Position numbers and translations under genes: made by a program. From Nitrosovibrio tenuis (GTDB taxonomy: Bacteria; Pseudomonadota; Gammaproteobacteria; Burkholderiales; Nitrosomonadaceae), in the NCBI RefSeq assembly GCF_900109785.1, contig NZ_FOBH01000003.1, forward strand, positions 1-64,000: a stretch of 64,000 nucleotides of DNA, read 5' to 3'. Shown piece by piece: positions 1-64,000 of the stretch. Position 1 is the stretch's first letter. Each line of letters opens with the position of its first letter. The notes below the pieces were generated by a model, which saw nothing but the letters and a program-made list of their open reading frames with translations, was not told where the DNA came from and searched no databases.

Positions 1-170
1 CGCTAGTGGGTACCGCAATCCATTTTTGGCGGCCCAAATCAGCTACATCTGACTTGGAAGGCGCAAAAAGATCCTGATTTTGCCGCTTTCTCCCCCAGGA
101 AAATAGGAGGATGGGCTGACCTGCTAAGAATTTTGTAGCCATCCACTGAGTGAGTCTTCATGTTAAGTGT
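1..170. other. Left window edge, no gene recognised
   Basis: No open frame with family features was seen here. The sequence lies outside the recognisable end of the neighbouring IS3 remnant. Confidence 0.4.
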
Positions 171-1290
171 GATCCGCTTGGGTTTCCAGGGCCATTCCGA
201 GAGTTAGTTTTCGGCGTTGGTTAAACCGGGACAGGGCTTGGAAGGCCCGCCCGGCGTACAAATTCAGCTGGTGTCAGGTTGTTGAGAGTCGAGTGAGGTC
301 GACTCTCGTTGTAGTCCCGCCGCCAGTCCTCGATGATCGCTTTGGCCTCTTCCAGCGTTTCAAACCAATGCACGTTCAGGCACTCGTCCCGGAATGATCC
401 ATTAAACGTTTCGATGTGGCAATTGTCTGTTGGCTTTCCCGGACGGATGAAGTCGATCCGTGCCGGTGGTGGTACGCCCAAAGTCGAGCAACTGCCCCGA
501 AAATTCACTGCCGTTATCCACAAAAAGATATTGAGGGGGACCCCGGCGCGCGGCCAACCGTTTTAACGCGGCGATCACATGTTCGCTTCGCAAGCGCTGG
601 CCAACTTCGATCGCCAGCGCTTCCTTGCTGAAGAATCCATAATCGTCAGCGTGCGAAACTTCATGCCGAAGGCCTGCTGGTCCGCCACAAAGTCCATGCT
701 CCATGCTTCATTTGGTTGGGTCGGCTTTATCTTTGCCTAGCGTGTCACGACCATCTTGCGGCGCTTGGGCAGTTTCGAGCGAAGCTGCAGTTGCTCTTGG
801 CTATAAAGCCGATACGCCTGGTTTTTGCCCAGCTGCCAGCCTTCACGCTTGAGAAGCACGTGGATTCGCCGATACCCGTAGCGAACCCGGGTCTGGGCAA
901 TCTCCCGCATACGCCCTCGTAATGCCTGCTTCGGATCTTTGACGCTCTGATAGTACTGGACGCTGCGCGATTGCTTCATCAACCTGCAGGCCCGCCGCAT
1001 GTTCAAGTCATGGTGGCTCACAATGTAGTCGACCACTTCACGTCTCAGCGCGGGCCGGGCCACTTTTTTGATGCAACGTCCTGCAGGATGGCCTTGTCCA
1101 GGCTCAGCTCGGCACCAGCTTCTTGAGTCGTCCATACTCTTCCTGCAGTTGCTTGAGCTCTCGCACCTGATCCGACTGATCCCCGCGTACTGTTTCTTCC
1201 AGCGGTAGAACGTCTGTTCGAGATCCCCACCTGCCGGATCAGATCGGCCACCGGCACCATTCTTGTCATCGCCTTTTGCGTGTTCCTACC
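171..1290 (-). pseudogene. Decayed IS3-family insertion sequence (OrfA and OrfB remnants)
   Basis: Read on the minus strand, the pieces give an IS3-family transposase in several frames. The OrfA part (about 1269-1045) starts abruptly at PVADLIRQVGIS and ends at AILQDVASKKW, so the usual N-terminus is missing. The OrfB part begins near 1060 with REVVDYIVSHHDLNMRRACR, passes through the HTH-like RYGYRRIHVLLKREGW, then a DDE-core piece (FVDNGSEFSG, 704-402), and ends with RPGKPTDNCHIETFNG and YNESRPHSTLNNLTPAEF (523-221). At least three frame breaks separate these pieces, so no transposase can be made. The end near 171-180 matches the 3' flank of a second related remnant at about 58.8 kb, which suggests it is the true right end of the element. 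Matching terminal repeats and a target duplication were not found. Confidence 0.85.
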
Positions 1291-1329
1291 ATAAAGCCGC
1301 CGTCGCGCCCGCGCGGGACTTGTTCAGAG
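1271..1329 (+). repeat. Dispersed GC-rich motif, copy 1
   Basis: These 59 bases align without gaps to 18622-18680 at roughly 43 identical positions by hand count. The last 32 bases also match 35091-35122 (about 24 of 32). The shared core is GTCGYGC, a GC-rich stretch, then TTRTTCAGA. It sits beside the decayed IS3 element, about 320 bases before archease. Confidence 0.5.
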
Positions 1330-1645
1330 TTTCAGAGTTCGCAAGATATCCCTGAGTACCCCTGAGCGTTCAGGCAAGCGCAATACCTGCGCGGCATTTC
1401 TGTCAAGCCAGGCCCCCCGCTCCATTCAGTGCAGCCCAATTAACCCCGAAGTCCGGGCTCACTCCACTGAGGACATCCTGTTCCGGATGGCCTGTGGCGT
1501 TCCCAGTAAAAATGTAGACCTGTTCAGTTCCGGTGACGTCAGCCAGCGGGTTTTTCCAGAGCCACTATAATGAATTATGCTTTTTTGCCGGATGTACGAA
1601 TCGAGGAAGGCTTGATGATGATTCCGGCAGACCGAGGACTTATCA
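1330..1645. other. Upstream region of archease, no gene recognised
   Basis: About 315 bases without a convincing gene. The minus-strand frame across 1459-1884 runs antisense through archease and has no family features. A promoter for the archease-rtcB run is expected here, but no clear -35/-10 pair was identified. Confidence 0.4.
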
Positions 1646-2062
1646 ATGGCAACGCAATCCCCACCGTATTTCGAGCACGATGCCGATATCGGCGTGATCG
1701 GGCGCGGTGCAACGGTTGAGCAGGCTTTTGAGGCAGCGGCACAAGCAGTATTTGCCATTATGACGCCTGTGGATGCGGTGCAGCCGCGAGCCACGGTATC
1801 GATTGAGTTTGAGGAAGCCGACAGCGAATTGGCGCTGGTCACGTGGCTGAATCTATTGCTGGGGAAAGCGCGCGAATTGGACATGGTATTCAGCCGTTTC
1901 CATTTGCAGCGTCATGGCGATAAGTGGAATGGCGAAGTGTCGGGTGAAAGGTGGAATGACAGCCTGGAGCGGGGCGTGGAAGTAAAAGGCGCAACCCTGA
2001 CCATGCTTTCCGTAAAACAAACGGGCGGATCCTGGGACGCGCGCTGCGTTGTGGACGTATGA
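1646..2062 (+). CDS. Archease, RtcB-activating protein
   Basis: Archease is a small protein that helps the RNA ligase RtcB form its guanylylated intermediate and turn over. The 138-residue length is normal for the family. The N-terminus carries the conserved EHDADIGV segment (about residues 10-17, acidic residues used for metal binding), and the protein ends in CVVDV with the conserved C-terminal aspartate. rtcB follows 88 bases downstream on the same strand, the classic pairing, so this is probably the first gene of an RNA repair operon. The ATG at 1646 puts the conserved segment at the expected distance from the start. Confidence 0.9.
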   Translation: MATQSPPYFEHDADIGVIGRGATVEQAFEAAAQAVFAIMTPVDAVQPRATVSIEFEEADSELALVTWLNLLLGKARELDMVFSRFHLQRHGDKWNGEVSGERWNDSLERGVEVKGATLTMLSVKQTGGSWDARCVVDV

Positions 2063-2150
2063 GTGGCCAGACAGTGGACAGACGAGTGTTCATACGAGTG
2101 GACGTATGGCTGAGTATGACTGAGGGTTCGCGACGCGGAGAGCCGTAGAA

Positions 2151-3578
2151 ATGAATCTAAGCCAATTACGTCAGCTGCAACCCTATCTCTGGAGCTTGCC
2201 ACGCCAACCGGGCGAGGAGCGTGCGGACGTACTGCTCTATGGTAGCGCGCCTTTGCTGGGCAGCATGGATGATAAAGTACTGGAACAAATTGCCAATGTC
2301 GCCGGCCTGCCCGGCCTCGCGGGCGCCGCAATGACTATGCCTGATGCTCACTGGGGCTACGGATTTCCCATCGGTGGCGTTGCCGCGTTTGATGCAGAAC
2401 AAGGCGGTGTCATTTCTGCCGGGGGCGTCGGCTTTGATATTTCGTGCGGCATACGCTGCCTGCGCAGCAACCTCGATGTAGGCAATGCTTTGCCGGAATT
2501 TGGCCGGCTTGCAGACACACTGTTCCACGCAATACCCGCTGGCGTGGGTGAAGAAGGCCACCTGAAGCTGAACCCGGCGCAGATTGATCAGGTCCTGCGC
2601 GAAGGCGCGCACTGGGCGGTAAACCAAGGATATGGCCTTGCTGCCGACCTCGAGTATATTGAAGAACACGGCCGCATGAGTGGCTCGGTGCCTGATAACG
2701 TATCGGAGCTGGCAAAAAAGCGACAGCGGGGCGAGATGGGTACGCTTGGTTCGGGCAACCATTATCTCGAAATCCAGGGCGTGGAAAAAATTTACGACGT
2801 CGCTGCCGCGTCGGCGTTTGGCTTGCGAGAAGGCCAGATCATTGTGTCCATACACTGCGGCTCGCGCGGGCTGGGGCATCAAATTGGCACCGAGTATCTT
2901 GTCATGCTCGCCAAGGCTGCCTCGCGCCTTGGCATTCGCGTGCCTAACCGCGAACTGGCCTGCGCGCCTATCCAGTCTCCGGAAGGTCAGCAATATATCG
3001 GGGCGATGAACGCAGGAATAAACTGTGCCTTGGCCAATCGTCAAATTCTGACTCATCTGGCCCGCACGGCCTTCGCACAAGTATATCCCAAAGCAAATCT
3101 CGAAACCCTGTTTGACGTTTCACACAATACCTGCAAGGCGGAAATGCACGAAGTCGATGGTAAACCCAGGCTATTGCACGTCCATCGCAAAGGCGCAACG
3201 CGTGCGTTCGGGCCGGGGCATCCGATGTTGCCGGAACGCTACCGCGACGTGGGTCAGCCAGTGGTCATGGGCGGCAGCATGGGCACCGGCTCTTATATTC
3301 TTGCGGGGAACCGCGCAAACCCGGCGTTTTCATCCGCAAGCCATGGCGCAGGTCGCGCCCTTAGCCGCCACCAATCGCTGGCGCGCTGGCACGGGCGTCA
3401 GCTCGTTGACGAGTTGGCCCGGCAAGGCATTCTGATACGTACGCGCTCGATGCGTGGGGTAGCGGAAGAGGCTCCGGGCGCTTATAAGGATGTCGACCTG
3501 GTTGCTGAGGCAACGGAACAAGCAGGGCTCGCGCGCCGGGTTGCCTTCCTGCGGCCGAAAGTGTGCGTAAAAGGGTAG
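2151..3578 (+). CDS. rtcB: RNA-splicing ligase RtcB
   Basis: RtcB joins RNA 2',3'-cyclic phosphate (or 3'-phosphate) ends to 5'-hydroxyl ends, using GTP and Mn2+. The 475-residue protein has the whole signature set: GGVGFDISCGIR with the metal-binding Cys near residue 99, GTLGSGNHYLEIQ, HCGSRGLGHQ, a histidine in SHNTCKAE, and SHGAGR with the histidine near residue 398 that becomes guanylylated. GGAGAG lies just ahead of the ATG. It follows archease and is followed 37 bases later by a universal stress gene. In bacteria RtcB is linked to repair of tRNA and rRNA cut by toxins or stress; the target here is unknown. Confidence 0.96.
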   Translation: MNLSQLRQLQPYLWSLPRQPGEERADVLLYGSAPLLGSMDDKVLEQIANVAGLPGLAGAAMTMPDAHWGYGFPIGGVAAFDAEQGGVISAGGVGFDISCGIRCLRSNLDVGNALPEFGRLADTLFHAIPAGVGEEGHLKLNPAQIDQVLREGAHWAVNQGYGLAADLEYIEEHGRMSGSVPDNVSELAKKRQRGEMGTLGSGNHYLEIQGVEKIYDVAAASAFGLREGQIIVSIHCGSRGLGHQIGTEYLVMLAKAASRLGIRVPNRELACAPIQSPEGQQYIGAMNAGINCALANRQILTHLARTAFAQVYPKANLETLFDVSHNTCKAEMHEVDGKPRLLHVHRKGATRAFGPGHPMLPERYRDVGQPVVMGGSMGTGSYILAGNRANPAFSSASHGAGRALSRHQSLARWHGRQLVDELARQGILIRTRSMRGVAEEAPGAYKDVDLVAEATEQAGLARRVAFLRPKVCVKG

Positions 3579-3615
3579 TTGAACAGGGATAGTTGGGATA
3601 ATCAGGCTCATTCTT

Positions 3616-4056
3616 ATGTATCGGCATATCCTGGTTCCTGTGGACGGCAGTGCCACTTCCGAGCATGCGTTACAGGAAGCGCTCGGGCTTGCCCGTCAGC
3701 TCATGGCAAAGCTGGAATTGGTGTATGTGATGGAAGAGATCCTGTTTCTGGAAAATGAAGCGTATATCAATTATGCCGAAGTCCAGAGAAGCGCCAGAAG
3801 CAGCGGGGAGAAAATTCTGGCACAAGCTCAAGCCTTGGTGCGGCAGGCCAGTATGACAGCGGAGCAAAAACTGCTTGAAACACGAGGAGAGCGCATTGCC
3901 AGCATAATCATCGAGGAAGCAAGGCGCTGGGGGGCCGACCTGATCGTCATCGGCACGCACGGCCGTTCGGGTTTTAGCCGCATTCTCTTCGGCAGCGTTG
4001 CTGAAGGGGTCGTGCGTACGGCACATATACCTGTGTTGCTGGTTCGAGGCGGCTAG
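3616..4056 (+). CDS. Universal stress protein, UspA family
   Basis: A single-domain Usp of 146 residues. It opens with [20 protein letters not shown] and ends with the ATP-binding signature [20 protein letters not shown], so it is likely an ATP-binding Usp rather than a UspA-type non-binder. It is probably cytosolic and stress-induced. It lies 37 bases after rtcB and 58 bases before pncA on the same strand, consistent with co-transcription. Its exact role cannot be read from sequence. Confidence 0.92.
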
Positions 4057-4114
4057 AAGCTTTTCAAGCACGCTGCAGGTGAACTTTAAATCTCTTGTAA
4101 CGGTGAGGACCTGC

Positions 4115-4720
4115 ATGAAAGATGGACTCGCTGCGGGGGACGCCCTGCTCCTGGTAGATGTGCAGAATGATTTTCTGCCGGGAGGGAGTCTGCCTGTACC
4201 CAACGGTAACGAGGTCGTTCCAGTACTCAATCGGTATCTTGCGCTTTTTCATGCTCATGATTTGCCAATTTTTGCGACCCGCGACTGGCATCCGCCAGAC
4301 CATTGCTCCTTTCTTCAGAAAGGCGGTCCTTGGCCACCGCATTGTATTGCCGAGACGCCGGGTGCCGCGTTCCCTACCGGCCTTGAACTGCCTACCCATG
4401 CTCATATCATTTCCAAGGCTACCCTTCGGGAAAACGATGCGTACTCCGGCTTCGATGACACGCGACTCGATACTTTGCTGCGGTCGTTTGGTATTCGTCG
4501 CCTGTTTATCGGTGGCCTCGCTACAGAATACTGTGTGCTCAATACGGTGAAGGATGCTCTGCGGCACCGTTACTCTACCTTTGTCCTCGAAGACGCTGTG
4601 CGTGCCATAAGCGTTGCTGACGGAGTGAATGCGCTTGAAGAAATGCGACGCCTAGGCGCAATTCCCATCCATTACGAAGTGCTCTTGCATGAATCCGATT
4701 TCCAGCCCCCTGCTGACTGA
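4115..4720 (+). CDS. pncA: Nicotinamidase
   Basis: Converts nicotinamide to nicotinate, the first step of the salvage route to NAD. Counting from the chosen ATG at 4115 (GGTGAGG just upstream), the isochorismatase-fold catalytic triad is visible: Asp15 in LVDVQNDF, Lys101 in ISKATLREN and Cys140 in GLATEYCV. Metal-binding residues lie in ATRDWHPPDHCSF (Asp57, His59, His63). At 201 residues it matches the family. The frame is open further upstream to 3998, inside the usp gene, but the added residues have no family character. It overlaps pncB by 32 bases, so the two salvage enzymes are translationally linked. Confidence 0.93.
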   Translation: MKDGLAAGDALLLVDVQNDFLPGGSLPVPNGNEVVPVLNRYLALFHAHDLPIFATRDWHPPDHCSFLQKGGPWPPHCIAETPGAAFPTGLELPTHAHIISKATLRENDAYSGFDDTRLDTLLRSFGIRRLFIGGLATEYCVLNTVKDALRHRYSTFVLEDAVRAISVADGVNALEEMRRLGAIPIHYEVLLHESDFQPPAD

Positions 4721-6041
4721 TCACTATCAGCTAACGATGTTGCAAAGTTACCTGGAGCAGAACATGCAGGAAACTGCGGTGTTCGAGTTCTTCGTTCGCA
4801 AGCTCCCGCGCGAACGAAATTTCCTGGTGGCGGCCGGGCTGGAACAAGCTCTGGATTTCCTTGAGAACCTGAGATTTTCGCCGGAAGAACTGGCCTGGCT
4901 CGCCCCCCGTTTCGGGTCTTCGCTTATTGAGTACCTTGAGCAGTTTCGTTTCGATGGCGATGTTCATGCCATACCGGAGGGAACCATTTTTTTTCCGGAC
5001 GAGCCTATCCTGCGGATAACCGCAGCATTGCCACAAGCCCAACTGATCGAGTCGCGTGTCATGAATCTGCTTCACTTCGAAACCTTGATCGCTACCAAGG
5101 CTGCCCGCTCAGTATTGGCAGCGCCTGGCAAACTGCTGGTGGACTTCGGCATGAGGCGTGCGCATGGTGCGGAAGCGGCGTTGCTCGCTGCGCGGGCAAG
5201 CTATCTCGCCGGATTTTCAGGCTCGGCCACCGTAATGGCCGGAGCTTTGTACGGAATTCCGCTATTCGGTACCATGGCCCACTCCTATATTCAGGCACAT
5301 CGGGACGAAGCGGTTGCTTTTGAGCATTTTGCTCGTTGTCATCCGGATAACGTGGTCTTGCTGATCGATACCTTTGACACGGAGGCGGGCGCGGCCAAGG
5401 TAGTCTCCCTGGGCCGCAAACTTGGTGTACAGGGAATCAGCATCAAGGGTGTCCGGTTAGATAGTGGAGATCTCGGAGCTCATGCCCGCAAGGTACGTCA
5501 CATACTCAACAAAGGCGGATTGGAAAACACGACCATTTTTGCCAGCGGAAACCTGGATGAATACCGGCTGCGGGAACTGTTATCATCCGGGGCGCCAATA
5601 GATGGCTTCGGTGTAGGGACAGCGCTTGACGTGTCCAGCGACGCGCCCTCACTGGACTGTGCCTATAAGTTACAGGAATACGCTGGGAAGGCGCGCCGCA
5701 AACGGTCCGAGGGGAAGGCTACCTGGCCTGGAAAAAAACAGGTATATCGCAAATATAATGGGCCCGGCGGCTGCATGGCTGGGGATATTGTCGCGCTGGA
5801 GGAAAACGACCTTCACGACGGTGAGCCGCTTATGGCTCGGGTCATGCGGGCGGGGAAGCGCATCAATCAGGGTGTCACACTGGATGAAATGCGCATGCGG
5901 ACGCTGGCGAGTTACGATCGCTTGCCTAGGTTCATGACCAGTCTGGATCATGCTCCGGGGTATCCAGTCGAGATTTCCGCAGCATTGAGCGCGTTGGCGA
6001 ACCAGTTGGATGCGGAACAGGCACAAGTTGTATCCGTATAG
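4689..6041 (+). CDS. pncB: Nicotinate phosphoribosyltransferase
   Basis: Makes nicotinate mononucleotide from nicotinate and PRPP with ATP, the step after PncA. The 450-residue protein starts SPLLTDHYQLTMLQSYLEQ, typical of the family N-terminus, and holds FGTMAHSYIQAH (region of the regulatory His), DTFDTEAGA, GVRLDSGDLGAHARKVR and FGVGTALDVSSDAP, which bind the phosphoribosyl group. The start codon lies inside the end of pncA. A PfkB kinase follows 95 bases later. Confidence 0.95.
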   Translation: MNPISSPLLTDHYQLTMLQSYLEQNMQETAVFEFFVRKLPRERNFLVAAGLEQALDFLENLRFSPEELAWLAPRFGSSLIEYLEQFRFDGDVHAIPEGTIFFPDEPILRITAALPQAQLIESRVMNLLHFETLIATKAARSVLAAPGKLLVDFGMRRAHGAEAALLAARASYLAGFSGSATVMAGALYGIPLFGTMAHSYIQAHRDEAVAFEHFARCHPDNVVLLIDTFDTEAGAAKVVSLGRKLGVQGISIKGVRLDSGDLGAHARKVRHILNKGGLENTTIFASGNLDEYRLRELLSSGAPIDGFGVGTALDVSSDAPSLDCAYKLQEYAGKARRKRSEGKATWPGKKQVYRKYNGPGGCMAGDIVALEENDLHDGEPLMARVMRAGKRINQGVTLDEMRMRTLASYDRLPRFMTSLDHAPGYPVEISAALSALANQLDAEQAQVVSV

Positions 6042-6136
6042 AGAGGTAGCAGCCGAGGCAGAGCTTCATCCATCCTTTGGTTCCAATTTATTGTCGTACT
6101 CGCGCAGGACTTATTCCGGATCCCTTAAGGATAAAG

Positions 6137-7048
6137 ATGATCGACGCTCGCCATGTAGTACTCCTATTTGGCGAAATTTTGATAGACCGGTTTCCCGACA
6201 GGGAAGTGTTGGGCGGCGCGCCATTCAATGTTGCCAGACACCTGTGCGCCTTTGGCTGCGCACCGGTGCTGATTACCCGTATTGGTCTGGATGAGGCGGG
6301 GGGGCGTGCGCTGCAGTCCCTGGAGAGCTCGGGGCTCACCACACATGGCGTACAGCTCGATTCCATCCATTCCACTGGCGTGGTTCAGGTGCACTTCACT
6401 TCGGAACGCGGGCACCGGTTCGATATTCTTCCCGATCAAGCCTATGACCATATTCATCCGCGGCTGGCACGCATCGCTGCGCTAGCGGCCAAGCCCGAAC
6501 TGGTTTACTTCGGGACATTGGCGCAGCGTTCGGATTCGCATCGCGCATTGCGTCATATGTTGCGTGCAGCCAGTGGACAGCGTTTTTTCGACGTAAATCT
6601 GCGCAACCCATGGATATGTGTCGAGCGGCTGCACTGGTCGCTGAAGCATGCGGATATCATGAAGGCAAATGATGCCGAGCTTGAACTCCTGAACCAGTTG
6701 CTTGATCTCAAGGCTACTTCAGCCGAAGCACAGGCAGGGTTATTAGCACAGCGATATTCGCTAAGGGGAGTACTCATCACTTGCGGAGCAGACGGTGCGT
6801 GGTGGCTGGACGGATCAGGCCTGATAGCAATGCCATCTGCTCCGGTGGCCGGTATTCGCGACACCGTGGGCGCCGGTGATGCGTTCTCCGCCATTTTCAT
6901 GCTCGGGCTTTTGCATGGCTGGACCACGCCTGTTACATTGCGCCGAGCACATCATTTCGCGGGAGCAATTTGCCAAATTCGCGGAGCAGTGCCGGATTAC
7001 GGTGATTTTTATGACCCCTTCATCCGCGAATGGCTTCCATCCTCATGA
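6137..7048 (+). CDS. PfkB-family carbohydrate kinase (fructokinase-like)
   Basis: A ribokinase-fold sugar kinase of 303 residues from the ATG at 6137, which follows TAAGGA. Family marks are the N-terminal FGEILIDRFP and GGAPFNVARHL segments and the C-terminal DTVGAGDAFSA, which holds the anion hole and catalytic Asp. The overall shape is closest to fructokinases, but the substrate cannot be fixed from sequence. It closes the plus-strand run that began with archease and may be co-transcribed with pncB. Confidence 0.85.
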   Translation: MIDARHVVLLFGEILIDRFPDREVLGGAPFNVARHLCAFGCAPVLITRIGLDEAGGRALQSLESSGLTTHGVQLDSIHSTGVVQVHFTSERGHRFDILPDQAYDHIHPRLARIAALAAKPELVYFGTLAQRSDSHRALRHMLRAASGQRFFDVNLRNPWICVERLHWSLKHADIMKANDAELELLNQLLDLKATSAEAQAGLLAQRYSLRGVLITCGADGAWWLDGSGLIAMPSAPVAGIRDTVGAGDAFSAIFMLGLLHGWTTPVTLRRAHHFAGAICQIRGAVPDYGDFYDPFIREWLPSS

Positions 7049-7164
7049 AACGATGGGTATGTTCTGAAGGCTCGGGCGAGCTGGCGAGCTATTGAGGAAG
7101 CCGGTAAAGCGTTTTCTGTATTGATGATTAGAAGGATTTTGTTTACCTTGAACCGGCTCGATTT

Positions 7165-8010
7165 TTATTCATGCAATTTCTTGAATATATTTCGCAAGTG
7201 ATTCTTGAGCGCGACGGCGCTGATTCCGAGTATGACCGCAATTTCAGAATTGGTTTTGCCGGCCTTGATCCAGTTCATTATCTCCACTTCCGACATGCTT
7301 AATCCTTCGTCTTTCATGTCCGGGGAAGTAGGAGCAGATCGTGGGTCGCAAATTAAGGGATCAACCTGGCCCATCGCGGTATCAAGATAGGGAAGCAGAA
7401 GCTTTAGTGCGTTGAAAGCGGAAGTATCGAGCCTTGTTCTTGAACTGAGTATTATATAAAGGCAATCATGCTGCCCGCGTTTATCGCTGACCCCATGTAT
7501 CAGTATCGATCGCATGCCTCGCAATGCCACACCAAAAGAGCATTGCAGACCATGTTCCTCAAGCAAAAATACCGATTCGCCGCGTCCCAGTGTATAAGGC
7601 ATTTGGCCCAGTGATACCCAGCGGTTGAAAAGCCCTTGAAGCAAGGGCGAAAGCGCGTTCGAATCAGAACACTTCGTTCTTATTCCCAGTAAAGCAGAGG
7701 CAATGTCGTAGCGAATCGGGTTGGAACTGAAATCGCCCCAGGCCCCGAGCATGATCTCGTGAGGCAGGTAGTGTTGGATCTCTCCCTGAAGCCATATGAG
7801 AAGGTCGTAATGTCGACGTACAGCTGTGCCTTCCTCGATAATTCGGGCATACCGTTCGGCATGTTCAGCAGTAAGCGGAAGGTTAAAACCCATTTCAGAT
7901 ATTTCCGTTTCAGATAAAGATGGATCGTTTTTGTTGCGTGACAGTGACCCGCAACCGTGCTGCAGAGTCCATAATTTATCGCAATCTGTCTGGTGTGAAG
8001 CAAGTTCCAT
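7165..8010 (-). CDS. LuxR-type regulator resembling EpsA of PEP-CTERM exopolysaccharide systems
   Basis: A 281-residue protein. The N-terminal two thirds carry RRHYDLLIWLQGEIQHYLPH and a following AWGDF, which I recognise from EpsA-type regulators tied to PEP-CTERM/exosortase polysaccharide clusters. The C-terminal about 60 residues are a LuxR helix-turn-helix (LSMSEVEIMNWIKAGKTNSE then IAVILGISAVALKNHLRNIF). No response-receiver domain is present. No exopolysaccharide, exosortase or PEP-CTERM gene lies in this window, so it is an orphan here. An internal Met (MGFNLPLTAEH) could be the true start. Confidence 0.7.
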   Translation of the reverse strand: MELASHQTDCDKLWTLQHGCGSLSRNKNDPSLSETEISEMGFNLPLTAEHAERYARIIEEGTAVRRHYDLLIWLQGEIQHYLPHEIMLGAWGDFSSNPIRYDIASALLGIRTKCSDSNALSPLLQGLFNRWVSLGQMPYTLGRGESVFLLEEHGLQCSFGVALRGMRSILIHGVSDKRGQHDCLYIILSSRTRLDTSAFNALKLLLPYLDTAMGQVDPLICDPRSAPTSPDMKDEGLSMSEVEIMNWIKAGKTNSEIAVILGISAVALKNHLRNIFKKLHE

Positions 8011-8550
8011 GCCATAACCTTATAGTTTGATTTGTAATGTTAATTACACCTGCTGCGGTCGCTAATGTAAGTAATCCCGACGCGACAATGAGGACTTTCC
8101 GGCAAATCGGTCAGGCACGGGCTGAGGAAATATGTATGGGATGGTTCACATACCTTATGGGCTCTCAACGGCGGGAAATTTATATCCTTGAGGAATATCT
8201 CTGACTTTCTAAGAAACTGCGTCATGAGGAATTACGTGCCGGGGAATTGAGCGACATTTATTGAGTTCTCCCATGCTCCAGATCGGTGGATTCTATATGT
8301 TGTTTCATTATGCTGAGCGTAAAGGCGGATTTCACAGCAGTGGTTGATTTTCTTGTTGGCGACTTTCTTTATTGATAAAATGAATTTGCTGCACGGGCGG
8401 AAAGAGGTGAAGACGACATTGCCGGCTACATGGGTTTAACCATCTTCAGGGGCAATGCTAATTAACCCTGAATGGGTGCGTTGTTACTGGGGTTTGGGGT
8501 TGGCATTTTTGCTTGAGCTTTAGGCTGGGAACTTGGCAAGGGACTATTTA
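8011..8550. other. Divergent intergenic region
   Basis: About 540 bases between the leftward regulator and the rightward secreted small protein. It should hold both promoters. A short GTATG/CATAC inverted repeat lies near 8132-8154. No gene or clear promoter pair was recognised. Confidence 0.35.
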
Positions 8551-8988
8551 ATGAACAAGAGAGCTATTAGTGTCGCACTCATCGCGTTAATCTCATCGTG
8601 GCCGCTTTCTGCCGCGTTGCAGCAACCACAACCCGAGCAGCAATCTCAGGCACAACCGTTGCTGCAAGGCGATGGTTGGCGGCTTATCCGGTCACTTCAA
8701 CTCGGAAGTTCAAAAAACTATATTCATATGGTCCTGATCGATAGTAAGCGGGACATGGATAAGGCCGTCTATGGGGCGGCGCTCAGCAAGATATGCAGAT
8801 CCGAGCCTGACTTCTGCAGGGTGAGATTCTGGAATGAGGAACGGCTTGTACCCAATGCTATTTCTTTCACGGACGCGCAATTCAAGGGCATGAGAGCCGA
8901 ATACATATTCAACCGTGCGGGACATGTACAGGAGATGCGATATGCCTGCACGGTTGTATCAGACAAGAGTCAGTGTTTTTCCCATTGA
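8551..8988 (+). CDS. Secreted small protein of unknown function
   Basis: Not recognised. The 145-residue product from ATG 8551 (AAGGGA upstream) begins with a Sec-type signal peptide: MNKR, a hydrophobic stretch AISVALIALISSWPL, then an SAALQQ cleavage region. After a Gln-rich linker, the mature part (GDGWRLIRSLQLGSS onward) holds four cysteines (in KICRSE, DFCRV, YACTV and QCFS), which suggests disulfides in the periplasm. A TTG at 8533 in the same frame is a less likely start because it would bury the signal peptide. It stands alone, with RidA 55 bases downstream. Confidence 0.7.
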   Translation: MNKRAISVALIALISSWPLSAALQQPQPEQQSQAQPLLQGDGWRLIRSLQLGSSKNYIHMVLIDSKRDMDKAVYGAALSKICRSEPDFCRVRFWNEERLVPNAISFTDAQFKGMRAEYIFNRAGHVQEMRYACTVVSDKSQCFSH

Positions 8989-9043
8989 TCTTTAACTCCC
9001 TTGGAGTAATACATATATTTGCAGAGCTGCTAAAAGGAGCGTT

Positions 9044-9433
9044 ATGCCGCGCCGACTGATAAGTTCAGGTTCCACTTTCGAACGGGAAATCGGCTATTCA
9101 AGAGCCGTTGTTGATGGCGAGTGGATTTTTGTCTCGGGAACGACCGGGTTCGATTATGGAAAGATGACCATTTCGGATGATCTGCTGGAGCAAGCTGAAC
9201 AATGTTTCAGGAATATCCAGGCAGCTCTGACCGAGGCGGGAGGCAATTTGGAAGACATTGTCCGGGTGACTTACATATTGCCGGACGCCGGGGATTTCCC
9301 CAAATGCTGGCCCATCTTTCGCAAATACCTGGGTGATGTTAGACCTGCGGCGATGATGATTTCTGCCGGGCTGTCCGATCCCCGCATGCGTATAGAGATC
9401 CAGGTAACGGCCCGCCGCAGCTCCGGAAGCTGA
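9044..9433 (+). CDS. RidA (YjgF/YER057c/UK114) family protein
   Basis: A 129-residue RidA-fold protein that probably deaminates reactive enamine/imine intermediates or related compounds. Visible marks are the EREIGYSRAVVDGEWIFVSG strand, QAEQCFRNIQAALTEAGG, the DIVRVTYIL strand and RPAAMMISAGLSDPRMRIEI in place of the RPARS-type segment near the active site. It differs from canonical RidA, so it belongs to another subgroup of the family. AAAGGAG precedes the ATG. Confidence 0.88.
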   Translation: MPRRLISSGSTFEREIGYSRAVVDGEWIFVSGTTGFDYGKMTISDDLLEQAEQCFRNIQAALTEAGGNLEDIVRVTYILPDAGDFPKCWPIFRKYLGDVRPAAMMISAGLSDPRMRIEIQVTARRSSGS

Positions 9434-9521
9434 GATCCGGAAAAAAAATTAATCAAGCCATATTAGGGAAAAGCTTTAGGTTTGTACCAGGCTAAAATAA
9501 TTATTCGAGGGGAGGTAATGA

Positions 9522-9911
9522 ATGGCTGCAAAAACGAACAAGGTCTTTATCAGCTTTGCACTCAGGGATGTCAAGCTGCGCGATCAGCTTCTTGAGCAAT
9601 TGAACAAAGAGCAAACCACTTTTTCGTTTGTGGACATGCCAGTCAAGCAATCATGGGAACCCGCATGGAAGGAAGAATGCCGGTCCAAGGTTACCGGCTG
9701 TGATGGGGTGATTGCCATTATTACCAAAAATGTCGTCAGAGCGGACGGCCAATTATGGGAAATACGCTGTGCTTATGAGGGCCGCATGCCTGTGCTGTTG
9801 ATTCACGGCGATGCTGAACGATTGCCTTCCAAATTGCCCGACCCGGTGGGAAATCGCGAAATTGACGCCTGGACCTGGCCTACCATTTCAGCGTTCCTCA
9901 ACAGACTGTAA
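9522..9911 (+). CDS. Stand-alone TIR-like domain protein (ThsB/MTH538-like)
   Basis: The whole 129-residue protein is one TIR-like domain. It starts KVFISFALRDVKLRDQLLEQ (first beta strand and helix) and continues with the CDGVIAIITKNVVRADGQ strand and LWEIRCAYEG, whose Glu fits the position of the catalytic Glu of TIR NADases. PVLLIHGD is the next strand. This layout matches the ThsB-like (MTH538) TIR group of Thoeris defence and related signalling proteins. A strong GAGGGGAGG ribosome site precedes it. No ThsA or other effector gene is adjacent; RidA lies 88 bases upstream. Whether it acts in phage defence is inference. Confidence 0.72.
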   Translation: MAAKTNKVFISFALRDVKLRDQLLEQLNKEQTTFSFVDMPVKQSWEPAWKEECRSKVTGCDGVIAIITKNVVRADGQLWEIRCAYEGRMPVLLIHGDAERLPSKLPDPVGNREIDAWTWPTISAFLNRL

Positions 9912-10158
9912 GAAAACCGCGCGGCCAAGCATACGTAGGTATGGGACCTCGGAAGGGCCTCTGTAAGCTCTCTGCGGGCTCTCTGGACAGCTGCTCCCCG
10001 GCGTGCGCCCGCGTGGCCGTTGTGTTGCACACAGTGGGACTTCATGCGGAACTTGTAGAGAGGTTTCGGCCTACAGCGGGCCTTGGATTATCCACCTCCA
10101 GGTTAGCCGCAGGAATTAAACTTGCTCAACCGTGTTGCGGATAAGTTATTCGAGCGAA

Positions 10159-11427
10159 TTAGTGCAGGACGCCCAGAGCTGCAACACGTTGCTCGATCTT
10201 CTGCATCATCGCCCGATAGGCTGGTGCATCGATTCCGCCGAAGCGCTGCTTGAACTCTGCCTCGGGCATGAATTCGGGCAAATCCGACCAAATCGGCATC
10301 AAATCGCCATCCTCAAGTCCTGACGCGACCCTGCGTTGCAGGGCCTGCGCCGAGTCCTCGCTTGCCACAGCTTTTTCACCAAATTTCGTACCCGCGCGAT
10401 CGGCCGCAATATCATTGAATGAGAAACCACTGCCGCCGCGCGAATCCTCGATCTCTTTATATAGGCCGATCACATCGGATAATGCGGTATCTGCATAGGC
10501 CGCAATTGCGGCAGACACCATAAAATGTTTTGCAAAGTCATCGCGTCCGTCGACTGTCACTTGCTGAGGCATGGAACGCGGCCAGGAGGCCGCATCAGGG
10601 AGAATTCGTTCCAGGGAAATGCCCAGCACATGAAACGAGGCGATCAATATTACCGCGCGATTTTCCGCTAAAACATCCCCGGTTACGGAGCGCCCGGCCG
10701 CCTCACGCATCAATGGCGGCAGGATTTTCGCAAGCGATACCGTTGTGCCATTTTGCCGGGTATGTGCCGCCAATAAAGCCTGATAGTGAAGTAATCGCTC
10801 GCGTTCCATCTCACCAATAATGGATGATTTTACTTCACGAGAAAAGCGGGGAAAGCCGCCTGTCCAGCGATAAACGACAGCTAATTCGTTCCTTGATATC
10901 TTGACCTGCCTCAACGCGTCAAAGCCCGCGCGATACTCCGGACTGCGCCGTAACCAGTGTTCAAGCTGAAATGCGATAATGTCGGTGAGTGGATCGGGAA
11001 GCGAAAGTTTTCCGATATGCACCGATCGAAGTCGCGGAAGGCTGCCTGTTTCGGCTAATGTTGCCTTAAGGTTCAGATAACCATTCGTAGCGGCTAGTGG
11101 AGTTAAAGCTACGGGCAGACTCAGATTAATGGTCGCCCTGTGGTCCACGACGGTTACCCGCGCGCTGCCTTTGCCAAATCGGTGGGCCAAATAGTTTGCC
11201 GCGAGATCAGCGTCTGCGGGCGCTATCCGCGCCACGGCAAGCATACCTGGGCGAACCAGATAGCGATGGGCATCAACAATTCGTTTCGCACGTGCCACAT
11301 CTTCCGGTGTAAGAACGACCACGCGATCAACGCGTGGGGATTCTTCGATAGCGAGGGACAACATAACCACCAAGGCAAGCAGAATAGCAAAAAAGCAACC
11401 AATGAAAATAAGCGAAAGTTTACGCAT
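10159..11427 (-). CDS. Membrane-anchored protein of unknown function
   Basis: Not recognised. It is 422 residues long, with one N-terminal hydrophobic helix (about residues 4-27, LIFIGCFFAILLALVVMLSL) and a long hydrophilic remainder, so most of it is probably periplasmic. A segment near the C-terminal third, SGFSFNDIAADRAGTKFGEK, looks conserved-like but I cannot assign it. The ATG at 11427 is the natural start. The neighbour on the same strand is the Slp lipoprotein gene, 227 bases upstream, so both may concern the envelope. Confidence 0.65.
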   Translation of the reverse strand: MRKLSLIFIGCFFAILLALVVMLSLAIEESPRVDRVVVLTPEDVARAKRIVDAHRYLVRPGMLAVARIAPADADLAANYLAHRFGKGSARVTVVDHRATINLSLPVALTPLAATNGYLNLKATLAETGSLPRLRSVHIGKLSLPDPLTDIIAFQLEHWLRRSPEYRAGFDALRQVKISRNELAVVYRWTGGFPRFSREVKSSIIGEMERERLLHYQALLAAHTRQNGTTVSLAKILPPLMREAAGRSVTGDVLAENRAVILIASFHVLGISLERILPDAASWPRSMPQQVTVDGRDDFAKHFMVSAAIAAYADTALSDVIGLYKEIEDSRGGSGFSFNDIAADRAGTKFGEKAVASEDSAQALQRRVASGLEDGDLMPIWSDLPEFMPEAEFKQRFGGIDAPAYRAMMQKIEQRVAALGVLH

Positions 11428-11654
11428 GACAAGGCTGTCGTTACCCTGCGAAGTGTCTTCGGATTAACCGGTGTTGGAAGCGCGATGAAAATTGCATGGA
11501 AGCAGACGGCGAGCATCAGCCATGCTGCATCGGGAAAGAAAACTGACGACGCGGCGTACTCAAGAATCTTTTTTGCAGGTCAATCGTGGAAACCAATGCC
11601 TGGTTTAAAGATTTACCTATGTAGACCGCGTGGGGGAGGGACGTTGTTCTTTTA

Positions 11655-12191
11655 TCACCAGTATGGTCTGTAATACCCTCCCCAATAAGGAGTTCCATAG
11701 AATCCATATCCAAAATACGGATAGAAGCCGTAACCGCCATAGCCATAGCCAGAAGGGTTATTCTGATAAACAGGCCATAAATAAATAGCTGTCGAAGATA
11801 GCAACGGCAGTCGAACTGTTTTTTTGCCTATTGTACGTTGAATATCACCCTCAAGCACTCCCGCAACGGTTATTTCCCTGTCTTTCGCATAGACGGCAGG
11901 ATCAAGAAACTCGGCACTCTTGATGACGAAACGTCCCTCGCTGGGTTTTGTGAGCTGGGGTCGGCCGTAAAAATTGAGCGGATAGGACAACACTTGCACA
12001 AGAGTGTAGTTTTCTTCATTATCGACCTCGATAATTACTCCACCCCACCGCACAGCCGTGCCCTTATAACTGTTCGGGTTCTGGCTTGCCTCGCTATAAG
12101 ATATATCTTTTACAGGCACATCCCTGACAGCTGACGGCAGCCCGGCGCAAGCACTCAATGCTAAACAAGCCAACAATAAATAGAGTCTCAT
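11655..12191 (-). CDS. Slp-family outer membrane lipoprotein
   Basis: A 178-residue lipoprotein from the ATG at 12191: MRLYLLLACLALSACAGLPS has a clean lipobox (LSAC) with Cys near residue 15. The next part, VKDISYSEASQNPNSYKGT followed by VRWGGVIIEVDNEEN, is the Slp-type core. The tail is rich in Gly, Tyr and Trp. Slp in E. coli is a starvation-induced outer membrane lipoprotein; the function here is unknown. The frame extends upstream to 12275, but that would hide the signal peptide. Confidence 0.85.
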   Translation of the reverse strand: MRLYLLLACLALSACAGLPSAVRDVPVKDISYSEASQNPNSYKGTAVRWGGVIIEVDNEENYTLVQVLSYPLNFYGRPQLTKPSEGRFVIKSAEFLDPAVYAKDREITVAGVLEGDIQRTIGKKTVRLPLLSSTAIYLWPVYQNNPSGYGYGGYGFYPYFGYGFYGTPYWGGYYRPYW

Positions 12192-12284
12192 GGTCTTTCC
12201 TTTAACGATGAGAATAGGACTCTGGAGCGCATTTCTGCCCAAGACTTCGCGTTTTGGCAAACTCATTACAAGCATAGATCAATT

Positions 12285-12331
12285 TCAAAAAAAAACCGCG
12301 ACCTCGAGCAAGAGGGTGAGCAAAACGGTTT
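12285..12331 (-). terminator. Possible terminator after the alpha/beta hydrolase
   Basis: Read on the minus strand, AAAACCG pairs with a later CGGTTTT across a loop of about 27 bases and is followed by a run of T. The long loop makes it weak. Confidence 0.3.
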
Positions 12332-13204
12332 TCAGTTTCGCCCAATAAGAAAATTTAACAGCACGCGGTTAACTTCCATGGGCGCTTCATTTTGCACCCA
12401 GTGGCTCGCGCCTGGAACCCGGTGAATTTGAATGCGCGGCGCTATCTTATGGAGTCCATCGAGCAGCTCGATACCAAGGGCGGGATCAAGTTCTCCCCAG
12501 ATCACAAGAGTTTGCGAGTTTATGGGTGCCGAATGCGCAAACTTGCGCGCATTTGCCATCGTCAAGTTGGCACGGTAGTAATTGAGGGCTGCGGTGAGCG
12601 CTCCGGGCTGTGAAAGAGCCTCGATATGATCCTCAATATCCTGGCTGCTAAAGGCGTCTTTTTTGGCCGGACTCAACCGGAACATTTTACGTATAGCACG
12701 GAAATTCCCGGCCGACAGTGCAAGTTCGGGCAAGCGCGGCAATAGAAAGAAGAGTACGTACCAGCTCTTGAGCATTTGCCGCGGATATTTCACCTTTTCG
12801 AGGTAGATCTTCATATGGGGGGCGTTGAGGATGACGAGCTTATCCACCAGTTCGGGGTGTCGTTCTGCGAACGCCCACGCGACAATGCCACCCCAGTCGT
12901 GCCCGACGATATGTGCGCGGCAATAGCCAGTTGCGTTTACCAGAGCAACGACATCTGCAACAAGATGATCTAATTGATAGGCGCTTTGCACTGCCGGTTT
13001 GCCCGAGAGATTGTACCCCCGCATGTCTGGCGCCAGCACCGAGAAGCCGGCGGCTACCAGTGCAGGGATTTGATATCGCCAGGAGCGCCAATTTTCGGGG
13101 AAGCCATGGAGAAGAACGACAGGCGGCCCTGTCCCGACGGCTATGACATGTAGATCTACAGCTTCCCCTGCAATATACTTATCACGAAGCTCTGGTTCTT
13201 CCAA
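12332..13204 (-). CDS. Alpha/beta hydrolase, epoxide hydrolase-like
   Basis: A 290-residue alpha/beta hydrolase of the epoxide hydrolase/haloalkane dehalogenase branch. HGFPENWRSW carries the oxyanion motif, VGHDWGG has Asp as nucleophile (rather than Ser), WGELDPAL carries the likely acid and ASHWVQNE the catalytic His. The cap region lies between. The start is a TTG at 13204 preceded by AGGGGG; no ATG lies near enough to replace it. Substrate unknown. It is a single gene on the minus strand. Confidence 0.85.
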   Translation of the reverse strand: MEEPELRDKYIAGEAVDLHVIAVGTGPPVVLLHGFPENWRSWRYQIPALVAAGFSVLAPDMRGYNLSGKPAVQSAYQLDHLVADVVALVNATGYCRAHIVGHDWGGIVAWAFAERHPELVDKLVILNAPHMKIYLEKVKYPRQMLKSWYVLFFLLPRLPELALSAGNFRAIRKMFRLSPAKKDAFSSQDIEDHIEALSQPGALTAALNYYRANLTMANARKFAHSAPINSQTLVIWGELDPALGIELLDGLHKIAPRIQIHRVPGASHWVQNEAPMEVNRVLLNFLIGRN

Positions 13205-14214
13205 TTAACCCCCTAGCGTCGGTTCAACTGCTTCTATCATTTCACAGGAATTTCTTGGATGGGGCAGTGAACGCCTGCCAATGCAGGGGCCGGGTTTCCC
13301 TTGACGGTATCCGAACGGCTCTGCCCGGGTTTCCGGGTGACTCTGTCAGGGTTTCCTATTCAGTTCCTGACCATGAAAGCCCGCTTGGAACAGTTAGAAG
13401 GGGAGGGTCGAGGGCTATCAATCTATCCGGTACCGCAAGTGCGGCGAAACGCCTCATCGCGAGTTCGAAATTCCTACTGGTCAAACGCTCGTCATCCATT
13501 ATAGGTACACTGCCGCGCGAGGCAGTGCGCTATAAAATCTCCATCAGAGCGACTATCCAAAATTGCCATATTGCCATAAGTGGGTGAGTAGAATGTTGCA
13601 CCCCATCCCAGGCACATGATGACACATTGTACAGCGCGTTGACCTGATTGATGAGATGGCCTTGCCTATTGGGGCTGCCCATCGGGCCTGAATTCGGGTC
13701 GACGCTTTTAGTAGAAATTGGTAGAGATTGCGTAGGGGGTTCGTAAGGGATTTCCAAGGGGTTCATAAGGGGTTTCAAAGGGGTTCAAAAGCGGTGCTCT
13801 TAACAGTGGCATCTTTTGAGCGCGGGCAGGCGTCAAACAAAGACCCAAGCGGAGAGATTTTGCAGCGAAATAACGAAGAAAGTGGGCATTTGAGGAACTC
13901 GCTCCCGTCATCGTAATCGAATCCCGCAACGCTGCTCAAGCGTGTCAGCAGCGTGTCGGGTCAAAGCATCACCCTGCATGAGCCATGTGCTTTTGCGTGC
14001 AGCCGGCCGCACGGAGCCATCGGAATTATTCATAAATTCTTACCCCGGCTTGACGCATTTTGATTGCATTATGCATACTCTGCCTCTTCGACTGGGTACC
14101 GCTAAGTCCCTATTCATGCTGATGTTATTCGATTGGCTAATTTACAGAGGTAACGTATCAGGTGTTACACTTCGTCTGATTTAATTTTGGGACAACTCAT
14201 ATCCGAGGTTGAAT
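13205..14214. other. 1-kb intergenic region with G-tract array
   Basis: About 1 kb between two divergent genes. Short open frames occur, but none has a recognisable product. The clearest structure is the G-tract array at 13735-13783, listed separately. The promoter of the ovothiol operon should lie towards the right end. Confidence 0.5.
13731..13795 (+). repeat. Degenerate tandem repeat with five G-tracts
   Basis: G-runs of 5, 3, 4, 4 and 4 occur at 13735, 13747, 13758, 13769 and 13780, spaced by 7-8 bases of TTC/TAA-type sequence (unit about AAGGGGTTC, period 10-12). The pattern fits a possible G-quadruplex on the plus strand. Confidence 0.7.
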
Positions 14215-16398
14215 ATGAATTTGAATGATGCACGAAAAATTATAATGCCCGCCCACTCTGCTTCCGAAGATTCAACGCTGCACGCGTTACCGAAACGGGT
14301 TTTTCCAAGAACCCCTGATCTTTCAGGGAGTAATGTTGAGGCGAAGCGTGAGGAGATACGACGCTATTTTCACGCTACGCTTGATCGCTACGAGCAACTT
14401 TTCGAAACTTTGCAAGGTGAAGAAGCCTATTTCAAAAAACCTATCTCCTTGCGCCATCCCCTCATCTTTTATTTAGGTCATACGTCCACTTTCTTCACTA
14501 ACAAATTGATGCTTGCGGGGCTGATTAAGGAACGAATCAATCCCAAGATGGAATCCATGTTTGCAGTGGGCGTCGACGAAATGAGCTGGGATGACCTGAA
14601 CACTACTCATTATGACTGGCCCTCCGTTGACGAAGTGAGGGCTTACCGTCTCAAGATACGGAACACTGTTGACCGGATCATCAGTGAGGTGCCACTGAGC
14701 TTGCCGATTGGTTGGGACAGCCCCTGGTGGACAATCATAATGGGCATCGAGCATGAGCGCATCCATCTCGAAACGTCCTCAGTGCTGATCCGTCAGCACA
14801 CACTCGAACACGTCAGTGCTCACCCGGCCTGGAGACCTTGCGGAAAATCCGGACAGGCGCCCCAAAATCAGCTAATTCATGTTGCCGAAGGCACCGTATA
14901 TCTTGGTAAGAATAAAACTGATCGCACGTATGGATGGGATAATGAATATGGCAGTCATGTAGCGGAAGTTGCGGCTTTTCAAGCCAGCAAATACCTAGTC
15001 AGCAATCAGGAATTCCTCGCCTTTATCGATGCAAACGGCTACGGCACAGAGAGTTTCTGGGAAGAGGAAGGTCGCGCCTGGCGATGTCATACTCGGGCGG
15101 AATATCCCACTTTCTGGATCAGGCAAGGCGCTGAGTGGCGCTTGCGGCTCATGACCGAAGAAATACCCATGCCGTGGGATTGGCCGGCAGAAGTGAACTA
15201 TCACGAAGCAAAAGCCTTTTGCAACTGGAAAGCGGCAACAAGCGGCCAATCGTTCAGACTGCCAACGGAAGACGAGTGGTATCGACTCTATGACGTAGCC
15301 GGATTATCCGACGTACCTCATACCGAACAAGCCGCAGGGAATATACATTTTGATTATTTTGCCTCGAGCTGCCCGGTCAATGAATTCCCTCAGGGGGAAT
15401 TCTATGACGTCGTGGGGAACGTGTGGCAGTGGACGGAAACGCCGATCTATCCCTTTGAAGGTTTCGATATCCATACGCATTATGACGACTTCACGACGCC
15501 GACTTTCGATGGTCGGCATAATCTCATCAAAGGCGGTTCCTGGATTTCTTGTGGTAATGAGTCGCTGAAGAGCGCGCGCTATGCATTCAGACGTCATTTT
15601 TTTCAGCATGCCGGATTTCGCTACGTGGTGGGCGATACAGCAGTCGTCCAGCATGATTCCCACTACGAAACCGACAAGCTGCTCTCCGAGTACGCTGAAT
15701 TCCATTATGGTGACAGATATTTTGACGTGCCAAACTTTCCAAAGTCACTGGCTGAACTGGCTATTGCCGCCATGGGCGGCAAACCATGCCGCAAAGCGCT
15801 CGATCTTGGCTGTGCTTCCGGGCGTGCAACTTTTGAGCTGGCACGGCGGTTCGATGAAGTGACCGGTATCGATTTCTCGGCCCGTTTCATCGGACAAGGT
15901 GTCCAGCTTGCCGGAACGGGCGTGTTGCGCTATACGCTGACGGACGAGGGTGATCTTGTTGTTTATAGAGAGCGTACGCTGACGGGACTCGGCCTGGATG
16001 CTGTCAGGCACAAAGTAGCGTTTTATCAGGGCGATGCATGTAATCTCAAGCCCCTCTTTACCGGTTATGATCTTATCCTGGCAGCCAATCTGATTGACCG
16101 TCTTTATGATCCCGCCAAGCTGCTCACATCCATTCACGAGCGACTTAACCTGGGGGGGATTTTGCTGTTGGCTTCGCCTTATACCTGGCTGGAGGAACAT
16201 ACCAAGCGGGAAGCCTGGATTGGTGGGTTCAAGCGTGATGGCGAAAGCTTTGGAACGCTGGACGGCCTGAACGAGGTTCTGGGTGATCGTTTCAAACTGA
16301 TTCAGGGGCCGAAGGAAGTGCCGTTTGTCATCCGTGAGACCCGGCGGAAATTTCAGCATACGCTATCAGAAGTGACAATCTGGGAGCGAGTTGCTTGA
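14215..16398 (+). CDS. ovoA: OvoA: 5-histidylcysteine sulfoxide synthase with 4-mercaptohistidine N-methyltransferase domain
   Basis: OvoA is the iron enzyme that couples cysteine to histidine C5 with O2, and its C-terminal domain methylates the resulting thiohistidine. The 727-residue protein shows the full three-part build: a DinB-like N-terminus with His in PLIFYLGHTSTFF and the HERIHLE motif (near residue 180) for iron; a central formylglycine-enzyme-like domain (about 220-500, including QASKYLVSNQEFLAFIDANG and the C-terminal YAFRRHFFQHAGFRYV); and a SAM methyltransferase with KALDLGCASGRATFELARRF. EgtB of the ergothioneine route lacks this last domain, which favours OvoA. CCGAGG precedes ATG 14215; a TTG two codons earlier is an alternative. 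The next gene overlaps by four bases. Confidence 0.93.
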   Translation: MNLNDARKIIMPAHSASEDSTLHALPKRVFPRTPDLSGSNVEAKREEIRRYFHATLDRYEQLFETLQGEEAYFKKPISLRHPLIFYLGHTSTFFTNKLMLAGLIKERINPKMESMFAVGVDEMSWDDLNTTHYDWPSVDEVRAYRLKIRNTVDRIISEVPLSLPIGWDSPWWTIIMGIEHERIHLETSSVLIRQHTLEHVSAHPAWRPCGKSGQAPQNQLIHVAEGTVYLGKNKTDRTYGWDNEYGSHVAEVAAFQASKYLVSNQEFLAFIDANGYGTESFWEEEGRAWRCHTRAEYPTFWIRQGAEWRLRLMTEEIPMPWDWPAEVNYHEAKAFCNWKAATSGQSFRLPTEDEWYRLYDVAGLSDVPHTEQAAGNIHFDYFASSCPVNEFPQGEFYDVVGNVWQWTETPIYPFEGFDIHTHYDDFTTPTFDGRHNLIKGGSWISCGNESLKSARYAFRRHFFQHAGFRYVVGDTAVVQHDSHYETDKLLSEYAEFHYGDRYFDVPNFPKSLAELAIAAMGGKPCRKALDLGCASGRATFELARRFDEVTGIDFSARFIGQGVQLAGTGVLRYTLTDEGDLVVYRERTLTGLGLDAVRHKVAFYQGDACNLKPLFTGYDLILAANLIDRLYDPAKLLTSIHERLNLGGILLLASPYTWLEEHTKREAWIGGFKRDGESFGTLDGLNEVLGDRFKLIQGPKEVPFVIRETRRKFQHTLSEVTIWERVA

Positions 16399-17639
16399 GC
16401 TCAGGCCAGGTTTGCCGATATGATTTCAACAGCATAATCAGTCGTACCGGTACCGCCAGCCTCAAATACGACGGCCGCCAGGGCATGTTCGGCGCCCCGG
16501 AGGTTGTTCCTCTATGGGTAGCAGACATGGATTTCGCTGCGCCGCCGGCCGTGACCCAGGCGCTTGCCAGACGTGCCGCCCATCCTGTGTATGGGTATAC
16601 GATCTATCCCGACAGTTTGTACGAATCCTTGATAGCCTGGTTGAGGCAGCGCCATGGCTGGGAAGTACACCGCGACTGGATCGTGATGTCCCCTGGTGTA
16701 GTGCCATCGCTGCATGCCGCTGTAATGACGTTCGCCGGGGAAGGCGCACCGGTTATCGTACAACCGCCGGTATATTTTCCTTTTTTTTCGTCCGTCACCA
16801 GCACTGGCAGAGAACTGATACATAATCCATTGCGCCTGGGGAAAAGCGGGTATACGATCGACTTCGACCATTTCGAGTATTGCGCAGAGAGAGCCCGGTT
16901 GTTACTGCTATGTTCGCCGCATAACCCGGTTGGCAGGGTGTGGAACAGGCAGGAACTGGGCCATATCCTTCGGATCGCCGGAAAGTACGATCTGGTGATC
17001 TTCTCCGACGAAATCCATGCCGACCTGGTCTACCCCGGGAATAAACATCATGTGCTTTCGATGATGGCGCAAGCGGACCCCGGCAATGTCGCCGTCATTA
17101 CCGCTATCGCGCCCAGCAAGACATTCAATATTCCCGGACTCAACCTTTCCGCTCTTATCGTGCCCGATGCCGGGTGTCGAAAAAAATTGATGCGGACATT
17201 CGACTCCATGCATGTCAGTGCATCCAATCCCTTTAGTATTGCGGCGTTCGAAGCAGCCTACAGGGAGGGCGGGGGGTGGTTGGATGAGTTGCTGGTTTAT
17301 CTTGCGTGCACACGGGATCACGTTCGGGATTATCTTGCTGCCCACCTCCCGGAAATCGGGCTCGTTCATTCGGAAGGCACATATCTGCTCTGGCTCGACT
17401 GCCGCGCGCTGAAGCGTGAATGGGGAATAAATGATGCACAGCTCAGGCATTTCTTCATTCATGAAGCTGGCGTAGGCATGAGCCCCGGCACGCTGTTCGG
17501 CGAGGCGGGCAGCGGCTTCATGCGTATGAATATCGGCGCACCGCGCCAGGTCATCGAAACGGCGCTGGAAAATATCAGGAAGGCAAAGCTGGGAATGGCT
17601 TCACCTCAGGGCTTGAGGAAGCTTCGGCCTGATGCATGA
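16395..17639 (+). CDS. PLP-dependent C-S lyase, probable OvoB (5-histidylcysteine sulfoxide lyase)
   Basis: A 414-residue fold-type I PLP enzyme of the MalY/PatB cystathionine beta-lyase type. Marks are VPLWVADMDFAAPPAV near the N-terminus, LLLCSPHNPVGRVW, IFSDEIHADLVY and the PLP lysine in APSKTFNIPGLNLS. OvoB, described in Erwinia tasmaniensis, is such a lyase and releases 5-thiohistidine from OvoA's sulfoxide product. Placement directly after ovoA with a four-base TTGA overlap (a TTG start) supports that role; a general C-S lyase cannot be excluded on sequence alone. No ATG close enough exists to replace the TTG. Confidence 0.82.
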   Translation: MSSGQVCRYDFNSIISRTGTASLKYDGRQGMFGAPEVVPLWVADMDFAAPPAVTQALARRAAHPVYGYTIYPDSLYESLIAWLRQRHGWEVHRDWIVMSPGVVPSLHAAVMTFAGEGAPVIVQPPVYFPFFSSVTSTGRELIHNPLRLGKSGYTIDFDHFEYCAERARLLLLCSPHNPVGRVWNRQELGHILRIAGKYDLVIFSDEIHADLVYPGNKHHVLSMMAQADPGNVAVITAIAPSKTFNIPGLNLSALIVPDAGCRKKLMRTFDSMHVSASNPFSIAAFEAAYREGGGWLDELLVYLACTRDHVRDYLAAHLPEIGLVHSEGTYLLWLDCRALKREWGINDAQLRHFFIHEAGVGMSPGTLFGEAGSGFMRMNIGAPRQVIETALENIRKAKLGMASPQGLRKLRPDA

Positions 17640-18541
17640 ATGCGGCGTCGCGTTCCCGTAGCGGCTGGATTGCGGTTTTTGCCACGTTGTGCATCTGGAC
17701 CGGTTTCATCCTCGTCACCCGCCATGGGGCTACCGGTACGCTTACCAGTTGGGATATTGCAACGCTGCGTTTCGGCGTAGGCGCGCTGATTGCCGTCGTT
17801 CTACTGCCGCGCATCACGCTGCCGCCGCTCAAGGTGATCGCGTTATTTTCGTGTTTTGGCGGCATCGGTTACGCTATTGTCGTGTATGCCGCATTCCGTA
17901 TGTCACCTGCTGCCCATGCTTCTGTTCTGCTGCCCGGCACGCTGCCTTTTGCGACTGCGGTCATAGCATGGCTGTGGTTTGGCCAGAAGCCATTGCCGTC
18001 CTACCGCACCGCTCTTGTCGTTGTCGTTGCCGGGGTCATACTGACGGCGGCTGATTCCTTTTCACGAGGTCCTCAGCTTACCCGCACGCAAATAACCGGC
18101 GACCTGCTTTTTCTATGCGGCTCATCGTCGTGGGCGGTGTTTACACTGCTGCTTGGCCGTTATCCTGTGCAGCCGCTTGCCGCAACGGTAGCCACTACAT
18201 TGGGAAGTGCCGTGGTTTACCTTCCTATCTGGTGGTTATTTCTGCCCACCAAGCTCACACAAGCGCCTATCGGCGAAATCATCACGCAAGCACTATATCA
18301 GGGTGTACTGGTGGTCTTTGTCGCAATGCTGCTCTATAGCTTCGCAGTAAGTCGCCTGGGCTCCCACATCGTAGCTTTGCAGATGGCCTTTGTGCCCGTC
18401 ATTTCGGCGCTCGCGGCTGTGCCTTTGCTGGACGAGCAGATATCTTTGGCTACCTGGGGAGGACTGCTCGCGGTGACCGTAGGGGCGGTATTAGGCGGGC
18501 GCGCATCTCATGGAAAGAGAGCGGAGTATGAATGCAAGTAA
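17636..18541 (+). CDS. EamA/DMT-family transporter
   Basis: A 301-residue inner membrane protein with about ten hydrophobic helices in the two-repeat EamA layout: first half from WIAVFATLCIWTGFILVTRH, second half from LLFLCGSSSWAVFTLLLGRY. The conserved proline-rich helix of the second EamA repeat appears around VALQMAFVPVISALAAVPLL. It overlaps the C-S lyase gene by four bases (ATGA), so it is the third gene of the ovothiol operon. Export of ovothiol or an intermediate is an inference from position only; the family carries many small metabolites. Confidence 0.85.
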   Translation: MNAASRSRSGWIAVFATLCIWTGFILVTRHGATGTLTSWDIATLRFGVGALIAVVLLPRITLPPLKVIALFSCFGGIGYAIVVYAAFRMSPAAHASVLLPGTLPFATAVIAWLWFGQKPLPSYRTALVVVVAGVILTAADSFSRGPQLTRTQITGDLLFLCGSSSWAVFTLLLGRYPVQPLAATVATTLGSAVVYLPIWWLFLPTKLTQAPIGEIITQALYQGVLVVFVAMLLYSFAVSRLGSHIVALQMAFVPVISALAAVPLLDEQISLATWGGLLAVTVGAVLGGRASHGKRAEYECK

Positions 18542-18621
18542 TATATATCCTTCGATAAGTGCATAATGTATTCGCCGGAACCGTTGGGCTAGCCCTGCGC
18601 GATTGCACCATTCGCGTCGGC

Positions 18622-18680
18622 GCCTTTTGCGCGTCCTTCCGGCAAAGCCGCTGTCGTGCGCACGCGCGCGTTATTCAGAC
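18622..18680 (+). repeat. Dispersed GC-rich motif, copy 2
   Basis: Gap-free match to 1271-1329 (about 43 of 59 identical by hand count). It ends TTATTCAGAC, 33 bases ahead of the ABC exporter start, nearly the same distance as copy 3 has to purB. Confidence 0.5.
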
Positions 18681-18713
18681 GTTGCCTCAATATACCTGAC
18701 GCTCTACACTGAA

Positions 18714-21050
18714 ATGATGCAAGACTCCGAGTTTTCCCTGGCTTCCCCAGCTGTTGCCTTGCGAGGCATGTCGCCGGCCATGCCACCCGTATGGGCCAAC
18801 CGCGTTGAATCAGAGCTTATGGATGGAGAACAGGTGTTGGCCTGGCTTGAAACTGATCTCAGTGCCCAACTCTATTTCGTACCGGGGTTTGTGCTTGTTA
18901 CGAGCAAGCGTTTATTGGCCACGACAGAGAGGGAAGGCGTTTGGCAGGGATGGTTCTATCGGCCCGGAATAAGGCTTGTGCGCCATGACCACCTGGGGGT
19001 AGGAAGCCTCGAGCTTCTTGATGAGAATTCGCTGCTTGCCCGTTGGCGCTACACGCTCGGCAATGATGTAGCAACTGGCCGCCTGATCGAGCATTTTATG
19101 CAGCAGCTCGACTATCAGCTCACCGGGGAGCCGCCTCCCGCGCCTGTTCTTTCTTTATGTCCCAAATGCCAGAGGGTACTCGATGCTCCGTTATCGCCTG
19201 GCCAGGAAGAATGCGCGGTATGCAGCAGCGAAGCGGCTACGCCGCCCTCGACATGGACACTGTTTCGCTTATGGCGTTTCGCCAAGCCCTACAAGGGTCG
19301 GCTGCTAGCCGGTTTTCTCCTGACATTGGGCAGTACCGCCGCCACAATGGTGCCGCCGTATTTAACCATGCCGCTGATGGATAACGTGCTCATCCCCTAT
19401 CAGAATGGCAAACCGATCGATGTCGGTCTCGTCACATTCTATCTGACCGGCCTGCTTGGCGCGGCATTAGTGGCGTGGGTGTTGGGATGGTCGCGAACTT
19501 ATCTGTTGGCGCTGGTTTCAGAACGTATCGGCGCCGATCTGCGCACTGCTACCTACGAGCACCTTCTCAAACTTTCGCAACAATACTTTGGAGGTAAGCG
19601 CACGGGTGACCTGATGGCTCGCATTGGCTCGGAAACTGATCGCATCAATGTTTTTATATCGGTGCATCTGCTGGATTTTGCAACCGATGTGCTGATGATC
19701 GTCATGACTGCCGTAATCTTGGTTTCTATCCAACCCTGGCTTGCGCTCGTGACCCTGTTGCCCCTGCCGGTCATAGGCTGGCTGATCCACCTGGTACGCG
19801 ACAGATTGCGCACCGGATTCGAAAAGGCTGACCGCGTCTGGGCCGAAGTGACTAATGTGCTTGCCGATACCATCCCCGGCATGCGTGTGGTCAAGGCCTT
19901 TGCACAGGAAAAGCGTGAAGCGGCGCGCTTCCGTAAGGCTAACCAACACAACCTCGAAGTTAACGACCGGGTCAATAAAGTATGGTCGCTTTTTACGCCA
20001 ACGGTGACACTGCTTACTGAAGTCGGGCTCCTGGTGGTGTGGGTTTTTGGTATCTGGCTCGTATCGAACGATGAAATCACGGTTGGCGTGCTCACCGCAT
20101 TTCTCGCCTATATCAGCCGTTTCTATCTAAGGCTTGATTCGATGAGCCGCATCGTTTCGTTCACGCAGAAAGCAGCGGCCGGCACCAAGCGAATTTTTGA
20201 CATTCTTGACCATATTTCCAGTGTGCCGGAACCGGTAACCCCCGTACATCTGCCGGTTGTCGAGGGTCGTATAGAGTTACGCGGTGTTGGATTCCGTTAC
20301 GGTACCCGCACTGTGACCAGGGATATCAGCGTCACCATCCAACCGGGCGAGATGATCGGTCTTGTTGGCCATAGCGGCTCAGGGAAGAGTACTATTGTCA
20401 ACCTGATCTGCCGCTTCTATGATGTTACCGAAGGAGCGATATTACTGGATGGGATCGACATTCGCTCATTGCCGGTCGCCGAATACCGCAAGAACATCGG
20501 TCTGGTGCTCCAGGAGCCTTTCCTGTTTTTCGGGACGATCGCCGAAAACATCGCCTATGGCAGTCCCAATGCGAAGCGGGAGGAGATTATTGCAGCGGCC
20601 CGCGCTGCTCACGCCCACGAGTTCATCCTGCGCCTCCCGCATGGGTATGATTCTTTGGTTGGCGAGCGTGGTCAGGCTCTTTCGGGTGGCGAACGCCAGC
20701 GTATCTCCATTGCACGCGCGCTACTTATCGATCCACGCATCCTGATCCTCGACGAAGCCACCTCCTCCGTTGATACCACCACGGAGAAAGAAATTCAGAA
20801 GGCTCTTGAAAATTTGGTGCAAGGCCGGACTACTATCGCGATCGCCCACCGTTTATCCACACTGCGGGACGCCACCCGGTTGATCGTGCTCGATCGTGGC
20901 AGCATTGTTGAGATTGGCAACCATCATGAGCTGATGGCGCGGGAAGGCCACTATTATCGCCTCTATCAGGCTCAGGCGCGCAACGTGGATACCGAGGATG
21001 ATTTGCGAGGCTCAAGGCTTGAGCATAAAGCGGCGGGGGTTCGCCAATGA
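18714..21050 (+). CDS. Cyanophycin-locus ABC exporter with N-terminal PH-like domain and zinc ribbon
   Basis: A 778-residue half-transporter fused to its own ATPase. From ATG 18714: residues about 30-140 look like a bacterial PH-like fold (FVLVTSKRLLATTEREGVWQ, then GVGSLELLDENSLLARWRYT); a zinc ribbon follows with CPKC and CAVC near 149-170; the type I exporter membrane domain spans about 195-485; the ATPase has Walker A GHSGSGKST (near 551), signature LSGGERQRISIARAL, Walker B LILDEATSS and an H-loop IAHRLS. NCBI families place such exporters with cyanophycin genes, and cphA genes follow. The substrate is unknown. TTG 18603 in the same frame is a possible longer start, but the dispersed motif lies inside that extension. 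Confidence 0.85.
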   Translation: MMQDSEFSLASPAVALRGMSPAMPPVWANRVESELMDGEQVLAWLETDLSAQLYFVPGFVLVTSKRLLATTEREGVWQGWFYRPGIRLVRHDHLGVGSLELLDENSLLARWRYTLGNDVATGRLIEHFMQQLDYQLTGEPPPAPVLSLCPKCQRVLDAPLSPGQEECAVCSSEAATPPSTWTLFRLWRFAKPYKGRLLAGFLLTLGSTAATMVPPYLTMPLMDNVLIPYQNGKPIDVGLVTFYLTGLLGAALVAWVLGWSRTYLLALVSERIGADLRTATYEHLLKLSQQYFGGKRTGDLMARIGSETDRINVFISVHLLDFATDVLMIVMTAVILVSIQPWLALVTLLPLPVIGWLIHLVRDRLRTGFEKADRVWAEVTNVLADTIPGMRVVKAFAQEKREAARFRKANQHNLEVNDRVNKVWSLFTPTVTLLTEVGLLVVWVFGIWLVSNDEITVGVLTAFLAYISRFYLRLDSMSRIVSFTQKAAAGTKRIFDILDHISSVPEPVTPVHLPVVEGRIELRGVGFRYGTRTVTRDISVTIQPGEMIGLVGHSGSGKSTIVNLICRFYDVTEGAILLDGIDIRSLPVAEYRKNIGLVLQEPFLFFGTIAENIAYGSPNAKREEIIAAARAAHAHEFILRLPHGYDSLVGERGQALSGGERQRISIARALLIDPRILILDEATSSVDTTTEKEIQKALENLVQGRTTIAIAHRLSTLRDATRLIVLDRGSIVEIGNHHELMAREGHYYRLYQAQARNVDTEDDLRGSRLEHKAAGVRQ

Positions 21051-21520
21051 TCGATCAGCCCGGTTACCTGCTAAGCCAAAACGCCTTCGGACGCCTGGTG
21101 TTCACCGGGAAGGATGGTGAGGCGCACGAGGGTATAGTCCCGGTCCGCGCATTTCCTATTACGGCCCCCGATACCGGCATCGCGCTGGTCGACCAGCATG
21201 GTCATGAGTTGGCGTGGATAGACCGGCTGAGCGATCTTCCGGACGCGCTGCGCACATTGATTGAAAGAAATTTGATTAGTCGGGAATTTGGCCCTGAAAT
21301 CAAACGCATCCAGAAAGTTTCCAGTTTTGTCACGCCGAGCATCTGGCATGTGGAAACTGACCGTGGCGAGACAGCTTTCATACTCAAGGGTGAGGAAGAT
21401 ATTCGTCGGCTCACCGCTCCAACGTTGCTGATCGCGGACAGCCACGGTATTAATTTTCTCATTCGCGATCGTTTTGCCCTCGATCATCACAGCCGTAAAA
21501 TTCTGGACCGCTTCCTATAA
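21047..21520 (+). CDS. DUF1854 family protein
   Basis: A 157-residue soluble protein of the DUF1854 family, found beside cyanophycin ABC exporters. Visible parts are the N-terminal GRLVFTGKDGEAHEGIVPVR and the C-terminal DSHGINFLIRDRFALDHHSR. It overlaps the exporter gene by four bases (ATGA), so the two are made together and probably work together. The biochemical function is not known. I placed the family by context and the VPVRAFPI/DSHG character. Confidence 0.8.
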   Translation: MIDQPGYLLSQNAFGRLVFTGKDGEAHEGIVPVRAFPITAPDTGIALVDQHGHELAWIDRLSDLPDALRTLIERNLISREFGPEIKRIQKVSSFVTPSIWHVETDRGETAFILKGEEDIRRLTAPTLLIADSHGINFLIRDRFALDHHSRKILDRFL

Positions 21521-22133
21521 AGCCAATCTCCGGTTTGCTGCCCGACAACTGCAGAGGGCGGGATCTGGTCTGAGCCTTGACGGCTATCGAAGCTGACACC
21601 GTTTATTGCCTATGAGCTCTGTCGCTACACGGCGACAGATAATATGTAGGGTTTTCAACGGGTTGTCGCTCATCCGGAAATCCATGTTAACAAGCGACGA
21701 CACCTTGTCTTCGGTTTCCTTTTGAAGTTTTGCTAAGTCATTGCTTTATTGGGTGAATTTTTCTGGCATGACATATGCTTGAGCTTTTTCGATATGCGCT
21801 ATTTTCTGAATGTAGCCCGGGTCCTTAATGGGCTAACGCCTTAATTTTTTTGGATAGGTGCACGGCCGTAATAGCGAACGCGAGTTTGCCAATTGTCCGG
21901 CAAAAGGATCACTACTAGCTCGATAAAACAAGTTCAGATATCTAGTAGTAAGTAGACAGGCCAATCTAGGGGTGGTCTGGCTTGAGCGCGCGCAAAGGGT
22001 ATTCAATTTGAATATGTGACGACTTAAGCTGCCGGTGCGCAATCCATTTTTGAGAAGCAAATTTATGACGAGGCTGTAAACCAATTCATCTGAGCCGCGT
22101 TAATTCCACTTCGTCTACTCTGTACGACCATGT
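21521..22133. other. Intergenic region before the cyanophycin synthetases
   Basis: About 610 bases. A perfect 7-bp hairpin (CTGTCGC/GCGACAG, loop of 6) lies at 21619-21638, just after the DUF1854 gene, but without a T-run. The minus-strand open frame at 21833-22084 has no recognisable product. The AT-rich stretch at 21700-22130 is the likely promoter region of the synthetase pair. Confidence 0.4.
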
Positions 22134-24434
22134 ATGCTAGCCTGCGCCAACGCGAATACTGATCATATCAATAGAAAAGATCTCAAATTTCTTGAGGTTC
22201 GCCATCTGAATGGTCCGAATATGTGGACCTACTACCCTGTTCTCGAAGCCGTTGTCGACATCGGAGAACTTGAAGACTTTCCGTCCAATGTAATTCCCGG
22301 TTATTACGATCGGCTGTCATCATGGCTGCCATCTCTGATTGAACATCGCTGCAGTTATGAAGAGCGCGGCGGCTTCCTGCGCCGACTGGAGGAGGGAACA
22401 TGGCCGGGTCATATTCTCGAACATGTAACCCTTGAATTGCAAAATCTAGCGGGTATGCCCGCAGGCTTTGGCAGGGCTCGTGAAACCTCCATACGCGGCG
22501 TCTACAAAGTGGTGGTCAGCGCCTGGGATGAACATATTGCATATAGCGCCTTATTGGCGGCGCGTGAACTCATGCTATCGGCAATGGAGTTGCAACCCGG
22601 TAACAAAACCTATGATGTCAAGGGTGCCATTGAGCGCCTGCGCGATATGGTCGATTCGCTCTGGTTGGGCCCTTCTACGGCATGTATTGTTGATGCCGCC
22701 GCAAACCGCAAAATTCCGGCCATCCGCCTTCTTGCCAAAGGTAATCTTGTACAACTCGGCTATGGCGCTTGCAGCAGACGTATTTGGACAGCCGAAACCG
22801 ACTGCACCCCGGCGATTGCCGAGAGTATCTCGCGTGACAAGGATCTCACCAAGACACTGCTCCGGTCTTGCGGAGTTCCTGTCCCTGAAGGTCGTATGGT
22901 CACTAGCGCGGAAAACGCCTGGCAGGCTGCCCAGGATATTGGTTTGCCGGTCGTCGTTAAACCCTGCGATGGCAACCATGGACGGGGTGTTTTTATTGAG
23001 CTGACAACGCAGCAGGAGGTTGAATCGGCTTATCGTGTAGCAGTCGAAGAGGGCGATGGTGTATTGGTTGAACGTTTTATCCCTGGTACCGAGCACCGGC
23101 TGCTGGTTGTTGGCGGCCGCCTAGTTGCTGCTAGCCGGGGTGATTCGGTATCCGTTACCGGCGACGGTAAATCAACCATTGCGGCGCTGATTAGCGACCA
23201 GATCAATTCGGATCCGCGTCGCGGAACGACCGAGCATCATCCACTTAATACAATTAGCCTGGACAGTGCAGCACGGATGGAGATAGCCCGTCAGGGCTTC
23301 ACCAGTAACTCGATCCCCACTTTAAATCAGAAAGTTCTGATTCAGCGCAACGGTAATCATGCATTCGACGTTACCGATGAAGTGCACCCAAGCATCGCGG
23401 CAACCGCCGCGCTAGCCGCGCGTATTGTCGGCCTGGATATTGCAGGTATCGATCTTGTCGCTACCGATATCTCGCGCCCTCTCGCTGAACAGGGAGGCGC
23501 GATCGTCGAAGTCAACGCCGGCCCTGGTCTGCTGATGCATATCAAGCCCGCCGTTGGCATCCCCCGCCCGGTTGGTGAAGCCATTGTCGATCATCTCTTT
23601 CCCAGTGATGACGATGGCCGTATTCCCGTTGTAGGGATTACCGGCAGCTATGGCAAAACTACAGTAGCACGCCTTGTAGCCCGGTTGTTGATCCTTTCCG
23701 GGAAGCACACGGGCCTTGCCTGCAGTGACGGGTTCTATCTCGACCACAGGCAAGTCCAGAAGGGTGATCACGCCAAATGGGAAGCGGCCAACCGCATCTT
23801 GAGGAACCGCTCGGTTGAAGCAGCGGTGTTTGAGAACGGAAGTGACATCATGCTCAGCGAAGGACTGGCGTACGACCGTTGCCAAGTCGGCGTCGTAACT
23901 AATGTTGAGTTAACCCGGCATTATGGGCGCTACTATATCGAAACTCAGGAGCAGGTTTTCAAGGTATTGCGCACCCAGGTAGACGTAGTGTTGCCGGGCG
24001 GTACGGCCGTGCTCAATGCCCGGGAGCCGATGCTCGTGGAAATGGCCGCGTTATGCGACGGCGAAGTCATCTATTTCAGCCTTGATCCCGACTTGTCTTC
24101 CGTCGTCGAGCATCGCGCACAAGGTTCGGGTAGCGTCAAGGGTAAGCGCGTCGTAATCGTTCGCGGCGGCGAAATTCTGCTTGCCACCGGCTCGGATGAG
24201 GTATCGCTCGCCAGCCTGGCATCCATTCCACTGCCCGGCGGCGCGCATGCGGTTCTAGAGATCGAAAATCTTTTAGCAGCGGTCGGCGCCGCCTGGGCGC
24301 TTGGTATTCCGCCTGCTCTTATACGTGCTGGAATCGAAACCTCCGCTCCATTTAAGCTACAAGCATCCAGTTGCATGAACGACATATGTCAAGCTTCCGG
24401 ATCCAACGAGAAACGCAGGAGAAACCATCAATGA
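22134..24434 (+). CDS. Cyanophycin synthetase-like protein lacking the Mur-ligase C-terminal lobe (CphA2-like)
   Basis: A 766-residue relative of cyanophycin synthetase. The N-terminal domain (LEVRHLNGPNMWTYYPVLEA) and ATP-grasp domain (about 235-485; VVVKPCDGNHGRGV, VLVERFIPGTEHRLLV, AIVEVNAGPGLLMH) look intact. The Mur-type domain has GSYGKTT where the next gene has GTNGKTT, and ENGSDIMLSEG where the next gene has ETARGGILREG. The protein stops shortly after LIRAGIETSAPF, where the partner continues with about 120 more residues of ligase lobe. This resembles CphA2, which joins beta-Asp-Arg dipeptides with the ATP-grasp domain alone. It overlaps cphA by four bases. Confidence 0.87.
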   Translation: MLACANANTDHINRKDLKFLEVRHLNGPNMWTYYPVLEAVVDIGELEDFPSNVIPGYYDRLSSWLPSLIEHRCSYEERGGFLRRLEEGTWPGHILEHVTLELQNLAGMPAGFGRARETSIRGVYKVVVSAWDEHIAYSALLAARELMLSAMELQPGNKTYDVKGAIERLRDMVDSLWLGPSTACIVDAAANRKIPAIRLLAKGNLVQLGYGACSRRIWTAETDCTPAIAESISRDKDLTKTLLRSCGVPVPEGRMVTSAENAWQAAQDIGLPVVVKPCDGNHGRGVFIELTTQQEVESAYRVAVEEGDGVLVERFIPGTEHRLLVVGGRLVAASRGDSVSVTGDGKSTIAALISDQINSDPRRGTTEHHPLNTISLDSAARMEIARQGFTSNSIPTLNQKVLIQRNGNHAFDVTDEVHPSIAATAALAARIVGLDIAGIDLVATDISRPLAEQGGAIVEVNAGPGLLMHIKPAVGIPRPVGEAIVDHLFPSDDDGRIPVVGITGSYGKTTVARLVARLLILSGKHTGLACSDGFYLDHRQVQKGDHAKWEAANRILRNRSVEAAVFENGSDIMLSEGLAYDRCQVGVVTNVELTRHYGRYYIETQEQVFKVLRTQVDVVLPGGTAVLNAREPMLVEMAALCDGEVIYFSLDPDLSSVVEHRAQGSGSVKGKRVVIVRGGEILLATGSDEVSLASLASIPLPGGAHAVLEIENLLAAVGAAWALGIPPALIRAGIETSAPFKLQASSCMNDICQASGSNEKRRRNHQ

Positions 24435-26998
24435 GAGTATCACGCATCCGCGCACTGCGCGGCCCTAATTTGTGGAGTCAGCGTACAAGCATGGAGGCGA
24501 TCGTTTCCTGTGGTGAAACGGAGCTTGCCATTGACGAACTGCCCGCTTTCGCGGCCCGGCTGCGTGCACGCTTTCCGGAAATTTCCTTGACGCAGCCAAT
24601 TGGCCGTTACCGGGCTGTGGTGCATGCTTTCGAGCGTGCTGCCCTTGCTCTGCAAGTGCAGGCTGGGTGCCCGGTAACCTTCAGCCGCTTGGTGAAAACG
24701 CTGGAACCCGGCACTTACCAGGTTATTGTCGAGTATAGTGAAGAGCTGGTTGGCCGGCTCGCTCTTGAGCTTTCAGAAACGTTATGTCGTTCAGCACTCG
24801 ATGACGGCCCGTTTGATCTGGCTGATGCGTTGGGCCGCTTGCGCGAACTGAATGAAGACATACGCCTTGGGCCGAGCACCAGTGCAATTGTCGAGGCTGC
24901 CATTGCGCGCGGTATTCCCTTCCGCCGGTTGACCAACGGCAGCCTGGTCCAATTTGGATGGGGTAGCAGGCAATGCCGCATACAGGCGGCCGAAACCTCT
25001 CTAACGAGTGTCATTGCCGAGTCGGTCGCGCAGGATAAGGAGCTGACTAGGATGCTGCTGCGGACCGCCGGTATTCCGGTTCCCTGTGGTCGGCCGGTAG
25101 CGAATGCCGAGGATGCATGGGCCGCTACTCTCGAAATCGGCGGTCCGGTTGTCGTTAAGCCGCGAGACGGCAATCAGGGCAAGGGCGTAGGCGTCAATCT
25201 TACGAGCCGCGAGCAAGTGGAATCAGCTTACGCGGTAGCGGCTAAAATCAGCGGTGCAGTCATAGTCGAGCGTTATATTCCCGGCCATGACCATCGTATA
25301 TTGGTGGTCGGCAACAAGCTGGTCGCTGCTGCGCGGCGCGACCCGCCTCAAGTAACCGGTGATGGCGTACACAGTATCAGTCAACTGGTGGCGCAGATCA
25401 ACAGTGACCCGCGGCGCGGTGAGGGGCACGCTACTCTATTAACGAAAATCAGTCTTGATGAAATTGTACTTGCTCATTTAGCAACCCAAGGCTTGACCAA
25501 AGAATCGATACCGGCCAAAAATATGCGTGTTTACCTGCGCAATAATGCCAATCTTTCTACTGGCGGAACGGCTACCGATGTCACTGATGACGTTCATCCC
25601 GAGCTTGCCGCACGCGTAGTGACGGCCGCGCAAATGACCGGCCTCGACATTTGCGGTGTCGATGTCGTTTGCGACAGCGTATTGCATCCCCTCGAAGATC
25701 AAGGCGGCGGCGTCATCGAAATTAACGCCACCCCGGGTTTGCGCATGCATCTGCAGCCTTCGTTCGGCAAAGGCCGCGCGGTGGGCGAGGCAATTATCGC
25801 CAATATGTTCAAGGATGGAGAGGATGCGCGCATCCCGGTTATCGCGGTAACAGGCACCAATGGTAAAACCACTACAGTCCGTCTGATCGCCAGCATTCTT
25901 GGTTGCAGCGGACTGCGTGTCGGGATGACCAACACCGACGGGGTCTATGTCAATGACCAGCGCATCGATAGTGGCGATTGTAGCGGCCCCAAGAGTGCAA
26001 AAAACGTCCTTTTTCATCCTGATGTCGATGCCGCGGTACTGGAGACGGCGCGTGGCGGGATACTGCGTGAAGGGCTGGGCTTCGACCGGTGCCACGTTGC
26101 AGTGGTCACTAATATTGGCATGGGCGACCATCTCGGCCTTTCACACATCAATACGGTTGAGGATCTGGCTGCAGTCAAACGAGTCGTCGTGCAAAATGTT
26201 ATGCCCGATACCGGTATTGCCGTGCTTAACGCGGCGGACCCGCTGGTGGCCGGCATGGCTAGCCACTGTCCCGGCTCGGTTACCTTCTTTGCTCGCGATG
26301 CCGATCACCCGGTAATAGCCAAGCATCGTTCGCAACGCAAACGCGTTGTCTATCTTGACGGTGATTCGATTGTCGCCTCCGAAGGCGGTGTCGAGCATCG
26401 GATATCGTTAATTGGAATCCCCGTTACGCAAAATGGAACGGTCGCATTTCAGATCGAGAACGCGATGGCCGCTACTGGCGCGGGCTGGGCGCTGGGCCTC
26501 GATTGGGAGATCATCCGCGCCGGTCTGGCAAGTTTTGTGAATGACTTTCAGACGGCACCAGGCCGTTTCAATCTTTTCAAGCATCGTGGCGCTACGCTAA
26601 TTGCCGATTATGGTCATAACGCGGACGCGATCCGCGAACTTGTGCGTGCAATCGATAATATGCCTGCCAAATGGCGTTCAGTCGCTATCAGCGGTACAGG
26701 CGACAGGCGTGATGAAGACATCCGCAGGCAGACCGAGATACTGGGGGACGCTTTTGACAAGGTGGTGATTTACGAGGGCCCGGACCAACGCGGCCGTCCC
26801 GATGGGGAAGTGCTTGACCTGCTGCGACAGGGTCTGGAGAACGCGAAGCGTACCCGTGAAGTCAAGGAAATCTACGGCGAACTCGTAGCCATCGATGCTG
26901 CCTTCGCCGGCCTGAAGGCTGGCGAGCTATGCCTTATCCTTATCAATCAAGTGGAAGAGTCGCTCAGATACATTACCAACAGGGTAACCGCCGGCTGA
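24431..26998 (+). CDS. cphA: Cyanophycin synthetase
   Basis: Builds cyanophycin, the poly-Asp backbone with Arg side chains, using ATP. From ATG 24431 (AGGAG about 10 bases upstream) it is 855 residues: N-domain MRVSRIRALRGPNLWSQ; ATP-grasp about 215-470 with VVVKPRDGNQGKGVGV, VIVERYIPGHDHRILVV and VIEINATPGLRMH for Asp addition; Mur-ligase domain with GTNGKTTT near residue 474, ETARGGILREGLGF and a complete C-terminal lobe (PGRFNLF, LIADYGHNADAIRELV, SGTGDRRDED) for Arg addition. All catalytic elements seem present. It overlaps the shorter paralogue (ATGA). Confidence 0.95.
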   Translation: MRVSRIRALRGPNLWSQRTSMEAIVSCGETELAIDELPAFAARLRARFPEISLTQPIGRYRAVVHAFERAALALQVQAGCPVTFSRLVKTLEPGTYQVIVEYSEELVGRLALELSETLCRSALDDGPFDLADALGRLRELNEDIRLGPSTSAIVEAAIARGIPFRRLTNGSLVQFGWGSRQCRIQAAETSLTSVIAESVAQDKELTRMLLRTAGIPVPCGRPVANAEDAWAATLEIGGPVVVKPRDGNQGKGVGVNLTSREQVESAYAVAAKISGAVIVERYIPGHDHRILVVGNKLVAAARRDPPQVTGDGVHSISQLVAQINSDPRRGEGHATLLTKISLDEIVLAHLATQGLTKESIPAKNMRVYLRNNANLSTGGTATDVTDDVHPELAARVVTAAQMTGLDICGVDVVCDSVLHPLEDQGGGVIEINATPGLRMHLQPSFGKGRAVGEAIIANMFKDGEDARIPVIAVTGTNGKTTTVRLIASILGCSGLRVGMTNTDGVYVNDQRIDSGDCSGPKSAKNVLFHPDVDAAVLETARGGILREGLGFDRCHVAVVTNIGMGDHLGLSHINTVEDLAAVKRVVVQNVMPDTGIAVLNAADPLVAGMASHCPGSVTFFARDADHPVIAKHRSQRKRVVYLDGDSIVASEGGVEHRISLIGIPVTQNGTVAFQIENAMAATGAGWALGLDWEIIRAGLASFVNDFQTAPGRFNLFKHRGATLIADYGHNADAIRELVRAIDNMPAKWRSVAISGTGDRRDEDIRRQTEILGDAFDKVVIYEGPDQRGRPDGEVLDLLRQGLENAKRTREVKEIYGELVAIDAAFAGLKAGELCLILINQVEESLRYITNRVTAG

Positions 26999-27553
26999 TG
27001 CGTTGACCCGTACACTAACGTATTGACCATTTGTGAAGCCGGACCTGAACATACAGTACGCGCGACCTGCTCGCCATATGGCCTAACGTCGCGAAAGCGG
27101 AGGTTGACGCGCTGGTTTTATGCTTTGTCGGTTTTACACGCGGCAATTACTTCCGTCCGGTATCTTCACTCTCATTCATCATCCTTCTCAGCGGAAAATC
27201 GGATATTTTTATGAGAGAGGCCCAGAAAAGGCAGCGAGCTGTGCCATAAAACTGTAAATGGATTTTTTATTAGACCTATAAATGAGTCTCGTGTAGACGC
27301 CGGAAGCGCGGGCGCGGCTTTTTCCTCATGCCACCCCGTCCCCTCCCTTGCGCGGCCCTCTTCTATCTTATTATGCCCGCTACGGGATCGAGCAGGAGAG
27401 CGCAGCGCTAACAAGGATGAGAATGGAGGCCCTTGCAATTTACGCGGGCTGTTCTAAACTGCATTCACCAGGCGGACTTACGTATTGTGCGAAGCAGCGG
27501 CGATGGCTTGCTTAGCGGTTCGTTTTTATCTCTTATCCACAAGAAGGAGAACG
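26999..27553. other. Intergenic region between cphA and dodecin
   Basis: About 555 bases. Short open frames exist on both strands, including 27172-27438 minus, but none has family features or a good ribosome site. I see no clear terminator or promoter. Confidence 0.35.
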
Positions 27554-27778
27554 ATGATGTCAGGAGATAGCGTTTATCGAATTACCGAGATAATCGGAAC
27601 CAGCAAGGTTTCTTGGGAAGACGCTGCTAAAAATGCGGTCGAGACTGCCTCGAAAACTTTGAGGGATCTCAGGGTTGCAGAAATAGTAAAGCTTGATATG
27701 GTGGTTGAAGAGGGGCAGGTCGTTGCATATCGCGCACGCGTGAATCTGTCTTTCAAGTACGAGACTACGGGCAAATAG
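27554..27778 (+). CDS. Dodecin, flavin-binding
   Basis: A 74-residue dodecin, a small protein that forms hollow 12-mers and stores FMN/FAD or riboflavin. It shows the usual pattern VYRITEIIGTSKVSWEDAAK, NAVETASKTLRDLRVAEI and VVAYRARVNLSFKYE. AAGGAG sits before the double ATG (27554 and 27557). The open frame extends upstream to 27485, but that extension does not look like dodecin. Confidence 0.93.
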   Translation: MMSGDSVYRITEIIGTSKVSWEDAAKNAVETASKTLRDLRVAEIVKLDMVVEEGQVVAYRARVNLSFKYETTGK

Positions 27779-27830
27779 CGGGGCCTAATAGAGCAGGCTT
27801 GCCCAATCCCAAGAGTTGCCTGCTAAAAAA

Positions 27831-27858
27831 GAAAAGGCGCATTCGCGCCTTTTCTTTC
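27831..27858. terminator. Bidirectional terminator between dodecin and clpA
   Basis: GAAAAGGCGC pairs perfectly with GCGCCTTTTC around an ATTC loop (27831-27854), with A-rich sequence before and T-rich sequence after. The two flanking genes converge on it. Confidence 0.85.
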
Positions 27859-27875
27859 ATGTTCGGTCACCTTGC

Positions 27876-30134
27876 TTATACAGCAGCCGCCGCTTCTTCC
27901 TCAAACTGAAGCTTTACTTTGTTATCGGAGCCTATGTCCACGGTTACTTTGCCACCGTTGGCCAGACGTCCGAACAGCAACTCATCCGCCAAAGCACTAC
28001 GAATAATATCCTGGATGAGCCGAGCCATGGGCCGAGCGCCCATGAGAGGATCGACTCCATTCGCGGCGAGATATTCTCTCAGCGCATCAGTAAACGTGGC
28101 TTCCACCTTCTTTTCATGCAGTTGTGCTTCAAGCTGCATCAGGAACTTGTCCACTACCCGTAAAATAATGTCCTTATCCAGCGATGCGAAGGAAATAATC
28201 GCATCCAGCCGATTACGGAACTCAGGCGTGAACATGCGCTTGATATCGGCCATCTCGTCGCCAGCCTGGGCTGCCTTGGTGAAGCCCATGGAAGCTTTGG
28301 TAAGCGCTTCGGCGCCTGCGTTGGTGGTCATGATGATCACGACATTGCGGAAATCCGCCTTGCGGCCATTGTTATCGGTCAGAGTGCCGTGATCCATGAC
28401 CTGCAGGAGAATATTGAAAATATCAGGGTGAGCTTTTTCAATTTCATCCAGTAGTAGGACCGAGTACGGCTGCTTGATGATCGCCTCGGTGAGTAAACCA
28501 CCCTGATCAAAACCGACATATCCCGGCGGTGCGCCGATCAAGCGGGATACCGCATGCCGTTCCATGTATTCAGACATATCGAAGCGGTGCAAGTGAATGC
28601 CCAGCGCATAAGCGAGCTGCCTTGCCACCTCGGTTTTGCCGACCCCGGTAGGCCCGGAAAACAGGAATGAGCCGACTGGCTTTTGTGGATTGCCCAATCC
28701 GCTTCTCGCCATCTTGATGGCCGCTGTCAGCGCATTGATGGCCTTGTCCTGGCCGAACACCACTGCTTTCAGATCCCGATCCAGCGTCTTTAGTGTATTC
28801 CGGTCATCGCTTGAAACATTTTGTGCCGGAATACGTGCGATCTTCGCGATAATACTTTCGATCTCGTGCTTGCTGATAATTTTGCGCTGCCTTGATTTGG
28901 GCAGGATACGCTGTGCTGCGCCGGCTTCGTCGATCACATCGATCGCCTTGTCCGGCAGGTGCCGGTCATTGATAAAGCGAGCCGATAATTCGGCCGCAGT
29001 GCTCAGCGCAACCGCCGTGTACTTGACGCCGTGATGCGCCTCATAGCGAGCCTTCAGGCCGCGGAGGATGGCAACCGTCTGATCCACGCTCGGCTCAGGC
29101 ACATCAATTTTTTGAAAGCGGCGGGACAAGGCATGGTCCTTTTCGAAAATCCCGCGGTATTCACTGTAGGTGGTAGCGCCGATGCATTTCAACTGACCCG
29201 TATTAAGTATCGGTTTCAGTAGATTGGACGCATCAAGCGTGCCTCCCGATGCTGCACCCGCACCAATGAGCGTATGTATCTCATCAATAAAGAGAATGGC
29301 GTTGGAATTGTCCAGTAGCTGTTTCAGCACGGCCTTCAGGCGTTGTTCGAAATCGCCACGGTATTTGGTACCTGCCAGCAGGGCGCCCATATCGAGCGCG
29401 TAAACCTGATGGTGGGCCAGAACCTCAGGCACGTCATTTTCAATAATTCGACGTGCCAGGCCCTCGGCTATAGCCGTTTTGCCGACGCCTGCTTCGCCAA
29501 CCAACAGGGGATTATTCTTGCGGCGGCGGCATAGTGTCTGTATCAGGCGTTCCAGTTCCTGTTCCCGTCCGATCAACGGATCGATCTTGCCCGCAAGTGC
29601 CTGGGAATTCAGATTTACCGCATAACTTTCCAATGCGCCACCCGCACCCAATTCCTGCTCCGAATCCCCTTCGCCTTCTGTTTTTGCATTGCCCCCCTGT
29701 GGTACTTTACTGATGCCGTGAGAAATATAATTAACGACATCGAGCCGAGTTACACCTTTCTGGTGAAGGAAATACACTGCATGCGAATCCTTTTCCCCGA
29801 ATATGGCGACCAGGACATTGGCTCCGGTGACTTCTTTCTTTCCCGAAGACTGGACATGCAGAATGGCGCGCTGGATCACACGCTGGAAACCAAGCGTAGG
29901 CTGGGTGTCCACTTCGCCAGTACCGCCAACTGTCGGGGTATTTTCCGTCACATGTTCGGTCAGAAGTCTGCGCAAATCGTCTATATCAACCGAACAGGCG
30001 CGCAGTACCTCGGCGGCGGTGGGATTGTCGAGCATCGCCAGCAACAAGTGTTCCACGGTAATGAACTCATGGCGCTTTTGTCGCGATTCGACAAAGGCCA
30101 TATGCAAACTTACTTCCAATTCTTGCGCAATCAT
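27876..30134 (-). CDS. clpA: ATP-dependent Clp protease ATP-binding subunit ClpA
   Basis: The AAA+ unfoldase that feeds ClpP. It is 752 residues: N-domain ([20 protein letters not shown]), first AAA with Walker [10 protein letters not shown] and Walker [13 protein letters not shown], second AAA with GPTGVGKTE and [12 protein letters not shown], and a MGFTKAA segment that fits the ClpP-docking loop. The C-terminus holds [13 protein letters not shown]. clpS lies one base upstream on the same strand, the standard pair. No clpP is in this window. Confidence 0.96.
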
Positions 30135-30135
30135 T

Positions 30136-30444
30136 TCAGGTTTCCTCCATCACGCACCGTAGCGGATGTTCATGCTTTCTCGCAAACGTAACCACCTGCT
30201 CAACCTTGGCGGTAGCCACATCACTGGTATAAACACCACATACCCCCGCTCCATCCATATGAACTTTGAGCATGATTTTCGTCGCCTGTTCGCGGTTCAT
30301 GGAAAAAAAAGTCTGTAACACAGCAACGACAAAATCCATAGGCGTGAAATCATCGTTGAGCAAAATTACCTTAAACATTGGTGGCGGCTTGAGTTTACTC
30401 TTTTCAGCCTCCAGTACAACATCACCATGAGTTTCTGTAGCCAT
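30136..30444 (-). CDS. clpS: ClpS adaptor for N-degron substrates
   Basis: A 102-residue adaptor that hands N-end-rule substrates to ClpA. It has [20 protein letters not shown] (substrate pocket Asn-Asp-Asp) and the helix [20 protein letters not shown], which contacts ClpA. An upstream region of about 300 bases separates it from the divergent cold-shock gene; their promoters lie there. Confidence 0.96.
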
Positions 30445-30603
30445 TTTACTGCCCAGCTTTCACCTTCTATAGCGTGAATAGAACCAAATTAATTTCTGTC
30501 TCTTACTGATATATTTGATGATTGCAGGCAAATATTCAAGTACCCCAAGCAAATTATTGCAAATTATTCTGTTGTAATTTGACAAAATAGTTACGTTGAG
30601 TAC

Positions 30604-30632
30604 TTGACTTGAAAACAGGATTTAAGTAAAAC
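30604..30632 (+). promoter_or_regulatory. Candidate sigma-70 promoter of the cold-shock gene
   Basis: TTGACT, a 17-base gap, then TAAAAC. It would give a 5' leader of about 105 bases before the csp ATG, a length typical of cold-shock mRNAs with a regulated leader. Confidence 0.5.
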
Positions 30633-30743
30633 ACTCTTGGCGTTTGGCTTCAAGTTCTCTGCAGTACCGGTTACAGCCGTTTTGCGGTCTTGAAACTCAA
30701 ACAGTGTTCGGGTTTCCGGCCCGTTTTTTTATAGGAAGTAAAA

Positions 30744-30947
30744 ATGGCGACAGGTACAGTAAAATGGTTCAACGATTCCAAGGGTTTCGGTTTCATTACC
30801 CCGGATGATGGTAGCGAAGACTTATTTGCACACTTCTCTGCAATTAATATGTCTGGATTTAAGACTCTCAAAGAAGGCCAAAAAGTCAGCTTTGAGGTAA
30901 CGCAAGGTCCGAAGGGCAAACAAGCATCAAATATTCAGTCGGTTTAA
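30744..30947 (+). CDS. Cold-shock protein, CspA family
   Basis: A 67-residue single cold-shock domain. RNP1 KGFGFITP and RNP2-like DLFAHFSAI are intact, and it starts [12 protein letters not shown]. It is a single-stranded nucleic acid chaperone. AGGAAG lies before the ATG. It stands divergent from clpS, a neighbourhood shared with many gammaproteobacteria where cspD sits beside clpS; the paralogue name cannot be fixed from this sequence. Confidence 0.95.
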
Positions 30948-31005
30948 TCATTTCTCGCTGGCGCGGCCAACCCGAAGTCAGTTAGTAATTACAGAATTAT
31001 CGACG

Positions 31006-31042
31006 CCCCTTGCCAGGGATCCTGGCAAGGGGTTTTCTTTTT
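31006..31042. terminator. Terminator between csp and icd
   Basis: A perfect 12-bp stem (CCCCTTGCCAGG/CCTGGCAAGGGG, loop GAT) followed by TTTTCTTTTT. It terminates csp and probably also icd from the other side. Confidence 0.92.
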
Positions 31043-31048
31043 ATTGGA

Positions 31049-32302
31049 TCAGCTATCCATATGCTCAATCAGTGCCTGACCAAATGCCGAACATGAAACT
31101 TCCCGCGCGCCGGTCATTTGCCGTGCAAAATCATAAGTCACGATTTTGGCCTGGATAGTTTTTTCCATTGCCGCGATAATCAGATCGGCAGCCTCGTTCC
31201 ATCCCATGTGCCGCAGCATCATTTCCGCCGATAAGATAATTGAACCCGGGTTTACCTGATCCTTACCGGCATATTTGGGCGCAGTGCCATGTGTTGCCTC
31301 AAAAATTGCTATCGAGTCGCTGAGGTTCGCACCCGGAGCTATTCCAATACCCCCGACTTGAGCCGCCAAGGCATCAGAAATATAATCGCCGTTCAGATTC
31401 AGCGTGGCGATCACATCATATTCCTGCGGGCGCAGCAAAATCTGTTGCAGAAAGGCGTCAGCAATCACGTCCTTGATAACGAGTCCTCCGTTTTCGGCAG
31501 GCAGCTTCATCCATGGTCCACCATCCAGCAAACTGGCTCCAAATTCTCGTTTCGCCAGTTCGTAGCCCCAATTTTTAAATGCCCCCTCCGTAAATTTCAT
31601 GATGTTGCCTTTGTGCACCAGCGTGACCGAGCGGCGGTTGTTATCGATTGCATACTGTATTGCTCTGCGGACAAGTCGCTCAGTGCCCTCTTTCGATACG
31701 GGTTTGATGCCGATTCCCGATGTCTGGGGGAAGCGTATCTTGGTGACATTCATGTCCGTCGTTAAAAAGCCGATGATCTTTTTTGCGCTATCCGACTCGG
31801 CTTCCCATTCAATACCTGCATAGATGTCTTCCGAATTCTCGCGAAAAATCACCATATCCGTTTTTTCGGGATTCTTTAACGGACTGGGAACGCCCTGAAA
31901 GTAGCGCACAGGACGCAAACAAACATACAGGTCAAGCTCTTGGCGCAAGGCCACGTTAATAGAGCGAATGCCTCCCCCCACCGGGGTGGTGAGTGGACCC
32001 TTGATAGACACCACATATTCCCTGGCAGCCTGCAACGTCTCGTCCGGCAGCCACGCATCATTGCCATAAATATCGCGGGCTTTTTCGCCGGCATAAATTT
32101 CTATCCACGATATCTTTCGCTTGCCGCGGTAAGCTCTGTTTACTGCCGCATCCACCACTTTTTTCATGACGGGAGTAATGTCGACTCCAATACCGTCGCC
32201 CTCGATAAAAGGAATAATGGGATTATCCGGAACCTCCAGGGCGAAATCTGCATTCACGCGGATTTTGGCGCCTTCGGTTGGCGTCCTGATATGCTGGTAC
32301 AT
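31049..32302 (-). CDS. icd: Isocitrate dehydrogenase (NADP+)
   Basis: Oxidatively decarboxylates isocitrate to 2-oxoglutarate in the TCA cycle. It is 417 residues, very like the E. coli enzyme in layout: [20 protein letters not shown] carries the Ser that AceK phosphorylates in E. coli, followed by [37 protein letters not shown] and [14 protein letters not shown]. No aceK is in the window. GGGAGA precedes the ATG. Confidence 0.96.
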
Positions 32303-32652
32303 GGTATCTCCCTAAATAGATAGCTAGAGTAAAATAGTAATGGTGGAGTTTTTCGCGGAGTTTGCGGTAATAAATAACAGACGTGTTATTTAAAATAAAC
32401 ACCTGAGCGAATAAAAATCTGTATATTTTACCCGCCTTTTAAAGAGATGGGCTAATGCGCTTAGGGCTGAGGCAGCAGGGTTGGGTTCCGCTGGAGTCCG
32501 GCCTTTTGCTGTTAATCAGGCCTTTTGTTTCTTGTGCCCATCGAAAAGATAAAGTGCAGTTCCAGTAGCTTACGTTGGTAGGGCGTTACGAATGCTAATG
32601 GGCCGCGTTTCTACTGAATGTCATTTCTGATAATCAAGCTGTATAAGGATTT
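32303..32652. other. Divergent intergenic region icd/nudJ
   Basis: About 350 bases that must hold both promoters. The main visible structure is the palindrome at 32371-32392, given separately. The rest shows no gene. Confidence 0.4.
32371..32392. promoter_or_regulatory. Perfect palindrome, candidate operator
   Basis: TAAATAACA, a GACG spacer, then TGTTATTTA: a 9-bp perfect inverted repeat, about 70 bases upstream of the icd start. It could be a regulator site or a small hairpin. The binding protein is unknown. Confidence 0.4.
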
Positions 32653-33099
32653 ATGATCTGGAAACCCAATGTCACAGTTGCAGCAATTATCGAAAACGAA
32701 GGGAAATACCTGTTGGTTGAGGAACAAACCAGTAACGGTATCCTCTTCAACCAACCGGCCGGCCATCTCGAGCCGAACGAATCGATCATTCAGGGCGCCG
32801 TTCGCGAAACTCTGGAAGAAACGGGCTACGTTTTTATTCCGCAATCTGTGCTGGGCATATACCACTGGCACTCCCGGGCTGACAACACCGTTTTCCTCCG
32901 CTTTGCGTTTATCGGTACTGTCGTCGGTCACGATCCGGGTCGCGCATTGGATGAGGGAATATTAAGCGCCGGATGGTTTGGCACGGATGAAATCCGCAAA
33001 ATGACGTACTGTCACCGTAGTCCGCTTGTAATGAAGTGTATCGAAGACCATCTTGCGGGCAAGCGCTATCCTCTGGATATTCTTACGTATTGCGATTGA
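32653..33099 (+). CDS. nudJ: Nudix hydrolase, NudJ-like phosphatase
   Basis: A 148-residue Nudix protein with the complete box [20 protein letters not shown] followed by TGY. The N-terminus ([20 protein letters not shown]) and position directly before mnmA match NudJ (YmfB) of E. coli, a nucleoside di/triphosphate and HMP-PP phosphatase. Only 5 bases separate it from mnmA, so they form an operon. Confidence 0.88.
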
Positions 33100-33104
33100 A
33101 TACG

Positions 33105-34193
33105 ATGAGCAAGGCGCGCGTGGTGGTCGGTATGTCTGGCGGGGTTGATTCATCGGTAGCCGCGTTGCTGTTAAAACAGCAGGGCTATGACGTGCTCGGC
33201 CTCTTCATGAAGAATTGGGAAGATGACGATACGGACGAGTATTGCTCATCCCGACAGGACCTGATCGATGCCGCCTCCGTGGCGGATATCATTGGCATTC
33301 CGCTGGAAGCAGTCAACTTCTCGGCAGAATACAAAGAGCGCGTATTCAGCCATTTTCTTGCTGAATACAAAGCCGGGCGGACGCCCAATCCGGATGTATT
33401 GTGCAACGCCGAGATCAAGTTCAAAGCCTTTCTTGAGCATGCGGTCGAGCTTGGCGCACAGTTTATCGCGACCGGGCATTATGCTCAGGTACAGGAACGG
33501 AATGGGATTTACCAGTTGCTGAAAGGCGAGGATGGCGCCAAGGATCAAAGCTACTTTCTCTACCGCTTAAATCAGGCTCAATTGTGCAGGACATTGTTTC
33601 CTATCGGCCACCTTTACAAGCGCGAGGTGCGCAAGATCGCGAAGGAGCACGGTCTGCCGAACTTTTCCAAGAAAGACAGCACAGGAATTTGTTTTATCGG
33701 CGAACGCCCGTTCAGGGAATTTCTAAGACGCTACTTGCCGTACGAGCCCGGAGAGATACGAACCCCAGGCGGTACAGTCATGGGCAGGCATGCCGGCCTG
33801 ATGTACTACACCATTGGGCAACGGCAGGGATTGGGTATTGGCGGAACCAGAGCCGGTGATGGGGAGCCGTGGTTTGTGTCAAACAAGAATATGGCAAGCA
33901 ATACACTGGTGGTCGTACAAGGTCACGATCATCCCGTTCTATTCCGGTCGTCTCTTACCGCGGTCGATTTGACCTGGATAAGCGGCCGGGCACCCCATTG
34001 CAACTGGGTTTACGCCGGCAAAATCCGTTATCGTCAACCTGATGCGCCATGTGCTATCACCCACATCGATCATGACAAATGCGAAATCGAATTTGCCCAG
34101 CCGCAATGGGCTGTAGCACCGGGACAATCTGTGGTGGTTTATGAAAGCAAGGTGTGTCTTGGGGGCGGGGTTATTACCGATAAAACGCCCTGA
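33105..34193 (+). CDS. mnmA: tRNA-specific 2-thiouridylase MnmA
   Basis: Thiolates C2 of the wobble uridine in Lys, Glu and Gln tRNAs. From ATG 33105 it has 362 residues with the PP-loop [18 protein letters not shown], the catalytic cysteines in [12 protein letters not shown] and [11 protein letters not shown], and [17 protein letters not shown]. The longer open frame to 33036 overlaps nudJ and adds unrelated residues. Confidence 0.96.
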
Positions 34194-34202
34194 GCCGCCC
34201 CA

Positions 34203-34811
34203 TTAGTCATGGGGGGTTGTTTCCATGAATGGCGGGCGCTTTTCCAGCCTTTCAAAAAGTTCTGCAAGATTGGATAAGTTGTTGCGCCATTCGATTTCAG
34301 GAAAACGAAACGCCAAGTAGCCCAGCGCACAGCCCAGGGCAATATCAGCGAGTGTATAGACATTACCGTCACACCATTTCTTATCACCCAGTTCGCGCGA
34401 CGCCATTTCCAGGCCCCGCGCGACTTTGTTCTGTTGACGGGAAATCCATTCCTGACTTTGCTGCATCCCCTGGCGTTTGTGTTCCAGGTATACCGCCGCG
34501 GCGGCGTCACAGATACCATCGGCCAATGCCTCCCAGCGCTTTACCATGATTCGCCGCCGGTTGGATTCCGGGATCAGACGAGATACGGGATTGACGCTAT
34601 CGAGATATTCGACAATGACGCGTGAATCGAACAGGCTGGTGCCATCGTCCATAATCAATACCGGTACTTTGCCGAGCGGGTTATAGTCCGGTACATGGCT
34701 ATCCGCATTCCAGGGGCCATCCAATTCAAAATTGTAACCGATATGCTTTTCTGCCAAAACAATGCGCGCCTTGCGCACGTATGGGCTGGTGGTTGAACCA
34801 ATAAGCTTCAT
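34203..34811 (-). CDS. Glutathione S-transferase
   Basis: A 202-residue cytosolic GST. The N-terminal thioredoxin-fold domain starts MKLIGSTTSPYVRKARIVLA (Ser near residue 9 as the likely catalytic residue) and has GKVPVLIMDDGTSLFDSRVI with the cis-Pro and the glutathione-binding Asp-Ser. The helical C-terminal domain follows (YTLADIALGCALGYL). It converges on mnmA and sits where E. coli carries hflD between mnmA and purB. Confidence 0.92.
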   Translation of the reverse strand: MKLIGSTTSPYVRKARIVLAEKHIGYNFELDGPWNADSHVPDYNPLGKVPVLIMDDGTSLFDSRVIVEYLDSVNPVSRLIPESNRRRIMVKRWEALADGICDAAAAVYLEHKRQGMQQSQEWISRQQNKVARGLEMASRELGDKKWCDGNVYTLADIALGCALGYLAFRFPEIEWRNNLSNLAELFERLEKRPPFMETTPHD

Positions 34812-36523
<1,712 letters not shown>

Positions 36524-36538
36524 ACGAGTCTGAACTTA

Positions 36539-36595
36539 GGGCAGCAACAGACTACACGGGCAGCAACAGACTACACGGGCAGCAACAGACTACAC
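36539..36595 (+). repeat. Three perfect 19-bp tandem repeats
   Basis: GGGCAGCAACAGACTACAC occurs three times head to tail (36539, 36558, 36577), 15 bases after the purB stop. No hairpin or gene function is apparent. Confidence 0.95.
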
Positions 36596-36689
36596 TCTAA
36601 ATTCTGCTTGGCAGAATCACGGAATTTCAACAACTTTTAAACTACGATTCGGAATGCCGGGAAGGAATAGCCTGCGCAATTTTCTGATG

Positions 36690-36717
36690 CTTGAAATTAG
36701 CAAAACCATCCCCACAT
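36690..36717 (+). promoter_or_regulatory. Sigma-32 (RpoH) promoter of grpE
   Basis: CTTGAAA, a 13-base gap, then CCCCACAT, very close to the sigma-32 consensus. It lies 44 bases ahead of the grpE ATG, which fits heat induction of grpE and possibly dnaK. Confidence 0.8.
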
Positions 36718-36761
36718 GCTCCTGAATAAAAATCAGGAGAGCCAAAAATTAGGAGAGACTC

Positions 36762-37343
36762 ATGACGGATAAAGATTCCCCTCAACCACATCAACCTGAC
36801 GTCACGGCGCACAACGAGACCAATGCGTCCCCAGCCACCAACGGTGAAAGCAAGGCGGCGGAACCGGCGGTAGAAACAATGCCAAGCCTGGAACAATCGC
36901 TTAGGCAAGCTGAGCTCCAGGCAGAGGAACATCGCGACGCCTGGTTACGCGCCAAGGCAGATGCTGAGAACATTAGGAAACGGGCGCAGATGGACATTGC
37001 CAATGCCCATAAATATGCGATCGAAAATTTTTCCACGGAACTACTGGCTGTCATGGACAGCCTTGAGGCGGCCTTGGCAGTGGAAAACGCGACAGTCGAA
37101 AACTTCAAAAGTGGAATGGAATTGACGCGTAAGCAGCTTGCCTCGGCTTTTGAAAAATTCAATATCAAGGTGATCGATCCGCTGGGTGAGAAATTTGATC
37201 CGCATTTGCATCAGGCGATTTCCACAGTAGAGTCCGATCTTCCACCCAATACCGTGGTGCAGGTAATGCAAAAAGGCTATGTTTTGAATGATCGCGTCAT
37301 TCGACCTGCTCTTGTGGTGGTCTCGAAGGCCAAAGGAACTTGA
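36762..37343 (+). CDS. grpE: GrpE, nucleotide exchange factor of DnaK
   Basis: A 193-residue GrpE. The N-terminal about 50 residues are low complexity, then comes the long helix ([40 protein letters not shown]) and the C-terminal beta domain ([40 protein letters not shown]). It releases ADP from DnaK. AGGAGAG precedes the ATG, and the sigma-32 promoter stands upstream. dnaK starts 92 bases downstream. Confidence 0.96.
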
Positions 37344-37435
37344 AATCGACGTCTTGATCCCCATGTGTGGCAAAGATGATATCGCGCGCAGACGAATATT
37401 CGTACCAGAAACTAACTATCAATAAGGATTAAATC

Positions 37436-39367
37436 ATGGCAAAAATCATCGGCATTGACCTCGGTACCACCAACTCATGCGTGGCCGTCATGGAGAACGG
37501 CAAGCCCAAGGTAATAGAGAATTCCGAGGGTGCTCGCACGACCCCTTCGATTGTTGCTTACACGGAAGATGGAGAGATCCTGGTGGGTGCATCCGCCAAG
37601 CGCCAGGCGGTCACTAATCCAAAAAACACCTTGTTTGCCGTCAAGCGCCTGATTGGCCGCCGTTTCGACGAAGAAATGGTGCAGCGGGACATCAAGATGG
37701 TGCCGTACCACATCATCAAGGCTGATAACGGTGATGCATGGATAGAAGTGCGGGGTAAAAAAATTGCGCCGCCAGAAGTTTCCGCACAAGTGCTGAAAAA
37801 AATGAAAAAGACCGCCGAGGACTATCTCGGGGAGTCGGTAACCGAAGCGGTCATTACGGTTCCGGCTTATTTCAACGATTCGCAGCGCCAGGCGACCAAG
37901 GACGCCGGGCGTATCGCCGGCCTGGAAGTCAAACGAATCATCAACGAACCGACAGCGGCCGCCCTGGCATTCGGTATGGATAAAAAAGAAGGGGACCGCA
38001 AGATAGCGGTGTATGACCTGGGTGGAGGCACTTTCGATATTTCCATTATTGAAATCGCGGAAGTGGAGGGCGAGCACCAGTTCGAAGTACTGGCCACAAA
38101 TGGTGACACTTTCCTCGGTGGCGAGGACTTCGACTCGCGCGTCATCGAATACCTGGTGGACGAATTCAAAAAGGAAAGCGGCATAGACCTCAAGAAGGAT
38201 ATGCTTGCCCTGCAGCGGCTGAAAGATGCCGCGGAAAAAGCCAAAATCGAACTTTCTTCCAGCCAGCAGACCGAGGTCAACTTGCCTTACATTACAGCGG
38301 ATGCTTCTGGCCCCAAACATTTGGCGGTAAGAATCACACGGGCCAAGCTGGAAAGCTTGGTGGAAGAGTTGATTGAACGGACGGTAGAACCCTGCCGTAT
38401 CGCCATCAAGGATGCCGGCGTGAAGGTTTCCGATATTGACGACGTTATCCTGGTGGGTGGGCAGACCCGTATGCCCAAGGTGCAGGATAAGGTCAGGGAG
38501 ATTTTCGGCAAAGAGCCGCGCAAGGACGTCAATCCCGACGAAGCGGTTGCGGTGGGCGCGGCTATTCAGGGCGGTGTGCTGCAGGGCGCGGTGAAGGACG
38601 TGCTGCTGCTGGACGTTACCCCCTTATCATTGGGCATCGAAACGCTCGGGGGTGTAATGACCAAACTGATCCAGAAAAACACGACCATTCCAACGAAGGC
38701 GCAACAGGTATTTTCAACCGCCGACGACAATCAGACTGCTGTGACCATCCATGTGTTGCAAGGTGAGCGGGAAATGGCGTCCGGTAACAAAAGTCTGGGT
38801 CAATTCAATCTGAGCGATATTCCGCCGGCGCCGCGGGGCTTGCCGCAAATCGAGGTGGCGTTCGATATTGATTCGAACGGCATACTCCACGTATCCGCCA
38901 AGGACAAGGCCACAGGCAAGGAAAATAAAATCAAGATTCAGGCAAGCTCCGGCTTATCCGACGAGGAAGTTCAGCGCATGGTCAAGGATGCCGAGGCGCA
39001 TGCCGAGGAAGATCACAAGGCGATGGAATTGGTTACCAGCCGCAACCAGTGCGATGCGATGATCCATTCAGTGAGAAAATCATTAAAGGAACACGGCGAC
39101 AAACTGAGCGACGACGAGAAATCAAAAATAGAAGCTGCGCTGAAGGAGGCTGAAGAAGCGCTCAAATCCGACAGCAAGGATGTCATTGAGGCCAAGACCC
39201 AGGCGCTGGCAGAGGTCTCGCATAAACTGGCGGAGAAGATGTATTCGCAAGAGCAGGCCCAGCAGGCTCAGCCAGGCGGCGAACCGGGTTCGCAAGGCGG
39301 AAGCGAAAAACCTGTTGAAGGCGAAGTGGTGGATGCGGAATTTGAGGAAGTCAAGGACAAGAAATAA
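37436..39367 (+). CDS. dnaK: Chaperone DnaK (Hsp70)
   Basis: 643 residues, the usual bacterial size. ATPase domain: [33 protein letters not shown] and [13 protein letters not shown]. Substrate domain with [20 protein letters not shown]. The C-terminus is a Gln/Gly-rich tail ending [15 protein letters not shown], with the EEVD-like acidic end of bacterial DnaK. AAGGA precedes the ATG. It is the middle gene of grpE-dnaK-dnaJ. Confidence 0.98.
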
Positions 39368-39607
39368 AGTCCATTAGACAAGAAATTACCAACCCGACGC
39401 AGCGATAGGGCGGAAAGTAAAAATTTCTGCATATCCTGCGTTTTGGTTTATCGGAAAAAGCATCTGATATTGAATTGAAGAGCGACCCTTACTACGTTGG
39501 AGAAGCTTGGGGGAGATGACGTCTTTCTTTCACCGGAAAACGTTGCTCCGGTTTGATTGGCGGGCCTATCTCCTGCTCTTCCAGATTTCAATAATATAAT
39601 AATTCAT

Positions 39608-40717
39608 ATGAGCAAACGCGATTATTACGAAGTGCTGGGCATCAACCGCGACTGCAGCGAAGATGACATCAAAAGGGCCTATCGCAAGCTGGCCATGAAA
39701 TATCATCCGGATCGCAACCCGGATAATCCAAAAGCAGAAGAGCATTTCAAGGAAGCCAAAGAAGCCTACGAGATGCTGTCAGATCCAAGGAAGCGTGCGG
39801 CATACGACCAGCATGGCCATGCTGGCGTCGATTCCAGCATGGGCGGAACAGGCCATGAAGGCTTCACCGACGCATTCAGTGATATATTCGGAGATCTCTT
39901 CGGCGGTGGTCGCGGTCATGCCAATGTCTATCGCGGCGCCGATTTACGTTATAACCTGGAAATTTCGCTCGAGCAGGCGGCACGCGGAACTGAAACCAAA
40001 ATTCGCATTCCCACAATGGATGTTTGCGAAACCTGCCACGGCAGTGGCGCCAAGCCTGGCACTTCCCCCATCACATGCCCTACCTGCAACGGACACGGTC
40101 AAGTTCGAATGCAACAGGGTTTTTTCTCGATCCAGCAAACGTGCCCCAAATGCCATGGCAGCGGAAAATTTATTTCAAGCCCTTGCGTGACATGTAGTGG
40201 CTCGGGACGCGTCAGGCAGCACAAGACATTATCTGTAAAAATTCCTGCGGGAGTGGATGAAGGCGATCGGATTCGTTTATCCGGCGAAGGCGAAGCCGGG
40301 GTCAACAATGGCCCGCCTGGGGATTTGTATGTGGTAATTAATCTGTCGCCTCACAGCGTTTTCCAGCGCGATCATAATGATTTGCACTGTGAAATGCCGA
40401 TAAGTTTCACGACTGCCGCGCTGGGTGGCGACATCGAAATTCCCACGCTCGATGGTCATGCCAAAATCAAGATTCCAGCCGAAACCCAGAGCGGAAAGGT
40501 TTTTCGCCTGCGTGGCAAAGGGATCAAAGGCGTGCGCAGCAACGCGCCCGGAGATCTGTTGTGCCACGTAATGGTGGAGACACCCATCAAGCTGACCACG
40601 CGCCAGAGAGAGTTGTTGCAGGAATTGGAGGAATCGATGAGTCAGGAGGATGGTTCGCGCCACAGTCCTCGGGCTAAATCCTGGATGGACAAGGTGCGCC
40701 AGTTCTTTGCGGAGTAA
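39608..40717 (+). CDS. dnaJ: Chaperone DnaJ (Hsp40)
   Basis: 369 residues from ATG 39608. The J-domain [20 protein letters not shown] contains HPD ([10 protein letters not shown]); a Gly/Phe-rich linker follows; four zinc repeats of CxxCxGxG type begin with CETCHGSG near residue 140 and end with CVTCSGSG; then come the substrate-binding C-terminal domains. It lies 240 bases after dnaK on the same strand. The upstream extension to 39557 adds residues that do not belong to DnaJ. Confidence 0.97.
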
Positions 40718-40925
40718 TACTTCTATAGATATCTTCTTTAGCGAGGGTTCAAGCACGCTGTACCAATGTGCTCACTTGCTCAATTGCTCACACCAATTCG
40801 TATCAGGAAGGGCGGCGAGATAAGGCGGTAACGAGGTTATGGCAGGGTAAGTGGCAGGGTGAGGGCCCAAGGTGTGGCCAACGCTATTATTGTTTCTGGT
40901 ACCAAGCCGATTAACAAGAAGTGAC

Positions 40926-41483
40926 CTACCATTCTCCGCGCAACAGCTTCTCAGCCCAGAATAAGCCGGAGACGGTTTTGTTATCAGTAATTTTTCCATC
41001 CCTGACCCATCCCAGAGCCGCAGGAAGTGACAAGGTGAACACTTCCAGGTGCTCACCGTCATCCAGGCTGGCGCCTTCGAAGGCGAGATCCTCCGCAAGA
41101 TAATAGATGAGCTTCTCGTCCGAGTAACCAATGCAGGGATGCAATGTCGTGATATATCGCCAGCTTTTCGCCATATATCCTGTTTCCTCCAGCAACTCCC
41201 GCTTCGCGCACAGCAGAGGATCTTCGCCACCATCGATTTTCCCTGCCGGCAGTTCATAGAAATCGCGATGCAGCGGGTAGCGATGCTGGCGCTCCATCAC
41301 CAGCTCTCCGTTGGGCAGCAGCGGAATGATAACGACTGCCCCAGGGTGCGTAATGTATTCGCGTACCGCTAATTTGCCATCTGGCAGACGCGCCCGGTCC
41401 ACGCGCACGTGCAGAAGATCGCCATCATAAACGCTGAGGCTGGTGACCGGTATTTCGGTGAGGTCGAGGGGCGGCTTGGACAT
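40926..41483 (-). CDS. Nudix hydrolase, ADP-ribose pyrophosphatase type
   Basis: 185 residues from ATG 41483. The Nudix box reads GKIDGGEDPLLCAKRELLEE followed by TGY, preceded by RYPLHRDFYELPA, and the later ITTLHPCIGYSDEKLIYYLA matches ADP-ribose and NDP-sugar pyrophosphatases (NudF-like). It hydrolyses ADP-ribose to AMP and ribose 5-phosphate by family analogy. A TTG at 41495 with AGGA close by is an alternative start. It is convergent with dnaJ. Confidence 0.88.
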   Translation of the reverse strand: MSKPPLDLTEIPVTSLSVYDGDLLHVRVDRARLPDGKLAVREYITHPGAVVIIPLLPNGELVMERQHRYPLHRDFYELPAGKIDGGEDPLLCAKRELLEETGYMAKSWRYITTLHPCIGYSDEKLIYYLAEDLAFEGASLDDGEHLEVFTLSLPAALGWVRDGKITDNKTVSGLFWAEKLLRGEW

Positions 41484-41535
41484 GAAGTGGAGCAATTCCT
41501 GAAAAATGCAAACAGGCTACCGCCATTAACGGCGA

Positions 41536-42855
41536 TTATACACCAGCATCAGGTTTACTCATCTTCTGCGTCAGCAGTCGCGTTTCGGGAAACCAGACGC
41601 TAAAACAGCTACCCTTGCCCAGCTCGCTGGTAATCTCCAGCTTGGCCTCGTGGCAGGTGAGCACATGCTTGACAATGGCAAGGCCCAGGCCGGTACCCCC
41701 GGTTTCACGTGAACGGCCACGGTCAACCCGGTAGAAGCGTTCTGTCAGGCGCGGGATATGTTCCGGGTCAATGCCGATGCCGCTGTCCTGCACCGAAAAT
41801 ACACCCTGTCCATCACGAATGATCCAGCTCAATGTAATAACGCCGCTATCTGGCGTATAGCGTATGGCATTGCTGATTAGGTTGCTGAAAGCGCTGCGCA
41901 ACTCATCGTTATTCCCCAGTAATTTTGCATCTGTTTCGAGACTGAGGATGACAAGATGGCGTCGGGCGCTCAAGGACTGCGCTTCATCATACAACTTGCG
42001 CAACATCCCCGGCACATCGACAGTGTCCTCGCGAACCTGGTTCTCGGTATCTTCCAGCCGGGATAAAGTCAACAAATCCTCCACCAAGTGCTGCATCCGC
42101 CTGGTCTGATCGGTCATCAGCCCAAGCGCCCACTTCTGTGTCTCAGGATCCGCGTGGCTCTCATCCGTTAGCGTTTCGAGAAATCCGCCTATCACGGTCA
42201 ACGGCGTACGCAACTCGTGCGATACATTCGCCACAAAATCCCGCCGCATGGTTTGAATTCTTTCCAGGCGGGTGACGTCACGGCTGAGGAGCAGTTTCTG
42301 TTTGTCACCATAAGGCACTAACTGTAGTGAAAGCGTCAGACCTTGATGGCGGGATTGCTTGATTACCAGTGGCTCATTGTAATTGTGGGCCGCGAGATAT
42401 TGAGCAAACTGTGTCTGACGCACCAGATGGGTGATATGCTGACCGGCATCGAGGCTGGAGTTTATACTTAAATGTTTTTCCGCTACGGGGTTGCACCATT
42501 CGATACGATCCACCTCATCCATGATGACCACACCTTCCGGCATGGCCGAGGTGGCGCGGCGCAGGCGTTCCAAAGCGGAACTGATTTGCTGGTGGCTGTG
42601 TTTCTGCTCACGCACGAGGCGCGCCAGGCGCGCGAAAACATCACCCCATTTGCCGGAACTGTTCGGCAATGAAGACTTTTCAGCCCTGAGCCATTTTTCC
42701 AGTGCTGCCAGATTGCGCTGCTGATGAATGAGTATCAGCAGCAGTACGCCGCAACAGAGCGCTAATGTTGCAACAGCGCCTAACGCCCCCAGCAGTATTC
42801 CGGTTACAACAGTAATCAGAACAACGGTGGCGAGGCGCTCCCAAAAACCGGCCAC
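41536..42855 (-). CDS. phoR: Phosphate regulon sensor histidine kinase PhoR
   Basis: Inner membrane kinase, 439 residues, with a GTG start. Two close hydrophobic helices at the N-terminus (about 8-45, VVLITVVTGILLGALGAVAT), no large periplasmic domain, a PAS domain (AMPEGVVIMDEVDRIEWCNP), the dimer/His domain NVSHELRTPLTVIGGFLETL with the phosphorylated His near 211, and an ATPase domain with RETGGTGLGLAIVKHVL. It follows phoB by 39 bases on the same strand. The phosphate signal normally arrives through PstSCAB/PhoU, which are not in this window. Confidence 0.92.
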   Translation of the reverse strand: MAGFWERLATVVLITVVTGILLGALGAVATLALCCGVLLLILIHQQRNLAALEKWLRAEKSSLPNSSGKWGDVFARLARLVREQKHSHQQISSALERLRRATSAMPEGVVIMDEVDRIEWCNPVAEKHLSINSSLDAGQHITHLVRQTQFAQYLAAHNYNEPLVIKQSRHQGLTLSLQLVPYGDKQKLLLSRDVTRLERIQTMRRDFVANVSHELRTPLTVIGGFLETLTDESHADPETQKWALGLMTDQTRRMQHLVEDLLTLSRLEDTENQVREDTVDVPGMLRKLYDEAQSLSARRHLVILSLETDAKLLGNNDELRSAFSNLISNAIRYTPDSGVITLSWIIRDGQGVFSVQDSGIGIDPEHIPRLTERFYRVDRGRSRETGGTGLGLAIVKHVLTCHEAKLEITSELGKGSCFSVWFPETRLLTQKMSKPDAGV

Positions 42856-42894
42856 GTAGTTATTTCGAATGAAGAAGCAGAATCATATTCTCCG

Positions 42895-43599
42895 TTATTC
42901 CACGCTCGCCGTCTGTCCCGCCGACAATCGATAACCGGACCCTCGTACAGTTTGCACCAGGCCATCCTTGTTTACGGTTTCCAAGGCCTTGCGTAATCTG
43001 CGGATGTGCACATCCACGGTACGGTCCTCGACAAACACGTGGTCGCCCCATACCTGATCGAGCAACTGTGAACGCGTATGCACCCGCTCGGAGTGAGTCA
43101 TAAGAAAATGCAGCAAGCGGAATTCGGTAGGGCCCAAAGGCACTTCGCTGTCTCTTGCAGTTACCCGGTGGGTCGCCGAGTCAAGCCGCAGCCCGCCGAT
43201 TTCGACAATATCGTCAGCCGCTTCCGGTGAACGCCGCCGCAGCACCGCCTTAATCCTTGCGAGTAGTTCACGTGGAGAAAAAGGCTTGGTAATATAATCG
43301 TCGGCGCCGATTTCCAATCCCGTCACCTTGTCAGTTTCCTCGGCGCGAGCGGTGAGCATGATAATAGGAATAGTTTTAGTCCGGACTGTGCGCCGCAACA
43401 CGCGGGCAAACTCGGCACCGCTCATTCCCGGCAGCATCCAGTCGAGCAACACGAGGTTGGGCAGGGCGTTGTTGATGATCTCCATGGCCTCTTCCGCATT
43501 TTTTGCGCAAAACACGTCGTGCCGCGCTTGCCGCAGGCTAAATGCGATCAGTTCCTGAATCGCCGGTTCATCTTCTACCACTAAAATTGTTGCTGCCAT
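42895..43599 (-). CDS. phoB: Phosphate regulon response regulator PhoB
   Basis: 234 residues from ATG 43599 (AAGGA upstream). Receiver domain: ILVVEDEPAIQELI with acidic pocket, phosphorylated Asp53 in LVLLDWMLPGMSG, and the Lys in ITKPFSPRELLAR. The OmpR-type winged helix follows (GPTEFRLLHFLMTHSERVHT, then VDVHIRRLRKAL). It is first in the phoB-phoR operon. A clear PHO box was not found upstream. Confidence 0.93.
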   Translation of the reverse strand: MAATILVVEDEPAIQELIAFSLRQARHDVFCAKNAEEAMEIINNALPNLVLLDWMLPGMSGAEFARVLRRTVRTKTIPIIMLTARAEETDKVTGLEIGADDYITKPFSPRELLARIKAVLRRRSPEAADDIVEIGGLRLDSATHRVTARDSEVPLGPTEFRLLHFLMTHSERVHTRSQLLDQVWGDHVFVEDRTVDVHIRRLRKALETVNKDGLVQTVRGSGYRLSAGQTASVE

Positions 43600-43749
43600 C
43601 CGTTCGTTCCTTCTAACAGGATTCTCTGCCATCTGTTTTCATATGTTTCGATTTTGTCGGTATTTCTATCATATGTACAGAATATTGCGATTTCGTGACA
43701 TGATTCAAAAGAACCAAGCCGATCGAGACAGAACTACGATACAGGAATT

Positions 43750-45066
43750 TTAAAAAATTAATATTGCCCGGTAGTCGTTGACATTAGTGCGGGTCGGGCC
43801 CATGACGATCAGGTCATCCAGTCGCTCAAAGAAAGTGTAGGCGTCATTACCAGCAAGCAAGGCGGCGGCGTTAATGCCTTCCTGTTTTGCCCGGCGCAGT
43901 GAATCAGATGTGGCGATCGCGCCGGCGTTGTGTTCCGTACCGTCTATTCCGTCAGTATCGCAGGCGAGCGCGTAGATTTTCTCCGTTCCCTCAAGTTGGG
44001 TAGCCAGGGACAGGAGGAATTCCGTATTGCGGCCACCACGTCCATTCCTATGCACTGTGACGGTCGTCTCACCACCGGAGATCAAGGCCACTGGCGGTTT
44101 CCACGGCTGCTTATGACAGCGAATTTCCTTGGCGATGGAAGCCAATACTTTGGCAACTTCGCGCGCTTCTCCTGTAATGGCATCGCTCAATATGACAGTC
44201 GGTATGCCTTGGCGTTCCAAGTATTCTTTTGCCGCCAGCAGCGAGCCGTAGGCATTCGCGATCACACGATTTTCAACCTTGTGGAACGCTGCGCTGCCAG
44301 GTTTGGGCGTCTCGCTGAGCTCTCCTCGAGTGCCTGTCATCAATGTTTCCATCACGGCAGCGGGCGCATTTATTCCATAATAGTCGAGAATCGCCAATGC
44401 ATCCGAGTAGGTTGTCGGGTCCGGCGCGCACGGACCGGAGGCGATATGTGTTGGATCGTCCCCAGTCACATCGGAGATGATTAATGCCAGTATCGGAGCC
44501 CGGCATGACGCTGCAAGCCTGCCACCCAGGACGGCGGAAAGATGTTTGCGCACCGTATTGATCTCCTGGATCGTCGCGCCGCATCGGAGCAATCCCGCGG
44601 TGACGTTTCTCAGATCGTTGATCGATACGCCATCAACGGGCAGTGACAGCAGACTTGAACCGCCGCCGCTTAGCAGGCACAGCAGAAAATCGTTGGCATC
44701 GAGGTTTTTCACTTCACCCAAAATGGCCCGTGTTGCCTGTTCACCATGTTCATCAGGCAGGGGATGCCCTGCCTCAACCACATGTATTTTTTTTAATGGC
44801 AATCCATGACCATAGCGGGTGAGAACAATACCGTCCAGCGGGGCATCCTGTCGCGCGCCTTTTTGCCAATGGTTCTCCACTGCCAGAGCCATCGATGCAG
44901 CAGCTTTGCCCGCGCCAACCACGAGGGTCCGGCCCGGAGTGCTAATTCCGCCTTTGCAAAGGCGGGGCGGTAAATGCCGGGGCACAATACGCAGAGGATC
45001 GGCTGCGGCGAGCGCGGCGTGGAAGCTATTGAGCAGAAGATTGCGGGCATACTCCTGCGCGCCCAT
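43750..45066 (-). CDS. Glycerate 2-kinase, type-2 (GckA/TtuD) family
   Basis: 438 residues of the glycerate kinase family that makes 2-phosphoglycerate. Marks are RTLVVGAGKAAASMALAVE, the Gly-rich LCLLSGGGSSLLSLPVDG, VISDVTGDDPTHIASGP-type sequence, ALISGGETTVTVHRNGRGGR and ALACDTDGIDGT. The start ATG lies one base after the uvrA stop (TAATATG), so translation is probably linked to uvrA. In an autotroph this enzyme would return glycolate-derived carbon; that use is inference. Confidence 0.92.
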   Translation of the reverse strand: MGAQEYARNLLLNSFHAALAAADPLRIVPRHLPPRLCKGGISTPGRTLVVGAGKAAASMALAVENHWQKGARQDAPLDGIVLTRYGHGLPLKKIHVVEAGHPLPDEHGEQATRAILGEVKNLDANDFLLCLLSGGGSSLLSLPVDGVSINDLRNVTAGLLRCGATIQEINTVRKHLSAVLGGRLAASCRAPILALIISDVTGDDPTHIASGPCAPDPTTYSDALAILDYYGINAPAAVMETLMTGTRGELSETPKPGSAAFHKVENRVIANAYGSLLAAKEYLERQGIPTVILSDAITGEAREVAKVLASIAKEIRCHKQPWKPPVALISGGETTVTVHRNGRGGRNTEFLLSLATQLEGTEKIYALACDTDGIDGTEHNAGAIATSDSLRRAKQEGINAAALLAGNDAYTFFERLDDLIVMGPTRTNVNDYRAILIF

Positions 45067-45067
45067 A

Positions 45068-47914
45068 TTATTTTTGTCGCCCGGAATTATGGCCTGGTGA
45101 GCCGAGCGTCGTTTTCAGGTAACGTCCGGTGAAGCTTTTCTCATTCGCTGCGATTTGTTCGGGCGTGCCTTCGGCTATGATCTCTCCACCTCCGTCGCCA
45201 CCCTCGGGTCCGAGATCGACGATCCAATCGGCAGTCTTGATCACATCCAGGTTATGCTCGATTACCACCACCGTATTGCCATGATCGCGCAGGCGATGCA
45301 GCACTTTCAGCAGTAAATCGATATCCTGGAAATGAAGACCGGTAGTGGGTTCGTCGAGAATATAGAGCGTGCGGCCGGTATCGCGTTTGGAGAGTTCCAG
45401 GGACAGCTTCACACGTTGGGCTTCTCCGCCGGACAGCGTGGTTGCGGACTGGCCAAGGGTGATATAGCCAAGTCCGACATCCAGCAGGGTTCGCAGTTTG
45501 CGCGCGACCACCGGCACGGGGCTGAAAAATTCATGCGCGTGCTCCACTGTCATTTGCAGGATTTCGGTGATATTTTTCCCCTTGTACTGAATCTCCAGGG
45601 TTTCCCGATTATAACGCTTGCCATGGCAGACATCGCATGTCACATATATGTCGGGCAGAAAATGCATTTCCACCTTGATCATGCCGTCGCCCTGGCAGGC
45701 CTCGCAGCGTCCGCCCCTGACGTTAAACGAGAATCTTCCTGGCCCATAGCCCCGTTCGCGCGCCTGGGGTACGCCCGCGAATAGTTCGCGGATAGGCGTG
45801 AACAGGCCCGTATAAGTGGCCGGGTTTGAACGCGGCGTGCGCCCGATCGGGCTCTGGTCCATATTGATGACCTTGTCGAAGAACGCCAAGCCATCGACGC
45901 TTTGGTGCGGCGCAGGCTCTGCGGCACTGCCATAGAGATACTGGGCCATGGCGTTGTAGAGTGTTTCATTGATGAGGGTGGACTTGCCGGAGCCGGATAC
46001 GCCGGTAATGCAAACGAATAATCCCACCGGAAGACTGAGATTGACGTTCTTCAGATTATTGCCAGTTGCACCCTCTATTTTGAGCCAGCGGTCACTTTTC
46101 GGTTCGGTGCGTTTTTCCGGCATGCTAATGGCCAGCCCGCCGGAAAGATATTGGCCGGTGAGCGAATCGGGATTCTGCTGAATAGCCGCTGGCGTCCCTT
46201 GCGCGATAACCGCGCCGCCATGCTCGCCCGCGCCCGGACCCATGTCAACGACGTGATCGGCGGAAAGAATCGCGTCCTGGTCGTGTTCCACTACAATGAC
46301 GCTATTGCTCAGGTCACGCAGGCTTTTCAGCGTTTCCAGCAGGCGACCATTGTCACGCTGATGCAAACCGATTGAAGGTTCATCCAGGACATACATGACG
46401 CCGGTCAGTCCTGAGCCGATCTGGCTGGCGAGCCGAATGCGCTGGGATTCTCCGCCAGATAAGGTCTCCGCCGAGCGCTCCAGTGACAGATAATCGAGCC
46501 CGACGTTGTTTAAAAAAGAGATACGGCTGGAAATTTCCTTGATGATTTTTTCGGCAATGGCAAATTTATGCCCCGTCAGTTTTACCTGATCGAAAAAGGC
46601 TTTTGCCTCCTTGAGAGGCAGCGAATTAATTTCATATATGGCGAGGCCGCCTACGCGGACGTGGCGCGCCTCGCGGCGTAGCCGCGTTCCCGCGCATTCC
46701 GGACATATCTGGGAATTGAGGTATTTCGCCAATTCCTCGCGCACAGTAACGGATTCGGTTTCCTTGTAGCGCCGCTCCAGATTGGGAATAATACCTTCAA
46801 ACGTGTGCTTCCGATGGCTTCGGGTTCCGTTTTCGTTCAGGTATGCAAACGTGATCTTTTCCCTGGCTGATCCATTCAAAACGATGTTTTGGATGGGCGC
46901 GGCCAACTGCTCAAAAGGGACTTCCAGGTCGAAATCGTAGTGGTTGGCAAGGCTTGCCAGCAATTGATAATAGAACTGGTTGCGGCGATCCCAACCCTTG
47001 ATCGCGCCGGAAGCCAGGGACAAATGCGGGAAGGCGACGATACGCTTGGGATCGAAGAACGTAATTTTACCCAACCCATCGCATTTAGGACAGGCACCCA
47101 TCGGATTATTGAATGAAAATAATCGGGGTTCGAGTTCCGGAAGTGAATAGCTGCAAACCGGGCAACTGAACTTGGCGGAAAACAGATGCTCGATGCCGGT
47201 GTCCATCTCGACGGCCAAAGCGCGTCCATCGGCATGGCGCAACGCGGTTTCAAACGACTCTGCCAATCGCTGCTTGGAATCCGGGGAGACTTTGAGTCTG
47301 TCAACCACCACTTCCACCGTGTGTTTCTTATTTTTTTGCAGTTTCGGCAGCTCATCGATTTCATGAACCTTTCCGTCGATCCGCAGGCGTATGAATCCCT
47401 GCGCACGCAGTTCATCGATTAAATCCATCTGCTCGCCCTTGCGTCCGACCACGAGTGGCGCAAGAATCATCAGCCGGGTATCCGGCGGCAGCCGCAAAAC
47501 GTGATCGACCATTTGCGAAACGCTTTGTGCTGTAAGCGTAATGCCGTGATCGGGGCACTGCGGATCGCCCACGCGCGCGAACAACAGACGCATGTAATCG
47601 TGTATTTCCGTGACAGTGCCGACGGTAGAGCGCGGATTGTGCGAGGTCGCCTTTTGCTCTATCGCTATTGCGGGAGATAGTCCTTCTATCAGATCGACGT
47701 CGGGCTTCTCCATCAACTGGAGGAATTGCCGCGCATAGGCCGATAGCGATTCGACATAACGCCGCTGGCCTTCCGCATAAAGCGTATCGAATGCGAGCGA
47801 CGACTTGCCGGACCCCGACAAACCGGTAATGACGATCAGTTTGTTCCGTGGAAGATCGAGACTGATGTTTTTGAGGTTGTGCGTGCGCGCACCGCGAATT
47901 CTTATGAGTTCCAT
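45068..47914 (-). CDS. uvrA: Excinuclease ABC subunit UvrA
   Basis: DNA damage sensor of nucleotide excision repair, 948 residues. Two ABC ATPases: Walker [12 protein letters not shown] near the start and [11 protein letters not shown] in the second half, each with [12 protein letters not shown] or [12 protein letters not shown] signatures. Zinc sites CPVC...CPKC and CEACQGDG...CDVCHG are present. The N-terminus [17 protein letters not shown] is typical. The divergent MFS gene starts 113 bases away. Confidence 0.98.
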
Positions 47915-48027
47915 CGATTGATTTTGCCGCCACTATCCATTGAAGGCCCGGCAATGCCTGAGGCTATCTGAGCACTGGTCAAACCTGCTAATATACGCAA
48001 GTTTCCCTCCTTTTCCCAATCTGATTC

Positions 48028-49413
48028 ATGTCCCCTTCCCCGTTGCCCGAGAAAATGTCACCGACAGAGATGCGCGCTACCGTGGGCCTCGCCAGCATCT
48101 ATGGGCTGCGCATGCTGGGGATGTTCATCATCCTGCCCGTATTCGCGTTTTACGCCGAGGATCTACCGGGCGGCAGCAACTATACGCTGGTTGGCATTGC
48201 GCTCGGTGCATACGGCTTGACCCAGGCGATACTGCAAATTCCTTTCGGCTGGCTATCCGATCGTTTCGGGCGCAAACCCGTCATCTATGGCGGCTTGATC
48301 CTGTTTGCAATCGGCAGCTTTATCGCGGCCTCCGCCAGCGATATATATGGGGTCATTTTCGGCAGAATCATCCAGGGCGCGGGAGCGATTTCGGCGGCTA
48401 TCATGGCGCTTGCCGCCGACCTGACCCGGGAAGAGCATCGCACCAAGGCGATGGCTGCAATCGGCATGACCATAGGCGCCACCTTTGCGCTTTCCCTGGT
48501 GGTCGCGCCCGCGCTAAACCGCCTGATCGGCGTCCCCGGAATTTTCATCATGACCGGAGTGCTGGCACTGCTGGCGATGGCGGTGGTTTCCAGGATCGTT
48601 CCCGACCCGGCTATCAGCCGTTTTCATTCGGATACCGAAGCATCGGCCGGAAGATTCCACAATGTGCTGCGCAATGGCGAACTGCTGCGCCTGGATTTCG
48701 GCGTCTTTGCATTGCACGCGGTTCTGATGGCGCTTTGGCTGGTGGTGCCCTTGTCGTTACGCACGGCCGGGCTGGCGGCGGACCAACACTGGCAGGTATA
48801 TTTACCTGTCTTGCTTCTATCCATGGTGCTGGTCGTTCCCGCAATTATCTACGGGGAAAAAAAAGCGAAACTCAAGCAGGTGTTTGTCGCCTCGGTCGCG
48901 GTGCTGCTGGTCAGCCAGGCATTGCTCGCCTATATGTTTAATTCATTATGGGGCACCACTGCGGCGCTGTTGGTGTTCTTTGCCGCTTTCAATCTGCTGG
49001 AAGCGACGCTGCCCTCGCTGATTTCCAAAATTGCACCCGTCGGCGCCAAGGGCACAGCTATTGGTGTCTATAGCAGCGTTCAATTTCTGGGCACGTTCGT
49101 AGGCGCAAGCGTGGGTGGCTACCTGTACGGGAACCATGGCAGTTCCGCATTGTTTGCGTTCAGTGGCGCACTTCTCATGCTCTGGCTGATGTTTGCCGTT
49201 ACCATGAAAGCACCCGCCGCGGTGCGCACCAGAATGTATCACGTACGAGAAATGGATACCGGCAAGGCGAGCGGATTATCGCGTCAATTGGCGGCACTGC
49301 CCGGTGTGCATGAAGCGCTGGTGCTCGCGAGCGAGGGCGTGGCTTACCTGAAGGTGGATATGAGAGGTTTTGACGAACAAGGCGTTGCTCAGTTATTAGG
49401 AGGAGAGGCATAA
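48028..49413 (+). CDS. MFS transporter, YajR-like
   Basis: 461 residues with 12 predicted helices and the loop motif GWLSDRFGRKPVIYGG between helices 2 and 3. After helix 12, a C-terminal domain of about 65 residues (LSRQLAALPGVHEALVLASE, then GVAYLKVDMRGFDEQGV) fits the ferredoxin-like YAM domain of E. coli YajR. A proton-driven exporter is likely; the substrate is unknown. It stands divergent from uvrA with ssb immediately following, the uvrA/MFS/ssb order seen in many proteobacteria. Confidence 0.9.
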   Translation: MSPSPLPEKMSPTEMRATVGLASIYGLRMLGMFIILPVFAFYAEDLPGGSNYTLVGIALGAYGLTQAILQIPFGWLSDRFGRKPVIYGGLILFAIGSFIAASASDIYGVIFGRIIQGAGAISAAIMALAADLTREEHRTKAMAAIGMTIGATFALSLVVAPALNRLIGVPGIFIMTGVLALLAMAVVSRIVPDPAISRFHSDTEASAGRFHNVLRNGELLRLDFGVFALHAVLMALWLVVPLSLRTAGLAADQHWQVYLPVLLLSMVLVVPAIIYGEKKAKLKQVFVASVAVLLVSQALLAYMFNSLWGTTAALLVFFAAFNLLEATLPSLISKIAPVGAKGTAIGVYSSVQFLGTFVGASVGGYLYGNHGSSALFAFSGALLMLWLMFAVTMKAPAAVRTRMYHVREMDTGKASGLSRQLAALPGVHEALVLASEGVAYLKVDMRGFDEQGVAQLLGGEA

Positions 49414-49872
49414 ATGGCATCAGTCAACAAAGTTATACTCATCGGCAACCTTGGAAAGGATCCTGAAACACGCTATATGCCCAACGGCGAAGCGGTGACC
49501 AATATCACATTGGCAACCACCGAAAACTGGAAGGACAAAAACGGCGAAAAGCAGGAAAAAACCGAATGGCATCGCGTCACGTTTTATCGCAAGCTTGCCG
49601 AAATCGCAGGTGAATATCTGAAGAAAGGCCGTTCGGTATATGTCGAAGGACGATTGGAGACGCGTAAATGGACCGACAAGGCGGGCGTTGAGCGCTATAC
49701 CACCGACATTATCGCCACCGATATGAAAATGCTCGGCAGCAAACCCGGCAGCGCTGGTTTTGAAGCACCGGACAGAGAGGAGGGCAGTTTCGCGCCGAGT
49801 GCACCCAGCAATAAAGCCCCAGCCAGAAGCAGCAGCGGCTTTGATGATATGGATGATGATATTCCATTTTGA
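49414..49872 (+). CDS. ssb: Single-stranded DNA-binding protein
   Basis: 152 residues. The OB fold starts [20 protein letters not shown] and continues with [20 protein letters not shown] and [18 protein letters not shown] flexible linker leads to the acidic tip DDMDDDIPF that binds partner proteins. The ATG follows the MFS stop directly, with AGGAGGAG as ribosome site inside the end of that gene. Confidence 0.97.
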
Positions 49873-49960
49873 TGTGGAATGACCTGCTAGGGAACAGAAG
49901 TGTTTTTGCAATGGCTTGCAGTGGCGCAATCTGGGCAACGCTAGCCGTACCTCGATAGAT

Positions 49961-50251
49961 ATGAAAAAACTGTTTCTGCTTCTCATTATGCTAGTCGCCT
50001 TTACCGGCGGAGCCTATGCCGCAGTTAACATCAATACCGCTTCCCAGGCAGAGCTGGAAACGCTTCAGGGAATTGGCCCTGCCAAAGCCAAGGCCATCGT
50101 TGAATATCGCAAGAAGCGTGGTCCGTTTAAGTCGCCCGACGACCTGGAGAAAGTGAGTGGGATTGGTCCGGCTATCATGAAGCGGGTGCGCAAGGATATT
50201 ACGGTCGGCGGCACCACGGTCAAGAAGGAAAATAAATCCGTTGGCAAATAA
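49961..50251 (+). CDS. ComEA-like helix-hairpin-helix protein
   Basis: A 96-residue exported protein: signal peptide KKLFLLLIMLVAFTGGAYA, then a pair of HhH motifs (NINTASQAELETLQGIGPAK and KVSGIGPAIMKRV). Such short ComEA-type proteins bind double-stranded DNA in the periplasm and can take part in DNA uptake. No other competence gene is nearby. The longer frame from 49916 would bury the signal peptide. Confidence 0.88.
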   Translation: MKKLFLLLIMLVAFTGGAYAAVNINTASQAELETLQGIGPAKAKAIVEYRKKRGPFKSPDDLEKVSGIGPAIMKRVRKDITVGGTTVKKENKSVGK

Positions 50252-50286
50252 GAAGAAAATTTGTACGGTGGATGGAGGCCTCAGGC

Positions 50287-50315
50287 CGCAACTCATCAAC
50301 AATTGATGGGTTGCG
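50287..50315 (+). terminator. Hairpin after the ComEA-like gene
   Basis: CGCAACTCATCA pairs with TGATGGGTTGCG (one G-T pair) around a 5-base loop, followed by CTTTG. The T-run is short, so a terminator is likely but not sure. Confidence 0.5.
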
Positions 50316-50470
50316 CTTTGTAGCCCAGTCTATAAAGATCACTTCGCTTTCTCTCACCCAAGCAGTACTTCGGCATTTTTCTTTTAGCCGCTGTATTGGT
50401 GCTACGCGGGCATTTCGACGCCTGCCGTGTGTGCGATAATCCAGCATAACCTTTTGTGTATCGGGCGGTC

Positions 50471-51358
50471 ATGTTCAAAACCATAGAAGATTTTGTCGGT
50501 AATACGCCTCTGGTAAAACTCAAACACTTGCCGGGGGTGACCAGCAATGCCGTCCTCGTCAAGCTGGAGGGTAACAATCCCGCAGGTTCGGTAAAGGATC
50601 GCCCGGCGTTATCAATGATTACGCACGCGCAGGAGCGCGGCGACATCAGGCCGGGCGATACGTTGATCGAAGCCACCAGTGGCAATACCGGGATAGCCTT
50701 GGCAATGGCTGCGGCGATCATGGGGTATCCTCTTATCCTGGTGATGCCGGAGCATCTCAGCATAGAACGCAGGCAAGCCATGAAGGCTTATGGCGCCGAG
50801 ATCGTGCTGACTTCAAAAGAAGGCAGCATGGAAGAAGCGCGGGATGTGGCCGAGCGCATGCGCGACGAAGGTCGCGGAATCATTCTGGATCAGTTTGCCA
50901 GTCCCGATAACCCCAGAGCCCACTACGAAGGTACGGGCCCCGAGATCTGGCGGGATACCGGAGGGAACATTACCCATTTTGTGAGCAGCATGGGCACTAC
51001 CGGCACCATCATGGGTTGTTCGAAATACTTCAAGGAAAAAAATCCTGAAATTCAGATCATAGGCGTGCAGCCGGAGGAGGGTGCGCAGATTCCGGGTATT
51101 CGCAAATGGCCTGAAGCGTATTTGCCAAAAATTTATGATGCCAGCCGGGTGGACTGCCTTATGCGGGTTTCCCAGGCTGAAGCTGAGGATATGACTCGGC
51201 GGCTGGCGGGCGAGGAAGGGATTTTTGCCGGAATTTCATCAGGGGGCGCCCTGGCGGCGGCACTGAAGATTTCCGCCGAGGTGCATAACGCGGTCATCGT
51301 TTCCATCGTTTGCGACCGCGGCGACCGTTATCTTTCCACGGGGGTGTTCCCTGCCTGA
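50471..51358 (+). CDS. cysM: Cysteine synthase B
   Basis: Makes cysteine from O-acetylserine (sulfide or thiosulfate). 295 residues from ATG 50471. The PLP lysine lies in EGNNPAGSVKDRPAL; EATSGNTGIALAMAAAIMGY binds the phosphate and substrate; SSMGTTGTIMGCSKYFKEKN and GISSGGALAAAL follow. The NNPAGSVKDR form and length favour CysM over CysK. GTG 50456 is an alternative start. Confidence 0.93.
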   Translation: MFKTIEDFVGNTPLVKLKHLPGVTSNAVLVKLEGNNPAGSVKDRPALSMITHAQERGDIRPGDTLIEATSGNTGIALAMAAAIMGYPLILVMPEHLSIERRQAMKAYGAEIVLTSKEGSMEEARDVAERMRDEGRGIILDQFASPDNPRAHYEGTGPEIWRDTGGNITHFVSSMGTTGTIMGCSKYFKEKNPEIQIIGVQPEEGAQIPGIRKWPEAYLPKIYDASRVDCLMRVSQAEAEDMTRRLAGEEGIFAGISSGGALAAALKISAEVHNAVIVSIVCDRGDRYLSTGVFPA

Positions 51359-51499
51359 GCCTGCGTGAATGTCACGCCCGGTAGCCGAGTGGAATTCGCC
51401 GTAAACCCATATATGTGCGCAATCGCACGATTATCTTGCCAGTCAAAGGCGGTGGAACCCCGTCAAATCCCAACTCGTAATTAGTGTGAGATCGCTTAG

Positions 51500-52273
51500 G
51501 TGACGCCTGTATTGGTTTTCGATATCGAGACCGTTCCCGACGTAGAGGGATTGCGCAAGCTCTACGGTCTCGGCCCGCAGCTTGCGCCTGCGGATATTGC
51601 CGAAATGGCGTTTCAGTTGCGGCGCCAGGCTGTCGGCAACGATTTTCTTCCATTGCATGTACAGAAGGTCGTGGCAATTTCATGTGCCCTGCGCGACAAG
51701 AACGATTTTTGCGTATGGTCGCTGGGCAGCCCAGTGGATTCCGAAGCTGAACTCATCCGCAGGTTTTTCGATGGCGTTGACAAATTTACTCCCCAACTGG
51801 TCTCGTGGAACGGTGGGGGCTTCGATCTGCCGGTGCTCCATTACCGCAGCCTGATCCATGGTGTGCAGGCATGCCGTTATTGGGAAATGGGTGATGACGA
51901 CCGCGAGTTCAAATGGAATAACTACCTTAGCCGCTACCATATCCGCCATCTCGATTTAATGGATTTGCTCGCGTTGTACCAATCACGCGCTAACGTGCCC
52001 TTGGACGAGCTGGCAAAGCTGATGGGCTTTCCTGGAAAGCTGGGCATGGACGGCTCTCAAGTCTGGAATGCTTTCCAGAAGGGGGAGATTACGGCGATCC
52101 GGAACTATTGCGAAACGGATGTGGTGAATACCTACCTCGTATTTTTACGCTTCCAGCTCATGCGCGGTATTTTCACCAGTGAACAGTACGAACGCGAATG
52201 CGAACTAGTACGCATTACTTTGGGCAAATCCACCGAGCTCCACTGGCAGGAATTCCTTGGCCGATGGCTGTAG
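51500..52273 (+). CDS. 3'-5' exonuclease of the PolB-like DEDD type
   Basis: 257 residues, GTG start. It has the DEDD exonuclease acidic residues in [43 protein letters not shown] and [16 protein letters not shown]. The family is annotated as predicted 3'-5' exonuclease related to the PolB proofreading domain. Nucleic acid target unknown. It overlaps rlmD by 10 bases. Confidence 0.85.
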
Positions 52274-53601
52274 GGGATCCCCGCAATATGGCCGCTTCTG
52301 TCACTGTCGAATCGCTCGATCAGGAAGGCCGCGGGGTTGCCCACGCAGACGGTAAAGTCATCTTCATCGAGGGTGCGCTGCCGGGTGAGGTCGTCACCTT
52401 TAATCCCTACCGCAAGAAACCAAGTTTTGAATTGGCACAGGCCGGGCAGATTCTCAAGCCGGGGTTTACGCGGGTAGCGCCGCAGTGCCGGTATTTCGGA
52501 CTATGCGGCGGATGCAGCTTGCAGCACATGGATATCCGCGCTCAGGTGGCGGCAAAACAGCGCATCCTGGAAGATAATCTCAAGCATATCGGCAAGGTCG
52601 AGCCCGAATTAATATTGCCCGCTATCTATGGAGCAGGCTGGGGTTATCGGCACCGCGCGCGGCTGTCGGTGCGCTATGTTGCCAAGAAAAATACGGTGCT
52701 GGTAGGTTTTCACGAAAAACGCAGCAGTTTCGTGGCCGACATGCAGTCTTGCGAAGTGGTGCCCGTGCATATTTCCCGCCTCATCACACCGTTGCGGGAA
52801 CTGGTGAACAGCTTGTCCATTCGCGAACGCCTGCCCCAGATCGAAGTATCATTGGGCGAGGATGTGGATGTACTGGTATTGCGCATCCTGGATTCGCTCA
52901 ATTTGAACGACGAAGCACTGCTCAAAAGTTTTGCGGCTCAGCACCGCATTCAGTTTTTTCTGCAACCCGGCGGCCCCAAGACCGCTTATCCTTTTTACCC
53001 GGAAACAGCACCGGAATTGACTTACACTCTTCCGGAATTCGATATCGTGATGCCGTTTCATCCCACCGAGTTTACCCAGGTCAACCCTTCCATGAATCGG
53101 GTACTGGTGAGACGTGCGCTGAGCTTGCTCGATCCGCAGCCGGGGGAACGCATTGCAGATCTATTCTGCGGGTTGGGAAACTTTACCCTGCCAATCGCTC
53201 GGCGCGGTGCGCAGGGAGTAGGTTACGAGGGCAGCGCGGCTTTGGTAAGCAGAGCGCAGGAGAATTCCAGACGCAATGGGCTCGCGCACCGTACGCAATT
53301 CGCGGAAGCCAATCTGTTTGAGATAAATGAAGCCTGGATGCAAGGGCAGGGGTATTTCGACAAAATGCTGATCGACCCGCCGCGGGAGGGCGCAATCGCG
53401 GCGGTGACCGCATTGCAAAAAGATAAGGCTACGCCCTGGCGAATCGTTTATGTATCCTGCAACCCGGCTACGCTGTCCCGCGACGCGAGCGTACTGGTGC
53501 ATCGGAACGGATATTGGCTAAAAGCGGCGGGCATTGTGAACATGTTTCCGCACACCGCGCATATCGAATCCGTTGCGCTGTTCGAGAAAGCGCCTGGTTA
53601 G
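52264..53601 (+). CDS. rlmD: 23S rRNA (uracil-1939-C5)-methyltransferase RlmD
   Basis: 445 residues from ATG 52264 (AGGAA upstream, inside the exonuclease end); ATG 52288 is also possible. It has a TRAM domain ([20 protein letters not shown]), a Fe-S cluster site ([16 protein letters not shown]), a SAM pocket [17 protein letters not shown] and the catalytic Cys in [12 protein letters not shown]. RlmD uses the iron-sulfur cluster for folding and RNA contact. Confidence 0.95.
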
Positions 53602-53641
53602 AAAAACAGGGGAGGGTGCAAGTAGAAAGGACGACTATCAG

Positions 53642-53740
53642 CCGCGGAAATGAAAAGGGCGACGTTTCGTCGCCCCCAGAAATGAAAAGGGCGACATTTC
53701 GTCGCCTCAGAAATGAAAAGGGCGACATTTCGTCGCCCTT
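53642..53740 (-). terminator. Three tandem hairpin terminators
   Basis: A unit of 31-32 bases (AAATGAAAAGGGCGAC, ATTT or GTTT, CGTCGCCC) is repeated three times; hairpins lie at 53657-53675, 53689-53707 and 53720-53738. On the minus strand each 7-bp GGGCGAC/GTCGCCC stem is followed by TTTTCATTT, so they should stop transcription of the YccA-like gene three times over. The plus side (rlmD) is weaker. Confidence 0.8.
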
Positions 53741-53784
53741 GTGCATCAGAAACCTTCTAGGGTATCAGTCCCCTTTTGTTCCTA

Positions 53785-54480
53785 TTAGTCCTTTTCACCC
53801 GAGAAAGCCAACAACAGGTGCAGCAGACTGGTGAAGAGGTTATACAGGCTGAGATAAATGCCCATCGTTGCCATCACGTAGTTCGTTTCCCCGCCGTTGA
53901 CAATACGGCTTACGTCAAACAGAATGAAGCCGGAAAACAGCAGTACTGCAACCGCCGAGATGGCGAGTGAGGCCGCCGGTACGGCGAAAAACAGGTTGGC
54001 GATCGAAGCGATCATCAGCAGGATCAATCCCACGAACAGGAAATTTCCCATGAAGCCAAAATCCTTCTTGGTCACCGTGGCGATTCCTGCCAGGACGAAG
54101 AAGATTGCGCCCGTTCCAGCCGCTGCGGTCCCAACGATTTGCGCGCCATTTTTAAAGTGAAGCGCATATTGCAGCATGGGGCCCAGCCACCAGCCCGCAA
54201 CGAACGTGAATACGAACAGTAAAGCAATGCCCATTGGGCTGTTGCGGGTTGCGCTAACCCCAAACAACAGACCCATCATGACGGCCAGCATGACCAGCGG
54301 CCCCATGATTGGAGATTGTGCGAGAAAAGCAAAATTGGTGCTTACCCCGATCATGGCTCCGATTACCGTCGGAATCATGGTCAAGCCAAGCATCCAGTAG
54401 GTATTGCGCAGGACCTTGTTGCGAACAACAGCAAGCCCCGTTTGCGCGGTCGGGCTAGAATATCGAAGTTCAGGTTGCAT
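53785..54480 (-). CDS. Bax inhibitor-1/YccA family membrane protein
   Basis: A 231-residue inner membrane protein with seven hydrophobic helices, typical of the BI-1 family. It starts in a soluble N-terminus (ELRYSSPTAQTGLAVVRNKV), and the last helices include SAVAVLLFSGFILFDVSRIV with the family's conserved Asp pair. YccA in E. coli modulates FtsH; related proteins leak Ca2+. The role here is unknown. Transcription ends at the triple hairpin array. Confidence 0.93.
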   Translation of the reverse strand: MQPELRYSSPTAQTGLAVVRNKVLRNTYWMLGLTMIPTVIGAMIGVSTNFAFLAQSPIMGPLVMLAVMMGLLFGVSATRNSPMGIALLFVFTFVAGWWLGPMLQYALHFKNGAQIVGTAAAGTGAIFFVLAGIATVTKKDFGFMGNFLFVGLILLMIASIANLFFAVPAASLAISAVAVLLFSGFILFDVSRIVNGGETNYVMATMGIYLSLYNLFTSLLHLLLAFSGEKD

Positions 54481-54614
54481 GAAAGTCTCCTTGGTTTACT
54501 AACAACTTATATAAGACTACTCATCTTTCCATAAAGTTGCAACCAATATCAATGTTACAACAAGGGTCTTGCTGGAAAAACCCGTTTTAAAACGGTATTA
54601 TCCGTCCAGTATCT

Positions 54615-54701
54615 GGAGGCGTGGCCGAGCGGTTTAAGGCAGCAGTCTTGAAAACTGCCGTAGGGGCAACTCTACCGTGAGTTCGAATCTCACCGCCTCC
54701 G
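54615..54701 (+). tRNA. tRNA-Ser (anticodon UGA)
   Basis: The acceptor stem GGAGGCG pairs with CGCCTCC at the 3' end. The anticodon loop CTTGAAA sits on a GCAGT/ACTGC stem, giving anticodon TGA. The long variable arm (TAGGGGCAACTCTA) is typical of serine tRNA, and the T-loop GTTCGAATC is intact. The gene's 3' end is followed by CCG, not CCA, so CCA is added later. It borders an accessory region. Confidence 0.97.
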
Positions 54702-54958
54702 CCGCAAGTGTATTCAATTATTTGATTTTAAAAGTACTTGTTATAAGATAGAGTTTTGCTCTACAAATAAATATACGTTAAGGCCAAGTATTTGCTAATC
54801 GACTTTACTTCGGAAAAGACTCAGATCTCGGATCGTTCTGAATTGAAGTCATTACAAGAAAAAATATTGTTGGGTCCGGCCAGGAGATGCGCTTCGCGCG
54901 AGCGTGCGTATTGATGTTGAGTATGGGTATGACGGCGAGGTAGTGGCCCACTATACTG
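54702..54958. other. AT-rich region after tRNA-Ser
   Basis: About 255 bases, AT-rich. A TAGAG/CTCTA hairpin near 54750 could end the tRNA transcript. No gene was recognised. Confidence 0.35.
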
Positions 54959-55348
54959 TTATTCGTGTCCACGAAGTTGTTCAGGAAAGTGAGATAAGGC
55001 AGATGCAAATACGTGCTGCTCAACTCGACAATTCGAGTGATCCCCAGATGCCCTCACTTTCTCCCCCCCATAATTCCCAAAATCAGGCGTGTACTTATCG
55101 TCTGCGCCCGGAGGAGTCCCTCCCTTTATCCTGGCCAACTCCTGTTCAAGGGCAAGTACTTTTTTCTCAAGTTCGTCCCGATCGCTCTCAAGTCTTATCG
55201 CCCATTCTCTTGCCTGTAAGGCGGCCTCAGATATTTTTGTAGCCTTTGTATGCAGGATAGACCGCTTTTCTACTTTATAAAGGTTCTCTGCAATCCACCC
55301 GATCTCGTTTAGCCGAGCAATGATCTTGTGCAGGGATGAGATGGGCAT
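54959..55348 (-). CDS. Small coiled-coil protein, unknown
   Basis: 129 residues, not recognised. Residues about 1-40 look helical; a coiled-coil stretch follows (REWAIRLESDRDELEKKVLA, then LEQELARIKGG); the C-terminal 50 residues are polar and probably disordered. The start overlaps the stop of a 22-codon frame (TAATG), which suggests translational coupling. The plus-strand frame over the same DNA (54904-55242) is less protein-like. Confidence 0.55.
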   Translation of the reverse strand: MPISSLHKIIARLNEIGWIAENLYKVEKRSILHTKATKISEAALQAREWAIRLESDRDELEKKVLALEQELARIKGGTPPGADDKYTPDFGNYGGEKVRASGDHSNCRVEQHVFASALSHFPEQLRGHE

Positions 55349-55416
55349 TACCGCTGCGCTACCGCTTCGATGGCGACCAGGTTAGCGTTGAGGCGGTCGA
55401 GAAGGGGGTTACTCAT
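55348..55416 (-). CDS. 22-residue leader-like ORF coupled to the coiled-coil gene
   Basis: MSNPLLDRLNANLVAIEAVA then QR and stop, with the stop overlapping the next ATG as TAATG. It may be a coupling leader or a tiny gene. The 93-residue gene's stop lies 26 bases upstream. Confidence 0.35.
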   Translation of the reverse strand: MSNPLLDRLNANLVAIEAVAQR

Positions 55417-55441
55417 GATTGTTCAAAGCAGCCGCACCTAA

Positions 55442-55723
55442 TTAATGCTCAGTCTTCTCGTCCAGCCCTTGAATTACGCTACCTAATACGCCAATCAGTG
55501 TTGCCATGCCTGCGATCACGAGCTCTGCCTGCTCATAATTGAGCTCGTTGGGATCTACCTTCGCGACCCGTTCTTCCAGAGGCAATTCCCCATACTTAAC
55601 TGCATAATGCGCAACGTTCATGGCCAGCAATTTGGCGCACGCCACCAACTCTTGTTTATCGGCGATCTGGACCAGCGTGTCCACGAGTGCCATGTACTGC
55701 TCGATCTTTTCCATGTCAGGCAT
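55442..55723 (-). CDS. Small helical protein, unknown
   Basis: 93 residues, not recognised. Mostly alpha-helical in character (LVDTLVQIADKQELVACAKL), with a hydrophobic, Gly-containing segment near the end (AELVIAGMATLIGVLGSVIQ) that could touch the membrane. GGGGG stands ahead of the ATG. It probably begins a three-frame unit reading leftwards towards the tRNA. Confidence 0.55.
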   Translation of the reverse strand: MPDMEKIEQYMALVDTLVQIADKQELVACAKLLAMNVAHYAVKYGELPLEERVAKVDPNELNYEQAELVIAGMATLIGVLGSVIQGLDEKTEH

Positions 55724-55740
55724 AGCTTACCCCCAACTGT

Positions 55741-56550
55741 ATGGTAGTACGTCGTCTCGTTTTTCGCCATTCCCAAGGCGCGTTGCCTGCAGGTTCGTCC
55801 AGCAGCTACTATGACTGGCAAGATCGCCTCTTGAGTTGCCGGGCACGGGATAACCGGCGTTTGCTTGAGCGCATCAAGAAGATTCACGATGGGAGCGATG
55901 GGGTGGTGGGTAGTCCCCGTATCTGGAAGGAGTTGCGTTATGAAGGCGAGCCATGCGGGCTGAACCGTGTGGCGCGGCCGATGCGTCAACAGGGACTAAA
56001 GGGGATTCCCCAGCGTAAACGCTGGCGCAAGAAGGTGTGTGGCCAGCGACCGGATGATGTACGCAATCACCTGCAGCGCGACTTTACGGCAAGCGAGCCC
56101 AACACCCGATGGGTGACGGACATTACTTATGTCCGCACCCAGGAAAGCTGGCTTTATCTGTGCGTGGTGATCGATCTGTACTCAGGCATGGTAGTGGGTT
56201 GGTCCATGAGCCACTGCCAGGACAGGCAACTGGTGCTCCAGGCTGTTCTCATGGCGTTGTGGCAACGCGAGGCCAAAACCCCAGTCATCCTGCATTCGGA
56301 TCGCGGCTGCCAGTTTACCAGCAACGAGTACCAGCGCTTCCTGAAGGGGCACAACCTGATTTGCAGCATGAGTGCGGTGGGAAGCTGCGCCGACAACGCC
56401 GCGGCGGAGGGCTTCTTTGGAGTCCTCAAGCGGGAGCGAATATATCGTCGACAGTATCGAACTCGTGCTGAAGCAAGGACAGATATCTTCGACTATATCG
56501 AGCGATTCCACAACCCAAGAAAACGTCGACACATGGAAATGGGCCAGTAA
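55741..56550 (+). pseudogene. IS3-family transposase OrfB, truncated at both ends
   Basis: A 269-codon frame with the IS3 OrfB core: an HTH_21-like N-terminal part (GSPRIWKELRYEGEPCGLNR), then the DDE integrase domain with Asp in WVTDITYV, Asp in HSDRGCQFTS and Glu in AEGFFGVLKRERIY. The C-terminus breaks off at NPRKRRHMEMGQ instead of the usual NPxRRHSALGYLSP, and no OrfA precedes it. It is likely inactive. It belongs to a different IS3 subgroup from the remnant at the window's left edge. Confidence 0.85.
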
Positions 56551-56650
56551 TGCAATTTAGACTTAACCAAACCGTCCGTGAAAATGGGTAAAACCCGTCG
56601 GTTTGCAAAAGTGGCTAAGGTTTCCGGAATAATTTCAATCAACCGCTTTG

Positions 56651-57472
56651 CTAGAAATTCAGTTTCATCTGATGCCTGACTGCCCGGGCAAAGAGGCGAG
56701 CCCCAAGTAGCCATCTGGCAATCACAGAGGCTTTAGAATCGAGAGGCAATGCATAGCGTATAGGCGGATTCGGCTTCGTTACCGTATCGAGTACTGCCTG
56801 GGCAATAATGGCGGGGCCGGGCGACTTGGGTTCATTGGCCAAGAGGATATGAAGGCCCTTAAGAATCTTCTGATAAGCCAATGGATGGGCAACCGTTCTG
56901 AGCAAGTCCAGCTGCTTGGGAACAAACTCCGTCTTGATCAGGCCTGGAGCAATAAGCACCACTTCAATTCCAAAGTCCATCACTTCGCCACGCACCGCAT
57001 CGCTGAGCGCCTCAACAGCATGTTTTGAAGCCGCATACCAACCGAAACCTGGGGTCGATATCCTGCCCATTACTGAAGTTATATTTACGATATGCCCTGA
57101 CTTCTGCTTTCTCATATGCGGAAGCACCGCTTGCATGAATCTGGCGTAGCCAAAAACATTTACCTCAAACTGTCTATGAGCGGCTTCCATTGAGACGCAT
57201 TCTATTGTGCCTAGTTGACCAAATCCTGCATTGTTCACTAGCACGTCGATTCTTCCTCGGTTCGATATAATATGGTTCACCATGCGATGGATGGCATGAT
57301 CATCGCTAACATCAAGCTCGATAGGCTCGATGTTAGCGGAACGTATCTGTTCGAGCCTGTCCATGCGCCGCGCTCCCGCAAACACATAATACCCCCTGTC
57401 CGCCAGCAGTTGGGCCGTCGCTCGCCCGATACCGCTTGATGCTCCGGTAACTAACGCTATTCGCTGAGTCAT
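56651..57472 (-). CDS. Short-chain dehydrogenase/reductase
   Basis: 273 residues from ATG 57472 (GAGAGGAG upstream). Classical SDR: NAD(P) motif TGASSGIGRA, VLVNNAGFGQLG, and the Ser-Tyr-Lys set in NITSVMGRISTPGFGWYAAS followed by KHAVEALSDA. Substrate unknown. The reading frame is open further upstream to 57625, but those residues do not match SDRs. It lies inside the accessory region and is apparently intact, unlike its neighbours. Confidence 0.88.
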   Translation of the reverse strand: MTQRIALVTGASSGIGRATAQLLADRGYYVFAGARRMDRLEQIRSANIEPIELDVSDDHAIHRMVNHIISNRGRIDVLVNNAGFGQLGTIECVSMEAAHRQFEVNVFGYARFMQAVLPHMRKQKSGHIVNITSVMGRISTPGFGWYAASKHAVEALSDAVRGEVMDFGIEVVLIAPGLIKTEFVPKQLDLLRTVAHPLAYQKILKGLHILLANEPKSPGPAIIAQAVLDTVTKPNPPIRYALPLDSKASVIARWLLGARLFARAVRHQMKLNF

Positions 57473-57714
57473 GTTTTCTCCTCTCCTTTTCTTCCCGGCA
57501 CTAACTCTACATCGATCTTGTAAATTGCTGTGTATAAGTTTCGCCAGCCGAACACGCAGCTCGTTACCAAACTGTAACGGTAGAAAACCGGGCAGGCCCT
57601 TCGACCTGCCAAATCGCTTGTACAAAGGTTGCCGAACTGGAAACGCCTGATCCCTAAAAAAAAGCGAAGTGTTAAGCCTGTGAAGCCTACAGCAAATTTT
57701 GGAAAAGAAAAGGT

Positions 57715-58085
57715 TCAGCTTCTAACAATACACACAGGACCGGGGGATAGGGCTTTAATGCTTGCGAGATCCCATCGATACGAGCTACCGAGCGGGAAAA
57801 TGGTCTTCCACATCTTTGCTGCACTTGCCGAATTTGAACGCGGCGTCATCCGTGAATGAACCAATGCCGGCTTTGAGAGCCGCGCGGGCGCGGGCGCGTG
57901 TGGGAGGCAGGCCGCCCTCACTTTCAGCTAAGGATCTTCGGGTAGCCAAGGCCATGCTGAAGGACCCGACCATTACCGTTGCGTCCCTCGCCACCAGGTT
58001 GAACATAGCTGCATCCACGCTGTATCGCCATACTCCCATGCAAGAAGTGCAAGCCTTGAAGAGAAAGCAGATGCATGACGACTGA
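57715..58085 (+). pseudogene. Serine recombinase (Tn3 resolvase-like), frameshifted
   Basis: Fragments of a resolvase in two frames: DPIDTS, then SGKMVFHIFAALAEFERGVI followed by RE and a stop, and after a shift GGRPPSLSAKDLRVAKAMLK with the HTH tail ITVASLATRLNIAASTLYRH. At least two frame breaks and a missing catalytic N-terminus make it inactive. It marks an old transposon. Confidence 0.8.
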
Positions 58086-58384
58086 CGAGCGGTTGCTTGT
58101 GCTTTTGGGAGGAATATGATCACCTTTCTTTAATGTGATTATGAGCGAGGGAGCTCAAGCAAGACAATTCGATAGCTGGGTGGGGGCTTCAAAAAAATAG
58201 CTCGAGGAAGATACCGTCGAGCCATTTTTTCCTCATGACAGCAAATCAACCTATTACAACGAGCCCCAATCCCACAACAAGAATTAATAAATAAGCCACC
58301 TAAAATACGAGACGGTTATCCATTTCCATCCTCGCATAGTGACTCTTCCCGTTTTTACGGCTTTGCCAACCAGCCACTGATTAC
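58086..58384. other. Non-coding stretch in the accessory region
   Basis: About 300 bases. Apart from a GCTCGA/TCGAGC hairpin with T-runs on both sides, no gene was recognised. Confidence 0.35.
58200..58230. terminator. Possible bidirectional terminator
   Basis: GCTCGA and TCGAGC flank an 11-base loop, followed by TTTTTT on the plus strand and preceded by AAAAAAA, which gives a T-run on the minus strand. Confidence 0.4.
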
Positions 58385-58572
58385 TCAAGCTGGACTTGAA
58401 ACGTCGGAGAGCGCTTCGACAACCGGGCCCAGGTCGGAGCTCTCTACAGCAAAATCCCCAAGCGATACGATTCCCACAAGCTTGTTCTCAGCATCGACAA
58501 CTGGCAAACGGCGTATCTGATGGTCACTCATTACTTGGGCAGCCTCTTCTACAGAGGCATCTTCATGTACAC
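58385..58572 (-). pseudogene. CBS-domain protein, C-terminal half only
   Basis: Read on the minus strand the DNA gives VHEDASVEEAAQVMSDHQIR followed by RLPVVDAENKLVGIVSLGDF and a tail ending VEALSDVSSPA before TGA at 58385. This is the second half of a two-CBS nucleotide-sensing protein. The first half is absent: at about 58570 the sequence switches into an IS3 fragment. Confidence 0.85.
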
Positions 58573-58860
58573 TTCAGCCGGCCCGGCAAGCCGACCGACA
58601 ATTGTTATGTTGAGACATTTAATGAAACATTTCGTGATGAATGTCTGAACTTGCATTGCTGCGATACATTGAAGGAGGCAAAGCGATTATCGAAATATGG
58701 AGACGGATTACAATGAGAGTCGCCCCCGCATGGCTCTCAACGACCGGTCGCCGGCCGAATTTGCCCAAGCTGTGAGTCTATCGGATCCTAAGCTGGCATT
58801 TGGACGCCGAAAACTAACTCAGGACTTTATCCCGGAAAACTCAAGCGGATCAGTAGCATG
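58572..58860 (+). mobile_element. IS3-family remnant (3' end of OrfB)
   Basis: Starts at RPGKPTDNCYVETFNETFRD and continues with ECLNLHCCDTLKEAK; after a frame break, DYNESRPRMALNDRSPAEFA. It is related to the remnant at 171-1290, and even the 3' flank (CGCCGAAAACTAACTC, then AAGCGGATCA) is shared. The piece cut into the CBS-domain gene. Confidence 0.85.
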
Positions 58861-58970
58861 TTGCTTGCGTAACTCGGGAGTTTCGGGTGTCTACGTTCAG
58901 ATCAGGTCGCTTCGTAGACTGCACTGTTTGATAAAACTTACGCAAACTAACGCAAGCTGCTGAAAATAAA

Positions 58971-60347
58971 ATGGATTCTAATCCTCTTATATTTGTTCAT
59001 TCGTCTTTTCGAACGGGGAGTACTTATATTCGATCTTGCTTCCGCAAGAACCCGAAGGCCCTGACTTATCAGGAAATCTTCAATGAAAATCTTGCAAACC
59101 TCCAACCGGAGAATATAGGTTCTTTTAATTCTGGGAATTGGCATTCCAAGCACCCGTTGATAGCTCCGTACTTTCTGGAATTTCATCCCCTTATTGCACC
59201 CGAAGGTGGCGTAAAGGGCTATCAGGCATCCATGTCGTACGATAGTTTCTTCCCAGGCGAGAGCGACGATTTGACCAATGCTGAGGTGAGCTATGTTACC
59301 TCGCTTATCGAGCATGCAAGAGAGCTTGGACGCATTCCGGTGCTAACTGCTACGCGGAGCCTCGGAAGATTAGCAGCGCTGAAAAAAGCATTTGGGGGGT
59401 TGCACATACTTCTGTACCGAAACATTTTTCATCAATGGTGCTCCTACACTGAGCAATGGTTGCGTGGGAACCCCTCTTTTATTGAAACCGTATGGCTTAC
59501 GTTAAAAGGTGCGCACAACGAAAAAATAACTTCTGATATCGCACGAATTTTTGCGTCAGATAACCGCTCAGCACTCGATCCAAATAATTTCTTCGCTTTC
59601 GTTTTACTGCATACCTATCTTTATGCTCGAGCAGGTAATGTAGCGACTTTTATTATTGATATAGACGAGCTCAGTACGAATAGCGGAGTTAGAGCTTCGC
59701 TAGAGCATCTAATCCGTGATCACACTGGACTTGAAGTGGATTTTTCAGAAGCCCGGCAAAGCATGGCTTTTTCTCTGGTGGATATTGGTAGCGAGCGAGT
59801 ACTTAGCGATACGATCAATGCTTTTCCCCAAATACAGAAATCTGCACGGACACCGGACGGAATCAAGTTTGGAGAGAAGGTTGTCAATGATTTAGTATCT
59901 GAATATAGAAATTATTGGCGTTATGCTGGACCGTTGGTTCAGCTAGCAAACCGCAAAACAGAACAACTCGCCAGCCAACAGTCAGAAATAGCTACGCAAC
60001 ACGCAGAAATCGAGAGGCAGCATGCGGCGATTGCTGGGCTACAAGGGGAGATTCAGAGGCAGCACGGGGAGTTTACTGCTCTACAAACAGAGATTCAGAG
60101 GCGGCACGGGGAGATTGCTGCTCTACAAGCGGAGATTCAGAGGCAGCAGGGGGAGGTTGTTGCTCTACAAGCGGAGATTCAGAGGCAGCATGGAGAGGTT
60201 GTTGCTCTGCAAGCAGAGATTCAGAGACGGCACGGGGAGATTCTGAACCTGACAATGGAGGCCGCCAGCATGCGGCAATCAACCAGTTGGCGTATTACCT
60301 CTCCTATGCGCGCAATAAAGGCCGGTTTTAAAACTTGGTTTAAATAA
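58971..60347 (+). CDS. Sulfotransferase-like protein with 14-residue-repeat coiled coil
   Basis: 458 residues. The N-terminal about 320 resemble a sulfotransferase-fold protein: IFVHSSFRTGSTYIRSCF is in the place of the PAPS 5'-phosphate loop, and GLHILLYRNIFHQWCSYTEQ looks like the 3'-phosphate segment. Residues about 330-430 form a coiled coil; the last part (360-429) is five copies of a 14-residue unit, EIQRQHGEVVALQA-like. The end, SWRITSPMRAIK, is a motif often found at the C-terminus of glycosyltransferases and other surface glycan proteins. Activity and acceptor are unknown. No strong ribosome site precedes the ATG. It lies in the tRNA-Ser island. Confidence 0.7.
   Translation: MDSNPLIFVHSSFRTGSTYIRSCFRKNPKALTYQEIFNENLANLQPENIGSFNSGNWHSKHPLIAPYFLEFHPLIAPEGGVKGYQASMSYDSFFPGESDDLTNAEVSYVTSLIEHARELGRIPVLTATRSLGRLAALKKAFGGLHILLYRNIFHQWCSYTEQWLRGNPSFIETVWLTLKGAHNEKITSDIARIFASDNRSALDPNNFFAFVLLHTYLYARAGNVATFIIDIDELSTNSGVRASLEHLIRDHTGLEVDFSEARQSMAFSLVDIGSERVLSDTINAFPQIQKSARTPDGIKFGEKVVNDLVSEYRNYWRYAGPLVQLANRKTEQLASQQSEIATQHAEIERQHAAIAGLQGEIQRQHGEFTALQTEIQRRHGEIAALQAEIQRQQGEVVALQAEIQRQHGEVVALQAEIQRRHGEILNLTMEAASMRQSTSWRITSPMRAIKAGFKTWFK
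60048..60257 (+). repeat. Five 42-bp repeats encoding 14-residue units
   Basis: GAGATTCAGAGGCAGCACGG-type units of exactly 42 bases start at 60048, 60090, 60132, 60174 and 60216. They encode two heptads each. The array lacks stops in other frames, which explains the long overlapping frames here. Confidence 0.95.
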
Positions 60348-60439
60348 AGCTGAGAATCTAATCCCGTTGCTGGGATAGTCGTTTTACTTGGCCTGCTTCC
60401 CAGAATTAGCAGCATGAGTCAGCAGGATCTAGTTTACAG

Positions 60440-60602
60440 AGATGTTGAGCCACAAATTCAACTGGCGTGATATCGCCAAGCGAGCTGTACGGCGATCTGA
60501 ATTATCGTTCTCCCTTCACGCCTCGATAAATATACGTGCTTCATAAAGATAGAGGCTCAGAAACCAATGGTCGTTCAGGCATTCATCCGGAAACGCCCGT
60601 TA
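60440..60602 (-). mobile_element. IS3-family remnant (C-terminal end of OrfB)
   Basis: The minus strand reads DECLNDHWFLSL, then YEARIFIEA, a stop, and in a shifted frame SPYSSLGDITPVEFVAQH. This is the end of an IS3 transposase similar to those at 0.2-1.3 and 58.6 kb, with frame breaks. Confidence 0.7.
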
Positions 60603-60848
60603 ACATACCCCTAACTCGGGGGTTTCTTCTGAGCAATGAGGGGTGAGGGGGGCTATACCTACGCTGGGGCCCTTACTGGCGGTCCAGAGCACTGTCGATT
60701 CGGGGAAGCCTACGAGCTGTTCTTCATGCACGTACGGAGCCAGGGAACCATAGGGAGCTTGCAGAATATTAGGGAAACCAGAAACAATATTCTTCATGCG
60801 CTTGATATAACCTTCTTTGGTCCGTATATACACAGCATATTCATACAT
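60600..60848 (-). CDS. Small protein of unknown function, possibly 3'-truncated by IS DNA
   Basis: 82 residues, MYEYAVYIRTKEGYIKRMKN at the start; not recognised. A strong AAGGAGA ribosome site 5 bases before the ATG is the main support. The stop falls exactly where the IS3 remnant begins, so the C-terminus (CSEETPELGVC) may be foreign. Confidence 0.5.
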   Translation of the reverse strand: MYEYAVYIRTKEGYIKRMKNIVSGFPNILQAPYGSLAPYVHEEQLVGFPESTVLWTASKGPSVGIAPLTPHCSEETPELGVC

Positions 60849-61143
60849 GGCGGTCTCCTTCTATTGTGAGATGAGGCTCTCCAAATGTACCGTGGCTTTG
60901 TTGCAATATAATTATATAACCTGATCAACTTTTCTTATATATACCCGCCACTGAGCGGATTTTATATATACCCGCCACTGAGCGGATTTTTTATTTCTTA
61001 CAAAATCTGGATAAAAGAGTAAAAGGGCGGAGTAAAAGATTCGGAGTAAGGATTCGTCCAATGCTTGTGCCGATACGGAGGTGTCAAAAGTGATCGGGCG
61101 GAGGCCGTATATCATGAGCCTCTAAATATGCTGAGCTTAGGTA
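60849..61143. other. Intergenic region with a 27-bp repeat
   Basis: About 295 bases before the minus-strand EAL gene's end. It contains the duplicated 27-bp unit at 60935-60990. No gene was recognised. Confidence 0.4.
60935..60990 (+). repeat. Two copies of a 27-bp unit with CCGC/GCGG hairpin
   Basis: TATATACCCGCCACTGAGCG followed by GATTTT occurs twice with a 27-base period (60935 and 60962). Each copy has a short CCGC/GCGG stem followed by T-runs, so it could act as a weak double terminator on the plus strand. Confidence 0.75.
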
Positions 61144-63459
61144 TTAGGTTATACGTGATGCTGTGGCAGCGTGGTGCATTCGTTTGGTTTTCCTTTCTGG
61201 CCGCAGGAAAGTCTCGACCGCATTGGGCGGCATCGGAGAGCTGTAGAGGTACCCCTGTAATTCGTCGCATCTAAGCAGCCGCAGAAACCTGGCCTGTTCT
61301 TCATCTTCCACACCCTCAGCGATCACCGTCAGACCGATCGCATGGGCTAGCGAAATGATGGTCGAAACGATTGTCATGCTGTGGGAGTTGGTCGTCATCG
61401 TATCAATGAAGGACCGGTCGATCTTGAGCGCGTGGACCGGGAGCTTCGCCAGATATTCCAGTGAAGAATATCCGGTGCCGAAATCGTCGATGGCGATTTT
61501 TACCCCCATTTCCCCGATCGCGGCGAGTTTTTTCATATTTTCGTCAATGTCGTTCATGATCAGGTTCTCTGTGATTTCGAGATCGAGCTCGCAGCCTCTG
61601 GCGGCGAAATCTCCCATGGCATGCTCCACGTCCTTGACGAAATCCCGTTGCTGCAACTCAATCGGTGACACATTAACTGCGATACGCGGTCTGGTCCCGT
61701 CGGGCAGACACCAGTTCTGGGCATCTGTTAACGCCTTGCGTATCGCCCACGGCCCGACCTCAAGGATCATGTGGGTATTTTCAAGTAAGGGGATGAAGCG
61801 ACCGGGCGGTACCAAACCACTCTCCGGGTCTTGCCAACGGATGAGTGCTTCAAAACCGGAGATCCCCCCTTTTCCGGCATGTATCTTAGGCTGGTAGTGC
61901 AGGACGAATTGGTCCTGGTCGATCGCCTTGCGCAGCTTATTCTCAAGCAACAGGGTTTCCGCGACTTGCGCATTGATCTCAGGCCTGTAGAACAGGAGTC
62001 GCTCCGCTGTTGACTTGGCCTTCTTCTGCGCAGCCTCTGCATTCTTGTATAGCGTATCGGCATCGTTGCCATCCTCCGGAAACACTGCCACACCTAATGC
62101 CGGCATAACCCGGACTTCCTCGCCTTCGATCAAAAATGGCGTCCGGTGAACTGCGGTGACCGCCTTATTGATCACATACGCCACATTTTCGGCATCGCAA
62201 ACTTCGGGAAGAGCAAGCGCACCAGCGAAGCAATCGGCTGAAATCCGCGCAAGATTCGCCGGTTGCGGCCAAACGGTCTTGATGCGCTGCGCCAGTTGGT
62301 GTAGCAATGCGTCACCCCCTTGCCGACCGAATGTTTCGTTAATTTGGCGGAAGCGCTTGATATCACCGATCACAATGGCTACCTGGGTCTGGTTGTGCCT
62401 GGCTGCGTCCAACAATTGTGTCACTCGTTCCTGAAACAGCGCTCTGTTGGGCAGCCCCGTCAGCGAGTCGTAATGCGTGAGATAAGTAATCTGCTCATCC
62501 TTGGCAATATGTTCGAGTGCGAAGGATATATCGCCTGCCAATTCGCTCATCAGGTTCAGTTCATCCTTGTTGAAAAAGTTGGGCTCTTTGCTGTACATCA
62601 GCATCACGCCAACACAGACACCCTCAACTATCATCGGCAGAGCAATGCCCGACCGGTATCCGTGCTGGAGCGCCAGTTTCCTGAACCGAATAGCGGGCGG
62701 ATTGAGTGCTATGTTATTGTCAAAGCGCGGCTTGTTCTCCGCGATAGCCCGGGATATAAGGTTTGACGCCGCGCCGGGTGTATTAGGCAAAACAACGTAT
62801 TCATCGGGCGCATCCATCTCGAATCCGTGATGGGCAACCGCCCGCACCAAGCCATTATTCCGATCGATCATGCCAATCCATACCATGCCGAATCCGCCCT
62901 GTTCCACGGCAATTCTGCAGGTGTCACGAAATAGTTCGTGACGATCACGCACCCGTAGGATAGTCGAATTGATCTTACTCAGAACGGCGTGAAGACGGCT
63001 CAGGTGGGCAATTTTTTGTTCCTGCTCGCGCCGCTCGGTGATATCCCGTGAAATGCCGTCCATGCGAACGATCCCGCCGCTTGCGTCGGTGGCAGTATGA
63101 CCACGGCTGTGGATCCAGCGTATCTCCCCGCCCGGGGTCAATGCTCTATATTCGGATTCGAAAATGCCACCCTTGGCCGCCTGAGCCCATGCGCGCAGCA
63201 CCCGTGGGTTGTCATCGGGATGGATGAAATCATCCCAGACAATGGCCTTATCGCAGATCTCCTCTTGAGTGCGCCCGAAAACCGCAGCGACTGCCGGGCT
63301 GACATAGCAAATCTCGCGCGAGGGTATCTCAACTGACCAGACCACATCCGGCAACGTGGACACTACACTACGTATGTGTTGGCGAAACGTCTCGAGCTCG
63401 ACGTTCGACTCCACAGATTGCGCACGCTCAGCCATAAGCTGTTTAAATTGTGTTGGCAT
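61144..63459 (-). CDS. PAS-GAF-GGDEF-EAL protein, probable c-di-GMP phosphodiesterase
   Basis: 771 residues from ATG 63459 (GGAGGAG upstream). PAS about 30-150 (VVWSVEIPSREICYVSPAVA), GAF about 180-330, GGDEF about 345-505 and EAL about 520-760. The GGDEF site reads SADCF (ARISADCFAGAL), so cyclase activity should be lost. The EAL domain keeps GFEALIRWQDP, ITENLIMND, AIDDFGTGYSSL and VIAEGVED, so phosphodiesterase activity is likely. No transmembrane segment appears, so it is a cytosolic sensor. The longer frame to 63570 has no domain content. Confidence 0.93.
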   Translation of the reverse strand: MPTQFKQLMAERAQSVESNVELETFRQHIRSVVSTLPDVVWSVEIPSREICYVSPAVAAVFGRTQEEICDKAIVWDDFIHPDDNPRVLRAWAQAAKGGIFESEYRALTPGGEIRWIHSRGHTATDASGGIVRMDGISRDITERREQEQKIAHLSRLHAVLSKINSTILRVRDRHELFRDTCRIAVEQGGFGMVWIGMIDRNNGLVRAVAHHGFEMDAPDEYVVLPNTPGAASNLISRAIAENKPRFDNNIALNPPAIRFRKLALQHGYRSGIALPMIVEGVCVGVMLMYSKEPNFFNKDELNLMSELAGDISFALEHIAKDEQITYLTHYDSLTGLPNRALFQERVTQLLDAARHNQTQVAIVIGDIKRFRQINETFGRQGGDALLHQLAQRIKTVWPQPANLARISADCFAGALALPEVCDAENVAYVINKAVTAVHRTPFLIEGEEVRVMPALGVAVFPEDGNDADTLYKNAEAAQKKAKSTAERLLFYRPEINAQVAETLLLENKLRKAIDQDQFVLHYQPKIHAGKGGISGFEALIRWQDPESGLVPPGRFIPLLENTHMILEVGPWAIRKALTDAQNWCLPDGTRPRIAVNVSPIELQQRDFVKDVEHAMGDFAARGCELDLEITENLIMNDIDENMKKLAAIGEMGVKIAIDDFGTGYSSLEYLAKLPVHALKIDRSFIDTMTTNSHSMTIVSTIISLAHAIGLTVIAEGVEDEEQARFLRLLRCDELQGYLYSSPMPPNAVETFLRPERKTKRMHHAATASRIT

Positions 63460-63672
63460 GACTCCTCCGGGCAAACATCGGGGTTTGACCCAACTATGCG
63501 AGCGACGTCGTAAACAGAACAGATACAGAAAGTACGGCGTTCGCCTGTCACAGAGGAAGCAGACAGGCACAGTAGACTTATTTAGTGGGTGTCACAGATT
63601 TGAGCTAGTATGAAATGGGATGCGTGCAGCCTCGCCCGCATAACTGCCGACCAACGCATCAGAAAGGCCGTC

Positions 63673-64000
63673 ATGAAGCTGTACGAGCAGTATGCAGACG
63701 AGATTTCACGCAATATCGATCAGGGCATACTGCGCCCCGGAGATCGCCTCCCCTCCGTGCGCGAGGCCTGCCGCAGCCGTCATCTCAGTCCGGCCACGGT
63801 GCTCCAGGCTTACCGTTTGCTTGAGGATCGTGGGCAGATCTACACGCGGGCTCGCTCCGGCTATTATGTCAGCGCCAACTGGAAGGGCTTTCCTCCGGAG
63901 CCTGAACCGTCGCGGCCCCCTGAGACATCCACACCAGTAAATGTTCGTGATCTGATCTTTGAACTGCTCGAGACGACAAAATCAGAGGACTTCGTACAGT
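63673..64000 (+). CDS. MocR/PdxR-type GntR regulator, N-terminal part (cut by window end)
   Basis: 109 codons are visible from ATG 63673. The GntR winged helix is complete (LYEQYADEISRNIDQGILRP, GDRLPSVREACRSRHLSPAT, VLQAYRLLEDRGQIYTRARS, GYYV), followed by a Pro-rich linker. Members of this family usually go on into an aminotransferase-fold domain that binds PLP, but only the linker is in view. It stands divergent from the EAL gene. Confidence 0.85.
   Translation, partial: MKLYEQYADEISRNIDQGILRPGDRLPSVREACRSRHLSPATVLQAYRLLEDRGQIYTRARSGYYVSANWKGFPPEPEPSRPPETSTPVNVRDLIFELLETTKSEDFVQ

Follow-up and report, generated by a model that had tools for sequence, protein, structure and literature searches.

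An ammonia oxidiser with a predicted two-gene ovothiol A operon of known type and, behind it, a transporter gene that is probably unrelated to ovothiol

The window, by which we mean the whole stretch of 64,000 nucleotides that was analysed, is the start of its contig in a genome of 3.1 Mb. Our reading of the open reading frames and of the sequence confirmed the three genes, joined by TTGA and ATGA overlaps, that an initial annotation of this DNA had described: an ovoA homolog, a lyase gene and an EamA transporter gene (Table 1). A promoter and terminator scan of the window gave nearly equal numbers of sites in the real sequence and in shuffles (6 against 4.5, sd 2.4, and 6 against 6.3, sd 2.2).

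Table 1. Genes and overlaps at the ovoA locus and immediately downstream, in window positions.
Feature	Position	Strand	Basis and remarks
ovoA	14215-16398	+	ATG start, with an in-frame TTG at 14209; TIGR04344 and TIGR04345 over cut-off, 8khq alignment, HERIHLE
TTGA overlap (ovoA stop/ovoB start)	16395-16398	+	GGGAG about 8 nt upstream
ovoB-like PatB/MalY-family PLP C-S lyase	16395-17639	+	TTG start; TIGR04350, PDB 6qp3, PSKTFN
ATGA overlap (ovoB/EamA gene)	17636-17639	+	Read from the sequence
EamA/DMT-family transporter gene	17636-18541	+	PF00892, two stretches; not tied to ovothiol
Cyanophycin-associated ABC transporter ORF	18603-21050	+	NF052233/NF052234 over cut-off (with the DUF1854 gene); genus synteny; outside the pathway
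DUF1854 protein ORF	21047-21520	+	NF052233/NF052234 over cut-off (with the ABC gene); genus synteny; outside the pathway

By its domain content the product of the first gene is a full three-domain OvoA, predicted to act as both 5-histidylcysteine sulfoxide synthase and 5-thiohistidine N-methyltransferase. The N-terminal sulfoxide synthase part scores 701.5 bits against TIGR04344 (cut-off 400) and the C-terminal 5-thiohistidine methyltransferase part 338.7 bits against TIGR04345 (cut-off 170), and Pfam finds DinB_2, FGE-sulfatase and methyltransferase domains, in agreement with the three-domain build with a SAM domain noted earlier. Among solved structures the best match is 8khq, a full-length OvoA that aligns at 938.6 bits over residues 36-726 and that we take to be from Methyloversatilis. 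The tyrosine of the motif IHTHYDDF (residue 423) is aligned with and common to 8khq and is presumably the catalytic tyrosine. The HX3HXE iron-binding motif is HERIHLE at residues 180-186, as the annotation had it, with the spacing quoted for His170, His174 and Glu176 in PMC9103826.

The second gene encodes a MalY/PatB-type PLP lyase, again as first described: it scores 509.3 bits against the PatB C-S lyase model TIGR04350 (cut-off 340) and matches PatB in PDB entry 6qp3 at an E-value of 2.7e-94. A PSKTFN motif lies at residue 240, and its lysine is one that we take to bind PLP. Because this lyase family has broad specificity, we infer the substrate of OvoB from its context. Of the 115 other family genomes in which ovoA scores over cut-off, we examined that context in 40, namely the 22 remaining members of the window's genus and 18 genomes from the rest of the family. 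A PatB lyase follows ovoA in all 40 of these loci and in 29 of 29 additional short loci, partly from overlapping genomes. The codon that overlaps the ovoA stop is in frame and open into the lyase in 39 of the 40 (37 TTG, one GTG and one CTG) and out of frame in the remaining locus (L072), and upstream of the overlap stands GGGAG or GGGAA, itself coding. These counts make the TTGA-coupled ovoAB pair the ordinary operon of the family to which the window belongs.

In our proposal, ovoA and ovoB make up a two-gene ovothiol A operon with translational coupling, in an ammonia oxidiser that we infer to be a Nitrosospira-like betaproteobacterium of the Nitrosomonadaceae; the product and the activities are predicted from the genes. 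The chemistry is taken from published work on the families, while the presence and arrangement of the genes come from this analysis. OvoA would join cysteine to C5 of histidine to give a sulfoxide, OvoB would cleave the sulfoxide to 5-thiohistidine, pyruvate and ammonia (a step stated in PMC10903977), and the C-terminal domain of OvoA would methylate a ring nitrogen. The bacterial ovothiol A pathway represented by OvoA 8khq and the OvoB characterised from Erwinia tasmaniensis has the same three-domain OvoA and a PatB-type PLP lyase; the window differs from it in that its host has amoA and that ovoA and ovoB overlap by TTGA. A complete, translationally coupled pathway, as the annotation had claimed for the locus, is thus supported by sequence for OvoA and OvoB but not for the EamA gene, whose overlap with ovoB is not conserved. 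The operon is of the standard, known type, here in an ammonia oxidiser, and the transporter behind it is probably unrelated to ovothiol.

The third gene does encode an EamA transporter, as annotated. Its product has the length of about 300 amino acids and the two EamA stretches (PF00892) of EamA/DMT transporters, and 9-10 hydrophobic segments are found in 15 of the 16 other copies in the genus. It differs from that group in that it reaches the cut-off of no curated NCBIfam exporter model and has no match by sequence among solved structures at E <= 1. The only NCBIfam matches, both far under cut-off, are to the amino-acid/metabolite exporter models TIGR00950 and PRK11272. These matches would suit export of a related metabolite (cysteine, histidine or some other amino acid) that relieves precursor or by-product stress of ovothiol or cyanophycin metabolism, as would the place of the gene between ovoAB and the cyanophycin genes. 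The annotation had suggested that the transporter could be the missing ovothiol exporter or a guard against a toxic intermediate. As a dedicated exporter, the EamA protein would carry ovothiol, 5-thiohistidine or the sulfoxide intermediate out of the cell and would have been recruited to the operon within the genus.

We surveyed the 125 family genomes with the EamA protein of the window as query (E <= 1e-25) and obtained matches in 17, all from the window's genus, which has 23 genomes in the set. No match at that threshold came from the 102 other genomes of the family or from 6 of the 23 within the genus, which speaks against a dedicated exporter; ovoAB is kept in all six. In every one of the 17 genomes EamA is the next gene after ovoB and shares its strand, which together with the four-base overlap in the window favors such an exporter. 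The ATGA overlap, however, occurs in the window genome only. In the 16 other genomes the distance from the ovoB stop to the EamA start, placed by alignment, is 44-362 nt, and in two of them, L076 and L077, the EamA frame runs back into ovoB without meeting a stop. A simple scan of these 16 intergenic stretches found one weak terminator-like site and none in the other 15, a point again in favor of the exporter reading, and this near absence makes co-transcription or co-expression with ovoAB possible; in the window genome EamA may be transcribed together with ovoAB.

The adjacency can be explained by the conservation of the surroundings. As far as the stretches reach, the order throughout the genus is Slp, (hydrolase), ovoA, ovoB, (EamA), cyanophycin ABC transporter and DUF1854. 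The ABC gene comes next in all 16 other EamA-bearing genomes and in 5 of the 6 genus genomes that have no EamA; the stretch read in the sixth (L086) gave no match to it. Since the whole block is syntenic, general synteny suffices to account for EamA standing next to ovoB, and we found no linkage to ovoA beyond it. We also rejected a tie between EamA and the cyanophycin ABC transporter, given that in those five genomes no conserved gene separates the ABC gene from ovoB. That both neighbors remain where EamA is missing argues against its serving the metabolism of either one.

Loss of the gene is suggested by a 29-residue EamA remnant between ovoB and the ABC gene of one genus genome (L085), which scores 31.2 bits against a maximum of 26.6 in 300 codon shuffles; such a decayed relic is not what a dedicated exporter would lead one to expect. 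In another genome (L083) the EamA reading frame is broken near residue 240. On an OvoA tree built without four nearly empty rows (L048, L056, L057 and L058, with an early stop in translation), the presence of EamA requires 4 changes against a shuffled mean of 4.7. Because shuffling the labels did as well in 136 of 500 cases and the well supported branches force only 2 changes, the tree yields no strong count of EamA losses. We picture the gene as having entered behind ovoB in or near the ancestor of the genus and having later been lost in some lineages, one of which would have left the relic.

Outside the family, one collection scan returned 14 close EamA homologs, 58-74% identical to the window protein, on contigs labeled Rhodocyclaceae, Rhodocyclales, Sulfuritalea, beta proteobacterium, Gallionella and Rugosibacter. 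Neither ovoA nor ovoB was present in the flanks of these 14 genes, which for several short contigs span a few hundred to a few thousand bases. In 10 of the 14 genomes, which are draft MAGs, no ovoA over cut-off was found, and the other four carry it on a different contig from EamA; among the latter is a Gallionella genome (G134) that has a coupled ovoAB pair (locus L124). The gene therefore appears not to occur only in company with ovoA, and conversely 99 family genomes have ovoA over cut-off and no EamA (116 with ovoA, 17 with EamA). Ten proteins encoded beside the homologs were scanned. They include three PurT as well as a LysR regulator, an aldolase and an oxidoreductase, and none from the ovothiol or cyanophycin systems, a result that weighs against export in the service of either. 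The window protein is 64-74% identical to the copies in the ten genomes without ovoA (68-74% for nine of them) and 70-78% identical to those of its own genus, and such similar values give no sign of a changed specificity within the genus. In an EamA tree built without one truncated row (L036), 13 outside rows form one supported cluster separate from the 17 genus rows, with an outgroup too distant to root it.

We looked for the same association from the side of ovoA, using 80 loci outside the family: 40 of the 42 with ovoA over cut-off in our order sample (two contig fragments were omitted), all 36 of those in the class and phylum samples, and four in EamA-bearing genomes. A profile of the EamA subfamily matched in one locus (L160, E 1.2e-8) and, doubtfully, a 483-residue ORF in another (L159, E 9e-4). 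A hydropathy screen for membrane ORFs near ovoA, followed by Pfam on ten of those listed (nine outside the family), identified EamA-family genes of another kind within 3 kb of ovoA in at least four of the 80 loci (L143, L144, L146 and L160, ten ORFs scanned); all are on the opposite strand, and the first three loci belong to one genus. The annotation had made its idea depend on EamA adjacency in other ovoA-bearing genomes. Such adjacency is shared by 16 relatives in the genus, so that it is not wholly absent elsewhere, but within the family it is confined to this one genus.

We consider it probable, judging from the sequences, that ovoAB is a two-gene coupled ovothiol A operon and that EamA is a later neighbor, most likely a generic amino-acid/metabolite exporter with a substrate other than ovothiol. 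A role in exporting metabolites that burden ovothiol or cyanophycin metabolism seems unlikely to us, and a dedicated exporter very unlikely; as a coupled ovothiol exporter EamA was rejected on its distribution, synteny, loss and homolog context. That idea, if true, would have put a name to an ovothiol transporter, and the survey removes most of its support. No ovothiol transporter was found in the literature searched, nor anything joining ovothiol with EamA, ammonia-oxidizing or Nitrosomonas. PMC12631010 describes clusters in which an accessory gene, that of the 5-thiohistidine N-acetyltransferase 5THNAT, was likewise proposed from the ovoA neighborhood; there the link covers more than 50 genomes and was assayed, whereas the EamA link concerns one genus and genes alone, with no independent support. 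According to that paper, the neighborhood approach that found 5THNAT also turned up three other cluster neighbors that were not linked to 5-thiohistidine.

The lyase might, instead of being OvoB, be a housekeeping cystathionine beta-lyase that follows ovoA by chance, leaving the pathway incomplete: its best PDB match is a PatB named cystathionine beta-lyase, PMC12631010 describes OvoB as a broad-specificity lyase, and no OvoB-profile match was present in the stretch read at 29 of the 80 outside ovoA loci, three of which end at a contig or stretch edge. An aminotransferase-fold enzyme matching the OvoB profile lies just downstream of ovoA in 47 of the 80 loci (at 200 bits or more in 38), and four more have a match of over 200 bits further away, three about 0.7 kb downstream and one upstream. 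Counting PatB-type lyases of at least 200 bits, 42 of the 80 neighborhoods have one, so the linkage to ovoA outside the family is common but not general. Together with the unbroken pairing in the family loci read, this makes a chance neighbor highly improbable. That the product is another 5-thiohistidine (acetylated, for example) or a selenium analogue instead of ovothiol A is barely credible, for although such variants exist (5THNAT, in PMC12631010, and the OvsA/OvsM structures) and OvsM and OvoM chains score alike against the methyltransferase (249.2 and 241.2 bits), OvoA outscores SenA models and OvsA chains by far on the N-terminal domain, the fused methyltransferase is over the ovothiol cut-off, and no acetyltransferase was found among four flanking genes scanned.

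The complete ovoAB operon read here is nearly universal in the family. ovoA over cut-off was present in 116 of the 125 family genomes and in 97 of the 99 good ones (at least 90% complete and at most 5% contaminated); the two good genomes without it, G056 and G070, are among the nine that have none. A recheck of four of these nine at E <= 1e-8 recovered a 3' piece of ovoA in G086 and no ovoA in G056, G070 or G017. The window genome has amoA (PF02461, E 3.6e-125), and AMO was found in 67 of the 125 family genomes, with members in all four genera; we tentatively put most of the gaps down to a repeated operon being lost in assembly. Outside the family, ovoA occurred in 42 of at most 386 genomes of the order sample, 17 of at most 367 of the class sample and 22 of at most 396 of the phylum sample, or roughly 5-11%. 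Repeated matches in several other families of the order mean that common descent, and not nitrification, may explain the pattern. A general association of ovoA with ammonia/methane monooxygenase found no support: of the nine genomes with AMO that the class sample includes from other families, only one (G482) has ovoA over cut-off. It is a tentative and rather doubtful thought that ovothiol may be a core low-molecular-weight thiol of ammonia-oxidising Nitrosomonadaceae, kept almost everywhere against reactive nitrogen or oxygen species that arise as ammonia is oxidised, and that one genus added to the operon a transporter that may tune export. The near-universal, complete ovoAB of an ammonia-oxidiser family provides a testable case for bacterial ovothiol use. 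A dedicated survey of bacterial ovothiol genes reportedly exists, and the family-wide occurrence may already be tabulated in it; an earlier survey of OvoA/OvoB across Proteobacteria is cited in PMC9103826.

Among the 80 outside loci, six, from genomes of two other families, have a different, non-PatB PLP enzyme behind ovoA, and these enzymes are candidates for a second solution to the lyase step.

The gene encoding OvoA is nearly universal in the window's family, where it scored above cut-off in 97 of the 99 genomes that were at least 90% complete and at most 5% contaminated, as compared with 42 of at most 386 genomes elsewhere in the order sample. Among the 80 ovoA loci that we read outside the family, six (L088, L093, L103, L120, L122 and L123), which come from genomes of two families, carry directly 3' of ovoA a non-PatB PLP enzyme with an aminotransferase fold. 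The spacing between the two genes ranges from about -18 to +35 nt, and the six enzymes share about 19-31% identity with the OvoB of the window over partial alignments. The closest models for the three that were scanned were GntC, VioD and PRK07324, all below cut-off. These enzymes are candidates for an alternative lyase at the OvoB step.

Other neighbors were found at single outside loci. An O-methyltransferase-like protein follows ovoA in L154, and no PatB lyase was found near this ovoA within the stretch read. The 2.3 Mb genome G482 (locus L091) combines ovoA with two AMO/pMMO-type genes, and the gene immediately 5' of its ovoA, on the same strand, encodes a DctM-type transporter.

Within the genus, the genome represented by L085 lacks EamA yet retains a decayed remnant of it, while the broken EamA frame in L083 reflects either a pseudogene or a sequencing error.

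The genome that carries the window also contains an egtB-egtD pair and a second egtB, all above cut-off, so that the organism probably makes ergothioneine besides ovothiol. In the cyanophycin block of the window, the two synthetase ORFs overlap each other, and the first scores above the subfamily cut-off and below the equivalog cut-off.

Coordinates of features in the window and at the loci read
Feature	Location	Remarks
egtB-egtD pair and second egtB	L002:1198-3481 and L003:1291-2616	
O-methyltransferase-like protein (PF00891)	L154:6851-7993	32 nt after ovoA
EamA remnant, decayed	L085:5678-5764 (ovoA-forward orientation)	between ovoB and ABC gene
EamA with broken frame	L083:7058-7959 (ovoA-forward orientation)	break near residue 240
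Cyanophycin block	window 18603-26998	cyanophycin-associated ABC transporter, DUF1854 protein, two cyanophycin synthetase ORFs
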